Shown here: positions 1 to 64,000 of the stretch, piece after piece
Position numbering within the stretch: position 1 is the stretch's first letter
How the letters are laid out: the number at the start of each line of letters is the position of its first letter
NCBI GenBank assembly: GCA_030063045.1
Contig: JAQSEB010000044.1
Coordinates: 1-64,000 of the forward strand
Direction of reading: 5' to 3'
Source of the DNA: Pratylenchus scribneri
Taxonomy: Eukaryota; Nematoda; Chromadorea; Rhabditida; Pratylenchidae
DNA length: 64,000 bases
Notes under the pieces: model-generated
Seen by the model: the letters and a program-made list of their open reading frames with translations, nothing else
Told to the model about the DNA's origin: nothing
Databases searched by the model: none
Program-made: the position numbers and the translations under genes

Positions 1-326
1 ATATATATATATATATATATGTATTCGTGTATGTATATAAATTCGATACAGCTTTTTGGATGCGTTGGTTGAGGTATTTTATTTATCTATTGGTCAAAAA
101 TTGTTATATTTGTTTTACAATTTTTCTTTTAGTTTAAAAACCGAGACTAGGCCATATCGAATGATACAAGTTTTTACTTTTTAGTAAGTCATTTGGCAAA
201 AAATATTTTATTTTTTAACATTTTTCACGCGAATATTAAGTTTATGTAGAGCTCAAATTTAATCGATTAGAGAAAGAAATCGCATTGTCGCGTTTTGGAA
301 ACATTTATAATTTAAATTTACTCTCA

Positions 327-584
327 TTAATAAATGAGAAACCGGTTTTAGATCTTACTACAAACTTTATACCATTTTATAGATCTCATCGAGAGGCGTC
401 ATTGATATACAATTTCTCATTGTTTGGTCAAAATTAAAGCATTTAAAACTAAACTTATATGATGGTTTAAATGGTTTAATACTCTTTAATTTTGGCCAAA
501 CCATGACATATACCAATCGATGCGTCTCGATGAGATCTACAAAATGGTATTTGTAGGGTTTAAAACCGGTTTGTGATTTATTAG
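327..584. mobile_element. Foldback MITE, copy 1
   Basis: About 258 bp form a long imperfect inverted repeat. The left arm starts near TAATAAATGAGAAACCGGTT and the right arm ends AACCGGTTTGTGATTTATTA. Each arm carries the words AGATCTCATCGAGA, GCATCGATTGGTATA and CCATGG/CCAAAATTAAAG in mirrored order. Related copies lie at about 4515-4920, 6425-6703, 8473-8745 and 43853-44105. There is no coding capacity, so this looks like a non-autonomous DNA transposon. Its exact ends and target duplication were not fixed. Confidence 0.75.
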
Positions 585-766
585 AAGTCAAAAATTGTTT
601 TTTCTGCAAAAAAATTTTCCATTATGATATCAAAATGCCTACGGAAGAGATTGACCAAAATGGCATAAATAAAGTTTTAAAAATATATTGAAAGATGGGT
701 AAGATATTGAGCCAATGAAAAAATTTAAAATTTGGATAGCCGAAATGTTTCAGAAAATTTAAAACT

Positions 767-3700
767 GACCCGAAATGCAAATGACGGAAATTCGGTGGTG
801 GACATGGATTTGCCTGTCACTTCTTTCATCAAATCCCTTGAAGCCGGCCCAACAATGTCCAATGCGGTGAAATTATTTGTCACATCCTGCAGTCGAATGT
901 CCATTCCCCATTCCTTGGCCCATCGACGAATCCAGATGGCCAAGCGAACTTGTTGAACGGTGGGTGCCACCAGGAAATAGCTGAAAAATGATATGTTAAA
1001 TGTTTGAAATAATTTTGGAAATTGGACATTTCTGCCAATGACTTGGCTAAACGAATTTTTAAAATCGTTTTTTAGAGACTTTTTTTTGGTCTATCAAATT
1101 TTAATTTCAGAGAACGGTAAAAACTTTTTGAAAAATAAAAGGATGTTTAAACCAAAACATTTTTTACTTACCCAATATTTCTTCTATTAGAAGCCCGTGG
1201 GCTTATAAACCCAAAAATGGGTAAAATTTGGGGTCTAACTTTGTTATTTGTGGACTTTTTTGAACAAATTATAGCGTTTTTTTAGACCCAAGGCAATAAG
1301 AAATGCAATAAAAAAAAATTTAGTCGAAAAGTTCATTATGCCAAGAGGTAGAGTGACCCAAAGTCGAGGGTGGACTTCTAATAGAGGGCTTCTACTTCTA
1401 ATAGTTATTTTACAGTAAATAACTTTTGACAAAAATATCAATACCGTTCTTAAATTGAAATTGCATAGATTTCCGAGTCAAATGTGAGCCCTTTCTCGAA
1501 TCTCGATGATATATTATGCCTAAAAAAGCACAGCATCTATTCTAATCCCTAGCTATTTCTAGAATGTCTATAAATTGTTTTAATAGATATATTAAAATTA
1601 AATTTCCATTTATTGGCATTTTTAATATAGGTAATTTTAGTGTGCTTAGTCGAGAATTTGGCCTCCATTTTTCTAGCCAAAATTTAAGCTATTCTTTGTG
1701 TAAGACAATAATAAACAAATGGAATAATTGAGAAATTACAAAGAATTTTTTCATTAATTTTTAATGGAATTTCTACTCACTGATGTTGACCAATTCGGCT
1801 AACAGTCAAATCGGTCACATAGCCGCCCCAATCATTTTGCATTCCCGTATAGATCGTTCTGAAAATAAATAAGTTTATTTAATCGAAAAGTTCAAAATTT
1901 TCTATTAGTAAGGATGAATTTTGGAATTGCTTTTACAGTTTGAGGAAGTTTTCAGGAATGAATGGGGGTAGGAATTTTGATGGGAAGAGACATTTGCGCG
2001 GAGAATGGGGAAAGCTAGGAAATCAACAGTATTATTATGCTGCTGTTGGGTGGGATTCGACTAAAAAAATTTAAGGTGATCTTCAAATTTTGGAGAATAT
2101 GCCTTGAGGTTATATTGGTGGAGGGACGATTGTCCGAAATCAGGACCCGTAGTAAAAGAATCGAGTAAATTTCGTGGGGAAAAATCCCAAGGAAAATTCC
2201 CTTTCCCTTAATCTAGCCCAATATATTAACCTTAAATTCAAACTTAATCCTAACCATAGATGAGATTCTTTTCTAAGTAACCAATGTAAATCCTCTATTA
2301 GTGACCCCGGGGTTACTAATTTTCAGACCCTCTGAGGTGGGAATTTTTCTGAAATTTTTGAGACAAAAAATGCTTATTTTGGCTTAATTTTACCTACTAA
2401 TTGGTTATTTCTACTAATTTGTTATTTTTGACAAAAAAATTTTTTGGGAAGAAGGGGGGTTACAAATAGAGGGGAGGGGTTTCAAATAGAGGAAGGGTCA
2501 CTAATAGAGGATTCACGGTAGCCGAAGATTGGCCTTACCCTCAAGGAGTCATTAAATGCTCTCACATTTGAAAATGTAAAAGTAAAACTGACGTGCCAAC
2601 GGGCCTATCAATGTTGGCAGAGCAAAGACGTTGAAGCAATGGGATCGCATCGGGTCCATCCAAATCGAATTTGCTAAAACTGGTCATGTCGATTAGGCCA
2701 ACTCGTTCACGGCATGTTTGATATTCCTTGGCCACCAACGGAAACCAATAGGGCTTCCCGCACAACGGATCCTGGGAGGTGAACAGTGTTTGACGGGGCA
2801 TTTCCGCCGACGGCTGGTCTGATTGATGATGATGATGCAATGGTGGGTTGTACCAAAGTGGTCTGCAAATCAATTGTTTTTTTAAACATTGCCATGCACA
2901 AAACACTAATTTTAAATAAATATTGACGTAATTTACTATACCATATTAATATTTCCCATTAGTATCGTAGTAGTTATCCAAATCAGGTACCCGAACCGGA
3001 ACCGAACCAAAGCCATTTTAGGCTAATAAGAATCGGTACCGGAATCGAGGGTCGGAATTGGAACTGAATGGTTTTACGGTACCGTTTTGAACTCTGATGA
3101 GGGGCACTTTTTGGTTATATTTTACCTTCGGTAGCCATTTTTTAGCTAAAAATATACGTGCCAGAGGCGATTAAAATTTCCCCCTGCATGGGCCATTTTT
3201 GGTCTAGTATTTTTCCATTCAGCTGGGTCATTCATTAAAGTTTAAACAGATATTTTTCTTAAAAGGATATTTTTTTAAATTCTTCAATGTATGGCACTTT
3301 TTATTCGAATTTTTCCCCGCGGAATTGTTTTTTTATCACAAAAATCTTCCTTTTATAACCCTTTTCTTAGTAGGCAAGTTCGATTTAAATCTTTGTGAAT
3401 TTTATCATTATAATTTGCGATTCGTTCCAGATTCGAAAAGTTAAAATGGCATAAAAATTAATGAATTCTCTGTTCTCTCTTTTAACTTCAATCCATTTTA
3501 TTTGCTAAAATTTATTTTCACCCACCTCTCATAACCCATATTTTCGGCAAAAACGGCGCCCGCATCCCGTAAATAATGATGAATGGGCGAAGTCCGTAGA
3601 TTGCGTGCCGTGTGGCATTGATGGGTGGGAGTCAATGTCTTGAAAATGTTGCTGGCCACTTCCGGCACCCTTTGATAGAGATATTGAGGATTTGAATGAA

Positions 3701-6700
3701 GTGGGAGGAAACGGGCAACATCCAATTTGTCAACACTGATCGTAGGGCCTGGCTGCCCGGCCAAAATCCAATCGGCCAGAATGAAGCCGAGGCCACCGGC
3801 AAATGATAAACCCTGGATTTGTGGAGGATTTAATCAAAATTTTGTTGCTATTTTATGAACAATTTTTTAGGAGATTAATTGATAAAATTGGAGGATTTAA
3901 ACCAAAATATTAAATAATCGTTCGGAATTTTTAGTTAATTGAATTTAGTTAGACTCCGATTGATCAGATATTGACAATTGGGGATAAGTGTTAAAAATTT
4001 TGCTTTAAATATATTATTAATTTTTTTTATTATTTAACACGGAAAATGATGCTTTTTTTTTTATTTCCGATTTTTTTCCTATCTAACAGTTGCCTACAAG
4101 AAAAAAGAAATTTTTAATGTGGTGTCCGATCGACTAAATTTTAGTAATGTGGTACACAATTTTACATCCGCCAACAAATGAATTCACTCTGGAAAATTTT
4201 TTTGTTGAATAATTTTCCCCTCACCTGTGCATTCATTCCATTTGCGATGAAATATCCGTGTGCCTGGTCCGATTCGCCAATCAATGGACGACTGTCCGGG
4301 GTGTACATTTCTGGGCTGGTGATCAAATCGCCGCGACTGAGTTTGGCCAATTCCGGGCATCGATTGATCAGATGCCGAAGCACAGTTCCTTCAGAAATTT
4401 ATTAATATTAAAAATGATTGGATTGTTAGTATGACAATTTGATGGAGTGGATAGACATGAATCAATTACCTACAAAAAATTCTTATTTTTACCAACAAAA
4501 CAGCAGGTTTTTGTATTCTATTAAACCAGCAGAAACCAATTTTAGACCATACAAACCTTATACTAATTTGTAGATCTCATCGTCATCGAGACCAGTTTTG
4601 TCCAAATGTCAAATTTCTGGTCATTCGCCTCGCCTCTCGTCTTTTTTTTTTAAGATGAGACGAGGACGACACAAATGACGAGGAAACACTGATCGAGACG
4701 CATCGATTGATGCATAATTTGTCATGGTTTAATCAAAATTTTAGGGTATCTTATATCAAACCGTAAACAGTTTAAACCATATCCCAATTTTTGGTTTTAA
4801 ACTCTTCAATTTTAGGCCAAAACCATGACGAATATTATACCAATCGATGCGTCTTGATTAGATTTACAAATTGATATAAGATTTGTAGGGTCTAATCTAA
4901 AATCGATTTTTGATTTGTTAGAATACAAAAACATGTTTTGCTGGTAAAATAAATATTTTCCTTTTTCCAACCAAAAATTTAAATTCATCTTGGTAAGCTC
5001 ATCAATGCCAGAATTTAACATTGAATTGTAAATTGGATTATACGAATATGGCATTGATCCCCTTACAAAGATGGCGCAAAATATTACACTAAAGTAAATG
5101 GCAAATTCATGTTTTTCTCATCTCAAAAAATCAGAAAAACCCTTCCATCTCGGAAGGTCACTAAACATTGCTAGATAGTAGGCCACTATTGGAGGATTTA
5201 GGCTAAGAAAAAGTTTTACAATTTTTATTTTTATTAATTAAATTTTTTTCCCATTTTATTTAATTTTTTCCCAAAACTCACTAAATTTATCCCAATTGGC
5301 CGCCGGCATTGTCCATTCCGGATTCCGGCCTCTCGTCTGCGCCGGCAGTGTCAATGATTGCAAATCGCCCTCCACAAATCCGCCACAAATTGTCCGAAAT
5401 TCCGTAGGGCAAATGTAGGTGTTCTCATCGAGGCAAATGAAAACCTGTGAAAAATTTTAAAAATTTTGCCAATTTATTAAAAAATTTAAGGAAAAAGTTC
5501 ATATTTTGTGATTTTTAAAATAATTATTTTGGAAAATTTTCGAAAAATTATTGATACGTATAAAATTTTTGAAAATGGATTTTAAAATTTTATGAAAAAA
5601 AAACTTTGAAATGTTAAAAATAATTTTTTCGAAATTTTTAAATATTGGGTTTTTTAAAAAAATTTTCATCAATATTTTGCCTATTTTTGAAAATTATATA
5701 AATATTTTATGCTTATATTCGCCCTCTTAAAAATTAATTATAGCAAAATATATTTACCGGACAATTTTGGGCATTTCCCCCAATGGAAGTTTGACTGTTG
5801 GAAAGTGGTTCAGTGCTGAGGAAAGTGTATGAGCATGGATGGGCCGCAATGTGGAGATGATTGTCAGGTGGAAGGTCCAACACCTCGACCAATGAGGCCC
5901 ACTTTAAAAATTTTTTATAAAAATTATTTTACGTTCAGGAAAAAAGAGTAATTTTATTTGCCCTGTCTCAGAAAAGATTCTTACGGTTCAGTAATTTATT
6001 ATAAATCTCGTCAAGACACATCATTTGAATATATAATAAACTTAATTTTGAACCAAAAAACACAAAAATTGGTTTTTAAACCGTTTATTATCAAATTTTG
6101 ATCAAATTATTTAAACCATTCATCAATGCATTTTATTAGCTAGATCTATCCAATCAATGGTAATATAAATTGCGAATGTAGGTTGTAGGATAAACTATTC
6201 TTAAGCCATTATATTGGTTGAGGTCATTTCAGTCTCGTCATTTCATTTCCATTTTTCTAGCGATTTCGATGACAAGCAGTAGGCCGTAGCTCGCCATGTA
6301 ATTAACCAATTTATAAATGATCTAAAGTAGAATTAATAGCCCTAAATCGTGCGAGGACACTTCCTAAATAGACAAAGGACGGTGCAAATATGGGCGTTTC
6401 CTAAAATGGTGCAAATGTGCATGTTTTCGACTATAATAAATCATAAACTGGTTTTAGACCTTACAAACCTTATACCATTTTATAGATCTCATCGAGACGC
6501 ATCGATTGGTATATAATTTGCCATGGTTTGACCCAAAATAAAATGGTATTAAACCATTTTTCCAGTTTCTGGTTTTAAACTCTTTTTAGGCCAAACCATG
6601 ACACTTTATATACCAATCGATGCGTATCGATGAGACCTAGAAAATGGTATAAGGTTTGTAAGGTTTTAAACCGGTTTATGATTTATTATAATCGAAAACA

Positions 6701-9700
6701 TGCACATTTGCACCGTTTTAGGAAATCCTAGCACCGCCCTAAATATTGGCTATCCATTGGTATATAGATCATCGAAAATTGTTGTTTTGGCCAAGTTATG
6801 GCCATAAATACAAAAATAAAGCGATTTTTCAAAATTTTTGCCACAACTTGGCCGAAACTTTACATTTTTTTTATTTTTGGATGATCAAAATATATCATTA
6901 GATAGGATAGCAAATAATTAGGGTTATTAAATGCATTTTAGATGATTTAAAATGACTAATTGACTGATGAGCTATATTGTTTGTCAAAATCGCTGTGAAC
7001 ACGAAGTGGCCGAGACCGAAATATCCCCTCTCTCGAATATATCAAATTATTTCAATTTCGACATTATGTACTCTTTTTTTTTTAAACATTTTCAATATTT
7101 TATTCTAAAAAAATTAATACTGTCTCATAAAAACCTTTGAAATTAAAAAAAAATGCACTCACAATGCCGGCCGCATTCACAAATGTGTTTGCATCGATGA
7201 AACCTTAAATAAATTTTAAAAATTAATTTTTTGGGTGATAAAAAAACCTTCATCCGTGTCTACCGCATAAACTCGGCTCTCCTCATTCAGCAGAACTTTT
7301 TTGACGGAACAATTTTCGTGCACCTGAACGCCCATTTCCTTGCAATGATCGGTTAGGAGACGGCAAAGGCCCATCACGTCGATGGTTGCATCCAATGGAG
7401 AAATTACGGCCAACTTGGAAAATGAAATTATTCTTATTTTATTAATTTGGTAAAATCAGTTAAATTACGTAAAAAATGGTCGAGAATGATTTTGAATTAT
7501 CTTAAGGTTTTTTACGGTTTTTGGAAGGAACATAAAGTTAGGAATTGGAATCCGCAATTTGCAAAAGTGAAGAAGGGCCCTTATTAGTTTTGCTGCTATT
7601 CATTTTTTTAAGGTTTTTGCCTAGCTTTCTGTTAAGGTTAAAGCCCCAAATTAAGGCTGGTTTAGTTCTGCGAAAATTTTCGAGTGTCGAGTGAAGGATT
7701 TCTACTTTATTTTTGCAAATTTTGGACTTAAACTTAACATGTTCAAGGATTTGCCATCTTCATAAGGTTTTCCAGCTATCTCTCAAGGATTTTGGCCAAT
7801 TTTAAAGTTCCAACTTAAGAATTTTGGAACATCATATCATAAGGTTTTTTAAGGCTATCTGAGTTTTTAATCCATTTTAGGGTTTTTCGTGGGGATTAGT
7901 TTTGTATTTTAGAAAGCTAATCTAAATCATCATCTCATCATCAATATGTGATTTTATAGAGTAGTAAATATCATTTAGAATTTACTTTTCCTAATTAAAT
8001 TTTAGCTTTTACAATTTTTTGTTATGCTTATCAATTTTCTAAATCATTTTACAGATACACTATTTTCTGTTTTTTAATGTTTTATTAAAAATTTTACTGA
8101 CTACAATATTAAAGTTATGGACAAAAACCTTGAGATTCTGTTACCAATTTACGTAAATTTTTTGCCACCCAAACCTTGAGATCCTCGGTTGCCAGCATTG
8201 GCCATCGACTGAGCATTTCACCGGGGCAATCCACCAGTTCACATTCCGATGAACTGGACGGGTCAGTGCATAGCCTTGTGTATAGTCGCCTGGCATTGAT
8301 GGCCATTTCATCGCTTGCCGCTAAATACACTCGACCACAGCGGCTGAAATCTGCAGAGATTAATTAATTTTACGAGTTATAATAATCAATAAAAATAATT
8401 TTAGTTCAGAAAACATGTCAGTAAAGGTAATTTATACTATTATTTTTTACGGGCAAAAGAGTGTTTTTGACATCCAATAAATCAGAAACCGGTTTTAGAC
8501 TCTACAAACCGTATATTATTTTGTAGATCTCATCAAGACGCATCGATTGGTATAAAATTTGTCATGGTTTGGCCCAAAATTAAAGAGTTCTAAACCAAAA
8601 GCTTTAAAAATATGGTTTAAACGGTTTAATACTTTGAAATTTGGCCAAACCATGACAAATTTATATAACAATTGATGCGTTTGGTGAGATTTACAAAATG
8701 ATATAAGGTTTGTAGAGTCTAAGACCGGTTTTGATTTATTAGATGTCAAACTGTTTATGTCGTTGACATTTTTGTAAATTTTTAGGGGCATTGACATTTT
8801 GTTGATCAGCGACCAAAATTTACTCCAAATAGGCATTTTTGATAAATTTTATTATTTATTATTTTGAATGAATTACTAAATGCGCCATCCTTGGCCAATT
8901 CATTGTAAATTTCGAATGATTTTCGCACAACGGCACGCATCGATGGATCGGAATAGAACATTGGACTGGCTAAAAATTATATGGGGAAATATTTAATATT
9001 TTTTTCAATGTGCTTAAATCTTTTAAATGATCGACATAAATTTAATTTAAATAATTTTTATTAAATTCGGCAAATATTTAAAATGGCGTAGATTTTTAGC
9101 GGTTTAATGATTTGTCCTGACCCAAAGACATATATCCAAAGAGTAGATTTAATCAATTCGTAACGCTCGAAAATGATTGGGCTTAAGATTTAATAAATTT
9201 TAATTTACTTTTGAACCAAAAATAATTCGATAATTTACACGGTTTATTATCCTTATTTTTTACCAAACCATGGCGAATATATGTCGTAGGAAAAGTTGAA
9301 ATTCAGGAAAAGTTGAAATTTATACACTATTTTTGTCAGAGAATTAGAGAAAGTTCGAATTTCGAAAAACTAACTAGGGGTTTAGGGTTAGGGGCTCGGC
9401 AGCATGGGATTAGGGGTAGGGGCTAAGGGCTAGGGTTAGGTTTGTACTCTGCTTCTTCGGCGAAATAGTGTGTAAATTTCACCTTTTCCTGAATTTCAAC
9501 TATTCCTACAACATATACACAAACCTAGGCGTCTTGAACAGCCCTATCCTAGAAATATTGTACGCTGTACGGAGTCTAGGACAAACCATTAATAAACCGC
9601 TAAAATCTTTTCGCCATTTTCAATACCCTTTCGCCATTATCAACTATTTTCGTTTTATTAAATGTTTTTTTCGTCAAATTAAATAACATGATATCGATAT

Positions 9701-9990
9701 TTTACTTATTTAATTATTTATAAACACAAACTTAGTTGACCAATGCTGACTCTGGTTGCATTGTGGGCACCAATTCTGGAAAAATAAATATAAAATTAAT
9801 AATTTAAAAATATTTGCATAAAAACGAACAAATTCCGCTCGAACAAGAAGACATCTTTAGCACCTTAAATTGTTTATGAATTTATTTTCATTTAGTAAAG
9901 GCAAATTTAATTACCTCTCTTGGCCAAATTGTAAGCTACAGAAAGTCCCATCAATCCGCCGCCACAAATAACAATCCGTGGAACATGCAT
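767..9990 (-). CDS. PDPR: Pyruvate dehydrogenase phosphatase regulatory subunit-like FAD protein (3' end outside window)
   Basis: Spliced minus-strand gene of about 14 recognisable exons, starting at the ATG at 9988-9990. Exon 1 carries a Rossmann FAD motif (VICGGGLMGLSVAYNLAKR). A 25-nt micro-exon (9830-9854) supplies the end of the second beta strand. Later exons lie near 9735-9781, 8880-8970, 8131-8352, 7247-7413, 7163-7203, 5757-5905, 5283-5443, 4225-4390, 3528-3815, 2560-2868, 1782-1860 and 767-980. Diagnostic stretches include SPEMYTPDSRPLIGES and LRTSPIHHYL, and the aminomethyltransferase-like IYTGMQNDWGGY and FTALDIVGPASRDLM. The order DAO, FAO_M, GCV_T is that of PDPR. PDPR is a mitochondrial subunit that lowers pyruvate dehydrogenase phosphatase activity. 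Dimethylglycine or sarcosine dehydrogenase is the alternative, but the residue pattern fits PDPR better. The last part of the GCV_T domain is missing from the window. Confidence 0.85.
1165..1412. mobile_element. TACCGT-family MITE-like inverted repeat (TTCTATTAGAAGCCC termini)
   Basis: The left end TTCTTCTATTAGAAGCCC is mirrored by GGGCTTCTACTTCTAATAG on the right, inside a PDPR intron. The interior contains GGGTTTATAAGCC-like words and no ORF. A related element lies at 56331-56580 (TTCTTCTATTTGAAGCCC to GGGCTTCTAATG). It is probably a non-autonomous DNA transposon, with approximate ends. Confidence 0.55.
2285..2521. mobile_element. MITE with CCTCTATTAGTGACC terminal inverted repeats
   Basis: TAAATCCTCTATTAGTGACC at 2287 is matched in inverse by GGTCACTAATAGAGGATTCACGGTA ending near 2521. 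The interior is AT-rich with a G-rich patch and has no ORF. It sits in a PDPR intron. The outer TACCGT is shared with the elements at 56331 and 56922. Confidence 0.65.
2980..3105. repeat. GGTACCGGAA-rich short repeat
   Basis: An intron segment with several copies of GGTACC/GGAACCGAACC words, bounded by CAGGTACCCGAACCGG and TTTTACGGTACCG. It looks like the remnant of a small inverted-repeat element. No coding potential is seen. Confidence 0.35.
4515..4921. mobile_element. Foldback MITE, copy 2 (with insertion)
   Basis: Same family as 327-584, starting near TAAACCAGCAGAAACCAATTTTAGACC and ending TCTAAAATCGATTTTTGATTTGTTAGA. The left arm is interrupted near 4580-4690 by a GAGACGAGG-rich insert, which makes this copy longer than the others. 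No ORF. Confidence 0.65.
6425..6703. mobile_element. Foldback MITE, copy 3
   Basis: Same family: ATAATAAATCATAAACTGGTTTTAGACC at the left is mirrored by AAACCGGTTTATGATTTATTAT at the right. It is flanked on both sides by mirrored GTGCAAATGTGCATGTTTTCGA and TCGAAAACATGCACATTTGCAC, so the inverted repeat extends beyond the element core to about 6375-6740. It lies in a PDPR intron. Confidence 0.75.
8473..8745. mobile_element. Foldback MITE, copy 4
   Basis: Same family: CAATAAATCAGAAACCGGTTTTAGAC is mirrored by GTCTAAGACCGGTTTTGATTTATTAG. The words GATCTCATCAAGACGCATCGATTGG and TTGATGCG are in mirrored order. No coding function. Confidence 0.75.
9361..9445. repeat. GGGTTAGGG-like degenerate telomere-type tract
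   Basis: A short run reads AGGGGTTTAGGGTTAGGGGCTCGG then GATTAGGGGTAGGGGCTAAGGGCTAGGGTTAGG. It is a degenerate array of (T)TAGGG-type words inside the second half of the PDPR introns. It is only about 85 bp and not a telomere. Confidence 0.5.
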
Positions 9991-10523
9991 TTTATTAAAA
10001 AATTCTCTGAAGTATAAATTTGATAAAGGAATTTTGGTATTTTTTTTAATGTTGTCAATAAAATTCTCTGTTCTCTCTATCCATACTTTATACTTTTTTC
10101 GTGGAAAGAAAATAACAAGAAGAACTACATACAAATACAAAGAAGTGAAAAAGCTTTTTTGTGCATCCAATTTGATGCAAAAGACTTTTCAAATAATTCT
10201 TTTTAGGGTTAAGGTTAGGACCAGCAGCAGCAGTTTTGCCAGCATAAACCTTAGTGAATGAAAAATATGACAAAACCAAAAAAAAGATATGGGGCAATTT
10301 CGATGAAAAAATTTGGCATTTTTATGGCAACAATTTTTAACTAAAATATTGAAATAATCGTTTATTTTACAAATCATACTTATTTGATATTCGTGTTCGT
10401 GTATTAGATTTCGCATTATTCTAATAAAGCTTATTTTGGGGATGAGAAACCATCAAAAAATTTTAATAATTGAGAACTCGGAATTCAATTTGCCATAAAC
10501 CATAGACCAATTCTTTAGAGAAA
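9991..10523. other. PDPR upstream region, no gene seen
   Basis: AT-rich DNA upstream of the PDPR start codon at 9990. Possible 5' UTR and promoter for that gene. No convincing exon or repeat was found before the minisatellite. Confidence 0.4.
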
Positions 10524-10537
10524 AAAGTAAAAAATTA

Positions 10538-11142
10538 AAAAAACAAATGTTTGGCGAACATTTTCCGGAAAGAAAAAACAAATGTTTGGCGAACATTTAC
10601 CGGAAAGAAAAAAACAAATGTTTGGCGAACATTTTCCGGAAAGAAAAAACAAATGTTTGGCGAACATTTTCCGGAAAGAAAAAACAAATGTTTGGCGAAC
10701 ATTTTCCGGAAAGAAAAAACAAATGTCTGGCGAACATTTTCCGGAAAGAAAAAACAAATGTTTGGCGAACATTTTCCAGAAAGAAAAACTGGCGAACATT
10801 TTCCGGAAAGAAAAACAAAGTTTGGCGAACATTTACCGGAAAGAAAAAAAACAAATGTTTCGCGAACATTTGCCGGAAAGAAAAACTGGCGAACATTTTC
10901 CGGAAAGAAAAACAAAGTTTGGCGAACATTTTCCGGAAAGAAAAAACAAATGTTTGGCGAACATTTTCCGGAAAGAAAAAACAAATGTTTGGCGAACATT
11001 TTCCGGAAAGAAAAAACAAATGTTTGGCGAACATTTTCCGGAAAGAAAAAACAAAGTTTGGCGAACATTTTCCGGAAAGAAAAAACAAATGTTTGGCGAA
11101 CATTTTCCGGAAAGAAAAAACAAATGTTTGGCGAACATTTTC
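10538..11142. repeat. Minisatellite, 35-bp unit, about 17 copies
   Basis: The tandem unit is CAAATGTTTGGCGAACATTT followed by TCCGGAAAGAAAAAA. Cytosines opening successive units fall at 10544, 10579, 10615 and 10650, a spacing of 35-36 bp. Shortened units of about 23-33 bp occur near 10782-10930. The unit contains the palindrome-like words GTTTGGCGAAC and TTCCGGAA. Because 35 is not a multiple of 3, open frames run through it in all six frames. These are not genes. Confidence 0.95.
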
Positions 11143-11901
11143 AATTGAATCGGGTACGGGCATCCAGCCAGCAAAGATGTCAGCTGAATTCATTGATTTT
11201 TTTCAAATTAGCCAATAGAGAAAAATAAAAATGGAGTATCCCTGAACAGATTAATTCATCCTCAAAAACATTGAAGAAACCGCTTCTCTACCTCTCTCTC
11301 TCTCTCTTCTACCTTCGGTACCCTCATTTTATCGGCATTTTGGCCCAATTTGATCTCATCATCGCCACTCGCCGGCCTATTACTTTCTTCACAATCGAAT
11401 CCAGCAATAAAAATCGTTCGCGCCATCTTTAACTTTTATTTTTTCCTTCTCTTATCCATTGGCCAAATTCTCCTTCCTCCTCATCAGCCAATCGCTTCTC
11501 CTTCATATTTCTTCTGTTCTTCATTAGTTTGGACCATTTTTCTCGGCATTTCTCTTGGCCAATCATCCAAAGCAAATTCCCCTCCAATCAGCACCTTTCT
11601 CTCCTCACTAACTCAATCCACTTCATTTTGGCACTCGCTTACCCAATTTTAATCTAATTTACCCCCTCCATTCCCTAAACTCTCACCAATCGAAACAAAT
11701 CCATTAAAGTTGAGGTATGTGGCGCGCGCTTTTGAGAATATTCCATAGAGATTAAGGAAGGGGATAATAATAATAATATCCAAAATCCATCGACATTTAT
11801 ATTTCCAAATTTTCCATTAAAAATACATAAATAAAGGTAAATCTTCCATCCTTCATTCCAATTTGAATCAACTCTTCCTCATACATTAATCAACAAAAAT
11901 T
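11143..11901. other. Intergenic region with pyrimidine-rich stretch
   Basis: Holds a CT repeat (about 11287-11308) and a long CT/CATT-rich tract up to about 11700. No supported exon was seen. It probably includes the promoter and 5' UTR of the secreted-protein gene starting at 11902. Confidence 0.4.
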
Positions 11902-13852
11902 ATGGTCAATTTTTCCTTTGGACCCATTCGGTTTTTGCCCTTCGCTATATTTGGAATTTTATTCGTTTCCTTCGATCATTGCCATGCAACAATTCCCGGA
12001 GCTATGTCAATGAGTGAGTTTACATTTTTTTATATTTTTCCAATAAGATTTTTTTCTTTTTTTCTAGATTTCACTTTTTAGTAGTAAAATAAAGCTATTT
12101 TGATGAAATTGATATTGTGATCTTGATTAGAGTAGATCGTTGTCAGTTTTTTAAACAATTCGATTTTAAAACCAGGGTTTCTGTTTTTGAAAACATATTG
12201 GTTTTCATTTTCAGTTTTTTTTATGGAAAAAATTTTCGGTTTTAAATTGTGGCCAAGATCTGCTTTTGATGATGTTGAAAAAGAAACAAAAAAATAATTC
12301 TGAATAAATTGCTAAATATAATTTTTTTCCTTTACATTTTGTGGAAGGATCTAATTCAAATGGATTTATTATATAAGAAAAAAATCTTATAAAAATTGAA
12401 AAAAAAAAATAATTTTCAGAAGGTGCCGCTCCATTTGTTTCCTCGGGCTCTAAAAAACAATTTGCTTCTTTCAAGAGCAATTCTTCCTATGGAAATGATG
12501 TCAATGTCAAAAATTCAATGGGAATGGGAGGAAGCAAAAATATTTTGCAAATGGCACCGAAATTGGACAATATTCAGCCATTTAGCATTCGTCATTCATC
12601 TATGCGGCCAATTTCTGCCATTCCACTCAACCACAACCATGCCAATTTTAAACCAATGGTAGAAGATGCCAACAACAACAATTATAAAGGGGATTGGGCA
12701 ACAATGGAAATGCAAAAGAGAGAAGAGCGGCTTTACAAAGGACTTTATGGAAAAAATGTTAAGGAAGACCGGCAGAAAGAAGGGGAATGGCATCATTTGA
12801 GCGCTGCTTTTGAACAATTACCGCCATATGCACAGGATAGAATTGCCGAATTGTGAGTTTGAAAAGTTGCGCATTTTTATGAAAATGCTTATTGTGTATT
12901 AGTAGAGACCGGCAAAATGAAATCTTCGGGATTGCGGACGGTATTTTTTTCCCCCAAATTTTTGCGGGACGGATACGATGCGGGATAATCCCGCAAAAAT
13001 CCCGTCCCGCAAAATCCCGCAAAATCCCGCAAATCCCGCAAAATCGCGCATGGGATCACGTCCCGCGCCGGTCTCTAGTATTTAATATTCGTTTGCAATA
13101 TTCACATTTTTCAGTTTTTTGCCAAAAAAAAAATCATTACAATTCTTTAATCTAAGATTTGCATTATTTTTTATTATTTTACGATTTTATTAAAATTTTT
13201 ATCAAGCGGGATTTCTATAATAGAAAGGGCTAATTTATTTCAGAGCCGGAAAATGCTTGAAAATAATATATAATCGATAAAATTTGCATAAATCAGCAGA
13301 ACATATTTTTACAATCAAAGCATATTTTTACAATTTTATATATCAAAATATGTTTTTTGAGATTCAAATAAATTTAAATATTTTAAATGTTTTTACAACT
13401 TTGATAATGTTTTGAAGAATAGAGCAGCATGTTAGGGTCCAAATTCAAAATGAAGTTCTGATGTCTATTTGTTTTTTGTCTTTAAAATATCGATTTTTGG
13501 GAAAAAATTTTTTAAATGAATTGGATTTTTGTAAGTTTTTTTATATTTTCAATGAAGGATTCGGTTTTTAATTTTACTTTTTTTTGCCAGATTTTTTATT
13601 GAATTAAGTTATTTGTAAATTAATTAATAAAATAAATGTAAATTTTATAATTTATTTTAAAATTTTTACTCTAATTTCAGATTCTCTCAAATAAAATATT
13701 AAAAATTTCTTTTCAATTCAGGGCTACAAAAAATGATTGAATATTTGGCCAATTATGAGGATAAAGACAAACCATCAGCAATTTTTATGTCGTTAGTCCA
13801 AGAAACTTCACCGATTCCTCCAACTTCACCGCCGAGACGTAGAACAATATAA
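11902..13852 (+). CDS. Small secreted protein of unknown function (3' exon uncertain)
   Basis: Exon 1 (about 11902-12012) starts with ATG and encodes a hydrophobic signal peptide (FLPFAIFGILFVSFDHCHA). A GTGAGT donor follows. Exon 2 (about 12419-12853) continues in frame through a Ser/Asn/Met-rich region into a basic, charged C-terminal half ending PPYAQDRIAEL. After it two endings are possible. A short exon at about 13681-13702 gives a stop quickly. The segment at 13723-13852 encodes KMIEYLANYEDKDKPSAI and a proline/arginine tail but needs another junction to be in frame. I do not recognise a family. It is likely secreted, and a neuropeptide precursor is not supported because no repeated amidation sites are seen. 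Confidence 0.6.
12897..13082. mobile_element. GC-rich MITE with AGAGACCGGC termini
   Basis: Inserted in the intron of the secreted-protein gene. TTAGTAGAGACCGGC on the left is matched in inverse by GCCGGTCTCTAGTA on the right. The interior is a run of CCCGCAAAATCCCGCAAA words, far more GC-rich than its surroundings. Confidence 0.7.
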
Positions 13853-14751
13853 ACAGAAGGAAGTGATTGATTGATATTGATATTATTGGATGATATATGG
13901 AATTTTATTTATTTTCGGATTTTTTCATCAGTTAATGCTATTTCAGTACCTGAAAAATAATATCCGAAATAGCATCATAGCATAGGAAACCCTAATTCTT
14001 ATATAATTGAACTTATTTAACTACATTTTATGAAACCCCTATGGTTCTTTTACATTTCCTGCGTCTGCGTCCAATCAATAAATGATAAAGGAAAAGCGAA
14101 TAATATTTTCAATTTGCCCCGGGCGATTTAACATTCATTTCCTTACATTGTAATTAATTTTTCACAAATGTTCCGATTATTCCATCCAACACATAAAAAA
14201 GATATCACTGGCACAACGAATTATATGCAATGAAAAAACTATTTATTTATTTTTTAAATTTATTACGAAAATTTATATTTGCATTGTCTTTGTGAAATCC
14301 TCTTTGTACAATTTTTAAAATTTTATTTCAAAATTTTGAGAGAGAATGTTCGCAAATGAATTTAATAATAAAACAAATGCATTTTTTTTACAAAATGCAA
14401 ATTTGTTGGTGGAACATTGAATTCTACCAACAATTCGAATGAGAATCAACAAAAGCAAAATTTGTTGGAAAAATATAAAAAAGGGATTGGAATGTGAATA
14501 AAAGGTTAATTTAAAAGCTAAATAATGAGTCTAAATTTGTTTTGATTCTAAAATAAAATCATTTTATTGTCCTCCAAATTTATTGTCGAAAATTTTGAAA
14601 TTTTCATAATTTTAACCATAAAAATATTCCACAATTTGCTTGCGAGAATACTCATTTTTACTGTCCTTGCACCGATTGAATATCTGACTACGATTTGTGC
14701 TTTCCAATCCAAAAATTGGCATTGCCATTGCTACTGTAACCAATATGAACG
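13853..14751. other. AT-rich intergenic DNA up to the Polinton insertion
   Basis: Nothing convincing is coded here. It includes possible polyadenylation signals (AATAAA-type words) for the upstream gene. Confidence 0.4.
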
Positions 14752-14757
14752 CACACA
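14752..14757. repeat. Left target-site duplication CACACA
   Basis: Six bases directly before the terminal inverted repeat. The identical six bases follow the right terminus at 40377-40382. Polintons characteristically duplicate 6 bp on integration. Confidence 0.92.
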
Positions 14758-15118
14758 AGTAGTTATCAGGGCCTCAGGGGGACATTCTGCACTAAGAAAA
14801 AACCGGTTTTAAGCGGCTACCCAAGCGCTTCATTCAAACCCAACCGGCCATCTGCTCCGACTGGCTATTAGGTAAACGCTTACTTTAAAAGGGAGGGAGT
14901 CTAGAGAAAAGGAAAATAGTATGTTTAAATGAGGAGGGACGGGGTTAGACATTAGACTGACCACCAAGCCGACAGGCAAATCCTGTGGTTAGATTTCTCG
15001 GGGAAAATATGGATTGAAAAAAAAATAATTTCCCCTTCAAATCTTTAAGGTGTTGGCTGGCCTCCAATTGTTGACGACGATGACCTCACCGACCGAACGA
15101 GGAAGAAAGGAAGGAAGA
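14758..15118. repeat. Left terminal inverted repeat of the Polinton
   Basis: Reverse-complement match to about 40019-40376 with a handful of substitutions (for example AAACGCTTAC against AAACGGGTAC) and small length differences near the inner end. It begins AGTAGT, in line with the AG...CT ends usual for Polintons. Terminal repeats serve as the protein-primed replication origin and integrase substrate in this group. Confidence 0.95.
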
Positions 15119-15475
15119 ATAAAAAACTATTATTATTAATTTAACGAATTTGTTTAACAAATTTTATGCCATGTGAAATATATCAAATAAAATGATGAAA
15201 ACGTAAACAAATTGAAATTTTAAAGTCAAAACAGTGGATCAGGTGTTTTTTCGATAAGTGAATTTATTAAATAAAATGAGAACAAGTTTTTTTGGTGGGG
15301 TGAGAACATGTGTTTTCGATCAGATCAATTTGGTTTTGATTAAATAAAAAACGAATAAATTTTGGTTAGAATGATTGAGGAGGGAAAGGACTTGATTTGA
15401 TGAAAAAGTAAGTCAAATATTGTTAAATAAAATCGATGAAAATATTATTTAATATTCTGCACCTTCCTCAGGCCT
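15119..15475. other. Subterminal non-coding DNA of the Polinton, left arm
   Basis: AT-rich, no exon recognised. Contains the probable 3' end of the 18-exon minus-strand gene whose stop is at 15476-15478. Confidence 0.4.
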
Positions 15476-17673
15476 TCAAAATTCATCTTCACGTTCCATC
15501 ATGTAGGCCATCCATTCATCCTTCTTCTCTTCTTTCTCAGCCATTCCATCTCCTTTCATATTTTCTTTGTCCTCATTCTTCTCTTCCTCACTTCCCTTAT
15601 CTTCATTCTTAAAAATTTTAAATCTTTTTTTTTTAAATTATTTTTTAAACCTTATTGATCGATTCGTCAATAATGAGGACCGCCTCCATTGTATTGTCCA
15701 ATGAACCGATGATCTAAATAAATAAATTAGTAAAAATTCCAAAAATTTTTTAAAATTTCCAATCACCTCTTTATTCTGACCATCCTTTTCTTCCTCATTT
15801 TTCGCCTTTTCTTCCGTCTTCTCATCTCCTTCCTCATCCTTCTCAATCTTCACTTCGTTCAAATTTTGCCCTTCTTCTTTCTCATTTTTATTCACTTCAT
15901 CCACGACCATTATTTCAACCTCCTCATTTTTATTCTTCTCCGCAACATTTTTCTAGAATAAAATAATTGAACCATTTACAAACAAATTTAATATACCAAT
16001 TTTTCCAATTCCTCGGCTATTTCACTTTTGGTAAGCCGTTGACCACTCTTGTAAAAAACCTGTTTATTATTTAAAATATTTGTTAAAATACCTCAACCAA
16101 TTTGTTCTCATCAACGAAGACGACCGTTTCCTTCTCACTTTCACTCTCACTTGGACTCGATCCCGATTTTTTGGATGATCCTTCCATCTCTCTCTAAATA
16201 AATTTAATTAAAAATTCCTTTTTTTTTCTTTTTAACTTTTTTATTCCATCTAGCTTCCCTTTCTAATTGCCACTTTCTTCTAGGGCCAACCTGTTGCTGT
16301 GCCAGTCGAGTTCGCTCCTCAATCGCTTTCCGCTGAATCCGTTCATCCCTCTCTCGCAAACGACGAGCATATGGACTCTTTTTATTTTTTATAAATTAAA
16401 TTTAATAAATAAAAAATTTTTACCTCATATTTTGGCTCGTTCAAATCATCCTCATCTTTCATTTTTTTCGACAAAGGCTCACCAACCAACTCCTGTTTTT
16501 ATAAGTAAAAAATTTTTTAATAATTAAAAAATTTTTACCTCCATCGATAATTTCGGTTTCTTCAAAGGAGGATGGCCCGTTTCATCAACTTTTCCGCTCG
16601 CCTTTCCAGCTCTTTCCATCCTCTTTTTCACTATTTTTTCCTCGGACCATTTCTAGAATTTCTAGTTAATTAATTAATTAATTTTTAAACCTCGCATGAG
16701 CGCCCCTGGACATGACGTTTGACGTTGTCAATTCTATCATAGAGATGACATCGTCCACATCTCGAGCCACGACCAAATCGTTCGATGAAGGCATTAGATG
16801 GCTAAAATAAAAAATTATTTATTAAATTATTTATAATTAAATTTACAATTTTTTCCTTCCCCGTCTCCTCTTTCTTTTTGATCTAGAAAAGATTTTTTAT
16901 TAAAATATTAATTTCCTCCGTCTTACCGGAGTTGATGGACGAGAGTTCGACTGAGTCTGAAATAAAAGGAAAAAAATAAATTGTCTAATTTTTTACTCAC
17001 ATTTCGACCGGTCACATTTTCTTTATTGTTTGAACCGGATGAAATTTCAGGTCCTTTCTATAATTTATAATTAAAAAATTTTTTACTCAAAAAAAAAACC
17101 GGCTGAGTCGAAACACTCCGATCTATTCCCAGCTCCTTCTCCAATTTTCGGATTTTCCGCTCCTTAAAATTTTTTGTATTTATCAATTAAAATTTTTAAC
17201 CTTTTTCTCCCATTCTTTGAACAGGTCATCCTTTTCCGCTTCGATTTCACGCATTTCCTCGTCCTAAAAAAAAATAATAAAATTTACTTAATCATAAAAA
17301 ATCATACCAGCCCATCCATTTCAGTATTCAATTTGTCCCGTTCACCCTTCTAAAAAAATTATTAAAATTAAAATGTTTAAAAATTTAAAAAATACCAATT
17401 TTTCCAACTCCTGAAGCTTATTCTCTTTCATTTTTGCATCCCTGGCCTTCTCCTCTTCAATCTATAATAATAATAATAAAAACATTAATATTAATAATAT
17501 TTTAATTAATTACCTTTTTCCGGGCCTCCTCCGTCTTCACTTTCTATAATAAACAAAATTTTTAATATTATTTTTTATTTATAAATTACCTCATTTAACC
17601 CTTTTAATAATTCTTCCACCTGGCTTTTTGTTAGACTACCAAGAATTTTGTCCACAATAGCATTGTCGGCCAT
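15476..17673 (-). CDS. Coiled-coil protein with a C2HC-type zinc finger, 18 mini-exons
   Basis: Starts at the ATG at 17671-17673 (MADNAIVDKILGSL) and ends with the TGA at 15476-15478. I can follow 18 exons joined by 17 GT-AG introns, mostly about 40-60 nt. Every intron falls between codons (phase 0). Exons 2-6 are Lys/Glu-rich heptad-like coiled coil. Exon 10 (16691-16801) holds CGRCHLYDRIDNVKRH followed by a Cys six residues on, a C-x2-C-x11-H-x5-C zinc-binding pattern. Later exons are basic, then strongly acidic Glu/Lys-rich, ending in ...MEREDEF. The family is not recognised. It could be a DNA- or RNA-binding or scaffold protein. It lies just inside the left terminal repeat, transcribed towards the terminus. 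Confidence 0.75.
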
Positions 17674-18324
17674 GATGACGAGGATGAAGAATATTAATAT
17701 TATTATCACCTAATAAATTGAACAACAAATTATTAATTAATTAATTAAAAATAATGGACAACAAATTCCTAAAACTGGACCGCGGAAAAAGCGAGGGATG
17801 ATTGTGTGGATGGATGGACCGCTTAAGTCAAATTTCTCAAAATTCTTCCATCTCACAATCCTTCCTCACTTTTCCCTCCGGTTATAATCAAACGATTTCC
17901 TCAATTCTTCCTTTCTCTCTCACTGATTTCCCTTTCTCTATCTTATTAAAGCCTATACTCTTCCTCATTTTTTTCCCAGCTTAAAAGTAAGGAAGAAAAT
18001 GGCGGCCATTTTCTCTCATACTCTAATATATACTATTTTCCTTTCCTCATTCTATACCCCTCATAGGAAATAAGGTTCCAATTTCTCTATTTCTATTTAC
18101 TCAAAATAAACAAGAACTCTCTCAACAACAGTAGACAAAATTAAAATATTGATTATTCAACTTTCAAATTTCAAATCATCGTCCACTTCCCGGAAAAATT
18201 TAAGCTAATTTTCCGTCCTCATTTTTTTCCTAAATAATTCTAAAAATAAATAAAACTTAATTAAATGATTTTTAGCGAATAAAACGATTAATTTTCAAAA
18301 CAATTCCCCAAACTGATCAACAAA
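17674..18324. other. Divergent intergenic region
   Basis: Separates the minus-strand coiled-coil gene from the plus-strand membrane-protein gene. It is pyrimidine-rich with many CCTCA/TTCCTC words. It probably carries both promoters. A TATA-like ATATATACTA lies near 18025-18036, with no clear match on the other side. Confidence 0.4.
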
Positions 18325-19192
18325 ATGGAACCAAACAATCCATTCATTCAAAACAATGGAGGTAATTTTATACAATTTTTTTACATAAATTTAATTTTTT
18401 TAGACAATGTGAACGGCCGTTTCATCTTCAATCCGGCACTCAGCTACGACGACATATTCAATGGTAACATCAATCGCCGCAATGAACAACAAGCGGGCCA
18501 TCCTCAATTGGACCATCCTCAAATCGACCAACCACCAACCGAACATCTTCCTCAAAATGGTCCATCTCAAGGTAATATTTATTATTTTAAACTATTCAAT
18601 GTTACATTTTTACAGAACCAGAATCACCTCAACGCAAACGAATGAGAATGCGTCAACTGCAACAACACTTTGGACAACCACATGGTAAAATTTAAATGTT
18701 TTTAACTAAATTTAACTCAATTTTTTATAGATTTGGTCAATCATCGCCCTGAACGCATGCAAATTTGGTCACCGTCCAGTGAGAATTGTATTTTTTAAAT
18801 TATATATTTTATTATTAATATTTATTTTTAGCAACCATTTCGCCATTAATTGAGGACCTCAACAACCGTGCGCGACTCACCCCAGTGCAAATTGAGGAGG
18901 ACCTCCGACGATTCAGCCGACAATCCACAGGTTTTTTTAAAATATTATACTCAAAAATAAATATTTATTTTCAGCAAACAATGAACATCCTCAAAATGGA
19001 CACCGATTTGTTCAGGCAATTTGGGATGGTATATTAATTAAAAAATAATAAAATTAATTTTAATATTTTTTAGAGCGCATGTTCATCACCAACTTCCTCA
19101 TCCTCATTGTGGCGATCCTCCATTTCGGCCTATTCATACTCATGGCCCTCACCCGCACCGAACCGCGCCAAGAACAGAATGGAAGACGTTGA
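18325..19192 (+). CDS. Seven-exon single-pass C-terminal membrane protein
   Basis: Exons are 18325-18361, 18404-18571, 18616-18684, 18731-18778, 18832-18930, 18975-19028 and 19074-19192. Together they give about 197 residues. All six introns are in phase 1 and all internal exons are multiples of 3 nt (168, 69, 48, 99, 54). The N-terminal part is Asn/Gln/Pro-rich with a basic patch (SPQRKRMRMRQ). The last exon encodes one transmembrane helix (FLILIVAILHFGLFILMAL) and a short polar tail, suggesting a tail-anchored topology. EHLPQNG in exon 2 and EHPQNG in exon 6 hint at exon duplication. No family is recognised. Confidence 0.75.
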
Positions 19193-19631
19193 AGTGATGA
19201 AAGGAACGGATGAATGGAAACAATCAATTTTTTTGTGAAAAAACCTCATTTTAATCTTTCAAATTTACTCCAATTTTTATTCAACCAAAATCTGCCTCAT
19301 TTTTAAATTTTCCTCATCAAATTATTGATCAAAACAGATCTCATTTTTTTATTATTATTTTGTGAAACATTCCCCCTCTTCTTTAAATATTTGTGATCTT
19401 TCCCCAAAATTCAATCAATTTTATAAATTTTCTTTCTTTTCTCCATAAAAATCATTCACACTTTCATACTGAATAAATTTTATACACTTATGCAAATGAT
19501 ATGAATAGGAAATAGAAGGGAATGGGGAAGAGTAAAGGAAAAAAAAGGAAAGGTTTTGATACCCTCTAAGATGGGCCAAATTCATTTTATTTTCATTCCT
19601 TCATCTCCTAAAAAATTCCCCTTTCTAAAAT
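19193..19631. other. Intergenic region between two plus-strand Polinton genes
   Basis: AT-rich, with repeated CCTCATTTTT words. No exon seen. Likely 3' UTR of the upstream gene and promoter of the next. Confidence 0.4.
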
Positions 19632-20082
19632 ATGACTAATTGGACCCTTGCTTATTGCGAGTGTGAAAATCGGGATCAATATTGTGTAAGACCCGATGAG
19701 TTTACAAAACCCCTCATTTGCATCTCGAACAAAATTCCAATTACTCAAATCAACGACTACTTGAAGAATCCGCCCTCATTCAATGAAAACATTCTTCCAA
19801 TCATCATCATTTTCCTCATCCTCATCCTTATTTTACAAGTAAAAATGAAACAAAAATAATTATAATATTACTCAAACAGATTGCATCAACAATCTTTTGC
19901 GGTGTGGCATTCAAGCAAAGCTATAACCGACAGACATTGGAAGAGGAACAGCGACAGCAAAACCGTCGTCCTCGTCGACAAATTGGTGAGTTTCTCTCCC
20001 CTAATAATATTTACTCAATTTTCTCTTTACTCAATTTCCAGATGTGACAGCTATGGCGACCAATGCCCTTCGTCGAGCATGA
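19632..20082 (+). CDS. Small three-exon membrane protein
   Basis: Exons 19632-19838, 19880-19985 and 20042-20082 give about 117 residues. The N-terminal domain has three cysteines (CECENRDQYC) plus another in LICIS. One transmembrane segment (PIIIIFLILILILQIASTIF) crosses the first splice junction. A Gln/Arg-rich cytoplasmic tail follows (EEQRQQNRRPRRQ). Intron 1 is phase 0, intron 2 phase 1. The protein is unknown and could be a virion or host-membrane protein. Confidence 0.7.
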
Positions 20083-20250
20083 GGAGAATGAAGAGAAAAA
20101 AATGAGGAAAAGCAATAATTAATAATTAAATCATATTGATTTTTTTAAATTCGGTGCTCCGTATTTTTAATTCGGTTTTACATATAATTTTTAATGATTA
20201 ATTATGAAATAAATTTGGTGAATAAAACCTTTTTCCATCAGCGGTCTGAG

Positions 20251-20258
20251 TATAAATA
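20251..20258 (+). promoter_or_regulatory. TATA box (TATAAATA)
   Basis: TATAAATA lies 50 nt before the ATG at 20308. It supports that start over the in-frame upstream ATG at 20194. Confidence 0.65.
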
Positions 20259-20307
20259 CCCTCGAAAAAACCTCATTTTCATATTCCTACGATCATTTAC
20301 ACCAAAA

Positions 20308-21126
20308 ATGTCCTCCATGTTCACTCTCCCAGAATCCAATTTTGAAATTCACTGTTGTACCCGACTCACCGGTCGAATTTTCAATAAAGTAGAGGAATCG
20401 ACCACTATGAACGAGCCAAAAGATGAACCAATGCCAGAGGAAAATACGGAAATAAAAAATGAGGAAATAAAAAGTGAGGAAGTTAAAATCGAAGAAGAAA
20501 GAAAGAAGGAACCAAAGAAAAAAGAGGAACTTTTGAACTTTGTCAATTATCTGGTCACCATTCTTCCTCAATTCCCCCGGGATAGACCAACAGCCGATAA
20601 TATAGCCAAAGAGATTAGTAAGAAAGCCGATTTGACCGTCGATGAATTATACAAACTCATCCATTCATTTATGCCCAATCCTTCAAAAGTCAACGATGGA
20701 TATAGAGACATTTTAAACCTCCCAGCTCAAGAGGAACACGATCTTTTCAAAAAGAATATGGAATTTTTGTCTAATAAGGAGGAGATTTCACCGATGAAGG
20801 TCTTACCCTATGATCTCCAAAATGTACTCACTTTAATCGCTGGAGCCGCAACATTTTTGGGTTATTCATTGAAGCCGAAACCAACCACAGAATCTACCCC
20901 TCATAGTCCTCCTCCTCCATTAGCCTCTTCTCAGTTGGCTACTCCTCCACCAGCCGAGAATCTGCCTCATCCATTCCCTTCTCCGGCATCGGCAAACACT
21001 AAACAAGAGAGGAAATCCATCGTTCTGGAAAAGGTACTCGGAATCAAAAGGAAATTGCCTACTGTTGAACAAATTCGAGAAATGGAGGAAGATGATATGG
21101 TAACTTCCTCAGATGATGATCAATGA
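20308..21126 (+). CDS. Polinton protein with acidic/Lys-rich and proline-rich segments, unknown function
   Basis: About 272 residues from the ATG after the TATA box. The N-terminus is MSSMFTLPESNFEIHCC. Residues ~25-75 are Glu/Lys-rich (coiled coil likely). Residues ~75-190 form a probable folded helical region (NFVNYLVTILPQFPRDRP, then DELYKLIHSFMP). A Pro/Ser-rich linker (HSPPPPLASS) follows, then a Lys/Arg patch and a very acidic C-terminus (TSSDDDQ). It converges on the major capsid gene, whose stop is about 110 bp downstream on the other strand. No family is recognised. Confidence 0.75.
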   Translation: MSSMFTLPESNFEIHCCTRLTGRIFNKVEESTTMNEPKDEPMPEENTEIKNEEIKSEEVKIEEERKKEPKKKEELLNFVNYLVTILPQFPRDRPTADNIAKEISKKADLTVDELYKLIHSFMPNPSKVNDGYRDILNLPAQEEHDLFKKNMEFLSNKEEISPMKVLPYDLQNVLTLIAGAATFLGYSLKPKPTTESTPHSPPPPLASSQLATPPPAENLPHPFPSPASANTKQERKSIVLEKVLGIKRKLPTVEQIREMEEDDMVTSSDDDQ

Positions 21127-21237
21127 TTTACTCATTTTTTTTTTATTACATTTGGAAATATTTATTTAAAAATAATATGATAAAATTTTTTATATAATAT
21201 GGAAAATGTACAATATGAATAAGAAATATATAAATAA

Positions 21238-22548
21238 TTAAACGGTAGTATCACTAGTAATTGTTCTATTCTTGTCCAACATGAATAAAGAGTCGGCCTC
21301 ACCCATAACTATTAGCATATATCCTCCGGGATCCACGGCGGTTCCAAAGCGAATATGAATGGCTGTTGTCCCATTTTTGATCAGATCGAAAAGTCCTCCC
21401 TGATCTTCTCCACTATTGGTCAAATTGAAGACGTAAATACAATGGGTTTTTCCATATTGGGCATAGGTAATTCCATTTCCTTCGGATGTATTGCTAAATC
21501 CAATGGCCTCATTCATGTCATGGAAAGGTCGCATATAGCGATTTTGAGTATAGACCAGATCATAGGGAGCTTGAGGAAATTGACGTCCATTGGCTACAAT
21601 CGAGATTTCTCGGACATCGAATGGTTGAAAGTTGAAGGGACTCTTTCCCAAATGACCAACGTAATCGGCATTGGCGACAAGACCGCAAACGATTCGACGA
21701 GGGACTTGATCTTGGAATATATTGGCTGAGAATTCGTAACGGCCCGGACTAATAAACATGGACTTCATCATGGATTTACGTACTGCATATCTGGCTGGTT
21801 TCATTTCCAATTTTCGAGCAATATCGAGGCTGAGACCATCCATTAGGGACAGTTTCTTTACATATAATTTACAGGATTGGAGTTCCAAATGATATTTTGT
21901 ATGGAGATTTGATGAAGTGAGTAAAAACTTGGAGTCATTTGGTAAAATCTCAATGTCAATCTCGATATGATTGAGGAGGAAAAGAGGCTGGCAAAAGATG
22001 TCAGCATCAAGTTTGGCAATGAATTGAGCAGTCCTACTCCCAGCAAACAAGGCCTTCCTCGCATTATATCCTGTACCGGCCTCTAATGAATCGTCTTGAA
22101 TTCCATAATAACCGGCTTCGTTTAAATGAGATGTTTTAGCTGTTGGGGAATAGGAGAGTTCATGGGTAAAGTAGGATTTGTAGGCCATCAAAGAGTTTGA
22201 ATTGAATATTTCTCGGCCATTTACGCTCACCCTCATATTATGCATAAATGTGTTTCCAATCATTTGAATGGGAGCAACTTCCTCATTTTCGGCCAAATCG
22301 ACCAAAACTCCGAGATGAGTCTCTTTTCGGATACGGAATTCGGTGAGCAAATAACATCGTGTTGGGTCAATATAATTATCGGATGAGTGAATTTTAAAAT
22401 GGTAAGGGGTATCGGTGAGGGGATTACTGGTCAAAATTTCAAAGGTTTTTGCGGAGGATACTGTAACATTGGTAGGAGGAATTTGAAAGAAATCCAGTGC
22501 ATTTGTGATTGAGTTTACACTATCCGAATCAATTTTGTAGAAAGCCAT
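21238..22548 (-). CDS. MCP: Major capsid protein, double jelly-roll
   Basis: Single unspliced ORF of 436 residues starting at an ATG. The order of beta-rich segments, the IDPTRCYLLTEFRI and SVNGREIFNSNSLMAYKSY motifs, and the C-terminal RPFHDMNEAIGFSN...ITYAQYGKTHCIYVFNL fit the Polinton major capsid family. That family is often annotated in nematode genomes as F54H12.2-like. The protein would form the hexons of an icosahedral virion. The start codon overlaps the stop of the upstream pVI-like gene (TAATG at 22546-22550), so both are probably made from one mRNA. The ORF is intact. Confidence 0.93.
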   Translation of the reverse strand: MAFYKIDSDSVNSITNALDFFQIPPTNVTVSSAKTFEILTSNPLTDTPYHFKIHSSDNYIDPTRCYLLTEFRIRKETHLGVLVDLAENEEVAPIQMIGNTFMHNMRVSVNGREIFNSNSLMAYKSYFTHELSYSPTAKTSHLNEAGYYGIQDDSLEAGTGYNARKALFAGSRTAQFIAKLDADIFCQPLFLLNHIEIDIEILPNDSKFLLTSSNLHTKYHLELQSCKLYVKKLSLMDGLSLDIARKLEMKPARYAVRKSMMKSMFISPGRYEFSANIFQDQVPRRIVCGLVANADYVGHLGKSPFNFQPFDVREISIVANGRQFPQAPYDLVYTQNRYMRPFHDMNEAIGFSNTSEGNGITYAQYGKTHCIYVFNLTNSGEDQGGLFDLIKNGTTAIHIRFGTAVDPGGYMLIVMGEADSLFMLDKNRTITSDTTV

Positions 22549-23006
22549 TAGTAAAGACCAAATACGTCGGAGCGAAGCCTTTTCTTTGAATGAACAATGG
22601 GTTTGGTAATTTCGGAACTAATGATAGTCTGATGTGATAACGGAGTACGTCGTCGCCCTTTTATACGCCGGTGATTATGTCCGCCGCCAAATTGTTTAAC
22701 TCCGGTAAAATTTTTCAAACCTTTTTTACTTTCTTCGACCAATGTCTGACCCAAAGGTTGTCCCTCTTTGATCTGTTCAATTATTCGTTGTCCTGTATTT
22801 AAGGCCTCATCTTTGAAAGCTGAACCAGCATGGCGAATAAGAGGCATGAAAAACCTCAATATCCCTCGAAATACATCTCCGATGCCTGTTCCTCTCTGAT
22901 AAACTGGTCCGCCTCTATAGACCGGGAACGCCTCATCCAAGCCTCTCCCGGTTTGAATATAGTCATCGTAGGAGAAGGCATTAGTATCGAATATTTCATG
23001 AACCAT
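22548..23006 (-). CDS. pVI/pX-like minor virion protein
   Basis: 152 residues. It has an N-terminal acidic/aromatic region, then GGPVYQRGTGIGDVFRGIL, an amphipathic helix with FFMPLIRHAG, and EALNTGQRIIEQI. The C-terminal half is rich in His, Arg and Lys (RRIKGRRRTPL, SKKRLRSD). Such Gly-rich, amphipathic and basic proteins lie directly before the capsid gene in many Polintons and adintoviruses, and are compared with adenovirus pVI or pX (membrane disruption or core). A TATA box is seen at 23052-23059. The stop overlaps the capsid start by one base. Confidence 0.75.
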   Translation of the reverse strand: MVHEIFDTNAFSYDDYIQTGRGLDEAFPVYRGGPVYQRGTGIGDVFRGILRFFMPLIRHAGSAFKDEALNTGQRIIEQIKEGQPLGQTLVEESKKGLKNFTGVKQFGGGHNHRRIKGRRRTPLSHQTIISSEITKPIVHSKKRLRSDVFGLY

Positions 23007-23051
23007 TTTTAAAGACTAATCTTTGAGACCTAAAAACCATACTCTAAACCC

Positions 23052-23059
23052 TTTTATAC
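23052..23059 (-). promoter_or_regulatory. TATA box for the pVI-like/capsid pair
   Basis: Minus-strand GGTATAAAAGGG centred at 23055, about 50 nt before the ATG at 23006. It is the only TATA box seen before both capsid-region genes. Confidence 0.65.
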
Positions 23060-23160
23060 CCTTTATCATCGCCCACTTTACACGTTTTTTATAAAAAATA
23101 TTTATTCATAATAATAAAAATAATACAATAATATATGAAAATAGGGATAAGTATTAGGGG

Positions 23161-23180
23161 CAAAGCATGTGATTTAGGGG
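23161..23180 (-). promoter_or_regulatory. Shared CCCCTAAATCACATGC motif, inverted copy
   Basis: Plus strand CAAAGCATGTGATTTAGGGG is the reverse complement of the motif found before the ATPase gene (25488-25506) and the penton gene (31624-31645). Here it lies about 100 bp upstream of the pVI-like TATA box, in the opposite orientation. Confidence 0.5.
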
Positions 23181-23189
23181 TTTAAGGAA

Positions 23190-23873
23190 TTAGGATAATG
23201 TACGAAATAATTGCATAGCATTATGACTTGAATTACGACGTGGTATAATTGAAAGATTACGATTAAAAGGGGTAGTACGATGATAATTTAGCGCTTCTTC
23301 TTGAGTTGGTCTTCTTACGGCCCATTGTGCTCTTTGAACCTCTGGCTTGATTGTACTTTTCTTATACGGATAGGGTGGAGGACTTCCTTCCGACTTTCTT
23401 TTCCTCATACCATGGGAAACGACTTCGATAAGATTGGGATCTGGTCGGTATTTTACACCAGGTCTTCCATAAATTTCCATCGATGTTCGAGGTCTTGGTG
23501 AAGGTAAGGCCAATTGAGCCGATGTGGAAGGGAGAGCTGATTGGTCCATCGATTCTGGAATCGGTAATTCTCTCCTAATTGATTTATTTATCCGAATAAC
23601 AGATGGACGAGGACGTAAAGCTACAGTACCAATTTTTGTATTCTTCTTCTTCTTGGCCACAGCCTTTGATTTTCTTGATATGCCCAAATGTTCTCTAACA
23701 GCATTCGAGGAGGATGAGGATGGTATGACAGACTGGTCCATTGGTTCTGAAGGCTCCAATTCTTGCCTTATTGATTTATTAGTTCGAATAATGGAAGGCT
23801 GAGGACGTAGAGCTACGGGACCAGATTTTTCATTTTTCTTCTTCTTTGACACCGTCTTTGACTTTTTGGACAT
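23190..23873 (-). CDS. Basic duplicated-domain protein, likely virion core
   Basis: The frame is open from 24071 (ATG), and a second ATG at 23873 starts MSKKSKTVSKKKK. I choose 23873 because the upstream stretch overlaps the previous gene and is leucine/histidine-biased. Two consecutive units of about 62 residues repeat the pattern SKKSK..VSKKKKN..(G)PVALRP.PSIIR.NKSIRQEL...MDQS..PS. The rest is Arg/Pro-rich (SPRPRTSMEIYG, KRKSEGSPPPYPYKKS). This could be an adenovirus core-like DNA-binding protein, but the function is inferred from charge only. Confidence 0.6.
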   Translation of the reverse strand: MSKKSKTVSKKKKNEKSGPVALRPQPSIIRTNKSIRQELEPSEPMDQSVIPSSSSSNAVREHLGISRKSKAVAKKKKNTKIGTVALRPRPSVIRINKSIRRELPIPESMDQSALPSTSAQLALPSPRPRTSMEIYGRPGVKYRPDPNLIEVVSHGMRKRKSEGSPPPYPYKKSTIKPEVQRAQWAVRRPTQEEALNYHRTTPFNRNLSIIPRRNSSHNAMQLFRTLS

Positions 23874-23970
23874 TTCCAGAGAGGAGTTTGTATTTGGAGT
23901 ATGAAGTATAGGCCATTTTCTTGGAGGGAATCTGGGTGGTTCTTCTTCATCTCTTCCTTGATGGAATACC

Positions 23971-24426
23971 TCAATAGTCTTGAGGTGGAGCCGTTTCTTC
24001 AAGAGGAGGAATCTGTGATTCCGAAGGAGGAGGTAATGTAGGTGTGGAAGGAATCGATTGGAATTCTTCATCTTCTACGGGAATACGAGGATCATCATCC
24101 ATCCATTCGTGTTCTGTTGTCGGTGGGGATTGTCTTCTTTCATTCTCGATTACCGTATCCTCGACCTCCTCATCGCCTTTCCTCAATAAAATACGAGCAC
24201 CCTTATCCAATTCAACTTTAACCGGTCTATCCTCTCTATCCTTCCTCAGTTTCAAATAACGACGAAGTTGCTGATTATATCTGACATTTTTCCTTGAGGG
24301 GTCACTTTTCTGTCGACGAATCCTGTCCAGTTCTCTTTTTGTAAAGTCCAAATTGGGTTCACCGGTATCTGTGGAGGTTAATCCTCGATAAACTTGTTCG
24401 GGTAATAATACGAGTTTATTTGCCAT
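23971..24426 (-). CDS. Conserved Polinton small protein starting MANKLVLLPEQVYRGL
   Basis: 151 residues from the ATG at 24424-24426. The N-terminus LVLLPEQVYRGL is a pattern I associate with a recurrent Polinton/adintovirus morphogenesis-module protein of unknown role. The middle is basic with a predicted helix (RELDRIRRQK, YNQQLRRYLKLRKDRED). The C-terminus is acidic and proline-rich. The start lies inside the end of the 114-residue upstream gene (overlap 11 nt). The 3' end overlaps the next open frame by up to 100 nt. This fits a compact polycistronic array. Confidence 0.7.
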   Translation of the reverse strand: MANKLVLLPEQVYRGLTSTDTGEPNLDFTKRELDRIRRQKSDPSRKNVRYNQQLRRYLKLRKDREDRPVKVELDKGARILLRKGDEEVEDTVIENERRQSPPTTEHEWMDDDPRIPVEDEEFQSIPSTPTLPPPSESQIPPLEETAPPQDY

Positions 24427-24760
24427 CAATTAAACGTTTGAGTATAGGAGACAATAATGAGCTAAATAAATGAGTACCGATTCCGGCTCCTTTTTGAACA
24501 ATGAATTTTCTGGCTCCTCTTTCTGTTTTTATACGGCTGGCTCGGCGAACAAAATCGGCATATGGAATGAGTTGCTTCTTTTGACGAGGTGTCAAATTAA
24601 TTCGGGATGAAACAATATTGAGACAAATTTCGGTTAATGCCAACAATTCCTCTGTATTGGCCTTTTTCAATAATTGACGCAATTTTTTATCGGATTTTGT
24701 TTTACTCAATTGTTTTAAAAATTTGGAATTTGAGTGAATAAACTTGGGAATCTCATACAT
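24416..24760 (-). CDS. Conserved Polinton small protein with LTPRQKKQL motif
   Basis: 114 residues from the ATG at 24760. The helical N-terminal half contains LLALTEICLNIVSSRINLTP, then RQKKQLIPYADFVRR. A C-terminal FIVQKGAGIGTHLFSSLLSP hydrophobic stretch follows. This arrangement (ICxN, LTPxQKxxL, QKGxG then hydrophobic tail) recurs in small proteins beside the Polinton ATPase and capsid genes. The role is unknown, perhaps virion assembly. The start is only 6 bp after the ATPase stop. Confidence 0.75.
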   Translation of the reverse strand: MYEIPKFIHSNSKFLKQLSKTKSDKKLRQLLKKANTEELLALTEICLNIVSSRINLTPRQKKQLIPYADFVRRASRIKTERGARKFIVQKGAGIGTHLFSSLLSPILKRLIDGK

Positions 24761-24766
24761 TTTTTA

Positions 24767-25420
24767 TTAAATGGTTTTTGGATGGAAAATTATAGGGTGT
24801 TCATCATCCTTAAATAGATTTGTCCGGAGGCGAAGCAGAGGATCACTAGCTGCATGCATATCAATCATCAAATAGCCATAGGGTTGATTTGTTGCCTGTC
24901 TATAGGCATCCAAAAAATAATCCAATTGACGAGGAAATAGTTGAGTTCCAATGTTCCTTATAGCCAAAGCCGAATTTGGAGATCTCATGAGGACTAGATA
25001 TTGGGCATTCTGCCTGGCAACCTTTATTTTCTTCTCAAACAAATTTTGAGTAACAAAGACAATGGCAAAGTTTTGGTGATGGGATTTTGCTGTAAACAGA
25101 GAGGACAAATACGATTCCGAGATGGAAAGGAGCAAGTCATCCAAAATGAGTAAACAAGGCTTCTGTTGACGTTTAATGACCTCTTCATCGGGAACTCCAG
25201 AATGAACGGTTACTCCGGCTTTTTGGAGGATGGGGACAGTTGTACTCATTTCTCCAAAGCAATATAGGATAGAATGAGGAGGTGGATTAATAAGGGACTG
25301 AGCTTCGGCTATAAATTTTAGGAGAAAGGTACTTTTCCCACTGGAACTTGGTCCAGATAGGATCATACCAAAGGGAAGTTTCAACTTTAAATCGTTCTCG
25401 GAAAAGGAGGACAAATCCAT
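24767..25420 (-). CDS. ATPase: DNA-packaging ATPase, FtsK/HerA (A32-like)
   Basis: 217 residues, intact. Walker A is GPSSSGKST at residues 23-31 and Walker B is LLILDD at 90-95. A conserved FVTQN (sensor-like) follows around residue 124. Length and motif spacing match the genome-packaging ATPase of Polintons and related large DNA viruses. It likely pumps the genome into the capsid. It heads the tightly packed minus-strand row (ATPase, 114-aa, 151-aa, duplicated basic protein). A TATA box at 25465-25474 lies upstream. Confidence 0.92.
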   Translation of the reverse strand: MDLSSFSENDLKLKLPFGMILSGPSSSGKSTFLLKFIAEAQSLINPPPHSILYCFGEMSTTVPILQKAGVTVHSGVPDEEVIKRQQKPCLLILDDLLLSISESYLSSLFTAKSHHQNFAIVFVTQNLFEKKIKVARQNAQYLVLMRSPNSALAIRNIGTQLFPRQLDYFLDAYRQATNQPYGYLMIDMHAASDPLLRLRTNLFKDDEHPIIFHPKTI

Positions 25421-25464
25421 TTAAGCTTTATAGAATTTTTGAGGAAGGAAAAGTGAGGAATTAT

Positions 25465-25474
25465 TTATATACTC
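25465..25474 (-). promoter_or_regulatory. TATA box for the ATPase gene row
   Basis: Minus-strand GAGTATATAAATAATT. It lies about 45 nt before the ATPase start and about 15 bp downstream of the shared CTAAATCACATGCTTGACC motif. Confidence 0.65.
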
Positions 25475-25487
25475 ACCCCCCTAAATC

Positions 25488-25506
25488 CCTAAATCACATG
25501 CTTGAC
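25488..25506 (-). promoter_or_regulatory. Shared CTAAATCACATGCTTGACC motif upstream of the ATPase
   Basis: Reads CTAAATCACATGCTTGACC on the plus strand. The same 19 bases occur at 31627-31645 upstream of the penton gene, also just outside a TATA box. Repeated placement beside TATA boxes of virion genes suggests a regulatory site (inference). Confidence 0.55.
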
Positions 25507-25628
25507 CATAGGACCATAGGACCATAGAGATCATAAAATAAACAATAACATTACAAATTTATTAAATAACATTAAATAAATGAGAGGATAATTGTCAATT
25601 CAGGGTAGCGAGGCATTATATTAGATTT

Positions 25629-26276
25629 CTAAGGTTTAAAGTTTTTTGGAAAACGAATGGAATTTAAAGGGGTAATGTGACCAAATTTCTTCCTCATTGC
25701 TATTTTCCTCATTTTCTCCTTCTTCTTCTTCTTCTTCTTCTTCTCCTTCCTCATCCGTTTGATCTTGGTAAGACGCCATGCCAAAGAGCCGAAAGAGAAG
25801 GGATGTTGACGTTTAATGTTATCCTGAAGGTTAAATTTTGGAAACGGAGTTTGAGGACGAATAACCGATTCCATTGGCACGGGTGTCGGTGGACGAATTC
25901 TTGGGTGTTTTTGAGGTAGAGAGGCGATAGCCGACTCAGACCGGAGGAATCGATGGTAGAGAGGCGATAGCCGACTCAAACCAGAGGAATCGGTGGTAGA
26001 GAGGCGTAGCCGACTCAAACCAGAGGAATCGGCGGTGAGATTCCTCCTGGTGAGATTCCTCCTGGTGAGATTCCTATGGTGAGATTCCTCAGGAGATATT
26101 TCCATATTGATTGCCTGATCCTGAATATCTTTTGAATTTCCATTTTTTAATCTATTTTTTACATTGGATTCCGTAATTTCCATTTCTTGTACTGAAGAAT
26201 CCATTTTGATATTGGAAAACTCTCGAATCATATCCAAAAAGTCCATCGTTTGCTGTAATTCAAGTAAACTGACCAT
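25629..26276 (-). CDS. Polinton protein with minisatellite-coded middle and poly-Lys tail
   Basis: 215 residues from the ATG at 26276. The N-terminal ~60 residues are helical and acidic. The middle is encoded by two tandem arrays: four ~15-bp units (NLTRRNLTRRNLT) and three 40/40/39-bp units (25915-26033). Because 40 is not a multiple of 3, each unit is read in a different frame. The C-terminal part has PRIRPPTPVP, and a run of lysines (RKEKKKKKKKKEK). The basic tail suggests nucleic-acid binding. It is not recognised as a known family. A TATA-like CATAAATAT is at 26296-26304. Confidence 0.65.
   Translation of the reverse strand: MVSLLELQQTMDFLDMIREFSNIKMDSSVQEMEITESNVKNRLKNGNSKDIQDQAINMEISPEESHHRNLTRRNLTRRNLTADSSGLSRLRLSTTDSSGLSRLSPLYHRFLRSESAIASLPQKHPRIRPPTPVPMESVIRPQTPFPKFNLQDNIKRQHPFSFGSLAWRLTKIKRMRKEKKKKKKKKEKMRKIAMRKKFGHITPLNSIRFPKNFKP
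25915..26094. repeat. Coding tandem repeats (40 bp x3 and ~15 bp x4)
   Basis: Units starting GGTAGAGAGGCGATAGCCGA begin at about 25915, 25955 and 25995. They are followed by four copies of GGTGAGATTCCTCCT-type units. The word GAGGCGATAGCCGAC also appears in reverse in the signal peptide of the neighbouring membrane-protein gene (about 26606-26630). Confidence 0.85.
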
Positions 26277-26520
26277 TTTTAATGAACGGTTGGATATTTA
26301 TGCAAAATGGATGAATGAATGGGAGTGAAATTGTTGCACTTTTAGGGATGACTCATCCTTTGGAACCGAGCCAGGGAAATCTCTCCGCCTCGCTACCAAC
26401 CGATTCATGTCGGCATCTCCCGCTGCGCGACATCTGCTTCAGCTTTTTAAAATTTGAATAAAAGACCCATCCATATAGGATAAAATAAAGGTTTATTAAG
26501 GACTGGAAAGAAAAAATAAG

Positions 26521-26528
26521 TATAAATA
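26521..26528 (+). promoter_or_regulatory. TATA box (TATAAATA) for the membrane-protein gene
   Basis: TATAAATATTCGC lies about 31-38 nt upstream of the ATG at 26559. Confidence 0.65.
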
Positions 26529-26558
26529 TTCGCAAAACTGATATCAATATTAAAAAAA

Positions 26559-27212
26559 ATGTTCTTCATTATCTTCTTCCCAAAAAAATCTCACCACCTA
26601 TTTTTCTGGTTTGCGTCGGCTATCGCCTCGCTACTCATTCCCATAATCTCCTCATTTCCCACCCAAGAACCGACTACAAAGTACACCTATAAATATAATC
26701 TACCGGAATATTCCCAGTATAAGGAGATCTTAAAATCCGTAAGACCATCTTCGACAATTCCACCACAACCATCAACTTCTGAATTAATTACGACTATATC
26801 TCCTTCGGAATTTATTTCCACTTCCTCCTCAAAAATTAGTTACTCAAATCCAAACTTTGTTCCCGATCTTCCTTTGTGCAAGGAGACCCCTGAAAGTGAC
26901 AATTTCTACGGACATGCATATTGCCTCATTGCCTTTCTCTTCTATCTCATTGCCATTATCAGCGCCATTTTGTTAACTTGTAGGGCTTTTGGATGTCTCA
27001 AGAAATTTGAACAACAACCACGACGACAACAAGAACCCTACGAACGAGAATTGGAGTCATTAACAGAACGTTATCCCTCGATTTTCCACAAGAACATGTC
27101 ACGAGAGGAGATGTATAAAAAGATGAGCACTCCAAATATTGATGTACCAGATGGACTCGTTACAAGTAACCCATATACTCCGATCAAATCCTCTGACAAA
27201 TCGTTCATTTAA
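26559..27212 (+). CDS. Type I membrane protein with Ser/Thr/Pro-rich stalk
   Basis: 217 residues. It has an N-terminal signal peptide (FFWFASAIASLLIPIIS), then a ~90-residue Ser/Thr/Pro-rich, probably O-glycosylated stalk. A short Cys-containing segment follows, then a transmembrane helix (LIAFLFYLIAIISAILL) and a ~70-residue charged tail. It is too short and lacks the heptads or fusion loop expected for a viral fusion glycoprotein. It could be a virion or cell-surface protein. The 3' end overlaps the protease gene by 71 nt in another frame. Confidence 0.75.
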   Translation: MFFIIFFPKKSHHLFFWFASAIASLLIPIISSFPTQEPTTKYTYKYNLPEYSQYKEILKSVRPSSTIPPQPSTSELITTISPSEFISTSSSKISYSNPNFVPDLPLCKETPESDNFYGHAYCLIAFLFYLIAIISAILLTCRAFGCLKKFEQQPRRQQEPYERELESLTERYPSIFHKNMSREEMYKKMSTPNIDVPDGLVTSNPYTPIKSSDKSFI

Positions 27213-27567
27213 GGAATGCCTACCAATTGATCATCTTACTCTACCGTCAACCTTTCCTTCCTCATTTGTTGTCAATTTGGATTCATCTGATGGAGAAGGA
27301 ACACATTGGGTTGTTTATTATTTTTTGAGGAAGAACAATGTTTTATATTTTGATAGCTATGGAAAACCTCCCACCCTTAATATTAATGTGAAAAGAAATG
27401 TAAAATGTTATCAATCCCTCTATGCTGACACTTGTCCTCATCATTGTATTTCATTTATTTACCACATTTCCCTAGGATATTCCCTTGATCAATATTGTAA
27501 ATTATTAGACAGTAAATTTAATTCCGATTTATTTGTAAAAAATTTTGTGGAAAAATTAATAAATTAA
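27142..27567 (+). CDS. PRO: Adenain/Ulp1-type cysteine protease
   Basis: 141 residues from the first ATG (27142). Catalytic His is in GTHWVVYYF (H55), the acidic residue in YFDSYG (D71), and Cys in DTCPHHC (C98). A Gln precedes it at 91, as in adenovirus protease. The Gly that usually follows the catalytic Cys is Pro here. Polinton proteases mature virion proteins. The start lies inside the previous gene, so translation may need reinitiation, leaky scanning or a separate mRNA. Confidence 0.88.
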   Translation: MYQMDSLQVTHILRSNPLTNRSFKECLPIDHLTLPSTFPSSFVVNLDSSDGEGTHWVVYYFLRKNNVLYFDSYGKPPTLNINVKRNVKCYQSLYADTCPHHCISFIYHISLGYSLDQYCKLLDSKFNSDLFVKNFVEKLIN

Positions 27568-27629
27568 ATAATAAAATGAGTAAATATGTAATGAGGAAGT
27601 GGAAAATGAGTAATAAATTATGAGTAAAA

Positions 27630-28310
27630 TTAATGGAAATGAGGACATTTGTATGCTATACATTCCTGAGTATGGATATGGGGGCAAAATGAGGATAAAC
27701 ATTTTTCGGAATGAATATGATAACAAGGGAAAGCAAAACAGATTCGGGGTTTTTGGTAATCTTCACTATCATTTGTTTGGGTACTTTCAACGTCTTCAAA
27801 TACAATATCGTTCGCCGCATTGGTTGTCTGAGTAGATTGATCCTCCTCCCATACGATATCATCGAGATCATAATTGTCAATGTCACTCAGCATTGATTCG
27901 AAAATTTCCCCATATTTGCATTGATCGTCCTCTTTTTTCCCCTCCTCCTCAAATTCCAGCAGCTCCATTGGGTAATAATGATTATGGGTGCCAATTTTTT
28001 GAATGATACACGGAATATACGGGTAATGAAGACGGATTCGATGACGAGAATAGAAATGCTGAGAAACTGTTACATTGAATTGAGGGGGCAATTTTCCATA
28101 GGCAAGTACTTCATCGGCTCCATTGTAAGTTATTCCTCCTATCACTATTACCTTCTTCTCGCCTTTACGATCCTTGTATGTAGTTTGTACTATGCGACCA
28201 TTTAAATGTTTTATTAACTTTTCTCGATTTTCAGGGTGATTGATTTTATCGGATAGTTGTTTAATTGAACATTTGAGAAAATGAGCGCATTCTTGGAGGA
28301 CTGTTTTCAT
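27630..28310 (-). CDS. Stand-alone Argonaute-type PAZ domain with CxxxxC(P/Y)HxH repeat tail
   Basis: 226 residues, unspliced, from the ATG at 28310. Residues ~1-120 follow the Argonaute PAZ pattern: N-terminal helix, LIKHLNGRIVQTTY, KVIVIGGIT, then FNVTVSQHFYSRHRIRLHYP and the closing YYPMELLEF. The aromatic YF/HFY and RLHYP segments form the pocket that holds small-RNA 3' ends in the family. No MID or PIWI domain follows. Instead there is an acidic linker (~125-185) and three 13-residue units, CFAFPCYHIHSEK, CLSSFCPHIHTQE and CIAYKCPHFH, which look metal-binding. It lies between the protease (convergent) and the cyclase-like gene (divergent). Inference: a captured host PAZ used to interfere with RNAi. 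Confidence 0.75.
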   Translation of the reverse strand: MKTVLQECAHFLKCSIKQLSDKINHPENREKLIKHLNGRIVQTTYKDRKGEKKVIVIGGITYNGADEVLAYGKLPPQFNVTVSQHFYSRHRIRLHYPYIPCIIQKIGTHNHYYPMELLEFEEEGKKEDDQCKYGEIFESMLSDIDNYDLDDIVWEEDQSTQTTNAANDIVFEDVESTQTNDSEDYQKPRICFAFPCYHIHSEKCLSSFCPHIHTQECIAYKCPHFH

Positions 28311-28428
28311 GTTTTGAAGGATTATGGGTAAATTTGGGAAAATGAAATGAATAGAGGAAGTAGCTGGAAAATGATTATCTTATATATTTATCATAAATTA
28401 AGCTCCACCCCTTTTTTGGGTTGGCATC
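28311..28428. promoter_or_regulatory. Compact divergent promoter between PAZ and cyclase-like genes
   Basis: Only 118 bp separate the two divergent ATGs. A symmetric AT core, TCTTATATATTTATCATAAA at about 28377-28396, gives AAATATATAAGA on the minus strand and TATATATTTA on the plus strand. It could act as a TATA box in both directions, co-regulating both accessory genes. Confidence 0.55.
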
Positions 28429-29160
28429 ATGCCAAGTGAGAATGTCAAGTCTTACCAAGACTCCGCCCCTTTTTGTCCAGATTTGGATTTCCGTCCATTT
28501 TATGAATTCATTCTTTCAAAAATCCAAAAATCGGAAGCCAGAAAATTCTCAAATATATTCTCTCTCCAATTTACCGAAAATATGGCCCAACAAATTCTCA
28601 CACCTCCCACTCTCCTCGAAATGATGGCCTCTGATTATCCGGATCTCCTCTTTCAACGTTTAGCCTATGTTATTGAAAATGTTTTGGATTTTACCTCAAA
28701 ATTTTCCTATGTATTTTATTCTGGTTTTCCTAATCGTACCTTTGCCGAGCATTTTTGTAATTCTTATGGATTTTCCACTCTTGAAATGACCGCAGGTGGA
28801 AAATATTTAGACGGCCTTGATCTCTTCAATAACAATAAAACATACAAAGATGGGCCTCCAATTACTCAAAAACAAGCTTCGGAACTCTGGGACATGGCCT
28901 CAAGAAAATATGCTCAAACGTGTAAATGTCCAGAAGTATATGCATTCATTGAAGGCGCCGAACCTATCAACGAACATGGAGTTCTACGTACATTCTTCCG
29001 AGTGGAACTGCCAGTCCTCCTCAAAGAAAACAAGAATATCGAGACCATCTTCTTTGTGAACAGTGATTTCCGGATCGATGGGGCCTATGAAAAGAAGCTT
29101 AAGCCGTTCTATGACAAGAAGATGAAACCTTTTCGATGGACTAAAGATGGACCCATTTAA
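28429..29160 (+). CDS. ADP-ribosyl cyclase (CD38)-like protein
   Basis: 243 residues, unspliced. Residues ~150-212 resemble the catalytic half of ADP-ribosyl cyclase/CD38 proteins. SELWDMASRKYAQTCKC matches the family FW-x3-S-R-x-F-A-x-x-C pattern, followed by VYAFIEGA (family VhVmLNGS) and RTFFRVELPVLL (family StFgsvEvhnL). Trp154 and Glu193 would correspond to the active-site Trp and Glu. The N-terminal half is weaker. The usual Leu-Trp before the helical segment is LLF here, and the Glu-Asp pair is not obvious. No signal peptide or membrane anchor is seen, unlike CD38. If real, it would act on NAD or cyclic ADP-ribose. The assignment is from pattern recall, so confidence is moderate. Confidence 0.5.
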   Translation: MPSENVKSYQDSAPFCPDLDFRPFYEFILSKIQKSEARKFSNIFSLQFTENMAQQILTPPTLLEMMASDYPDLLFQRLAYVIENVLDFTSKFSYVFYSGFPNRTFAEHFCNSYGFSTLEMTAGGKYLDGLDLFNNNKTYKDGPPITQKQASELWDMASRKYAQTCKCPEVYAFIEGAEPINEHGVLRTFFRVELPVLLKENKNIETIFFVNSDFRIDGAYEKKLKPFYDKKMKPFRWTKDGPI

Positions 29161-29787
29161 TTTTCTTTAATGTATTCATTTATTCACATGTATACCATTT
29201 TTCTATATATTCGATAAATAAAAATGAAATAATGAAAAAGTTGTATTTTTACGTTACACGTTCTTAGTGTTGCACTAGTTTTTTGATGCTCGTCGTTAGC
29301 AATGACTTTTTGACATTGAAAAAGTCATCGTTAAGGACGCGCAACGAAATTGCTAAGAAACAAAAATTGCAGTTTTAAGGAGAAAAAGTGCATCGTTAAG
29401 GAAAAAAACTTGCACTTTTGTGCAACGCTAACGACGCGCAACGATTTTCGTTGCGCGCATCTTCCGATGCTATCATCGCTAGATGCGCGCATCTTCCGAT
29501 GATAGCAACGCTAACTCGTAAAAATGACAGTTTTAAGGAGAAAATAGGCATCGGTAAGAACGAGCATCGAAAAAATGGGTGCATCGTTAAGGACGAGCAA
29601 CGAAAAACAGGTGCATTACTAAGGATTTTTACTCAAAAATGTACAAAAATGTACATATACGCGCATGTATTTAAGGCATGTATGTGTGTATCTAGGGTAT
29701 ATACATGTAACATTTTAAGATTACTTTATCATGAAAAAACAAAATATTACATAAATAAAAGGAAAAATAATAGGTTTTTTTTTACAT
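29161..29787. repeat. Non-coding spacer with scattered GCATCGTTAAGGA / GCAACGAAAA repeats
   Basis: From about 29255 to 29625 the words CATCGTTAAGGA, GCAACGAAAA and GTTTTAAGGAGAAAA recur in both orientations. A stem-forming GACGCGCAACG...CGTTGCGCGC and the palindrome GATGCGCGCATC are also present. No gene is supported. An AATAAA at 29215 probably ends the cyclase-like transcript. Confidence 0.6.
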
Positions 29788-30060
29788 TCATTCTTTCTTG
29801 ACATTACGTACATAGGGTCTGGTTAATGCCGTCGTAGCCGTACAATTTTTGTCCACACATTTACGACACATTTCAATTTTGATTACCCATCCATCGTTCG
29901 TTTCCTTGATCTTGTCATCGCTATTGTATAAACGGTCATGACATTGTTCACAAAGATGATAGATGAGCACATTCTTCCCTTTGAACAGTTTCCAGACTTG
30001 GACTTTTGGAGGGGTGGAAAATTGTTCACTATTCTGGACAACAGGAGGAGAACTTTCCAT
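29788..30060 (-). CDS. Small zinc-ribbon-like protein
   Basis: 90 residues from the ATG at 30060. CEQC at residues ~37-40 and CRKCVDKNC near residues 65-73 could bind one zinc ion. The N-terminus is Ser/Pro-rich and the C-terminus basic. Unknown function. It sits just downstream of the penton gene on the same strand, about 105 bp apart. Confidence 0.6.
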   Translation of the reverse strand: MESSPPVVQNSEQFSTPPKVQVWKLFKGKNVLIYHLCEQCHDRLYNSDDKIKETNDGWVIKIEMCRKCVDKNCTATTALTRPYVRNVKKE

Positions 30061-30165
30061 AATTATAAAATGTTTGTCAGAATGAAGAAAAAAATTTTCA
30101 AAATGAAGAAGATGACAAAAATTCGGTCTTTATATACAATTTCCCAAAAACGATGACTCATCAAA

Positions 30166-31572
30166 TTAAAAATTTATTACTTTTTTGAAAATTAATACAA
30201 TCATAACATTGCCATATTGAAAAGGGATTGGTCTTCCGTCTAATGTACTTATTTTGATTTCAATCTCGCTCACTTCTTTCGGTAAAACGGGAACATAGAG
30301 TGGTGAGTCATAAATCTTTTCCACATGGTCTCCAGGACTGGCACCGTTTAAACTGACAACCCGAAGTAATGAATTTAAGAGGTTTCCAATAATGACATTT
30401 CCTGTTAGGCCTTTGGCGTAGACGGCAAACGATGTGAAGCCTCCTCGTAAATCCGATTTGTATTTGGCCGTTTCATTACTCTGTATTGAGGAGGGATTTT
30501 CAAATCCGAGGACATATCCCAGTTGCTGTGACAGACTCAAATGTGTGATATTCTCATCAGTATAGACAATTTTGAATCGTTCATTAATCGTATCATATTG
30601 AAATTCCACGGAATCGATCATTGCTTTTATTTCTTCTACTTGTATTGCCTTTGGTGGTTCTGTTTCTTTATTCTTTGATGCACGTGGAGGTTCAAGAGGA
30701 GGAATGATTAGATTAGCCAATGTCATTATAGGTGCTATTTTTGGAGCTTGTCCATATAAGAATTCGAGACCATCTTTCCTGTATTTTTTAGCTGGCGGAG
30801 GTTGAGAAGGAGTAGCCGACTGGGAAGGAGGAGGCAACTGAGGAATCGTAGATTCCGAAGGAGGTTGAGTAGGAGTAGCCGACTCTTGAGGAGGTAACTG
30901 AGGAATCGTAGATTCCGAAGGAGGTTGAGTAGGAGTAGGTTGAGTAGGTAACTGAGGAATCGTAGATTCCGAAGGAGGTTGAGATTTGGCTCGCTGTGAA
31001 GGTATCGGAGGTATTATTAGATCCCTCATGACGGCAATTGGTGATTTTTGTGGAGCTGTTCCCATCTGTATGTCGAGAAGATCTCTTGGTCCTTTTTGAG
31101 TAGTTGATTTTTGAGATGGGTTAATCGGAGGTTCTTTTGATTTATCATCGATACGAGGAGGAGAAGGAAGAGATTGAGTCAAAGGAGGAGATGCGATTAC
31201 TGGTTTCTCTGCCAAAGGAGGAGATTTGGGATTATCGATAGCTCTTCTCGTTCTGGGTTTGCTAATTTCATCTTTATATTCTATCAATCTTTGATTAAGT
31301 GAATTCCTCAGATCCTCAATTCTCGTATAGGAACCTTCGGGTACAGGAATTTTTATCATTCCATCCCCTTTGTAGTGAATTCCGATATATTCCTCGTCCA
31401 GTGTTCCAAGTGTTGAAGGCCATGAATATGGGAAGAAAATACTATGTAGACCGCATACCCATTCTCCAGGAAATTTGAGAGTTCGACCCAGATGAACTCG
31501 ATAATGGTTTGGTTTATTATCTGGGTAATCCAATGAATTACTAGGCAAATGGACAATGAGAGTATTTGACAT
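30166..31572 (-). CDS. Penton-like minor capsid protein with large proline-rich insertion
   Basis: 468 residues, intact. The N-terminal VHLGRTLKFPGEWVCGLHSI, FPYSWPST and EGSYTRIEDLRN motifs fit the single jelly-roll minor capsid protein of Polintons (penton base). So do the C-terminal LSQQLGYVLGF, DLRGGFTSFAVYAKGL and GNVMIVLIFKK motifs. Residues ~105-320 are an insertion of Pro/Ser/Gln-rich repeats (PPSESTIPQLP three times, with QSATP-type linkers) between the two halves. The function is capsid vertex formation. The insertion may be a surface tether or fibre-like extension (inference). A TATA box (31607-31615) and the shared motif lie upstream. Confidence 0.88.
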   Translation of the reverse strand: MSNTLIVHLPSNSLDYPDNKPNHYRVHLGRTLKFPGEWVCGLHSIFFPYSWPSTLGTLDEEYIGIHYKGDGMIKIPVPEGSYTRIEDLRNSLNQRLIEYKDEISKPRTRRAIDNPKSPPLAEKPVIASPPLTQSLPSPPRIDDKSKEPPINPSQKSTTQKGPRDLLDIQMGTAPQKSPIAVMRDLIIPPIPSQRAKSQPPSESTIPQLPTQPTPTQPPSESTIPQLPPQESATPTQPPSESTIPQLPPPSQSATPSQPPPAKKYRKDGLEFLYGQAPKIAPIMTLANLIIPPLEPPRASKNKETEPPKAIQVEEIKAMIDSVEFQYDTINERFKIVYTDENITHLSLSQQLGYVLGFENPSSIQSNETAKYKSDLRGGFTSFAVYAKGLTGNVIIGNLLNSLLRVVSLNGASPGDHVEKIYDSPLYVPVLPKEVSEIEIKISTLDGRPIPFQYGNVMIVLIFKKVINF

Positions 31573-31606
31573 TTTTTAATGACTTTTTCGATAATTTCTT
31601 ATCCTT

Positions 31607-31615
31607 ATATACTTA
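31607..31615 (-). promoter_or_regulatory. TATA box for the penton gene
   Basis: Minus-strand AGTATATAAGGA about 40 nt before the ATG at 31572, directly downstream of the shared motif at 31624-31645. Confidence 0.65.
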
Positions 31616-31622
31616 CTCTTAA

Positions 31623-31737
31623 GCCCCTAAATCACATGCTTGACCCTATTCATAAGCCCATAATAGATATACGCTAGTTTAATGTATAGGATTAGGGTTT
31701 AGGGTCAAAGGATGGGATTTAGGGGCTTATGGGTAAC
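31623..31737. repeat. Imperfect inverted repeat of the AAGCCCCTAAATC motif
   Basis: AAGCCCCTAAATCACATGCTTGACCCTA at the left is mirrored by TAGGGTCAAAGGATGGGATTTAGGGGCTT on the right. The spacer is about 45 bp. It lies between the integrase stop (31771) and the penton promoter. It could be a regulatory palindrome or a transcription end signal. Confidence 0.6.
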
Positions 31738-31770
31738 AAATAAATTGAATAAATGAAATAAACGGATGCA

Positions 31771-32864
31771 TTAATCTACTTTATTCAAATCAATTAAATC
31801 ATTTTCATGAATCCATTGCGGATCGGAATAACCAATAAATTTGATCAAGTGTTCCTTCATTCCATCTTTTCTTTTTCTTGTCCTCAATATTTTCTCTACT
31901 CGATATTCTGTTCGCTCATCTTTCCTCACTTTACTCAGCTCGGGCCCGTAGAAATGACCTTTGAACTCTTCGCCTTTTTCATCTTTAACTTTATAGGTAT
32001 GAGGTATTGATTTGCTCTTGACTTGATCAACTTCCAGTATTTCATCGTTCCAATTGGTCAAGTATCCCTTCTCGAATTTTCCTTTATCCAAACTCATTCG
32101 TACAAAATCGCCTTCTTTGAATTTGGGTTTTGATTTATTATGGCCATAAAATTCTTTTGCATATTGTTTATTCCAAACATCCTCAGCATTATCTGGAGTA
32201 ACATCCACTGGTCTCATTCCGATGGCACGGCTCTTTGAATGGTTTATAGCATTGACAATCTTTGGAAGAACTTTGATCCATTCTTTGGTTTGATATTGAG
32301 CAAAATATCGATAGAGTCTCTGCTTGAGATTTCGAATAGCCCTTTCGGCAAGAGATGCCTTTTGGAAAGGGGAACTAGCCTCTAATTTTATAATATCTTC
32401 ATTCTTTAAGAATTCTTTCAATTGTCGATTTTTAAACTCTGTTCCCAGATCTGTGTATATTCTCCCGGGTATTTGAGGCATATCCTCAATCAATAAACGC
32501 ATTGCCTCAACCACGTCATCGGCCCTCTTTGTCTTTATAGGTTTGGCGAATAACATTTTGGAGAGGACATCCATACCGACGAGTATATATCGGTTACCAT
32601 CATTATGATCTGCCAAAGATTGCATATCGGCCAAATCCGCCTGTAAATCGGTCATATAACCAAGAGGAACAGTTTTGACTCTTTTGAATCGAGTTCGACG
32701 GGGTTTAGTCAGAGTATATGTTCTATGACCTTGGAGGAAATGTTCAACATCTTGGCGACTTATTTTTGGATCGACTTTTTGGGCTTTTTTAGAAGAGACT
32801 CTACTCCGGTAAAACCGGCTGGATTTGAGGGATTATTATAAATTTGGGCCAATTTTTCTTCCAT
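31771..32864 (-). CDS. INT: Retroviral-type integrase with chromodomain, split by a -1 frame change
   Basis: The ATG at 32864 opens a frame whose 25-codon N-terminus fits the start of Polinton integrases. The 0-frame stops at 32760-32762. The long downstream frame contains QADLADM (first catalytic Asp), IYTDLGTEF (second) and ASLAERAIRNLK (Glu). It ends with a chromodomain (YRVEKILRTRKRK...IKFIGYSDPQWIHENDL). The two frames overlap around an A-AAA-AAG heptamer at 32784-32790, and a -1 shift there connects them with conserved residues on both sides. Either programmed frameshifting or a single-base lesion in an A6 run is possible. A 32-nt GT-AG intron could also join the frames but would delete conserved residues. 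Confidence 0.85.
32784..32790 (-). promoter_or_regulatory. Candidate -1 ribosomal frameshift site A-AAA-AAG
   Basis: The heptamer is in the correct frame (CTA AAA AAG) for simultaneous slippage, and the shift leads into the integrase frame. About 20-35 nt downstream no strong stem-loop is obvious by eye. The 0-frame ends nine codons later. Confidence 0.5.
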
Positions 32865-32905
32865 ATTGATGCTTATGAAGGGATAGATGTATATTTTTAT
32901 CCCTA

Positions 32906-32920
32906 TCTATTTCCTTATAT
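32906..32920 (-). promoter_or_regulatory. TATA box upstream of the integrase
   Basis: Minus-strand TTTAGGATATAAGGAAATAG, about 45-55 nt before the start at 32864. A CTCTACCCCTTTAAATCTTAACCC stretch just upstream resembles the motif of the other virion promoters. Confidence 0.45.
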
Positions 32921-33224
32921 CCTAAAACTCTACCCCTTTAAATCTTAACCCTGGTACTTGAATATTCCATCATAATTCAAAAGCAAATTTATTAAATGAA
33001 AATAAAAACATACAAAAAAATGAGTTAATAAAAAATGAGGAAACACAATAAAGCAATACAATGGGAACATCATGTTCTATAAAGTAAACTCAATAACCAA
33101 AGATTTCTTCCGGTAAATAAAGGTTATGAAACCGATAATTTACTTGGAAATTATTGATTATAAAGTCAGCTTCTAGATCATCATGTTCGAAAACAAACGA
33201 AAAATATGAGGAGAGGAAATGTGT
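32921..33224. other. Spacer between polymerase 3' end and integrase promoter
   Basis: AT-rich, no gene recognised. Probably the polymerase 3' UTR, with AATAAA-type words on the minus strand near 32990-33060. Confidence 0.4.
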
Positions 33225-36200
33225 TTAATAATTTTGTCCAAAATGATAAACGTTGAAATCGCCTTTCTTAATGATTCCTTTACCGACAAATGGCCTCCAG
33301 ATCTTGTCCATTTTCACCGAAAACACACCTCCTTTGCGAATTGAGGGTCTTAGACAATGAGGATAGAATACGGAGACGTGATCGATGATTCCGGTGTTGA
33401 CATATTTGAGGACAGCGTCTTTGAAGCGATGATATTGGAGGCCTTGCCTATCCGTGACGTCGTAGCTCAAAGTGATGCCGCGGATTTTGAGGACGTATTC
33501 GAACGGAGCAAATGGATTGTCTTTCTTCCTCATTTTGATACCATACTGCTTTGCTCCGGCGAAACAAACTTCGAGGATGTCGTGGTCGGGAAGTTCGTCC
33601 GTAAAGTCGCCTATATGAGGACCAAGCTGGAGAGGGCACTCATTTTTTGGATGACTGAAAAAATGAGGAATATTATTTTTGAGTAAAGGAAAAAAAATGA
33701 GGATATTCTTTCAATTATATTTAATTATTTATAATTTTATACTAGGATATATATTTACCTGAATATTAACGAGTCGGTATCCGTATATAAAAGTTTACAG
33801 CCCGGAGATCGTGAAACTTTTTGCATGGCACGGAGGAGGAGAAGGCGGGCACATGCTGTTGTCCAGAGGCTGATAATTACATTTGAGGCATCATTTTCCT
33901 TGACTGCTTCTTTTCTGGTTACATAACATATCATAATGACTCCATCGACCAATTCATCTATACTCATCACATCCACATCATTCGCATTCAACATATCTCC
34001 TAGGTCGCATGGGTCGTTTGTAATCATTGTTTGGCCAAGTCCAGCGTTCCTCATTGAAAACCGTCCCCATAAGTTGTTTACAATGAGTTTGGCCAATAGT
34101 CGTTTTCCGGCATCCTTGTTCATTTTCACTCGATCGATCGTTATTCCAAACCTTTCCTTGCACTCTTTAATAAATTTCTCCTCTTCTTCGGTGTTGCCCT
34201 CAATTTTCTTGTCGAAGCCGCTGGCGTGTATTTTCATCGACAAGAATTCACTCATAAAGCCACGGAAAAGTTCTCGATCGGTGCCCTCATATTCGTAGAC
34301 TCTGACCAGCTCCGTAACTCGATACCCCTCATTCAGTGCAGCATCGAGTTCCACAGATGTACAGGAGCTGACCCATCCTCTGGTGTTGTCGTCATGGTGG
34401 CATTGGTAGTGGTTGAAAACGCCTCCTACAGGATGTAATTTGGCACACGCTGCGCAAAGGGGGAATAGTAGGCGTTCATCCCCTTTGGTTCCCGTCTTCA
34501 TTGGTAGTATTGGGATATCGATATGGCGTGGCGGGATGACGAAGCATTTGATGAGGGCTGTTTTGTAGGGGTTGTCGGCTGCTTCTGTCCAATTGACCTC
34601 CTCATTTATGATATGGACTTTGGGATGGCCGACTGGATATCCCATCATCCATTCATCGAGCATATAGTTGACGTACGGGTACAATGAGGTGAAGTCGTAA
34701 TAGCTGATTTTCTCTCCTTCTTTGGCCTGATAAAATAATGTGGATGGTCCCGTACGTCCTCCATAGAAACATTCTCGCGGCTCAAGTGGTGATCGATCTC
34801 GGTATTGTAAAAATTTTGCCTTCATATCCGGGTTGTTTCGCAGCATTTCATCAATTTCACACGTCCATATCACATCCACTTGTCGAACACATTTTTTGAG
34901 GTAAGCCAGTTTGATTGCATCTCGTTTTCGTAATTCTCCTGCTGGTTTATGTTTTGGTTCGAGTATTTGATTGTCATCGGGATAGCAAGTGGGACAACCA
35001 TGGAAATAACACCCGTTCACCTCAATAATTCTATCCTCTTCCTCAATGTATCCGTCGACGGGGTATTTCCCAAATACTCGCTCGCCTTCTTCAGAGTATG
35101 CCGTTTGGATGTCCACCTGATGTTCTTCGGCATACCAACGGAGATAACGATAGGCTGTTTTTGATTGGTTGTCTTTTTTGTCGTATCCTTGTTCGGGGAC
35201 TAAGGCCAGATGGTGAGTTTTGAGGTGATTGGCCTTGAAGAGATTAATACATGCTCGGGCAATTGTGGCGGACATAATGAGAGGATCGAGGCCATGATGA
35301 GGTTCTTTGAAATGGCCGGCCCGGTCGGCGTCCCCTTCCTCATCGACTTGAAGGCGTTTTGAAATGTCCATAAATTCATGTCTGAAGGCTACGAGGGCAG
35401 CAAGGAGGATGTCGGTGTCGTTGGTGCAATATGAAGCTAGCTCCTCGTTTAGATTGAAATCGGCATTACCTTCAGTTTCAAACCTAAAATATAAAAATCG
35501 TTATAAACTTCCTCATTTTTTTTCCATACTCAATTTTCTCCTCATTTTTCCCTTACTCATTTTCCTACATACTCATTTTTCTTATATCCTCTTTTTCATT
35601 TTCCCTTTTACTTACCATTCCAGAAAGCGCTCATATTTTTCCGCTTTCCAGCTGGTTGCCAAATAATCATCTGGAGTTGGTCGTAATATTTGGCCATAAT
35701 TTTCGGGGCGATTTAATTTATGTGGAAAATACGGCTTGTTGGGAATATTGAGACCAAAGGCTGAGGGTAGTTGTTCAAGTGCCATGGGGAATAGATTAAA
35801 TGAGTCCTTGAAGTAGAGGGAGGTGCCATTGTCTTTGTGGATATTCATTGTAATTAGTTTATTGCCGCGGCGAACGAGTGATGGATTGTAGCCTTTTTTG
35901 TAGAGTTCCACCACAGCATAATGAATATCGAATCTCCCTCCATAGTGGCTAAAGATGTATGAATCCGCCTGTTGTGGTAGTTCATCAAGGAGCCAGGTGA
36001 TAAATTCTTTCATCGGTTCCTGGCATACAACTTGATGATCGACAGGTGTGGTCGTGAATGGCTGATGGGAGAAGGTTGCTGTTCGATGAGGACCACATGT
36101 ATTGCAGGGCGTACTCATTTTTGATAGTTTCCATTCCTTAAAAATACAAATTATTATTTCCTCATTTTTAAAGTTTAAACTACCTCATTTTTGATACATT

Positions 36201-37782
36201 CCTGACAACATATTTTAGCGGAGACAAAGTTTGGGACGAGTTTGATTTCTTTTCTGGGTAGGTCATATGGCTGTTTTGGAGGAATAATTATTTCGGTCTC
36301 GTTGGTCTCAATATCAAAGGCAATGTAGCGCACTGGGTGTTGTTCTACGACTTTAATCGGCTGGATGAAACATGACCTTTTATTGTCCTTGTCGTGGTAT
36401 GAATTACATGTTTTACAATACTTTTCGCTGCATACATGTTTGTCCTTTCCAGCCTTTTTGAGATCTTTGATGTCATAGATTACGCTGCATTGGTCACATT
36501 TTTTGGATCGAAGACAGAATTTTGAGGTCAAATGGTGGCGATAACAGTCCCGAGAATTGAATGTTTTGAAACAGGTATGGCAAGGGATGTTGACTCCAGG
36601 TTCGATGTTACATGGGTACTCTGGGCCAACACGAGAACAGTTTTTACATCTTGCCTTGCATTTTAGGGTGTGAGTCGCCGGGTCTTTGTAGCATGATTGG
36701 CATTTGAGGCAATAGGCGTTTCCGTGGAAGAGAGAGCCAGTTTTGAAGACGCCAGTAAAATGAGTACCTATAAATTGAGGAATATTTTGAGTTGATCAAA
36801 AATGAGGAATATTTTGAGGTGATCAAAAAAAAAAACGAGGATATTAAATTTACTTACCATCATGATAAATAACGAGTGCGATATTGTAATCATTGGGACC
36901 GCATGAATAATCTGGTTGATAGAGACCCTCGGTGCTGAAGAAGAAAGCCTTGATTCGATAATTTTGAGGAGCATACAAGGCATTCCAATAATTGATAACT
37001 TTGGGGACCTCATCTTGTGCTGCATACATTGGTTCGTCTAGAGGAATATTGAGGTGTTTCATTAGTTGTTCGACGTGATAGTGTATGCGGCCATTCTCCA
37101 TTCTGTAGCGCTGAAATTGTTTTTTGTCCATGTTCCCGATTTTGTATTGCAATGCCGCTTGTAATGAGTAAAAAAGGCAGCGATTTCCTCTTTGAGGGTT
37201 GACTTTGATCAAGTTTTGAGGATTAATATTGTGACGAACTCGATCAAGTTTTTTGAGGTTTTTAGAAGGACGGCCACCGGTGAGTTTTTGTCGTTCTGTA
37301 GGTAGTTTTCTCTTTTCGCTAACGGTGACCTCAATTTCCAAAGGAGCGCCGTACAGTGAGAGTCCAAGTGCTGCGCGGCTCTGCTCGACTTTGAAAAATA
37401 GATGGAGTAATGATTGCATTGTGCTTGGATGTATTGGACTCATTCTTATGTAGATTGGCTGATTTTCTTTAAGGCGGACTGAGTGAATTTGAATGCCAAT
37501 CATGTCGGGATTAATAGGATATTGAGGATGTACTATGGCATTATCAATTGCACGTTCGGCGGCTTCGATGAATATTCCTCCTATCACTGATTCAGGGTTT
37601 GCGGGGAATTTTGTTACAATGAAGGTAGAACGATTTTTATGGGTGAAAAATTTTTTTATAGGACGAGTTTCCGAGGGTGAAATTTCTTTGATATAATTAA
37701 GGAGGTCCTTTTCAGGTTCAGTTTGGGTAAAACGAGGGCGTTTGGAGGGAGGAGGAGCAAACAAGGAAGAAGGCGAAGGCAT
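33225..37782 (-). CDS. POLB: Protein-primed DNA polymerase B, five exons
   Basis: Exons are 37782-36858, 36767-36184, 36136-35616, 35483-33759 and 33654-33225, all with GT-AG junctions and a continuous frame of 1394 residues. The N-terminal region (~300 residues) has the conserved Polinton block RGNRCLFYSLQAAL. Exon 2 carries a Cys-rich zinc-binding stretch and the ExoI motif AFDIET. Exon 4 holds motif A YDFTSLYPYVN, motif B KLIVNNLWGRFS, and motif C YTDTDS. Together these show the proofreading exonuclease and polymerase activities of protein-primed family B polymerases. I chose the ATG at 37780-37782 (MPSPSSLF) because the frame further upstream opens only with TTG. The gene appears fully functional. 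Confidence 0.93.
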
Positions 37783-37863
37783 GTTTGTTTGTTTGAAGGT
37801 TTTCAGGAAGATTTTCAGGAATTTGAATTTTTGGAGAATAAATTTTCGAGCCTTCAAAAGGCT

Positions 37864-37873
37864 GTTTATATAT
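37864..37873 (-). promoter_or_regulatory. TATA box for the polymerase gene
   Basis: Minus-strand GGTCATATATAAACAGCC, about 85 nt upstream of the chosen ATG at 37782. Confidence 0.55.
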
Positions 37874-38509
37874 GACCAAAATGGACCATCATGGGCGGAT
37901 CTATTTGGACAGAGCTGTCAGGATTTGGAAGGAGATGGGCGGGCCGAATTTGGAATCCAGGACACCATCTGGCTTAAATTTTAATTCAATTCCCTCGAAT
38001 TTTCCTCCTTTTTGAATAAATTCCCTTTTTAAAATTATGACATTGGAACGGTGCCAATTTGAGAGGTCCGATTAAACGAGGGACAGGTGGTGTTTTGCGC
38101 GTGTCATTTTATGGCACGAGGGGAAGGGTCCGGTCAAAGACCCGGTGAAGGGGTTTGGGTCAAAAGAGGGACGGTTGAGGTTTCATGCTGTTTGATGGAA
38201 TGAGGGGTATTCAAATATGTGTGACGAATACGGGGGTTTTAATTGAATTTGGGAGATGAAAGGGGAAATTTGAATTTATCCTTTGTTTTATGGCTTTTGG
38301 AAGGGATTTTGTTTATCGTTTGGTTTGTTCCAGCTCCAGCTGCGTTTTCGTCTATTGAGGTTTCTTCTTCCATCACTCCATTTCTATTGGCATTTTTACA
38401 TTTTCAATTCCTCCTTAATTTCCCTTAAATTTTTTCCATTATTTTAACATTTCAATATAGAATATTATTTTTTACTCATTTTATTATTACTCAAAAACTT
38501 CACCAAAAA
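37874..38509. other. Divergent intergenic region, polymerase and RING genes
   Basis: Contains a GC-richer block (38040-38240) with direct words GGGTCCGGTCAAAGACCCGG and GGGTTTGGGTCAAAAGAGGGACGG, and no supported exon. It could hold shared regulatory sites. Confidence 0.4.
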
Positions 38510-39685
38510 ATGGACAACAATAACAACAATGAAAATGCTAGAATGTCAATTCGAAACGATCGTAGTCGCATTGAGGTCCTAGAAGGGGTAGTACTAACAT
38601 TGGCTAGCCGTATAGAAAGCCTCGAAAATTGGGGATATCAAGTAAGACATTTTTTGAGGATTTTAGGGAATCATTTTTTTTTAGTATTTTTAATTGCTTC
38701 TATTTTCAGCGTCGAGCCAGGCCTTTTAGACCAACATGGCCTACATTGGCGTCATATCGTTTGAACCGTGTAAATCGGCGCCGTAATGCTCCTCTTCGTC
38801 GAGCGGTTCGTTTATTTGTCAATGAGTAAATTTTTATTTTCAGAGGATTTTTCAGGCGAATCAAATTACTGGCAATGATTTGATTGTTGATGAGATTGAT
38901 CAGCAAGAGGAGATCCAACATCGAATGAGGAATCTGGTAGGAAATGGAATATGGGGTTTTAATTCGTTCCTTCTTTAGTTCTTTATCAACCGTGAGATCC
39001 AACTCGGATTAAACGAATTGAATGGAGACGACCCATGCTGGAATGTGCCCCCTCAATGGATCCAAATAGTGCCGCCGATTGAGACTGTTGAAGGTAGAGA
39101 AACGGGGATATGGAACAATGAGTATATAGGAAATAAGGAAATAATGAAAGTGAGTATAGATAAATTGAGGAAGGAAAAATTGAGTAAAGGAAAAAATGAG
39201 GAGATTAATTTCCTTTTTTTTTCTACAGAATATGAGGGTGCATATGAGCTTCCGGACGGCTTCAACCGATTCTTGGGAGAAATGTGCCTTCCACATGGTA
39301 AATATTTTTTACTTTTGGAAAAATTCCTCTTTTTTTTGTAGTGATAGCAGCGAACGGTCTCAATCGACGTGCTTATTTTGGGGAAGTCATTCGGGTCGGT
39401 GTCGTCGACAACTATGGCTACAACAATAGAGGACTGAACACCGTTGTTTGCATCGTTGAGAGAGGCAGCGGAAGCTCGTGGCTATTCCCTGATCCAGCCG
39501 ATTATTTTCCTCAGGATGTTTGTGCTGCTTGTTGGACCAATCCTCCGGTATTATTCGCCCCTTGTGGCCATCTATGCTATTGCGTTGGATGTGCACGTAT
39601 GGTTCATGATCATCAATGCCCCAACTGTCGGGCTGTGACAAGACAATTTAAGTCCGTCCCATTACGCATCCGTCCATCCGTCTAA
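38510..39685 (+). CDS. RING-finger protein (IAP/MULAN-like C3HC4), six exons
   Basis: Exons 38510-38641, 38710-38805, 38844-38936, 38979-39093, 39229-39297 and 39342-39685 give 282 residues. The exon 2/3 junction is set by frame, because the GTAAAT donor at 38825 would cause an early stop. The N-terminus is Asn-rich with a coiled-coil segment, then an Arg-rich region. The C-terminus is a RING finger: CAACWTNPPVLFAPCGHLCY followed by a Cys-x2-Cys and CPNCR, which binds two zincs. Such C-terminal RINGs occur in IAPs and other E3 ligases. The gene lies next to the right terminal repeat. Ubiquitination of a host defence factor is a possible role (inference). Confidence 0.85.
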
Positions 39686-40018
39686 TTGGTTTTTTATGTT
39701 CCATTTTTATTTAACAATACTCATTATCCACTCTTTAAAACCCTCCTCAAATTAATCCTCAAATTAATCAATTCATTTTCCTCATTAATATCCTCCAATA
39801 CAACAACATTGTTCCTCATTGAAAACATTCATTAAAATAATCATTTTCCAATATAATCACATTAATCGAAAAAACACATTACACAAATAATCACATTTTG
39901 ATAATAATTAATTTTTAATAATTGGATAAAAATTGTGAAGGGAAATGTACGGTAGAAAGAATGAAAGGGAAAGTGGGTGAATGCGGCTTGAAGGTTTTCT
40001 CTTCTTCGTTTGATTGAT
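39686..40018. other. Subterminal non-coding DNA, right arm
   Basis: AT-rich with repeated CCTCATTAAT words. No exon recognised. Contains the RING gene 3' UTR. Confidence 0.4.
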
Positions 40019-40376
40019 TCCTTCCTTCCTTGTTCTTCCACCTTCGGTCGTTGAGGTCATCGTCGTCAACAATTGGAGGCCAGCCAACACCTTAAAGATT
40101 TGAAGGGGAAATTATTTTCAATCCATATTTCCCCCGAGAAATCTAACCACAGGATTTGCCTGTCGGCTTGGTGGTCAGTCTCATGTCTAACCCGTCCCTC
40201 CTCATTTAAACATACTATTTTCCTTTTCTCTAGACTCCCTCCCTTTTAAAGTACCCGTTTACCTAATAGCCGGTCGGAGCAGATGGCCGGTTGGGTTTGA
40301 ATGAAGCGCTTGGGTAGCCGCTTAAAACCGGTTTTTTCTTAGTGCAGAATGTCCCCCTGAGGCCCTGATAACTACT
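40019..40376. repeat. Right terminal inverted repeat of the Polinton
   Basis: Mirror of 14758-15118, ending ...GGCCCTGATAACTACT, followed at once by CACACA (40377-40382). The few mismatches with the left copy indicate limited divergence. Confidence 0.95.
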
Positions 40377-40382
40377 CACACA
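40377..40382. repeat. Right target-site duplication CACACA
   Basis: Identical to 14752-14757, as expected for a 6-bp Polinton duplication. Confidence 0.92.
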
Positions 40383-41067
40383 GTTCACTTTATGTGTATT
40401 TGTAATTATTTTTGAATTTGAAATTTTCCAAATCAAATTTTATATAATTTTAATTATTGTAAAATTTTTTGTCCCACATCATTCAATGCAATTGCGGATT
40501 AAAAATGAATAAAAAATTCCCAATTAATAAAAAGAAAATTTTAAACAATAAAATGAGGGTAAAATATGATTAATCTGAATCTGCTGAAGGCAATTAAAAT
40601 TACTTTATAAAAAGGACAATGGCCACTTTTATTTAAATTCTCTCCAATCGCCAACCACATAGAACTTTTCAAGTGGCATCATTTTAGTACTCGGACTCGG
40701 ACCGTTCTTTTCATTATAGCTTAAAAAGAATTGTTTCCAATTTGGGAATGAGATATTCCATTTAAAAGCTATAGAATTTTTCTAAAATTCGATTTCATAA
40801 TTTTTCCTTTATTTAAAAACAATCTGAAAATAAAACCCTCTCTTCAAAAAATCTGATGAGTCAAATTTATTCAAATGCATGACAGCTTTTTTATATTTTG
40901 GGCCATTCTAAATTGTATAATTACCACTTTCTCATATTGGTAATTCCTCGTTGAGCGCAAAAAAAACATATCCAAATATTGAAATGAAATTATGGACCAG
41001 CAGAGGAAATCAAAAATTATTTCAATTTTAGAATTTGTATTCACTAAATAAAAAAAACAAATACAAA
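40383..41067. other. AT-rich host intergenic region
   Basis: Nothing convincing encoded. Probable promoter and 5' UTR of the SKP1-related gene. Confidence 0.4.
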
Positions 41068-42404
41068 ATGAGCCAAACTGATGAAGCAACGAACGTGGAA
41101 GGACAAACCAATGAGGACCAAAAGAAATCTGCAGGTAAAAAAATATTATTTACAAAAAAAATATATAATTATTTTTTTCTACAGCTGTTCCTGAATTCAC
41201 GGATGCTCAATTGGAACGAAAGATCAAGTGCAAAACAGTTGAAAAAGAAATTGTCGAGGTCCGCATTCCAAAAATATATAAATTACAGTTTATTTAAAAT
41301 TAAGGTTCCTTGGCTGTTGATGATGCAATCCAACACCTTCAAAAAGTTCTGGGAACTGATGAAGATGGAGGAAACATTCGAAGAACAAAAAGGAAGTGAG
41401 GATGAATTCATTTTTCCATTGAATGAAATCACCGGCCTTTGCTTTGGTAAAATTGTCGAATGGATGGAAGAACATAAGGGGCAGCCGGAGGTGAAGGTCA
41501 AAATGGACAAATATAATGCACAGGTAAATATTTTTCCTAATTTTTTTAAATAATTTTTAAATATTTTATCATAAAAAAAGGAAAAAAATAGCCAAAACTA
41601 TGTCAGATTTTAGTTAATTCGTGTAGAATGAATCCATTGATGTAAAATTTAGCTTTGAATAATATACATTTTAAAAGTGGAAAAATATAAAAGGAAATAA
41701 TTGTTTTTATTTTTGTATTCCGATTTTTTCCAGCTAAAAATAATATTTATGAATACAATAAAAAAACAATTAAAATAAAATTCATGATTCATTGAATTTT
41801 GCCCCTAGGCCTGCTGGAAAACCTTTGCTTCCTTTCGTTGTAAAAGTTTGCATTCTCTTCCGCCGTTTTTAATGCTTTAAATTATCCTTAAAATTAATAA
41901 ATATGATTTCCCAAATTCAAAATTTTTCAACAAAACTTCTTTGAATATTTACCAATTTTTATTGAATTTTTTAATATTTTTCAGCGCGAATGGCACGATT
42001 TGACAGTTTGGGAAAAAGAATTTTTTGATGTGGACTTCGAGACACTCAAAGAATATTTCATGGCCTCAAATTTCCTCGAACTCAAATCGCTCTTCATCTA
42101 TTGTGAGACTTAAATCAATGAATATGCAAATGAAAATAATTCACATTTTGAATTTTCACAGGTGCCCAAGAAGGCGCTCGTGCCATTATGGATAAGGATG
42201 CGGATGAAGTGCGCGAAATGTTGTGCCTTCCAGAAGTGGGTTTAATTTATTTTTTGAAAATAATAATTTTTTTGAAATTTTTAGAAAGCCAGCGATGAGG
42301 ACGTGGCTTTGGCAACATATGTCCTGGAAAATTGCCACTTCATTGACTTTGACATGCCAAAAGAAGAGAATGAAAAAGACAAAGCAGGAACCAGCAGCCA
42401 ATGA
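41068..42404 (+). CDS. SKP1-related (Skr) protein
   Basis: Six exons starting at the ATG at 41068 (MSQTDEATNVEGQTNEDQKK) and ending with the TGA at 42402-42404. Features are NEITGLCFGKIVEWMEEHKG (POZ-domain end), WEKEFFDVDFETLKEYFMAS and FLELKSLFIYCAQEGA, matching SKP1 helices H6-H7. The last exons encode a helix with DADEVREMLCLP and an acidic/polar tail. SKP1 links F-box proteins to CUL1. It is divergent from canonical SKP1 (no clear WxWxEEE-type C-terminus). Nematodes carry many expanded skr genes. Confidence 0.8.
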
Positions 42405-43852
42405 AGAATAAATCGGAAAATTGGATGAAATTGAAGAAGGTCGAAAAATGTTAAACAAAAAATCAAAAAGATATTTGTTGTTAAATCAATCACATAAATA
42501 AATCTGTTACAAATTCGAATCAAATAAACGCTTTAAATAAACCATTTTAGAAAGGATTTTTTAAACAATAATTTGGAAATATTTAAGAGCAAATATTTTC
42601 ATATAATTTTGTGGCTAATTTTAGGCACATAAAATGATATCATTAGATGCCGAGAATCAATCGATTTTGTATAAATAAAGTTTGGTCTTCTTAGATAACC
42701 ATTGTGAACCGATTCATCTTTTTAACATTTTCAATTATTTTTCCCGAACATTTTCGATGTTAACAAATTAATACAATCCATTTTAATAATATTAAAAAAT
42801 AATCATCATAATTAAATATGTTTTATGACGCCTTTAACTCCGATATTTCCTTAAAATAATTTACTCTGTATTTTCTATGCGACCCTGGGAAATTACGAAA
42901 AGGAAATTTTTTCTACATTTGTCTCCAGATTTTTTCAGTTTGTTGAGACAATGTCAATAATTTAAAAATTTTACCATGATAATTATGGAATGGATATCTA
43001 ATTCTATTTTATCTCCTTATTTTTTTTTTTGCTGTCAAAAAGTTGTTTGATTCGTGGATATAATATCAATTTTATTATGATTCCTCAAATTAAAATTGTG
43101 CGAATTTAGTGCTTATGTGGGCGTATGAATTTTGTATGAATTCAACTGAAATACACATTTTAATTTAATTTGAAAACAAGCCTATGATTGTTTTAATTTT
43201 CCATTTTTTTGTAGTGGTATTTGGTGCCATTTCATTCAATTTCTTCTGATAATTTACATAATTCATATGTATTCCGTGTCTAGTTTAAAAGAATTGTGAA
43301 CCTTTTTTATTTTCTAATTTACTGAAATTGAATTATTAATTAAAAAAATAAAATAAATGAAAACGCACAACATTTTCATTCTTTCTGATAGAGAGCGTGT
43401 GATCTTACGTAGTAAAAAGTAAATACAAAATATAATTTGATTATAATGATCAGAAAATTCAAATATTTCATTTTTCATAGAGTTTATTATTTTTTTATAT
43501 TTATGACTAGACTTTATTGAAATTATAAAATAGAAATTTATTCTATATTACTCGGTTAATGAGTAATAATTAATATCTGATACTGATAAATAATCGTGAA
43601 ATTATCGAGGCCACCCACTATCATAGTAAAATACAAAAAATTGATATTAGCGAAATTATATCCATTTTCCATTCTATTATTTCTATCTAAATTACAATGT
43701 TTCATGAAAATAATGTTATACATCTAAAACACTTTTTAAAACATTTTTTAAATTCATATAGGAAATAGGATCCAAAAACCAAAACCCAAAAAGATGATGA
43801 AGAAATCAGTCGCGTTTTGAAAATAGTATATTAATAATTTCAATTTACTCTA
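42405..43852. other. AT-rich intergenic region
   Basis: 1.4 kb without a supported exon, repeat or RNA gene. Only low-complexity AT-rich DNA is seen. Confidence 0.4.
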
Positions 43853-44105
43853 GTAAATCAGAAACCGGTTTTAAACCCTACAAACCTTATACCATTTTGT
43901 AGATCTCATCGAGACGCATCGAATGGCATATAAAATTTTAGGTTTTGGCCCAAAATTAAAGGGCTTAAAACCATAAATATAGTTTAAACGGTTTAATACC
44001 CTTTAATTTTGAATAAACCATGACAAATTATATAGCAATTGACGCAGCTCGTTGATCTATAAAATGATATATGGAGTGTCTAAAATCGGTTTCTCTTTTA
44101 TTAGG
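43853..44105. mobile_element. Foldback MITE, copy 5
   Basis: Same family as 327-584: TAGTAAATCAGAAACCGGTTTTAAACCC is mirrored by CTAAAATCGGTTTCTCTTTTATTAG. It ends 18 bp before the ATG of the membrane-protein gene, so it may supply part of its promoter or 5' UTR. Confidence 0.75.
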
Positions 44106-44122
44106 GTAAATTTAAATTATAA

Positions 44123-45873
44123 ATGTTCAATTTTCAAAACGCGTCAAGAAATTCAAAATGTACGAAAATGAATTTCCTCAAAATAATAGGCAGTAAAATG
44201 TGTAGAATCATTCATATTGGTAAGCAATTTAATTTACGCATTTTTTATTTTTAGATAATATTAAAAATAATCTTCGTCTCCGCACCCGAATGATGGAATC
44301 CATGTCAATTCCAATTTTAACATTTTCGCAAAATCCAAATAATTATTATACTTCCAATATGCATTACCGAAAACATTACATTGGTGGAGCAGCCATTTTG
44401 ACTCCATTGGTTCATTTTTTGGCCATAGTTTGGGATATTCTTGAGATTCCATTGAATCCCGCCATAGGTAATCAATCATATTTTAAAAATAAATTATATT
44501 ATGCCAATAAATAATTTTGGCACTATTTGGAAGGATGTGGGCTTCTTGCTTTTTTAAAGAAAAAACACGGGAAAGGGGGGCCTACTAATAACCAAAGATA
44601 TGTCCGGCTCCGACTCCAACAACGACTCCGCTAGTCAAAAATTGAAAAAGCCGCGGAGTCCGGAGTTGGAGTAAAAATTTTCAAAGGTCACGGAGGTTAG
44701 TCGGAGTTAAAAATTTTGAGCAACTCCGTACTCCGGTCGACTCCGGATTTTTTATCAGAAAAATTGCCTTTTTACCATTTTATTTTGTGATTTTTACAAA
44801 TTTTTTTCTTTCAAATTATTTTCGATAAAATTTTTTCGATTTATTTTGACTAAAATTGAAATTTTTCTCCAAATTTTATCATATTTTGAAAGCTATGTTA
44901 AATTTTCATAAAAAAAACCCGGAATCAAATCGGAGTCAGAATAAAAAACTTTCTACGGAGTCTGACTCCGGAGTCGAGTTTTAGAACGACTCCGGAGCTG
45001 GAATCGGAGTCAAAAATTGGGAACCCCGGAGTCTGGAGTCGGAGTCAAGAATTATGAAAAGCACAGCTCTGTTAATAACACTATTTCTTTAAAAAAAAGC
45101 AAGATGGCCCTCGTTGGCTGAAACAGATAGAATTATTTTTTATCACAGAATAGAATTTAAACAATTTAAATATTTTATTTCAAATTTTCCCATCCACACA
45201 GTTCTCAGTGCGCCACCTTTGATCTTCACATCGCCAAAATTTCACTATATTCCACAGACCACCTTGAAATTGATTTTGGGCGGATTGGATTTTTTTGCTA
45301 GTATCTATTTCTTTATGTGCTTAAAAAGGCAGATGGACAAACAAATTGTATAATAATAAAAAATAATAATTAAAAATATAAATATTTTACATATAAATAT
45401 TTTACTATAATTTTTCTTATTTATTTTAAAAAATAATAATGAATTTCTTGAAAAAATATTTCAGAAAAACCGAGTCGTTAAATTTACTGTTATTTGCGAA
45501 ATTCTTATGGAAATATTGCCGGCATTTATTCTACAGCTTCGAAATTTGGCGAATGTAAGTATATTAAAATTAAATTTTAAAAATGCATTAAAATTTTAAA
45601 AAATAATCAGTCATTATTTGGGGGGGGGGGCATGTGGATTGCATAATATGTCATTTTAAGATAACACCTGCCATGTGGAATCAGTATGTGAACGCCATTT
45701 CAGCTGTAATGGCCACAATGAATTTGACACTCTGCCTGCTCTACTACAATTGGATTTTCTTGATAGTTGGACCACGCCGAACCGCCGGTGGCGTCTCAGC
45801 ATCGGGCCAAGTGAAAATTATTACAGTAAAAAGTGCAAATAATAATACTGGCAATGGAATAAAATTAACATGA
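44123..45873 (+). CDS. Multi-pass membrane protein, chemoreceptor-like, frame broken at a G11 run
   Basis: Exons near 44123-44219, 44256-44465, 45202-45349, 45465-45556 and 45611-45873 join in phase for the first four. The exons carry hydrophobic helices such as LTPLVHFLAIVWDILEIPLN, LILGGLDFFASIYFFMCL, FTVICEILMEILPAFIL and MATMNLTLCLLYYNWIFLIV. The gene looks like a nematode serpentine-type receptor or another multi-pass protein, without a recognised subfamily. Exon 5 starts TCATTATTT followed by 11 G bases. This puts the next exon out of frame, whereas 9 or 12 Gs would keep it open. Confidence 0.5.
44590..45075. mobile_element. MITE-like element rich in ACTCCGGAGTC words, in an intron
   Basis: Clusters of GACTCCG/CGGAGTC occur at both ends (44605-44760 and 44930-45050) around an AT-rich centre, ending AAAGCACAGCTCTG. 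It lies in an intron of the membrane-protein gene. It resembles a non-autonomous DNA transposon with subterminal repeats. Confidence 0.55.
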
Positions 45874-46255
45874 AATAAATTTATTTTAGTACATATTTAT
45901 CCATAATAATCAAGCATATTTTGTATTCCGAATACATTCTGAGAAAAAAAATTTAAAAGCCAGAAAAAGAAAGAGAATAAAGCATAATAAATTTTAAAAA
46001 TGGTGGATTTATTTATAAATTTTTGATTATAAGCAAAACCAATAAAATTCTTCATTGTTATGAGTCACAAAAAATGCTATAATCTGAATATTTACAGCTA
46101 GCTGCGCAAACTTAAGCCAAAAAACCCATAAATAAATAAATTTGACATTTTCTTGGTAAAAGTTGACATTAGCTTACCAAGATGGCAAAATATGACAAAA
46201 TGGATGTCAGATTCGGTTTCCCCGACCTCGATTAGCTCTAAAAACGCATTTTAAG
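45874..46255. other. AT-rich intergenic region
   Basis: No gene seen between the membrane-protein gene and the minus-strand F-box-like gene piece. Confidence 0.4.
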
Positions 46256-46299
46256 TCAAAAAAAAATAAATTTGCAAATTTTTCCAAAAAAGGGGGGTA

Positions 46300-47455
46300 T
46301 AAACCGAATGAATATACCCACATTAGAGCAAATCTTCTTGAACTCAGCCAATGACATGCCCAATCGGACCCAATCCATTGTAAACTGCCTTCTTTGAAGC
46401 ACTATTAACGCCAGAATGTGTGGCTCAAAACAGTCCAATGAATGGTGGATTCGTATTGCCTCCTCTGAAATTGGCCGTTCAACATAGTCGAACAATGCGC
46501 CGATGTCCGTGAAATAGGGCGGTAGTTGAACTGATTTTTGGAACAGCTCATTGGAAATGGCCATGTTCAGTTTGAATTCCTTGATATTATGCAGGGCAGG
46601 CAAATCCACAATTGCCTTTTGCAGATTGAACTGTGGAAAAAAATTAAGTATATAGCATAGCTGGGCAAGGGGGGAGGGACATCATGGGTGGCTGCGTGGT
46701 TGGTGGTGGGCGAGGTCCACCCTAATTTTTCATGCGTAGTCCCAATTTCAGATTTTTTGCGCCGCGGGCGAAAAGATAGGGCCAAAAACATCCCCGCAGG
46801 GTAAAATTTGCCCTAAAAATGGCCGCGCAGCGGAAAATTATCAATTTTTTCCGAAAAATTTTTAAATTTTTTCCTTCCTCCCCCTGCTTGGTGCGTGGTT
46901 CACTCCCGGTAAATCCTCTTGAGTGCTGCGTTGTGGGGGAGGGACGGTCCCCTCCCCCCCCCCTTGCCGAGCTATGTTATATAGCAAAGTTAGAAGGCCT
47001 AAATACTTGGGTATCTCAAAGTCGGTTTTAAAATGAGGTTCTCAGTTCGATTTTTCTATTTTCGGTTTTTTGAAAAAGGGCATAAAATTTTTAAAAATTT
47101 ATTTTTTCATAAAATATCGACAAAAAGTCAAACAAAAATTATAGTCATAATATTTATGAAAATTTTAAAAAATAAATTTTTAGACATCAAAAAAATTTTT
47201 GAAAAATCTTCAAAAAATTTCTTAAAATTTTCAATAACTTCTATTTTTTTACTAAAAATAAAAAATAAATATAAAATATAAATTCAATAACCAACCTCTT
47301 TGATGTTGTCGATGCCATCAATCCAAAAGGCTCTTGGTTTGAGAAGTTTACCAGAGAACAGTTCGGCAAAATATTCGGCACTGCAATGCACTTTTAACAT
47401 ATTAACATTGTTTCCAGTCAATTGGCTTGGCTCAAGGGAACGGAAAAACTGTAAA
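46300..47455 (-). CDS. F-box/LRR-like protein fragment (at least two exons)
   Basis: Two exons join in phase across a GT-AG intron: about 47298-47455 (SLEPSQLTGNNVNMLKVHCS ... RAFWIDGIDNIKE) and about 46300-46630 (FNLQKAIVDLPALHNIKEFK ... MSLAEFKKICSNVG). The alternation of short strands and helices and the LPALHNIKEF wording resemble nematode F-box-associated leucine-rich repeats, but no F-box is visible. Its 5' side runs into repeat-rich DNA and may be lost or far away. The start and stop codons are not established. Confidence 0.5.
46640..46980. repeat. Inverted repeat with GCATAGCTGGGCAAGGGGGG ends, in the F-box-like gene intron
   Basis: TATAGCATAGCTGGGCAAGGGGGGAGGGAC at the left is mirrored by GTCCCCTCCCCCCCCCCTTGCCGAGCTATGTTATATA at the right. 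The centre has TTTCCGAAAAATTTTT-type AT DNA. It looks like a MITE. Confidence 0.55.
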
Positions 47456-48004
47456 AAAAAATTCGATTTTAATTCAGCAAAAATCTAATAAGAAACAATT
47501 TTTATTGCATTTTCTTATTTCTCTAAAGCTCTACAAAATCGGTAACCCCAAATTTTCCTAAATTTTTGTGGGTGTAAAAATTATAAAAATTAGGATTTCA
47601 CCGGTATCAGGATTTTGACCCGAACCAGAATACATTTTCAAACCAGAACCTCTGGAACTCCAAGCCCGTATCCAGAAATTTTCCAAGGAGGGAGCCAATG
47701 GGGGGCCAATTTGAAAATTTTTTCAATATAAGAGGAAAGAAGGAAAATTTTTCCCGATCGGGGAAAAATTTGGTCCAAAAATAGCAGCGAACCGAAAAAT
47801 TTTGCCAAAAATTGCCCCCATGAGTGCCCCCCCCCCCCCCTCTGGATACGGGCCTGCTGAACTCAAAAAAGCCGGAACGCGTCGGATCTCAATTTTTAAT
47901 CAGTTACCCCAAAAATGCCGGAAATCCGGCCACCCAGAACATCTGGCGAAACCCTAGTAAAAATAACTCCCCATGGGGTATTATTAAAAGAGGTTTTACG
48001 GTAT
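47456..48004. other. Repeat-rich region without genes
   Basis: Contains remnants of TACCGT-type MITEs (TTTTACGGTATTTATAT near 47995) and a C10 run (47829-47840). No exon recognised. Confidence 0.4.
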
Positions 48005-49233
48005 TTATATAATATTAAAAAAAACTTGAGTTTCGTTCATTTTTTCAAACATCTCAACTTCTAGACGGCCGTTTTCAGAGATCTTTTTTTTTAAAAGTTT
48101 CGTATTTCGGTGGCACATATGGAAAAAATCCGTTTTTCCCCAAAAACCCAAATGGTTTCGAGTTATTAGCCAAAAACCGGTTTCAAAAATTGAACTTTTT
48201 CGGTTTGCCCAGGTAAAACTTTTTTCCTTTTGATTTTTGGGTTTTGTGCCCGGAGAAAGGGCACTCCGCAAGATTGTCAGCTTTCGAATGATATATGGTT
48301 TATGGGGTCTAAACTCAAAACCCTGGGCTCTAGAAGCCGGCAAATGGGGCCAAGTCGGCACTTTTTCCTTTGTGGCCGATTTGGTAAGAAGGGAGGAATT
48401 GGGCGGAGGTCGCGGGTTCGAATCCCACTAAGGGCCAATAATTTTTTTACATGGGTGGGAGGTCGGGGAAATGAGCCAGCCATGGGAGTGCCCGGGATAG
48501 AGCCGGATAGAGGGAATTAAGCCGGATTAAGGGGGATTAAGGTGGATATATGGGGATTAAGCCGGATTAAGCCCCGAAATCGATGGAAAATGACCCGGAG
48601 GGCCAGTGGAAGGTCAGGGAAGGCCTTGGGAGTGCGCGGGATATATCCGGATTAAGGGGGATTAAGGTGGATATATGGGGATTAAGCCGGATTAAGCCCC
48701 GAAATCGATGTAAAATGACCCGGAGGGCCAGTGGAAGGTCAGGGAAGGCCTTGGGAGTGCGCGGGATATATCTGGATTAAGGGGGATTAAGGTGGATATA
48801 TGGGGATTAAGCCGGATTAAGCCCCGAAATCGATGGAAAATGACCCGGAGGGCCAGTGGAAGTTCAGGGAAGGCCTTGGGAGTGCGCGGGATTTATCCGG
48901 ATTAAGGGGGATTAAGGTGGATATATGGGGATTAAGCCGGATTAAGCCCCGAAATCGATGGAAAATGATCCGGAGGGCCAGTGGAAGGTCAGGGAAGGCC
49001 TTGGGAGTCCGCGGGATTTATCCGGATTAAGGGGGATTAAGGTGGATATATGGGGATTAAGCCGGATTAAGCCCCGAAATCGATGGAAAATGATCCGGAG
49101 GGCCAGTGGAAGGTCAGGTAAGGCCTTGGGAGTGCGCGGGATATAACCGGATATGAGAGGATTAAGGTGGATATAGGGGGATTAAGTCGGATAAATGGAA
49201 TATAACCATACTAGGGATCTTTTAAAGCGCGAT
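48005..49233. repeat. Repeat unit A, copy 1, with five 125-bp tandem units
   Basis: Starts TATAATATTAAAAAAAACTTGAGTTTCG and ends GGGATCTTTTAAAGCGCGATA. It includes a tRNA-like segment (48373-48437: box B GGTTCGAATCC, ends TGGCC/GGCCA). Five tandem 125-bp units share GGAAAATGA at 48583, 48708, 48833, 48958 and 49083. Copy 2 lies at 52540-53520. The repeated element is possibly a composite non-autonomous transposon with an RNA polymerase III-type promoter. Confidence 0.85.
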
Positions 49234-49313
49234 AGCGCTTTCTTCCTACCAATAGCAAAATTTCTAATTGTCCCATGTATTCCTTACACCCATCAGATCA
49301 TATGCCCCCCCAA

Positions 49314-49352
49314 ATTTTAACCAGCGGGCTTGCCCCGCTGGTTAAAATTTAG
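49314..49352. repeat. Perfect GC-rich hairpin (AAATTTTAACCAGCGGG arms)
   Basis: The 17-bp arm AAATTTTAACCAGCGGG is repeated in inverse as CCCGCTGGTTAAAATTT with a 5-nt loop. A tandem array begins about 95 bp further on. The placement resembles a transposon end, with no gene. Confidence 0.75.
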
Positions 49353-49443
49353 GTTTATAAGATAAATCAGATGAATTTTATTGGACAAAAATAAATAGAT
49401 TGAATTTTAATTAAATAGGCGAAATTTTTCGTAAAAATAGATG

Positions 49444-50095
49444 GAATTATACTAACTAAAACAGGCGGAATTATTCTTAAAAACAGGCGGAATTATTCTT
49501 AAAAACAGGCGGAATTATTCTAATTAAAACAGGCGGAATTATTCTTAAAAACAGGCGGAATTATTCTAACTAAAACAGGCGGAATTATTCTAACTAAAAC
49601 AGGCGGAATTATTCTTAAAAACAGGCGGAATTATTCTAACTAAAACAGGCGGAATTATTCTTAAAAACAGGCGGAATTATTCTAACTAAAACAGGCGGAA
49701 TTATTCTTAAAAACAGGCGGAATTATTCTAACTAAAACAGGCGGAATTATTCTAACTAAAACAGGCGGAATTATTCTAACTAAAACAGGCGGAATTATTC
49801 TAACTAAAACAGGCGGAATTATTCTAACTAAAACAGGCGGAATTATTCTAACTAAAACAGGCGGAATTATTCTTAAAAACAGGCGGAATTATTCTAACTA
49901 AAACAGGCGGAATTATTCTAACTAAAACAGGCGGAATTATTCTTAAAAACAGGCGGAATTATTCTAAGTTCGCCAGGCGGAATTATTCTAAGTTCGCCAG
50001 GCGGAATTAAAACAGGCGGAATTATTCTAAGTTCGCCAGGCGGAATTAAAACAGGCGGAATTATTCTAACTAAAACAGGCGGAATAAAAACACGC
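49444..50095. repeat. Tandem array of ACAGGCGGAATTATTCT units (22/24 bp)
   Basis: About 27 units alternate between the spacers TTAAAA (22 bp) and AACTAAA (24 bp). The tail units use AAGTTCGCC. The mixture of two unit types is regular along the array. No open gene or CRISPR-type unique spacer is seen. Confidence 0.92.
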
Positions 50096-51389
50096 GGATT
50101 TTATTCTAATCAAGTCTTAAAAATGTGGAACTGGAAAAGAATATTATATACGCATTGTGTTTTTCATTTTATTGGAAGTAGCAATCATTTTTATCATTTT
50201 TTGACTATCATTAACGGAAAGATTCAGATTATATTCAGGATTTGTGGGTAAAAGCAACACTTGGGATGCGATCAAAAGATTCCCAAGATTTAAAGACGTC
50301 AATTTAGATGACATTTATTCTCATTTGATGGATTCATAGAATGCCGTTGAAATGCACTTTTATACGTCCATTTAGCCGGGGCGAGGATTTGCCAATATCA
50401 AAATTCATTGGAATGGTCTTTTTCCTCCCACACTAAAATTTGTTCAATCTCTTCAAAAAAAATTCACGTGAATTTTCCTCTTTCCTCTCCCTCCCCTCAA
50501 CCCCGGCGGATATTGCTCATCGAAAAAGTCTGGTAAAACATTAATAATTCCCAGAAAAATGATCATGGATTATAAAATAAATATTAAAAGGCAGGCCTTT
50601 CAAAATTTTCAACAAATATTAATAAATCTCTAATGACTACTTAAAAATAATTTCTACCATAGTCGAACTACGCCCACATGGTCCCATTTAACATTATTTT
50701 TGTTTCATAAATACCAACATAATAAATAAATATTTATATTTATCTGGATAGTTTTTAAAAAATGTTGCTGGATTTGGGCAAATTTTTCTTAATTTGGATT
50801 CGTGGATTAAAAATTATTGGATTTTTGGAAAATATTTATTCTAGAGACCGATCGTCGTTCATTTAAGGGATTATTTTTGATATACCGAAAACGACAGTGG
50901 CAAAACATTTGACCAACTTTTAGTGGATCGTAGTTGAAATAAAAATGTGCGAATTTGAGAGAATGCGGATTAATTTTAAAAGCCATTGGAGAAAATATGA
51001 TGACTTCCTGTGGCCAAAATGCTAGTAAATATGCTTATTCATTTTTAAAATATCAATTTATATTTTAAAAAAGTTAAGTTTTTATCATTTTATCTAGGCA
51101 AATTGTAATCCAATTTGATTGACAATTTTCAAAAGTTTTATTTTACCCTAAAAGTGGATAAAATGATATATAAAATTGTGCTAAAAATGGATTGGAATAT
51201 TTGGAAAAATGGAAAGAAGAAGCACAATATTTTCCAATTACTAAATGAATTCATTCGTTGTTTAAAACAAAACACGCAAAAAAGAAGATTTTAGGCTCAT
51301 CAGCAGCTCATCAATAAGGTCAAGGAAAGCAATATTTAAATGAATGGTTGGCTTGTTAATAAGCCGAAATGCAAGGGGAAAAATAGCAT
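50096..51389. other. Repeat-poor intergenic region
   Basis: AT-rich DNA with no recognised exon. A C-rich stretch occurs near 50490-50510. Confidence 0.4.
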
Positions 51390-51395
51390 TATATA

Positions 51396-52541
51396 ATAGG
51401 GTTAATTCCCCGCCCCGGCGGGGCGGGGAGCGGGGCGGGGATTCGCAAGGATTTTGGGCAAATTCCCCGCCCCGCTCCCCGCACCCTGATTCCCCGCATT
51501 CCCCGTTCCCCGCACTTCGACTCCCCGCCCCGCAACCTTTTTAAAAAGCACCATTAGGGAACAAAAATTTTCATATCTTCTCAAAAATAAAAGGAAGGAC
51601 TCTTATTAGTAAATTTGCTTGGCGCGGTTGGTTAGTGCTTGAGTTGCAATTTTTTGGCGATGGTTCGAATCCCACCAGCGAAAATCAATTAATAATTTTG
51701 CCTAAAATTAATTATTTTGTTGATAAAAAGTAGTGAGAAATTTTTTTAAGTATATTTTTTTATTACAGGTATAAGAATAATAACTCTTTGTGGTGGGAAA
51801 AATGTGTTTAACATTTTTAATTTTTTAGTTCTTTCCGGAAAAATGACCTAGAGTAAATATGAATAAATGATAAATTGGATTCAATTTCGCAGAAACAATT
51901 TCCATGTAAAAAAAACCTAACAAAAATTTTGCGCTCGCGCCTTTCGGCGCTCGCAATTTACATCTAATATAAAAATTTTTCGATCATGACATTGAAATTT
52001 CGAAAAAAAATGTATTTTTAATAATCGTTAGCCAGTCGAATTTATTGGATATAGGCGATGGAAAAAAATTTTCAAAAAAAATGCTTTATGCCCTTGGTGC
52101 CTCCTCTATTTTTTCGTGGTAAAATTTGACATTTTCTAACCAATATATCAGATTATTAAAAATCAGATTTCAGAATCATGTTGAGCTTCTCAATTTACCT
52201 CTAAAACTGTTTCTTTAAAAAATATTTTACTCATTGTTATCATTTATCAATTTCTAATTTTTTTTTCAAATTGCAGTGCATTCGCTTTCCATTGACCAAA
52301 AAATTAAATAAAATTAGAAATGAATAAGAATTAGCTTAATAAAGAATTAAAAGAAAAAATGATTGTAAAATTATTTTTTTTTAAAATTTTATTAAACGAG
52401 TTTCAAAAAAATGCCTTTAAGGAGAGCGGGGCGGGGAGCCCCCGCCGTGAGTAGCCTCCCCGCCCCGCTCCCCGCACCCTGATTCCCCGCTCTCCCCGTT
52501 CCCCGCTTTTTCATTCCCCGCATTGCGGGGAATTAACCCTA
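51396..52541. mobile_element. GC-terminal non-autonomous DNA transposon
   Basis: Both ends carry AGGGTTAATTCCCCGC in inverse orientation, followed by runs of CCCCGCCCCGCTCCCCGC. The interior is AT-rich. It contains the GC hairpin GCGCTCGCGCCTTTCGGCGC (about 51931-51955) and a tRNA-like box A/box B segment at about 51621-51690. The element is 1.15 kb and has no transposase ORF. It directly precedes repeat unit A copy 2. Confidence 0.75.
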
Positions 52542-53520
52542 TATATAATATTAAAAAAAACTTGAGTTTCGTTCATTTTTTCAAACATCTCAACTTCTAG
52601 ACGGCCGTTTTCCGAGATCTTTTTTTTAAAAGTTTCGTATTTCGGTGGCACATATGGAAAAAATCCGTTTTTCCCCAAAAATCCAAATGGTTTCGAGTTA
52701 TTAGCCAAAAACCGGTTTCAAAAATTGAACTTTTTCGGTTTGCCCAGGTAAAACTTTTTTCCTTTTGATTTTTGGGTTTTGTGCCCGGAGAAAGGGCACT
52801 CCGCAAGAGTGTCAGCTTTCGAATGATATATGGTTTATGGGGTCTAAACTCAAAACCCTGGGCTCTAGAAGCCGGCAAATGGGGCCAAGTCGGCACTTTT
52901 TCCTTTGTGGCCGATTTGGTAAGAAGGGAGGAATTGGGCGGAGGTCGAGGGTTCGAATCCCACTAAAGGCCAATAATTTTTTTAGATGGGTGAAAGGTCG
53001 GGGAAATGAGCCAGCCATGGGAGTGCCCGGGATAGAGCCGGATAGAGGGAATTAAGCCGGATTAAGGGGGATTAAGGTGGATATATGGGGATTAAGCCGG
53101 ATTAAGCCCCGAAATCGATGTAAAATGACCCGGAGGGCCAGTGGAAGGTCAGGGAAGGCCTTGGGAGTGCGCGGGATATATCTGGATTAAGGGGGATTAA
53201 GGTGGATATATGGGGATTAAGCCGGATTAAGCCCCGAAATCGATGGAAAATGACCCGGAGGGCCAGTGGAAGTTCAGGGAAGGCCTTGGGAGTGCGCGGG
53301 ATTTATCCGGATTAAGGGGGATTAAGGTGGATATATGGGGATTAAGCCGGATTAAGCCCCGAAATCGATGGAAAATGATCCGGAGGGCCAGTGGAAGGTC
53401 AGGGAAGGCCTTGGGAGTGCGCGGGATATAACCGGATATGAGAGGATTAAGGTGGATATAGGGGGATTAAGTCGGATAAATGGAATATAACCATACTAGG
53501 GATCTTTTAAAGCGCGATAA
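52542..53520. repeat. Repeat unit A, copy 2, with three 125-bp tandem units
   Basis: Near-identical to 48005-49233 with only single-base differences (for example TCAGAGAT to TCCGAGAT, and CGCGGG to CGAGGG in the tRNA-like box). It has fewer tandem units (GGAAAATGA at 53243 and 53368, TGTAAAATGA at about 53118). It ends with the same AAAGCGCGATA. Confidence 0.85.
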
Positions 53521-54112
53521 ATTAAAATTAAATAATTGTATTTATTTGCAATTTGAAATTTTGCAGGTGAAAACAATCGAACAAATTTGGAAGGAATTAA
53601 AACAAGGATGAGAATGGGAAATGAATATTAAATTTATTCATCCAATCTATAATCAAAATAATCTGTTTATTGTTCTATAAATTTCTTTTATTCACAAAAA
53701 TCATAAAAATCCTATTATTTTATAATGAAATATATAAAATATTTAAATTTTGGCAATTTTGGTTTTTATTTATCTAGCACACAGTACGGATATAAATTTA
53801 CTTATATTAGCAAACATAGAAATTCATGAATCCATCTCTGCTGATTCCCTTCCTCCATTTCAATTTAGCGATTTGAGTGACAGTTCCTTATCGCCTCTTC
53901 CAATCCACTTTCCCTTCCATCCCCCAATGTCCATTACTACGATAATTTGCACCGTATAATTTCAAATAAATATCTTTCCACTTATTGTGATGTTGGCAAT
54001 TTTTGCTGAATAAATTTTTTCCATTTATCAAATGCTAAGAATCCATTTTTTTTCTCTCTTTAAAATCTTTAACCAATTTTATTCGAACTAAAAAGCCAAT
54101 ACCGACCTCAAA
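53521..54112. other. Intergenic region with a possible terminal exon
   Basis: TTTTGCAG|GTGAAAACAATCGAACAAAT at about 53563 could be the last exon (VKTIEQIWKELKQG then TGA) of an unrecognised plus-strand gene. Otherwise AT-rich and without support for a gene. Confidence 0.3.
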
Positions 54113-54972
54113 ATGAGTCCCTTTTATGTTCTGTTGCCTATACTTTTGAATTCATTTTTCCAATTTGCCTCAGGGGATGATTGTTGCGCATGCACAACAA
54201 CATTCCCGCCACCGGAAATGGAAGACCCAAAAGATGCTTTCAAGGCTAGTGAATAATAAACAATTGAATAAAATGAATTTACCCCAAATTAAGAGAGAAT
54301 AATTTTGCCAATAAATTTCATTTTTTTAGAACTATAGAGGTGGCTATTAAAATTAGTTGCTTCTATTCTTTAATATTAAAATGAAGCAAATTTTTGTGAA
54401 ATATTTTGGCTTATTTAATCATCTTAAAAAACAGAGGGCATAAGCCTAATAAGCTTAGATTACGAATTTTAATTGTTATCTCCTTTTCGGGTATTCATTC
54501 GGGAAACGCAGAAAATTTTGACTCTCTGTTTTCCCGAATTCCATTACCTGAAGAAATGCCGACTCCCGAACCAGATAGCTCATTAACAGTTTAGACTAGG
54601 CTTGAAATTTGATAGAATATGGTCTGTATTGGAATCCAAATTGATCGTTTAATCTCAAAAATTTTAATGTATCAAAAAATAATTTTTTCCTTTCATTCTT
54701 TATGAAACTAAATTTTGATAAATTGTTGGATTAAAGAGTAATAAAAAAATTTTTTAGCACTTTATAATAACAGTCATTTATTAAAATTTTTTGATTTAAA
54801 GGAAGCTGACAAAGATGGAGACGGCAAATTGAACTTTGAAGATTTCAAGAATTATGTGACCAAAGCGGTTGTCCCATTGGATGATTGGTTGAAGAAAGTT
54901 TTTGCACATGACGACAAAGATGGCGACGGATTTGTGACTCGAAAAGAGTTGAAAATTGCCGAAAAGAAGTAG
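54113..54972 (+). CDS. Small secreted EF-hand calcium-binding protein
   Basis: Exon 1 starts at the ATG at 54113 with a signal peptide (FYVLLPILLNSFFQFASG), then DDCCACTTTFPPPEMEDPKDAFK. Exon 2 (about 54802-54972) encodes two EF-hands, DKDGDGKLNFEDF and DDKDGDGFVTRKEL, with the usual Asp/Asn/Gly loop positions, and ends with TAG. To stay in frame the intron would have a GC donor (AAG|GCTAGT), or the exon boundary is slightly different. Two EF-hands is a full pair. It is likely an extracellular calcium-binding or gland protein. Confidence 0.65.
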
Positions 54973-55488
54973 AAAGGATTGAAGAAGAAGAAAATGAATA
55001 TAATGATTTGATGATTTTTTTATTGAATAAATTTAATTGAACTTGCCATCATTTTAAATGAATTTAATTGAAATTCGAAATGGAATTTTGTCCCATTCAT
55101 TTGAATATTTGCTGAAAGATTCAATCTCTCCATTATAAAAATGATTTATTCGGGCCTTTTGGCTCTCGGCTGTCAATAAAATTATTGAGCTAGGGAAGAG
55201 GGGAAAGAAATTAAATTTTATCGAATTGCTATGAAGAATTAAAATAATCCGAAAATAATTGGAATAAAAAATTGAAATAAAAATATTATTTGTTTTTTTT
55301 TGTAAAAAAGGTTGCGATAATTCAGCGAAAATTGATCCAAAAATGGTGAAAATTTTTGCAAAGGTCATTCTCATTCTCTCCATTCATCCTTCATTTTTCT
55401 TATCATTTATCATTCGTCTTATATTAATTAATATATTAGCAAAAATATTGAAGGAAAATTGATTAATATATTCATTCCATATTGAAAA
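54973..55488. other. Intergenic region
   Basis: AT-rich. No gene recognised. Contains AATAAA near 55025 for the EF-hand gene and likely the promoter of the deaminase gene. Confidence 0.4.
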
Positions 55489-57848
55489 ATGCGATTTATT
55501 GTGGTCGAAAATTACGAAGAAATTTCGGATTTGGCTGCCAAATATGTTTGCCGGCGGATCAATGAATTCACGGCAAAAAATCCTGACAAATTCTTTACAC
55601 TTGGATTACCAACAGGCATAGCCAAAAATTTATCAATTTAATTATAAAATATAATATTTGAAGGGAGTTCACCATTGGGAATGTACAAAAAATTGATTGA
55701 ATTCCACAAAAATGGTCAAATTTCATTTGAAAGGTAAATTTGCCCAAATTTATTAATAATAAATTAATTTATGGCCCATTTTTAGGGTGAAAACATTCAA
55801 TATGGACGAGTGAGTTTATTCATATCATTTTGAGAAAAATAATCAGACATTTTTGATTTAATTAATTAGATTTTTTGAGAGAATTTATAATCATGTTAGC
55901 CTTAAAATATTTTGGAAAAATTCCACTAAAAACCATTTAAATCATTTTTAAATAAAATTTAATCGTGCCACTTTTTTCCCAACCAAGATATGTTGGCATT
56001 CCGGATGCGCATCCCCAAAGTTATCATCGTTTTATGTTCGATAATTTCTTTCGGTATTTATTTCCTCTCAAAATATTCATATTTTCTTCCCCATTCATAG
56101 TCATATCGATATTGACCCCAAAAATGTGCACATTCCAAATGGGAATTCGCCTTCACTTGAACAGGAATGTGCCAATTATGAGTAAGTTTTGTTCTTTATG
56201 GGAAAATTTTTCCGATTATGTATTTATTTATTTGTTATTCTTATAAGGCGAATTTTTCTAATTTTTATCCGCCTTTTTTTAATTAATCTTTTTTAATTGA
56301 AAATATTCCTAAATTTTGTTGTTCCAAATACCGTATTCTTCTATTTGAAGCCCAGTCTTTTTAGTAGAGCCCCTTTCGATTTTAAGGTAATATATCTCTT
56401 GGTAAGATAATTTTTTGCAAATTTTTTATTGCTTTAATTAGTGTCATTGGGCTCTACTATAAAAAAGATATAATAGTTTTTTCAAGAATGTCAACAGATC
56501 ACAGAGTTAGACCCCAAATGCCCATTTTTGGGCTTCGAAACTTTTAAGTCCAAGGGCTTCTAATGAAAAAATATGGTAATTTTAACTATTTATAAACCGT
56601 ATGTATAAAATAGCCAATTCCACTAATTAATGTTTATTTTAAATCAATTTCCTTTCCATTTTTAGGGCGGCCATCCAAACGGCTGGCGGCATCGAATTAT
56701 TCATTTCTGGAATTGGCTCCGATGGGCATATTGCCTTCAATGAGCCGCACAGTCCATTGACTGTAAATTCTATTAAATATGATTGCTAAAATTCCCACCC
56801 TTAAAAGAGCCGAACTCGTGTCCAGACGCTGAATGCCGAAACAATTTCCGCAAATTCACGGTTTTTCCAAAATGATGCAAGCCAAGTGCCAACAAAGGTA
56901 AATAGCGCATATTCCCCATTTTACCGTATATATTCTTTAATTCCCCAATCACTAATAATTCTAATTCCCCATCCGCGACTTTGAGGAGCCATAAACTCCG
57001 GGCAGGGTGAATCTTAAAATTTTTTGTATTGCTTTTCTTATTTTTAGTTCCCTAAAGCTCGATAAAAATCCGCTATAATTTGTTCAAAAATATCCAAAAA
57101 AATTAAACTGTAAATTTTCCCAATTTTTAGTGGGAATGAAAAATAATTCCCCATGGGTAATTAAAAGAGAATATACGGTAATTTGACTTATTTTTATATT
57201 TTAGGCAATCACTGTTGGTGTTGGGACAATTATGGATGCCAAAGAAGTGATCATTTTTGGGGCAAATTATATTTATATTTGCCTTTTTGATTGATTGATT
57301 TTTTGAGATTTTTAATCTGATCTCGAAGCCTCTATTTCGATTTATATTAAAGATTAAAATAATAATTTTCTAGATTTTAATGCTGGTCAATGGAATGCAA
57401 AAGGCACATGCTTTACACGCAGCAATCGAGAAGGGTATTTCACATTTGTGTACGGCAAGCGGTGATTTGGCATTTATAATTGGGAATTTATTTTAATTTT
57501 ATGGCATTTTAGCACTACAAATGCATCCAAATTGTCAATGGATTGTGGATGAGGTGAGAATAAATAAATAATAATATAAAGGGAAAAATTGAGTATAAAT
57601 TGGTAAAATATTGAAATAATTTCTAGATTATTTATAATCAAATTAAAATGCAATTTATAAAAAGTTTATTTATTAAATAGACATTAAATAAAAATTTTGG
57701 GAATTTTAAAATTTATAAAATACATTTAAATTACGCAAATTTTTAGGAGGCAACAATGGAATTGAAAGTGAAGACGCTCAAATATTTCCAAGGGCAACGA
57801 AGCGATTATTTGAAGGAAATGCTGGGAGAAAAATATTTAGATGAATGA
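55489..57848 (+). CDS. GNPDA: Glucosamine-6-phosphate deaminase
   Basis: About ten small exons from the ATG at 55489 to the TGA at 57846-57848, C-terminus ...KEMLGEKYLDE. The segments MRFIVVENYEEISDLAAKYV, FTLGLPTG, VKTFNMDE, YVGIPDAHPQSYHRFMFDNF, GGIELFISGIGSDGHIAFNE and MQKAHALHAAIEKGISHLCT match GNPDA/NagB in order and spacing. They include the catalytic DGHIAFNEP block and the DE/YVG active-site region. It converts glucosamine-6-phosphate to fructose-6-phosphate and ammonia. All introns are short or medium, two filled with MITEs. Confidence 0.9.
56331..56580. mobile_element. TACCGT-family MITE in the deaminase gene
   Basis: ATACCGTATTCTTCTATTTGAAGCCC at the left is mirrored by GGGCTTCTAATGAAAAAATATGGTA at the right. 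It has the same end type as the element at 1165-1412. Confidence 0.65.
56922..57180. mobile_element. TACCGT-family MITE, second type, in the deaminase gene
   Basis: TTACCGTATATTCTTTAATTCCCC at the left is mirrored by AATTAAAAGAGAATATACGGTAA at the right. Interior AT-rich. No ORF. Confidence 0.65.
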
Positions 57849-58210
57849 ATTAAATGGGATAAAATAATTGGATTGAACAATTTTTGATGAATAAAATAAA
57901 CAATATTCCAAAATTAAAAAATTATTTAAAATCGGAATATTTTTTTAGTGAATATAGGATTTGAAAATATTGGTGGAATGTTTATTGAAAAGAAAATAGC
58001 TTGGACGCTTATCATTCTCTTTTCTATTTTTTCCTTTCTCTTTCCACTGTTGATTGGGCAGAATGGCGCTCGCTGGCTGTTTCCTTCTTTTCATTTTGGT
58101 CAGAAAAAATAAAAACATTCGTTTCAATGAACATTCACTTTAAAGGGATCGTCACTAACAAAATATTCCGATTTTACATTGTGGATGGAAAATGAAAGGT
58201 ATTAATATTA
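57849..58210. other. Intergenic region
   Basis: No gene recognised between the deaminase gene and the repeat block. Confidence 0.4.
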
Positions 58211-58212
58211 AC

Positions 58213-58254
58213 TAGCTCAGGAGTTCGCCCTACGGGCGAACTCCTAAGCTAGGC
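58213..58254. repeat. GC-rich hairpin TAGCTCAGGAGTTCGCCC / GGGCGAACTCCTAAGCTA
   Basis: A near-perfect inverted repeat of about 18 bp per arm, with loop TAC. The right arm recurs at 62027-62045 at the start of the duplicated block. It lies about 250 bp before the simple-repeat array. Confidence 0.75.
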
Positions 58255-60211
58255 ACAATAATCAACAACAATCATGCTAAATTTAATATGCAAAAAGTCT
58301 ATTTTTAATTCTGATTTTATTCTTATTCTGACTTTTAATTCTGATTTTATTCTTATTCTGATTTTTAATTCTGATTTCGTTCTGAATTCTGCTAATTTTT
58401 TCTTTATTTTTAAATTCTGATTTTGTTAATTTCCTGTTTTTTTTTGGGGGGGGGGGGGGAGGGGGAGAAGATTATCAGGGGCAAGACCTATAAAATATAA
58501 TAGGAAGAATAAGAAATCCTTATCTTCATCATCTTCATCGTTATCCTCATCTTCATCATCATCCTTATCTTCATTATACTCTCATTCTCATTTTCATCCT
58601 CTCATTCTCATCATCATTCTCATCTTCATCATCATCCTTATCTTCATCATCGTTATCCTAATCTTCCTCATCCTCAACTTCATCATTATTCTCATCTTCT
58701 TCATCATATCATCCTCGTCTCCATTATCCTCTCATTCTCTACTTCATCCTCTAATTCTCATCCTCATCTTCATCATCATCCTATCATCAACTTCATCATC
58801 TTCATCATCGTTATCCTCATCTTCATCATTATTCTCATCTTCTTCATCATGTCATCCTCATCATCATTATCCTCTCATTCTCATCATCATTATCATCTTC
58901 ATCATTTTCCTCATCTTCATCATTATTCTCATCTTCTTCATCATCCTCATTTTCATTATCCTCTCATTCTCATCTTCATCCTCTCATTCTCATCCTCATC
59001 ATCATCTTCATCATCATCCTATTATCAATTTCACCATCTTCCTCATCTTCATAATCATTATCCTCATCTTCATCATCCTCATCAAAATCATTACCTCATC
59101 TTCATCATCATCTCCATCATTATCCTCATCTTCATCATTATTCTCATCTTCTTCATCATCATCCTCATCTTCATTATCCTCTCATTCTCATCTTCATCCT
59201 CATCATCATCCTCAGCATTCTCATCTTCATCATCTTCCTATCATCAATTTCACCATCTTCCTCATCTTCATCTTCATTATCCTCATCGTCATCATCCTCA
59301 TCAACATCATTACCTCATCTTCATCACCATCTTCATCATAATCCTCATCTTCATTATTACCCTCATCTTCTTCATCATCCTCATCTTCATTATCCTCTCA
59401 TTCTCATCTTCATCCTCTAATTCTCATCATCATCTTCATCATCATCCTATCATCAACTTCATCATCTTCATCATCGTTATCCTCATCTTCATCATCCTCA
59501 TCCTCACCATTATACTCATTTTCATTAACATCTTCATCATCTTCATCAACATACTCATCTTCATCATCATCCTCATCTTCATTATCCTCTCATTCTCATC
59601 TTCATCATCATCATCTTCCTCATCATTCTCATCTTAATCATCATCTTCATCACCTTCATCCTAATCATTCCCTTCACCATCTTCCTCATCTTCATCATCA
59701 TCTTCATCCTCATCATCTTCCTCATCATTCCCATCTTCATCATCCTCTTCATCCTCATCACCTTCATCATCATCCTAATCATCCCCTTCACCATCTTCAC
59801 CAACTTATTCATCTTCATCATCATCTTCAACATCATCATTATCCTCATTCATCATCCTATCATTCTAATCTACATCATCATTATCCACATCTTCATCATC
59901 CTATCATTCAAATCTTCCTCATCATTATCCTCATCTTCATCATCCTATCATTCAAATCTTCATCATCATTATTATCCTCATCCTTACCATCTTCTTCCTC
60001 ATCATCTTCTCCATCATCTTCATCATCATCTTCCTATTCATCCTATTATATATTATAAGTCTTGTCGCCTCGCCCCAAAAAAACAGGATGCATCAATATT
60101 CTTTCCTTTTTGCATAAATAAATAAATCATTTAAAAAATTAAGAAAAGTTTATTGATTTGATGCTGTTGTCATGCTTGAATGCTAATTTATTTGTAAAAT
60201 GTTTTATTTAA
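58241..60211. repeat. Direct duplication, copy 1 (3789 bp offset), including TCATC tract
   Basis: The block CGGGCGAACTCCTAAGCTAGG ... ATGTTTTATTTAA recurs from 62030 to the window end at a constant offset of 3789 bp with a handful of differences (T/C at 59806 against 63595, and one G more in the G run). It contains about 1.55 kb (58500-60050) of TCATC/TTCATCATC simple repeat. Long open frames across it are low-complexity artefacts. Confidence 0.95.
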
Positions 60212-60735
60212 CTTTTATTCACAAATAATATTAGTGCTTTTTGCTTATTTTTTATATTGTTAATTTTTTTTGGAAAAATCATAGATTTTTAAAAATCATA
60301 GATTAGATGATATCTAATCAAAAATCTAATATCAGATTCGTGATCGGCGCCCAAAATTACCCTTAGAAAGTTTTATCCCAGAATATTAAAACGATTTTTA
60401 ATTTAACTTTTATTCACAAATAATATTAGTGCTTTTTGCTTATTTTTTATAATGTTAATTTTTTGGAAAAATCATAGATTAGATGATATCTAATCAAAAA
60501 TCTAATATCAGATTCGTGATCAGCGCCCCAAATTACCCTTAGAAAGTTTTATCCCGGAATATTAAAATTAAAACGATTTTTAATTTGGGACCCCTTTTCT
60601 TTAAGCTTGCCTTTAAAAATACATAACACCAAAATTAATTTAAACAATATTTTTTGGAACAAACCAACAGAAAATTATATATAGGATTTTTAATTTGGGA
60701 CCCCTTTTCTTTAAGCTTGCCTTTAAAAATACACG
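60212..60735. repeat. Nested direct repeats
   Basis: TTAACTTTTATTCACAAATAATATTAGTGCTTTTTGC ... GTTTTATCCC(A/G)GAATATTAAAA recurs after about 190 bp (60211 and 60401). GATTTTTAATTTGGGACCCCTTTTCTTTAAGCTTGCC occurs twice (60573 and 60686). No gene. Confidence 0.75.
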
Positions 60736-60773
60736 AGCGTTGGGATGCCGCTTCGCGGCATCCCAACGCTCGT
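60733..60773. repeat. Perfect GC-rich hairpin, 19-bp arms
   Basis: ACGAGCGTTGGGATGCCGC, loop TTC, GCGGCATCCCAACGCTCGT. It lies 130 bp before a tandem array, as do the hairpins at 49314 and 58213. Confidence 0.85.
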
Positions 60774-60904
60774 AAAACATTTTCAAAAAATTTAATGAAA
60801 AATTCACTCATTTCTATTTATGGAGCATTCTGACTGAAAATTTTTCTTAGCTAAATTTTGAGAAATTCATCTTTTCCCATACTATTTGTATTTTAGTTTT
60901 ACTA

Positions 60905-61480
60905 AAAATTTGAATGTTTTTGTTCATCCAAACATTTGAATGTTTTTGTTTTCCCAAACATTTTAGGTTTTTGTTCATCCAAACTTTTGAATGTTTTTGT
61001 TTTCCCAAACAATTTATGTTTTTGTTCATCCAAACATTTGAATGTTTTTGTTTTCCCGAACAATTTGTGTTTTTTCATCCAAACATTTGAATGTTTTTGT
61101 TTTCCCGAACAATTTGTGTTTTTTCATCCAAACATTTGAATGTTTTTGTTTTCCCAAACATTTTAGGTTTTTGTTCATCCAAACATTTGAATGTTTTTGT
61201 TTTCCCAAACATTTTAGGTTTTTGTTCATCCAAACATTTGAATGTTTTTGTTTTCCCAAACATTTTAGGTTTTTGTTCATCCAAACATTTGAATGTTTTT
61301 GTTTTCCCAAACATTTTAGGTTTTTGTTCATCCAAACATTTGAATGTTTTTGTTTTCCCAAACATTTTAGGTTTTTGTTCATCCAAACATTTGAATGTTT
61401 TTGTTTTCCCCAACAATTTTTATTTTTGTTCATCCAAACATTTGAATGTTTTTGTTTTCCCCAACAATTTGTCTTATCCA
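60905..61480. repeat. Minisatellite, ~49-bp unit (AAACATTTGAATGTTTTTGTT...)
   Basis: About twelve units of CATCCAAACATTTGAATGTTTTTGTTTTCCCAAACATTTTAGGTTTTTGTT. Unit length varies slightly (45-50 bp). Each unit contains the inverted words AAACATTTGAATGTTT. The open frames across it are repeat artefacts. Confidence 0.93.
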
Positions 61481-62029
61481 AAGAATTTATTTTTTGCTAG
61501 TCCAATTTTGTGTTTTAGTTTTCTCAAACTTGTTTCAATTTCATTATACTCAGTCATTTTCTATCCATTGTTTTAATTGCTTAAAGGAGCGACCGGTCGC
61601 CGCTGCGCAGCTCCCGTCCGCTCGAATTGTCATTTGTCTATCATATTGAAAAATATTCATTGATTCAACTTCGGAATTTTCCTATCATTTTATTTTCATA
61701 ATCTCAATCATTCATTTTTACATTACATCAATCTCTCCCATTTTCTCATTTAATTGATTGAGTGAAATATTTTTCAAATTGTTATTCTAAAAATATTTAA
61801 TTTCCTTTATTTCTTTATTATGTATGCCTAACAAACTATTTTTCTTTATTCCTAAACTATATATCATTTATTTTGGATATTTTCGAACAAATTAAAATAA
61901 ACAAAACGCCAACAAATAAAAATTTAATAAATAATTTTTTTGTGACAGACGAACACTCCCAATTAATATATAATAAATAATTTTTTTGTGACAGACGAAC
62001 ACTCCCAATTAATATATAACGGGCGAACT
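61481..62029. other. AT-rich region with a short direct repeat
   Basis: TAATAAATAATTTTTTTGTGACAGACGAACACTCCCAATTAATATATAA is found twice in tandem (61926-61974 and 61975-62019). A GC-rich foldback-like segment, GAGCGACCGGTCGCCGCTGCGCAGC, lies at about 61588-61612. No gene. Confidence 0.5.
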
Positions 62030-64000
62030 CCTAAGCTAGGCACAATAATCAACAACAATCATGCTAAATTTAATATGCAAAAAGTCTATTTTTAATTCTG
62101 ATTTTATTCTTATTCTGACTTTTAATTCTGATTTTATTCTTATTCTGATTTTTAATTCTGATTTCGTTCTGAATTCTGCTAATTTTTTCTTTATTTTTAA
62201 ATTCTGATTTTGTTAATTTCCTGTTTTTTTTGGGGGGGGGGGGGGGGGAGGGGGAGAAGATTATCAGGGGCAAGACCTATAAAATATAATAGGAAGAATA
62301 AGAAATCCTTATCTTCATCATCTTCATCGTTATCCTCATCTTCATCATCATCCTTATCTTCATTATACTCTCATTCTCATTTTCATCCTCTCATTCTCAT
62401 CATCATTCTCATCTTCATCATCATCCTTATCTTCATCATCGTTATCCTAATCTTCCTCATCCTCAACTTCATCATTATTCTCATCTTCTTCATCATATCA
62501 TCCTCGTCTCCATTATCCTCTCATTCTCTACTTCATCCTCTAATTCTCATCCTCATCTTCATCATCATCCTATCATCAACTTCATCATCTTCATCATCGT
62601 TATCCTCATCTTCATCATTATTCTCATCTTCTTCATCATGTCATCCTCATCATCATTATCCTCTCATTCTCATCATCATTATCATCTTCATCATTTTCCT
62701 CATCTTCATCATTATTCTCATCTTCTTCATCATCCTCATTTTCATTATCCTCTCATTCTCATCTTCATCCTCTCATTCTCATCCTCATCATCATCTTCAT
62801 CATCATCCTATTATCAATTTCACCATCTTCCTCATCTTCATAATCATTATCCTCATCTTCATCATCCTCATCAAAATCATTACCTCATCTTCATCATCAT
62901 CTCCATCATTATCCTCATCTTCATCATTATTCTCATCTTCTTCATCATCATCCTCATCTTCATTATCCTCTCATTCTCATCTTCATCCTCATCATCATCC
63001 TCAGCATTCTCATCTTCATCATCTTCCTATCATCAATTTCACCATCTTCCTCATCTTCATCTTCATTATCCTCATCGTCATCATCCTCATCAACATCATT
63101 ACCTCATCTTCATCACCATCTTCATCATAATCCTCATCTTCATTATTACCCTCATCTTCTTCATCATCCTCATCTTCATTATCCTCTCATTCTCATCTTC
63201 ATCCTCTAATTCTCATCATCATCTTCATCATCATCCTATCATCAACTTCATCATCTTCATCATCGTTATCCTCATCTTCATCATCCTCATCCTCACCATT
63301 ATACTCATTTTCATTAACATCTTCATCATCTTCATCAACATACTCATCTTCATCATCATCCTCATCTTCATTATCCTCTCATTCTCATCTTCATCATCAT
63401 CATCTTCCTCATCATTCTCATCTTAATCATCATCTTCATCACCTTCATCCTAATCATTCCCTTCACCATCTTCCTCATCTTCATCATCATCTTCATCCTC
63501 ATCATCTTCCTCATCATTCCCATCTTCATCATCCTCTTCATCCTCATCACCTTCATCATCATCCTAATCATCCCCTTCACCATCTTCACCAACTTACTCA
63601 TCTTCATCATCATCTTCAACATCATCATTATCCTCATTCATCATCCTATCATTCTAATCTACATCATCATTATCCACATCTTCATCATCCTATCATTCAA
63701 ATCTTCCTCATCATTATCCTCATCTTCATCATCCTATCATTCAAATCTTCATCATCATTATTATCCTCATCCTTACCATCTTCTTCCTCATCATCTTCTC
63801 CATCATCTTCATCATCATCTTCCTATTCATCCTATTATATATTATAAGTCTTGTCGCCTCGCCCCAAAAAAACAGGATGCATCAATATTCTTTCCTTTTT
63901 GCATAAATAAATAAATCATTTAAAAAATTAAGAAAAGTTTATTGATTTGATGCTGTTGTCATGCTTGAATGCTAATTTATTTGTAAAATGTTTTATTTAA
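62030..64000. repeat. Direct duplication, copy 2 (truncated by the window end)
   Basis: The same 1.97-kb block as 58241-60211 with near-complete identity, including the same TCATC simple-repeat tract (62290-63840). Confidence 0.95.

Follow-up and report, generated by a model that had tools for sequence, protein, structure and literature searches.

PAZ domains are already known, as are Polintons and suppressors of RNAi. Tombusvirus p19 is a virus-coded RNAi suppressor that binds small RNAs and has a fold unrelated to PAZ; the protein described here is a PAZ of the host type and resembles p19 in its proposed role only. Set against the PAZ of human AGO2, a member of the AGO clade (PDB 8thq), this element-borne PAZ is free-standing, is changed at the F294 column and is followed by a tail of its own. 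Its host element has genes and termini like those of nematode Polinton/Maverick elements. Mavericks are present in M. incognita, and the available part of the published account yielded no mention of a PAZ or Argonaute cargo of these elements (PMC8288018); the text of PMC11118728 contains no mention of Argonaute. Within the accessible portions of the open-licence literature we found no description of a PAZ gene in a Polinton, and a PAZ-only family on mobile elements is, as far as that literature was searched, apparently new.

The window, a stretch of 64,000 nucleotides of Pratylenchus scribneri DNA (contig JAQSEB010000044.1), contains an element at 14758-40376 that we take to be a Polinton/Maverick: it has a PolB gene, a packaging ATPase gene, and terminal inverted repeats of ~350 bp, 96-98% complementary, with the same 6-bp target duplication, CACACA, on both outer sides (Table 1). 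A sequence-only reading of this DNA had placed the PAZ gene in a Polinton, and these replication and packaging genes, terminal repeats and target duplication bear out that placement. The integrase match (rve, E 1.1e-6) has 29.2 bits, yet the cutoff is 32.6, and the chromo match (E 0.0096) is also below cutoff. Three ORFs are presumed by us to encode the major capsid protein, the minor capsid protein and an adenain-like cysteine protease; the first has no match in Pfam or PDB, and the presumed protease has weak PDB matches only and none in Pfam. PolB is spread over two ORFs (33755-36118) with a gap of ~240 bp, which might be an intron or a lesion. A 42-bp sequence near the ORFs at 26 kb (25916-25997, 26593-26634) occurs in two copies of the same orientation and one inverted copy, and Rfam gave 0 RNA matches in the window at gathering thresholds.

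Table 1. Features of the Polinton and of its PAZ-only gene, in window positions.
Feature	Position	Strand	Remark
Left terminal inverted repeat	14758..15107		preceded by target duplication CACACA (14752-14757)
Presumed major capsid protein	21238..22548	-	no Pfam or PDB match; conserved in other copies
Presumed minor capsid ORF	22548..23006	-	no Pfam match; conserved in other copies
Packaging ATPase (Pox_A32)	24767..25420	-	PF04665, 25.1 bits (cutoff 22.8)
Conserved Polinton ORF with hydrophobic stretch	26559..27212	+	in other copies, homologs lie close to PAZ
Presumed adenain-like cysteine protease gene, tail-to-tail with PAZ	27142..27567	+	recurs beside PAZ; no Pfam match
PAZ-only gene, 226 aa	27630..28310	-	open frame; PF02170, 37.1 bits (cutoff 28.8)
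C-terminal Cys/His units, residues 191-226 (3 x CX4CxHxH)	27633..27740	-	
PAZ domain, residues 1-124	27939..28310	-	
118-bp gap between divergent PAZ and CD38-like genes	28311..28428		candidate bidirectional promoter
CD38-like (ADP-ribosyl cyclase/NADase-like) gene, head-to-head with PAZ	28429..29160	+	
Conserved Polinton ORF	30166..31572	-	
rve integrase, weak chromo-like C-terminus	31771..32655	-	PF00665, 29.2 bits, below cutoff 32.6
PolB DNA polymerase, C-terminal ORF	33755..35371	-	PF03175, E 2.5e-21
PolB, N-terminal ORF	35612..36118	-	PF03175, E 3.4e-9
Right terminal inverted repeat	40033..40376		followed by CACACA (40377-40382)

The PAZ-only gene is open on the minus strand from its ATG (28310) to its stop (27630), and residues 27-123 of the 226-aa product match PF02170 (PAZ) with E 3.5e-9 and 37.1 bits, above the curated cutoff of 28.8; at E 1 Pfam gave no second family for this protein. 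Sequence profile and fold agree in giving a PAZ domain, and the absence of such a fold, which the sequence-only reading had named as grounds for giving up its claim, is not what we see. In the fold comparison Argonaute-type PAZs were placed above PIWI-type ones, and the 50 matches listed are chains of the Argonaute family with no Dicer among them, an absence that excludes nothing about the Dicer PAZ. The claim of an intact 226-residue PAZ-type frame thus stands, as does the claim that MID/PIWI is missing: we detected no MID/PIWI region in this protein, and PF02170 is the sole family (Pfam, E 0.01) in 26/26 members of the family alignment, so that this family lacks the combination of PAZ and MID/PIWI in one protein that marks an Argonaute. 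Two divergent outliers miss the PF02170 cutoff (L069 with 15.9 bits, L068 with 25.5). Chance similarity to PAZ is ruled out by the profile, the fold and the many copies. The gene product is best read as a free-standing Argonaute-type PAZ with a fast-changing tail, often acidic and sometimes Cys/His-rich, and we regard it as nearly certain that there is a PAZ-only gene family of Polintons.

The missing MID/PIWI part bears on one account of what such a protein might do, in which the PAZ recruits host small RNAs for self-limitation of the element or for silencing of competing elements. The PAZ evidence serves this scenario as well as it serves an anti-RNAi role, and many copies coexist in the genome. 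However, since no MID/PIWI or catalytic part was found, a PAZ by itself would hardly function as a guide-loaded effector, and we consider recruitment highly improbable.

In the 227-Mb assembly (276 contigs) the window protein has at least 150 matches, and by hand count 113 of the best 150 are without an internal stop and 37 have one. Polinton genes lie near 103 of these best 150 (a Polinton ATPase match at 25 kb or less, or a protease match at 12 kb or less) and not near the other 47, compared with 5.4% of 20,000 random places, which were drawn solely on match-bearing contigs and no farther along each contig than its last match. The co-occurrence with Polinton genes that the sequence-only reading had proposed looking for is therefore found. 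Seen from the ATPase, a PAZ match lies within 25 kb of 113 of the best 150 matches (random places drawn in the same way, 7.1%). The best 99 matches account for 89 of these and the remaining 51 for 24; the PAZ list for this comparison has at least 230 pooled places, host Argonaute exons included. Because 37 of the best 150 ATPase matches (10 among the closest 99) have no PAZ match within 25 kb, the PAZ gene would be dispensable, or is unrecognised, there. Of 20 PAZ loci, each viewed at up to 10 kb, 18 have near the PAZ an ORF homologous to one that serves Polinton replication, packaging or structure; the remaining two have the CD38-like gene only (L016) or nothing but PAZ (L017). Five PAZ loci without ATPase or protease neighbours comprise four with more divergent Polinton genes (L067, L068, L069, L071) and one retroelement (L070). 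The closest recognised neighbour of PAZ varies by family, being protease, PolB or ATPase, so the PAZ gene has been kept through changes of gene order, as would be the case for a selected gene. The PAZ gene family has long been carried by the Polintons of this genome. Some copies are equally spaced, on contig C138 near 42315, 80724 and 119133 (38,409 bp twice) and on C63 near 11712, 31857 and 52001 (20,145 and 20,144 bp), which might represent head-to-tail tandem arrays of the element or an assembly artefact.

Beyond this genome, a word-based protein search with the family profile, which is silent on absence elsewhere, returned 26 proteins at E <= 0.01. The ten with a named organism are all from Meloidogyne (enterolobii, hapla, incognita and graminicola), and several Meloidogyne UniRef entries are already titled 'PAZ domain-containing protein'; by these named relatives alone the window would be taken for root-knot nematode DNA. 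None of 135 BFVD matches was a viral relative at E <= 0.001, PHROGs gave no phage relative at E 1, and a one-pattern scan of IMG/VR gave 11 stretches, none confirmed as a relative; a phage collection, holding bacteriophages only and so expected to yield little, gave no match. PF02170 itself has at least 138 matches in the genome, counted exon by exon, many of which are host Argonaute PAZ exons, and counting by the PAZ model alone is an annotation hazard that mixes element genes with host Argonautes.

The many host Argonaute PAZ exons lend some colour to the idea that the window gene is a mere relic, a piece of a host Argonaute gene trapped inside or beside a Polinton, or a chance likeness. We estimated dN/dS for 27 chosen pairs, within and between families, which are non-independent and several of which are saturated at synonymous sites. 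In the PAZ core the ratio is 0-0.28 in 24 of 25 computable pairs and 0.47 in one, which has 5 differences in all; it is undefined in two close pairs with 2 nonsynonymous and 0 synonymous changes each. One copy broken after 78 aa (L021) was excluded. The PAZ gene is under purifying selection. Since relatives recur beside Polinton genes and this selection acts on them, the window locus is not a host Argonaute relic. The ORFs are self-contained and intact in many copies, Polinton neighbours accompany them in many families, and the tree described below separates element PAZs from host PAZs. We therefore find a relic hardly credible and reject it; that the locus might be a relic of a full host Argonaute gene, which the sequence-only reading had offered as an outcome that would overturn it, is contradicted by the same recurrence and selection.

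The tail behaves differently from the core. Three CX4CxHxH units start at residues 191, 204 and 217 with a spacing of 13, the third being stopped after 10 residues, and three units arose in 0 of 100,000 shuffles of residues 124-226. The Cys/His repeat tail of the sequence-only reading is thus real in the window copy, but it is not a property of the gene family: among the 36 copies compared, window included, only the window copy has the pattern, and the database protein P0001, which is nearly identical to it, shares this tail. Seven of the 36 have one to four CxxC(G/S)xxH units in its place, and three members of 126 aa have just three residues past position 123. The Cys/His tail is copy-specific and should stay out of the definition of the family; it may bind zinc. 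Across these units the predicted model has pLDDT block means of 41-49. Tail dN/dS is 0.12-0.64 (18 of the 27 pairs), and in most pairs computable for both the tail changes faster than the core. The window tail holds 22 D/E against 7 K/R, and an acidic tail is found in many copies.

Whether the element PAZ could hold the 3' end of a small RNA was considered by reading its pocket columns against human AGO2 in 27 element rows and 11 Argonaute rows. H271, Y311 and H316 are among the AGO2 residues that have been mutated as expected contacts of the guide 3' end, according to the accessible part of PMC5389725, and F294A together with L339A has been used to disrupt the pocket, according to that of PMC7265490. 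Three columns are largely kept in the element rows: at Y311 there are 12 Y, 10 H, 3 F, 1 W and 1 N, at R315 R/K in 24, and at H316 H in 25 of the 27, whereas the 10 nematode Argonaute rows have Y there. At H271 there are 19 Y and 8 H, and at R277 K/R in 18. The L339 column is Y/F in all 27, a feature shared by 7 of the 11 Argonaute rows, and the Y279 column is F in 12 and otherwise I, L or V. At the F294 column 23 element rows have A, 3 have S and 1 has V, against F in 11/11 Argonaute rows, and it is this column that speaks most strongly against ordinary 3'-end binding. Since Y, F or H follows this column in 26 of the 27 element rows, it is possible that the pocket aromatic has been shifted by one position.

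The same columns could be taken to mean that the PAZ fold has been kept and nucleic-acid binding lost, the protein being a decoy that docks by protein contact on Argonautes or their loading partners. Substitution of the F294 column in every element row, the aliphatic residues or F at the Y279 column, and the acidic tail in many copies would all fit this. The H316, R315 and Y311 equivalents are, however, largely retained and constraint is stronger on the PAZ core than on the tail, and we think loss of binding unlikely.

A PAZ-only ORF is also found outside Polintons. On contig C68 (404500-413200; L070, L073) an ORF of 215 aa, with PF02170 at 29.3 bits against the cutoff of 28.8, lies downstream of a phlebovirus-like glycoprotein gene (Phlebovirus_G2, PF07245, E 4.3e-38). 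ORFs in the 6 kb upstream match Peptidase_A17 (Pao peptidase, PF05380, E 1.4e-50), an integrase zinc-binding domain (PF17921, 29.4 bits, cutoff 25.5) and DUF5641 (PF18701, 63.6 bits, cutoff 23.1), together with an rve match below cutoff. From these genes we assign the locus to a BEL/Pao retroelement with an envelope gene. It differs from the known BEL/Pao elements with a phlebovirus-like envelope, those of the Cer7 type, in having the extra PAZ-only ORF past the envelope. A second such ORF, open and 77% identical, lies on C179. L074 and L075 are two further loci at which one long open frame encodes a glycoprotein of the same type and, after it, a PAZ-like stretch that misses the cutoff (20.9 and 20.3 bits). 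They are the two viewed among the PAZ-like matches that lie within long open frames of 704-3674 aa; of seven retroelement-like or long-frame PAZ places, those on C68, C40 and C1 were viewed.

In a first tree the C68 row falls within the element group, and the other element rows as a group by themselves are not rejected (p 0.346). A second tree unites the Polinton and retroelement PAZs and sets them apart from host Argonautes with support of 91/95, which falls short of the tool's 95/80 mark, and with long element branches; the phylogeny with nematode Argonaute PAZs suggested by the sequence-only reading separates the two at that support. A clade of the Polinton rows by themselves is not rejected in the second tree (p 0.425), the rows called Polinton in the trees including two database proteins of unknown context (P0026, P0030), one locus without a Polinton ATPase or protease match nearby (L045), and the two loci with PAZ only (L017) or PAZ and the CD38-like gene only (L016). 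Host rows were labelled by us, presumptively, as WAGO- or ALG-like. The element PAZs lie on the WAGO side of the branch (99/83) that separates human AGO2 and the ALG-like row, yet they are a group separate from the nematode WAGO-type Argonautes. Either the PAZ gene moved between element classes or both classes captured similar host domains; either course would fit these trees.

Polinton PolB is thought to prime with a protein, and one might suppose that the element's linear, protein-primed DNA has its free 3' ends bound by the PAZ, which would then be a replication or packaging protein with no part in counter-defence. That the PAZ domain of AGO2 can bind DNA, as stated in the available text of PMC6361761, would favour this proposal. 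A similar PAZ gene is, however, present in a BEL/Pao retroelement, which is copied differently, and among the 99 closest ATPase matches there are 10 that lack a PAZ match at 25 kb or less; we judge a replication role distinctly improbable. A dsDNA element and a retroelement would share little replication or packaging machinery, and both should face RNAi, so that the presence of PAZ in both favours a role directed against the host over one in replication or packaging.

On the sequence evidence we consider an anti-RNAi role of the PAZ proteins somewhat probable. The likeliest source of the PAZ would be an Argonaute of a nematode, perhaps of the worm-specific, WAGO-like kind, and its likeliest job would be blunting host small-RNA silencing. 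In one route a small, abundant PAZ might cap siRNA 3' ends before Argonaute loading; in the other it might act as a decoy that occupies Argonaute partners. The findings suggest that these elements evade silencing with a piece of the host's own defence. If PAZ proteins do act on small RNAs, the elements would have turned part of the host's Argonaute into a counter-defence against RNAi, which might help explain the high Polinton copy number in this genome.

The PAZ gene also has a frequent partner. Divergent arrangement with PAZ is found in 44 of 56 genome matches of the CD38-like gene. The window CD38-like protein itself has no PF02267 match; among six relatives one is over the cutoff, four are below it (E under 0.001) and one has no match. 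The family profile has as best PDB match 5bnf ('Uncharacterized protein', E 6.4e-6), with a named cyclase at E 0.0075 and CD38 at E 0.051, and the predicted model is of low confidence (mean pLDDT 54). This recurrent pairing constitutes a testable module. In Meloidogyne, the accessible text of PMC5934874 reports PRG-1/2 to be absent and WAGOs to be many, so element silencing in that genus should rely on siRNAs. Taking these points together, we tentatively entertain, as possible rather than probable, a scenario in which one Argonaute-derived PAZ family, moving between Polintons and enveloped BEL/Pao elements, decoys the siRNA/WAGO pathway in a lineage reported to be without piRNA Argonautes, and in which many Polintons pair it with an NAD-consuming CD38-like enzyme from one divergent promoter, as a two-gene counter-defence module.

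Pairs of protease and CD38-like matches with equal scores occur at six places (C57, C101, C127, C42:2875589, C172:186754 and C232:48900) where the nearest 1.5 kb contain no PAZ match; three or more of these places are near contig starts (C57, C101 and C127, ~4 kb in), and they are possibly subterminal Polinton fragments. Elsewhere in the window, 10515-11228 and 61026-61576 are repetitive with several frames open, and 58849-59637 and 62638-63426 share an identical 262-aa translation, S/H-rich and of low complexity, in strongly C-rich, G-poor DNA, as a duplicated repeat.
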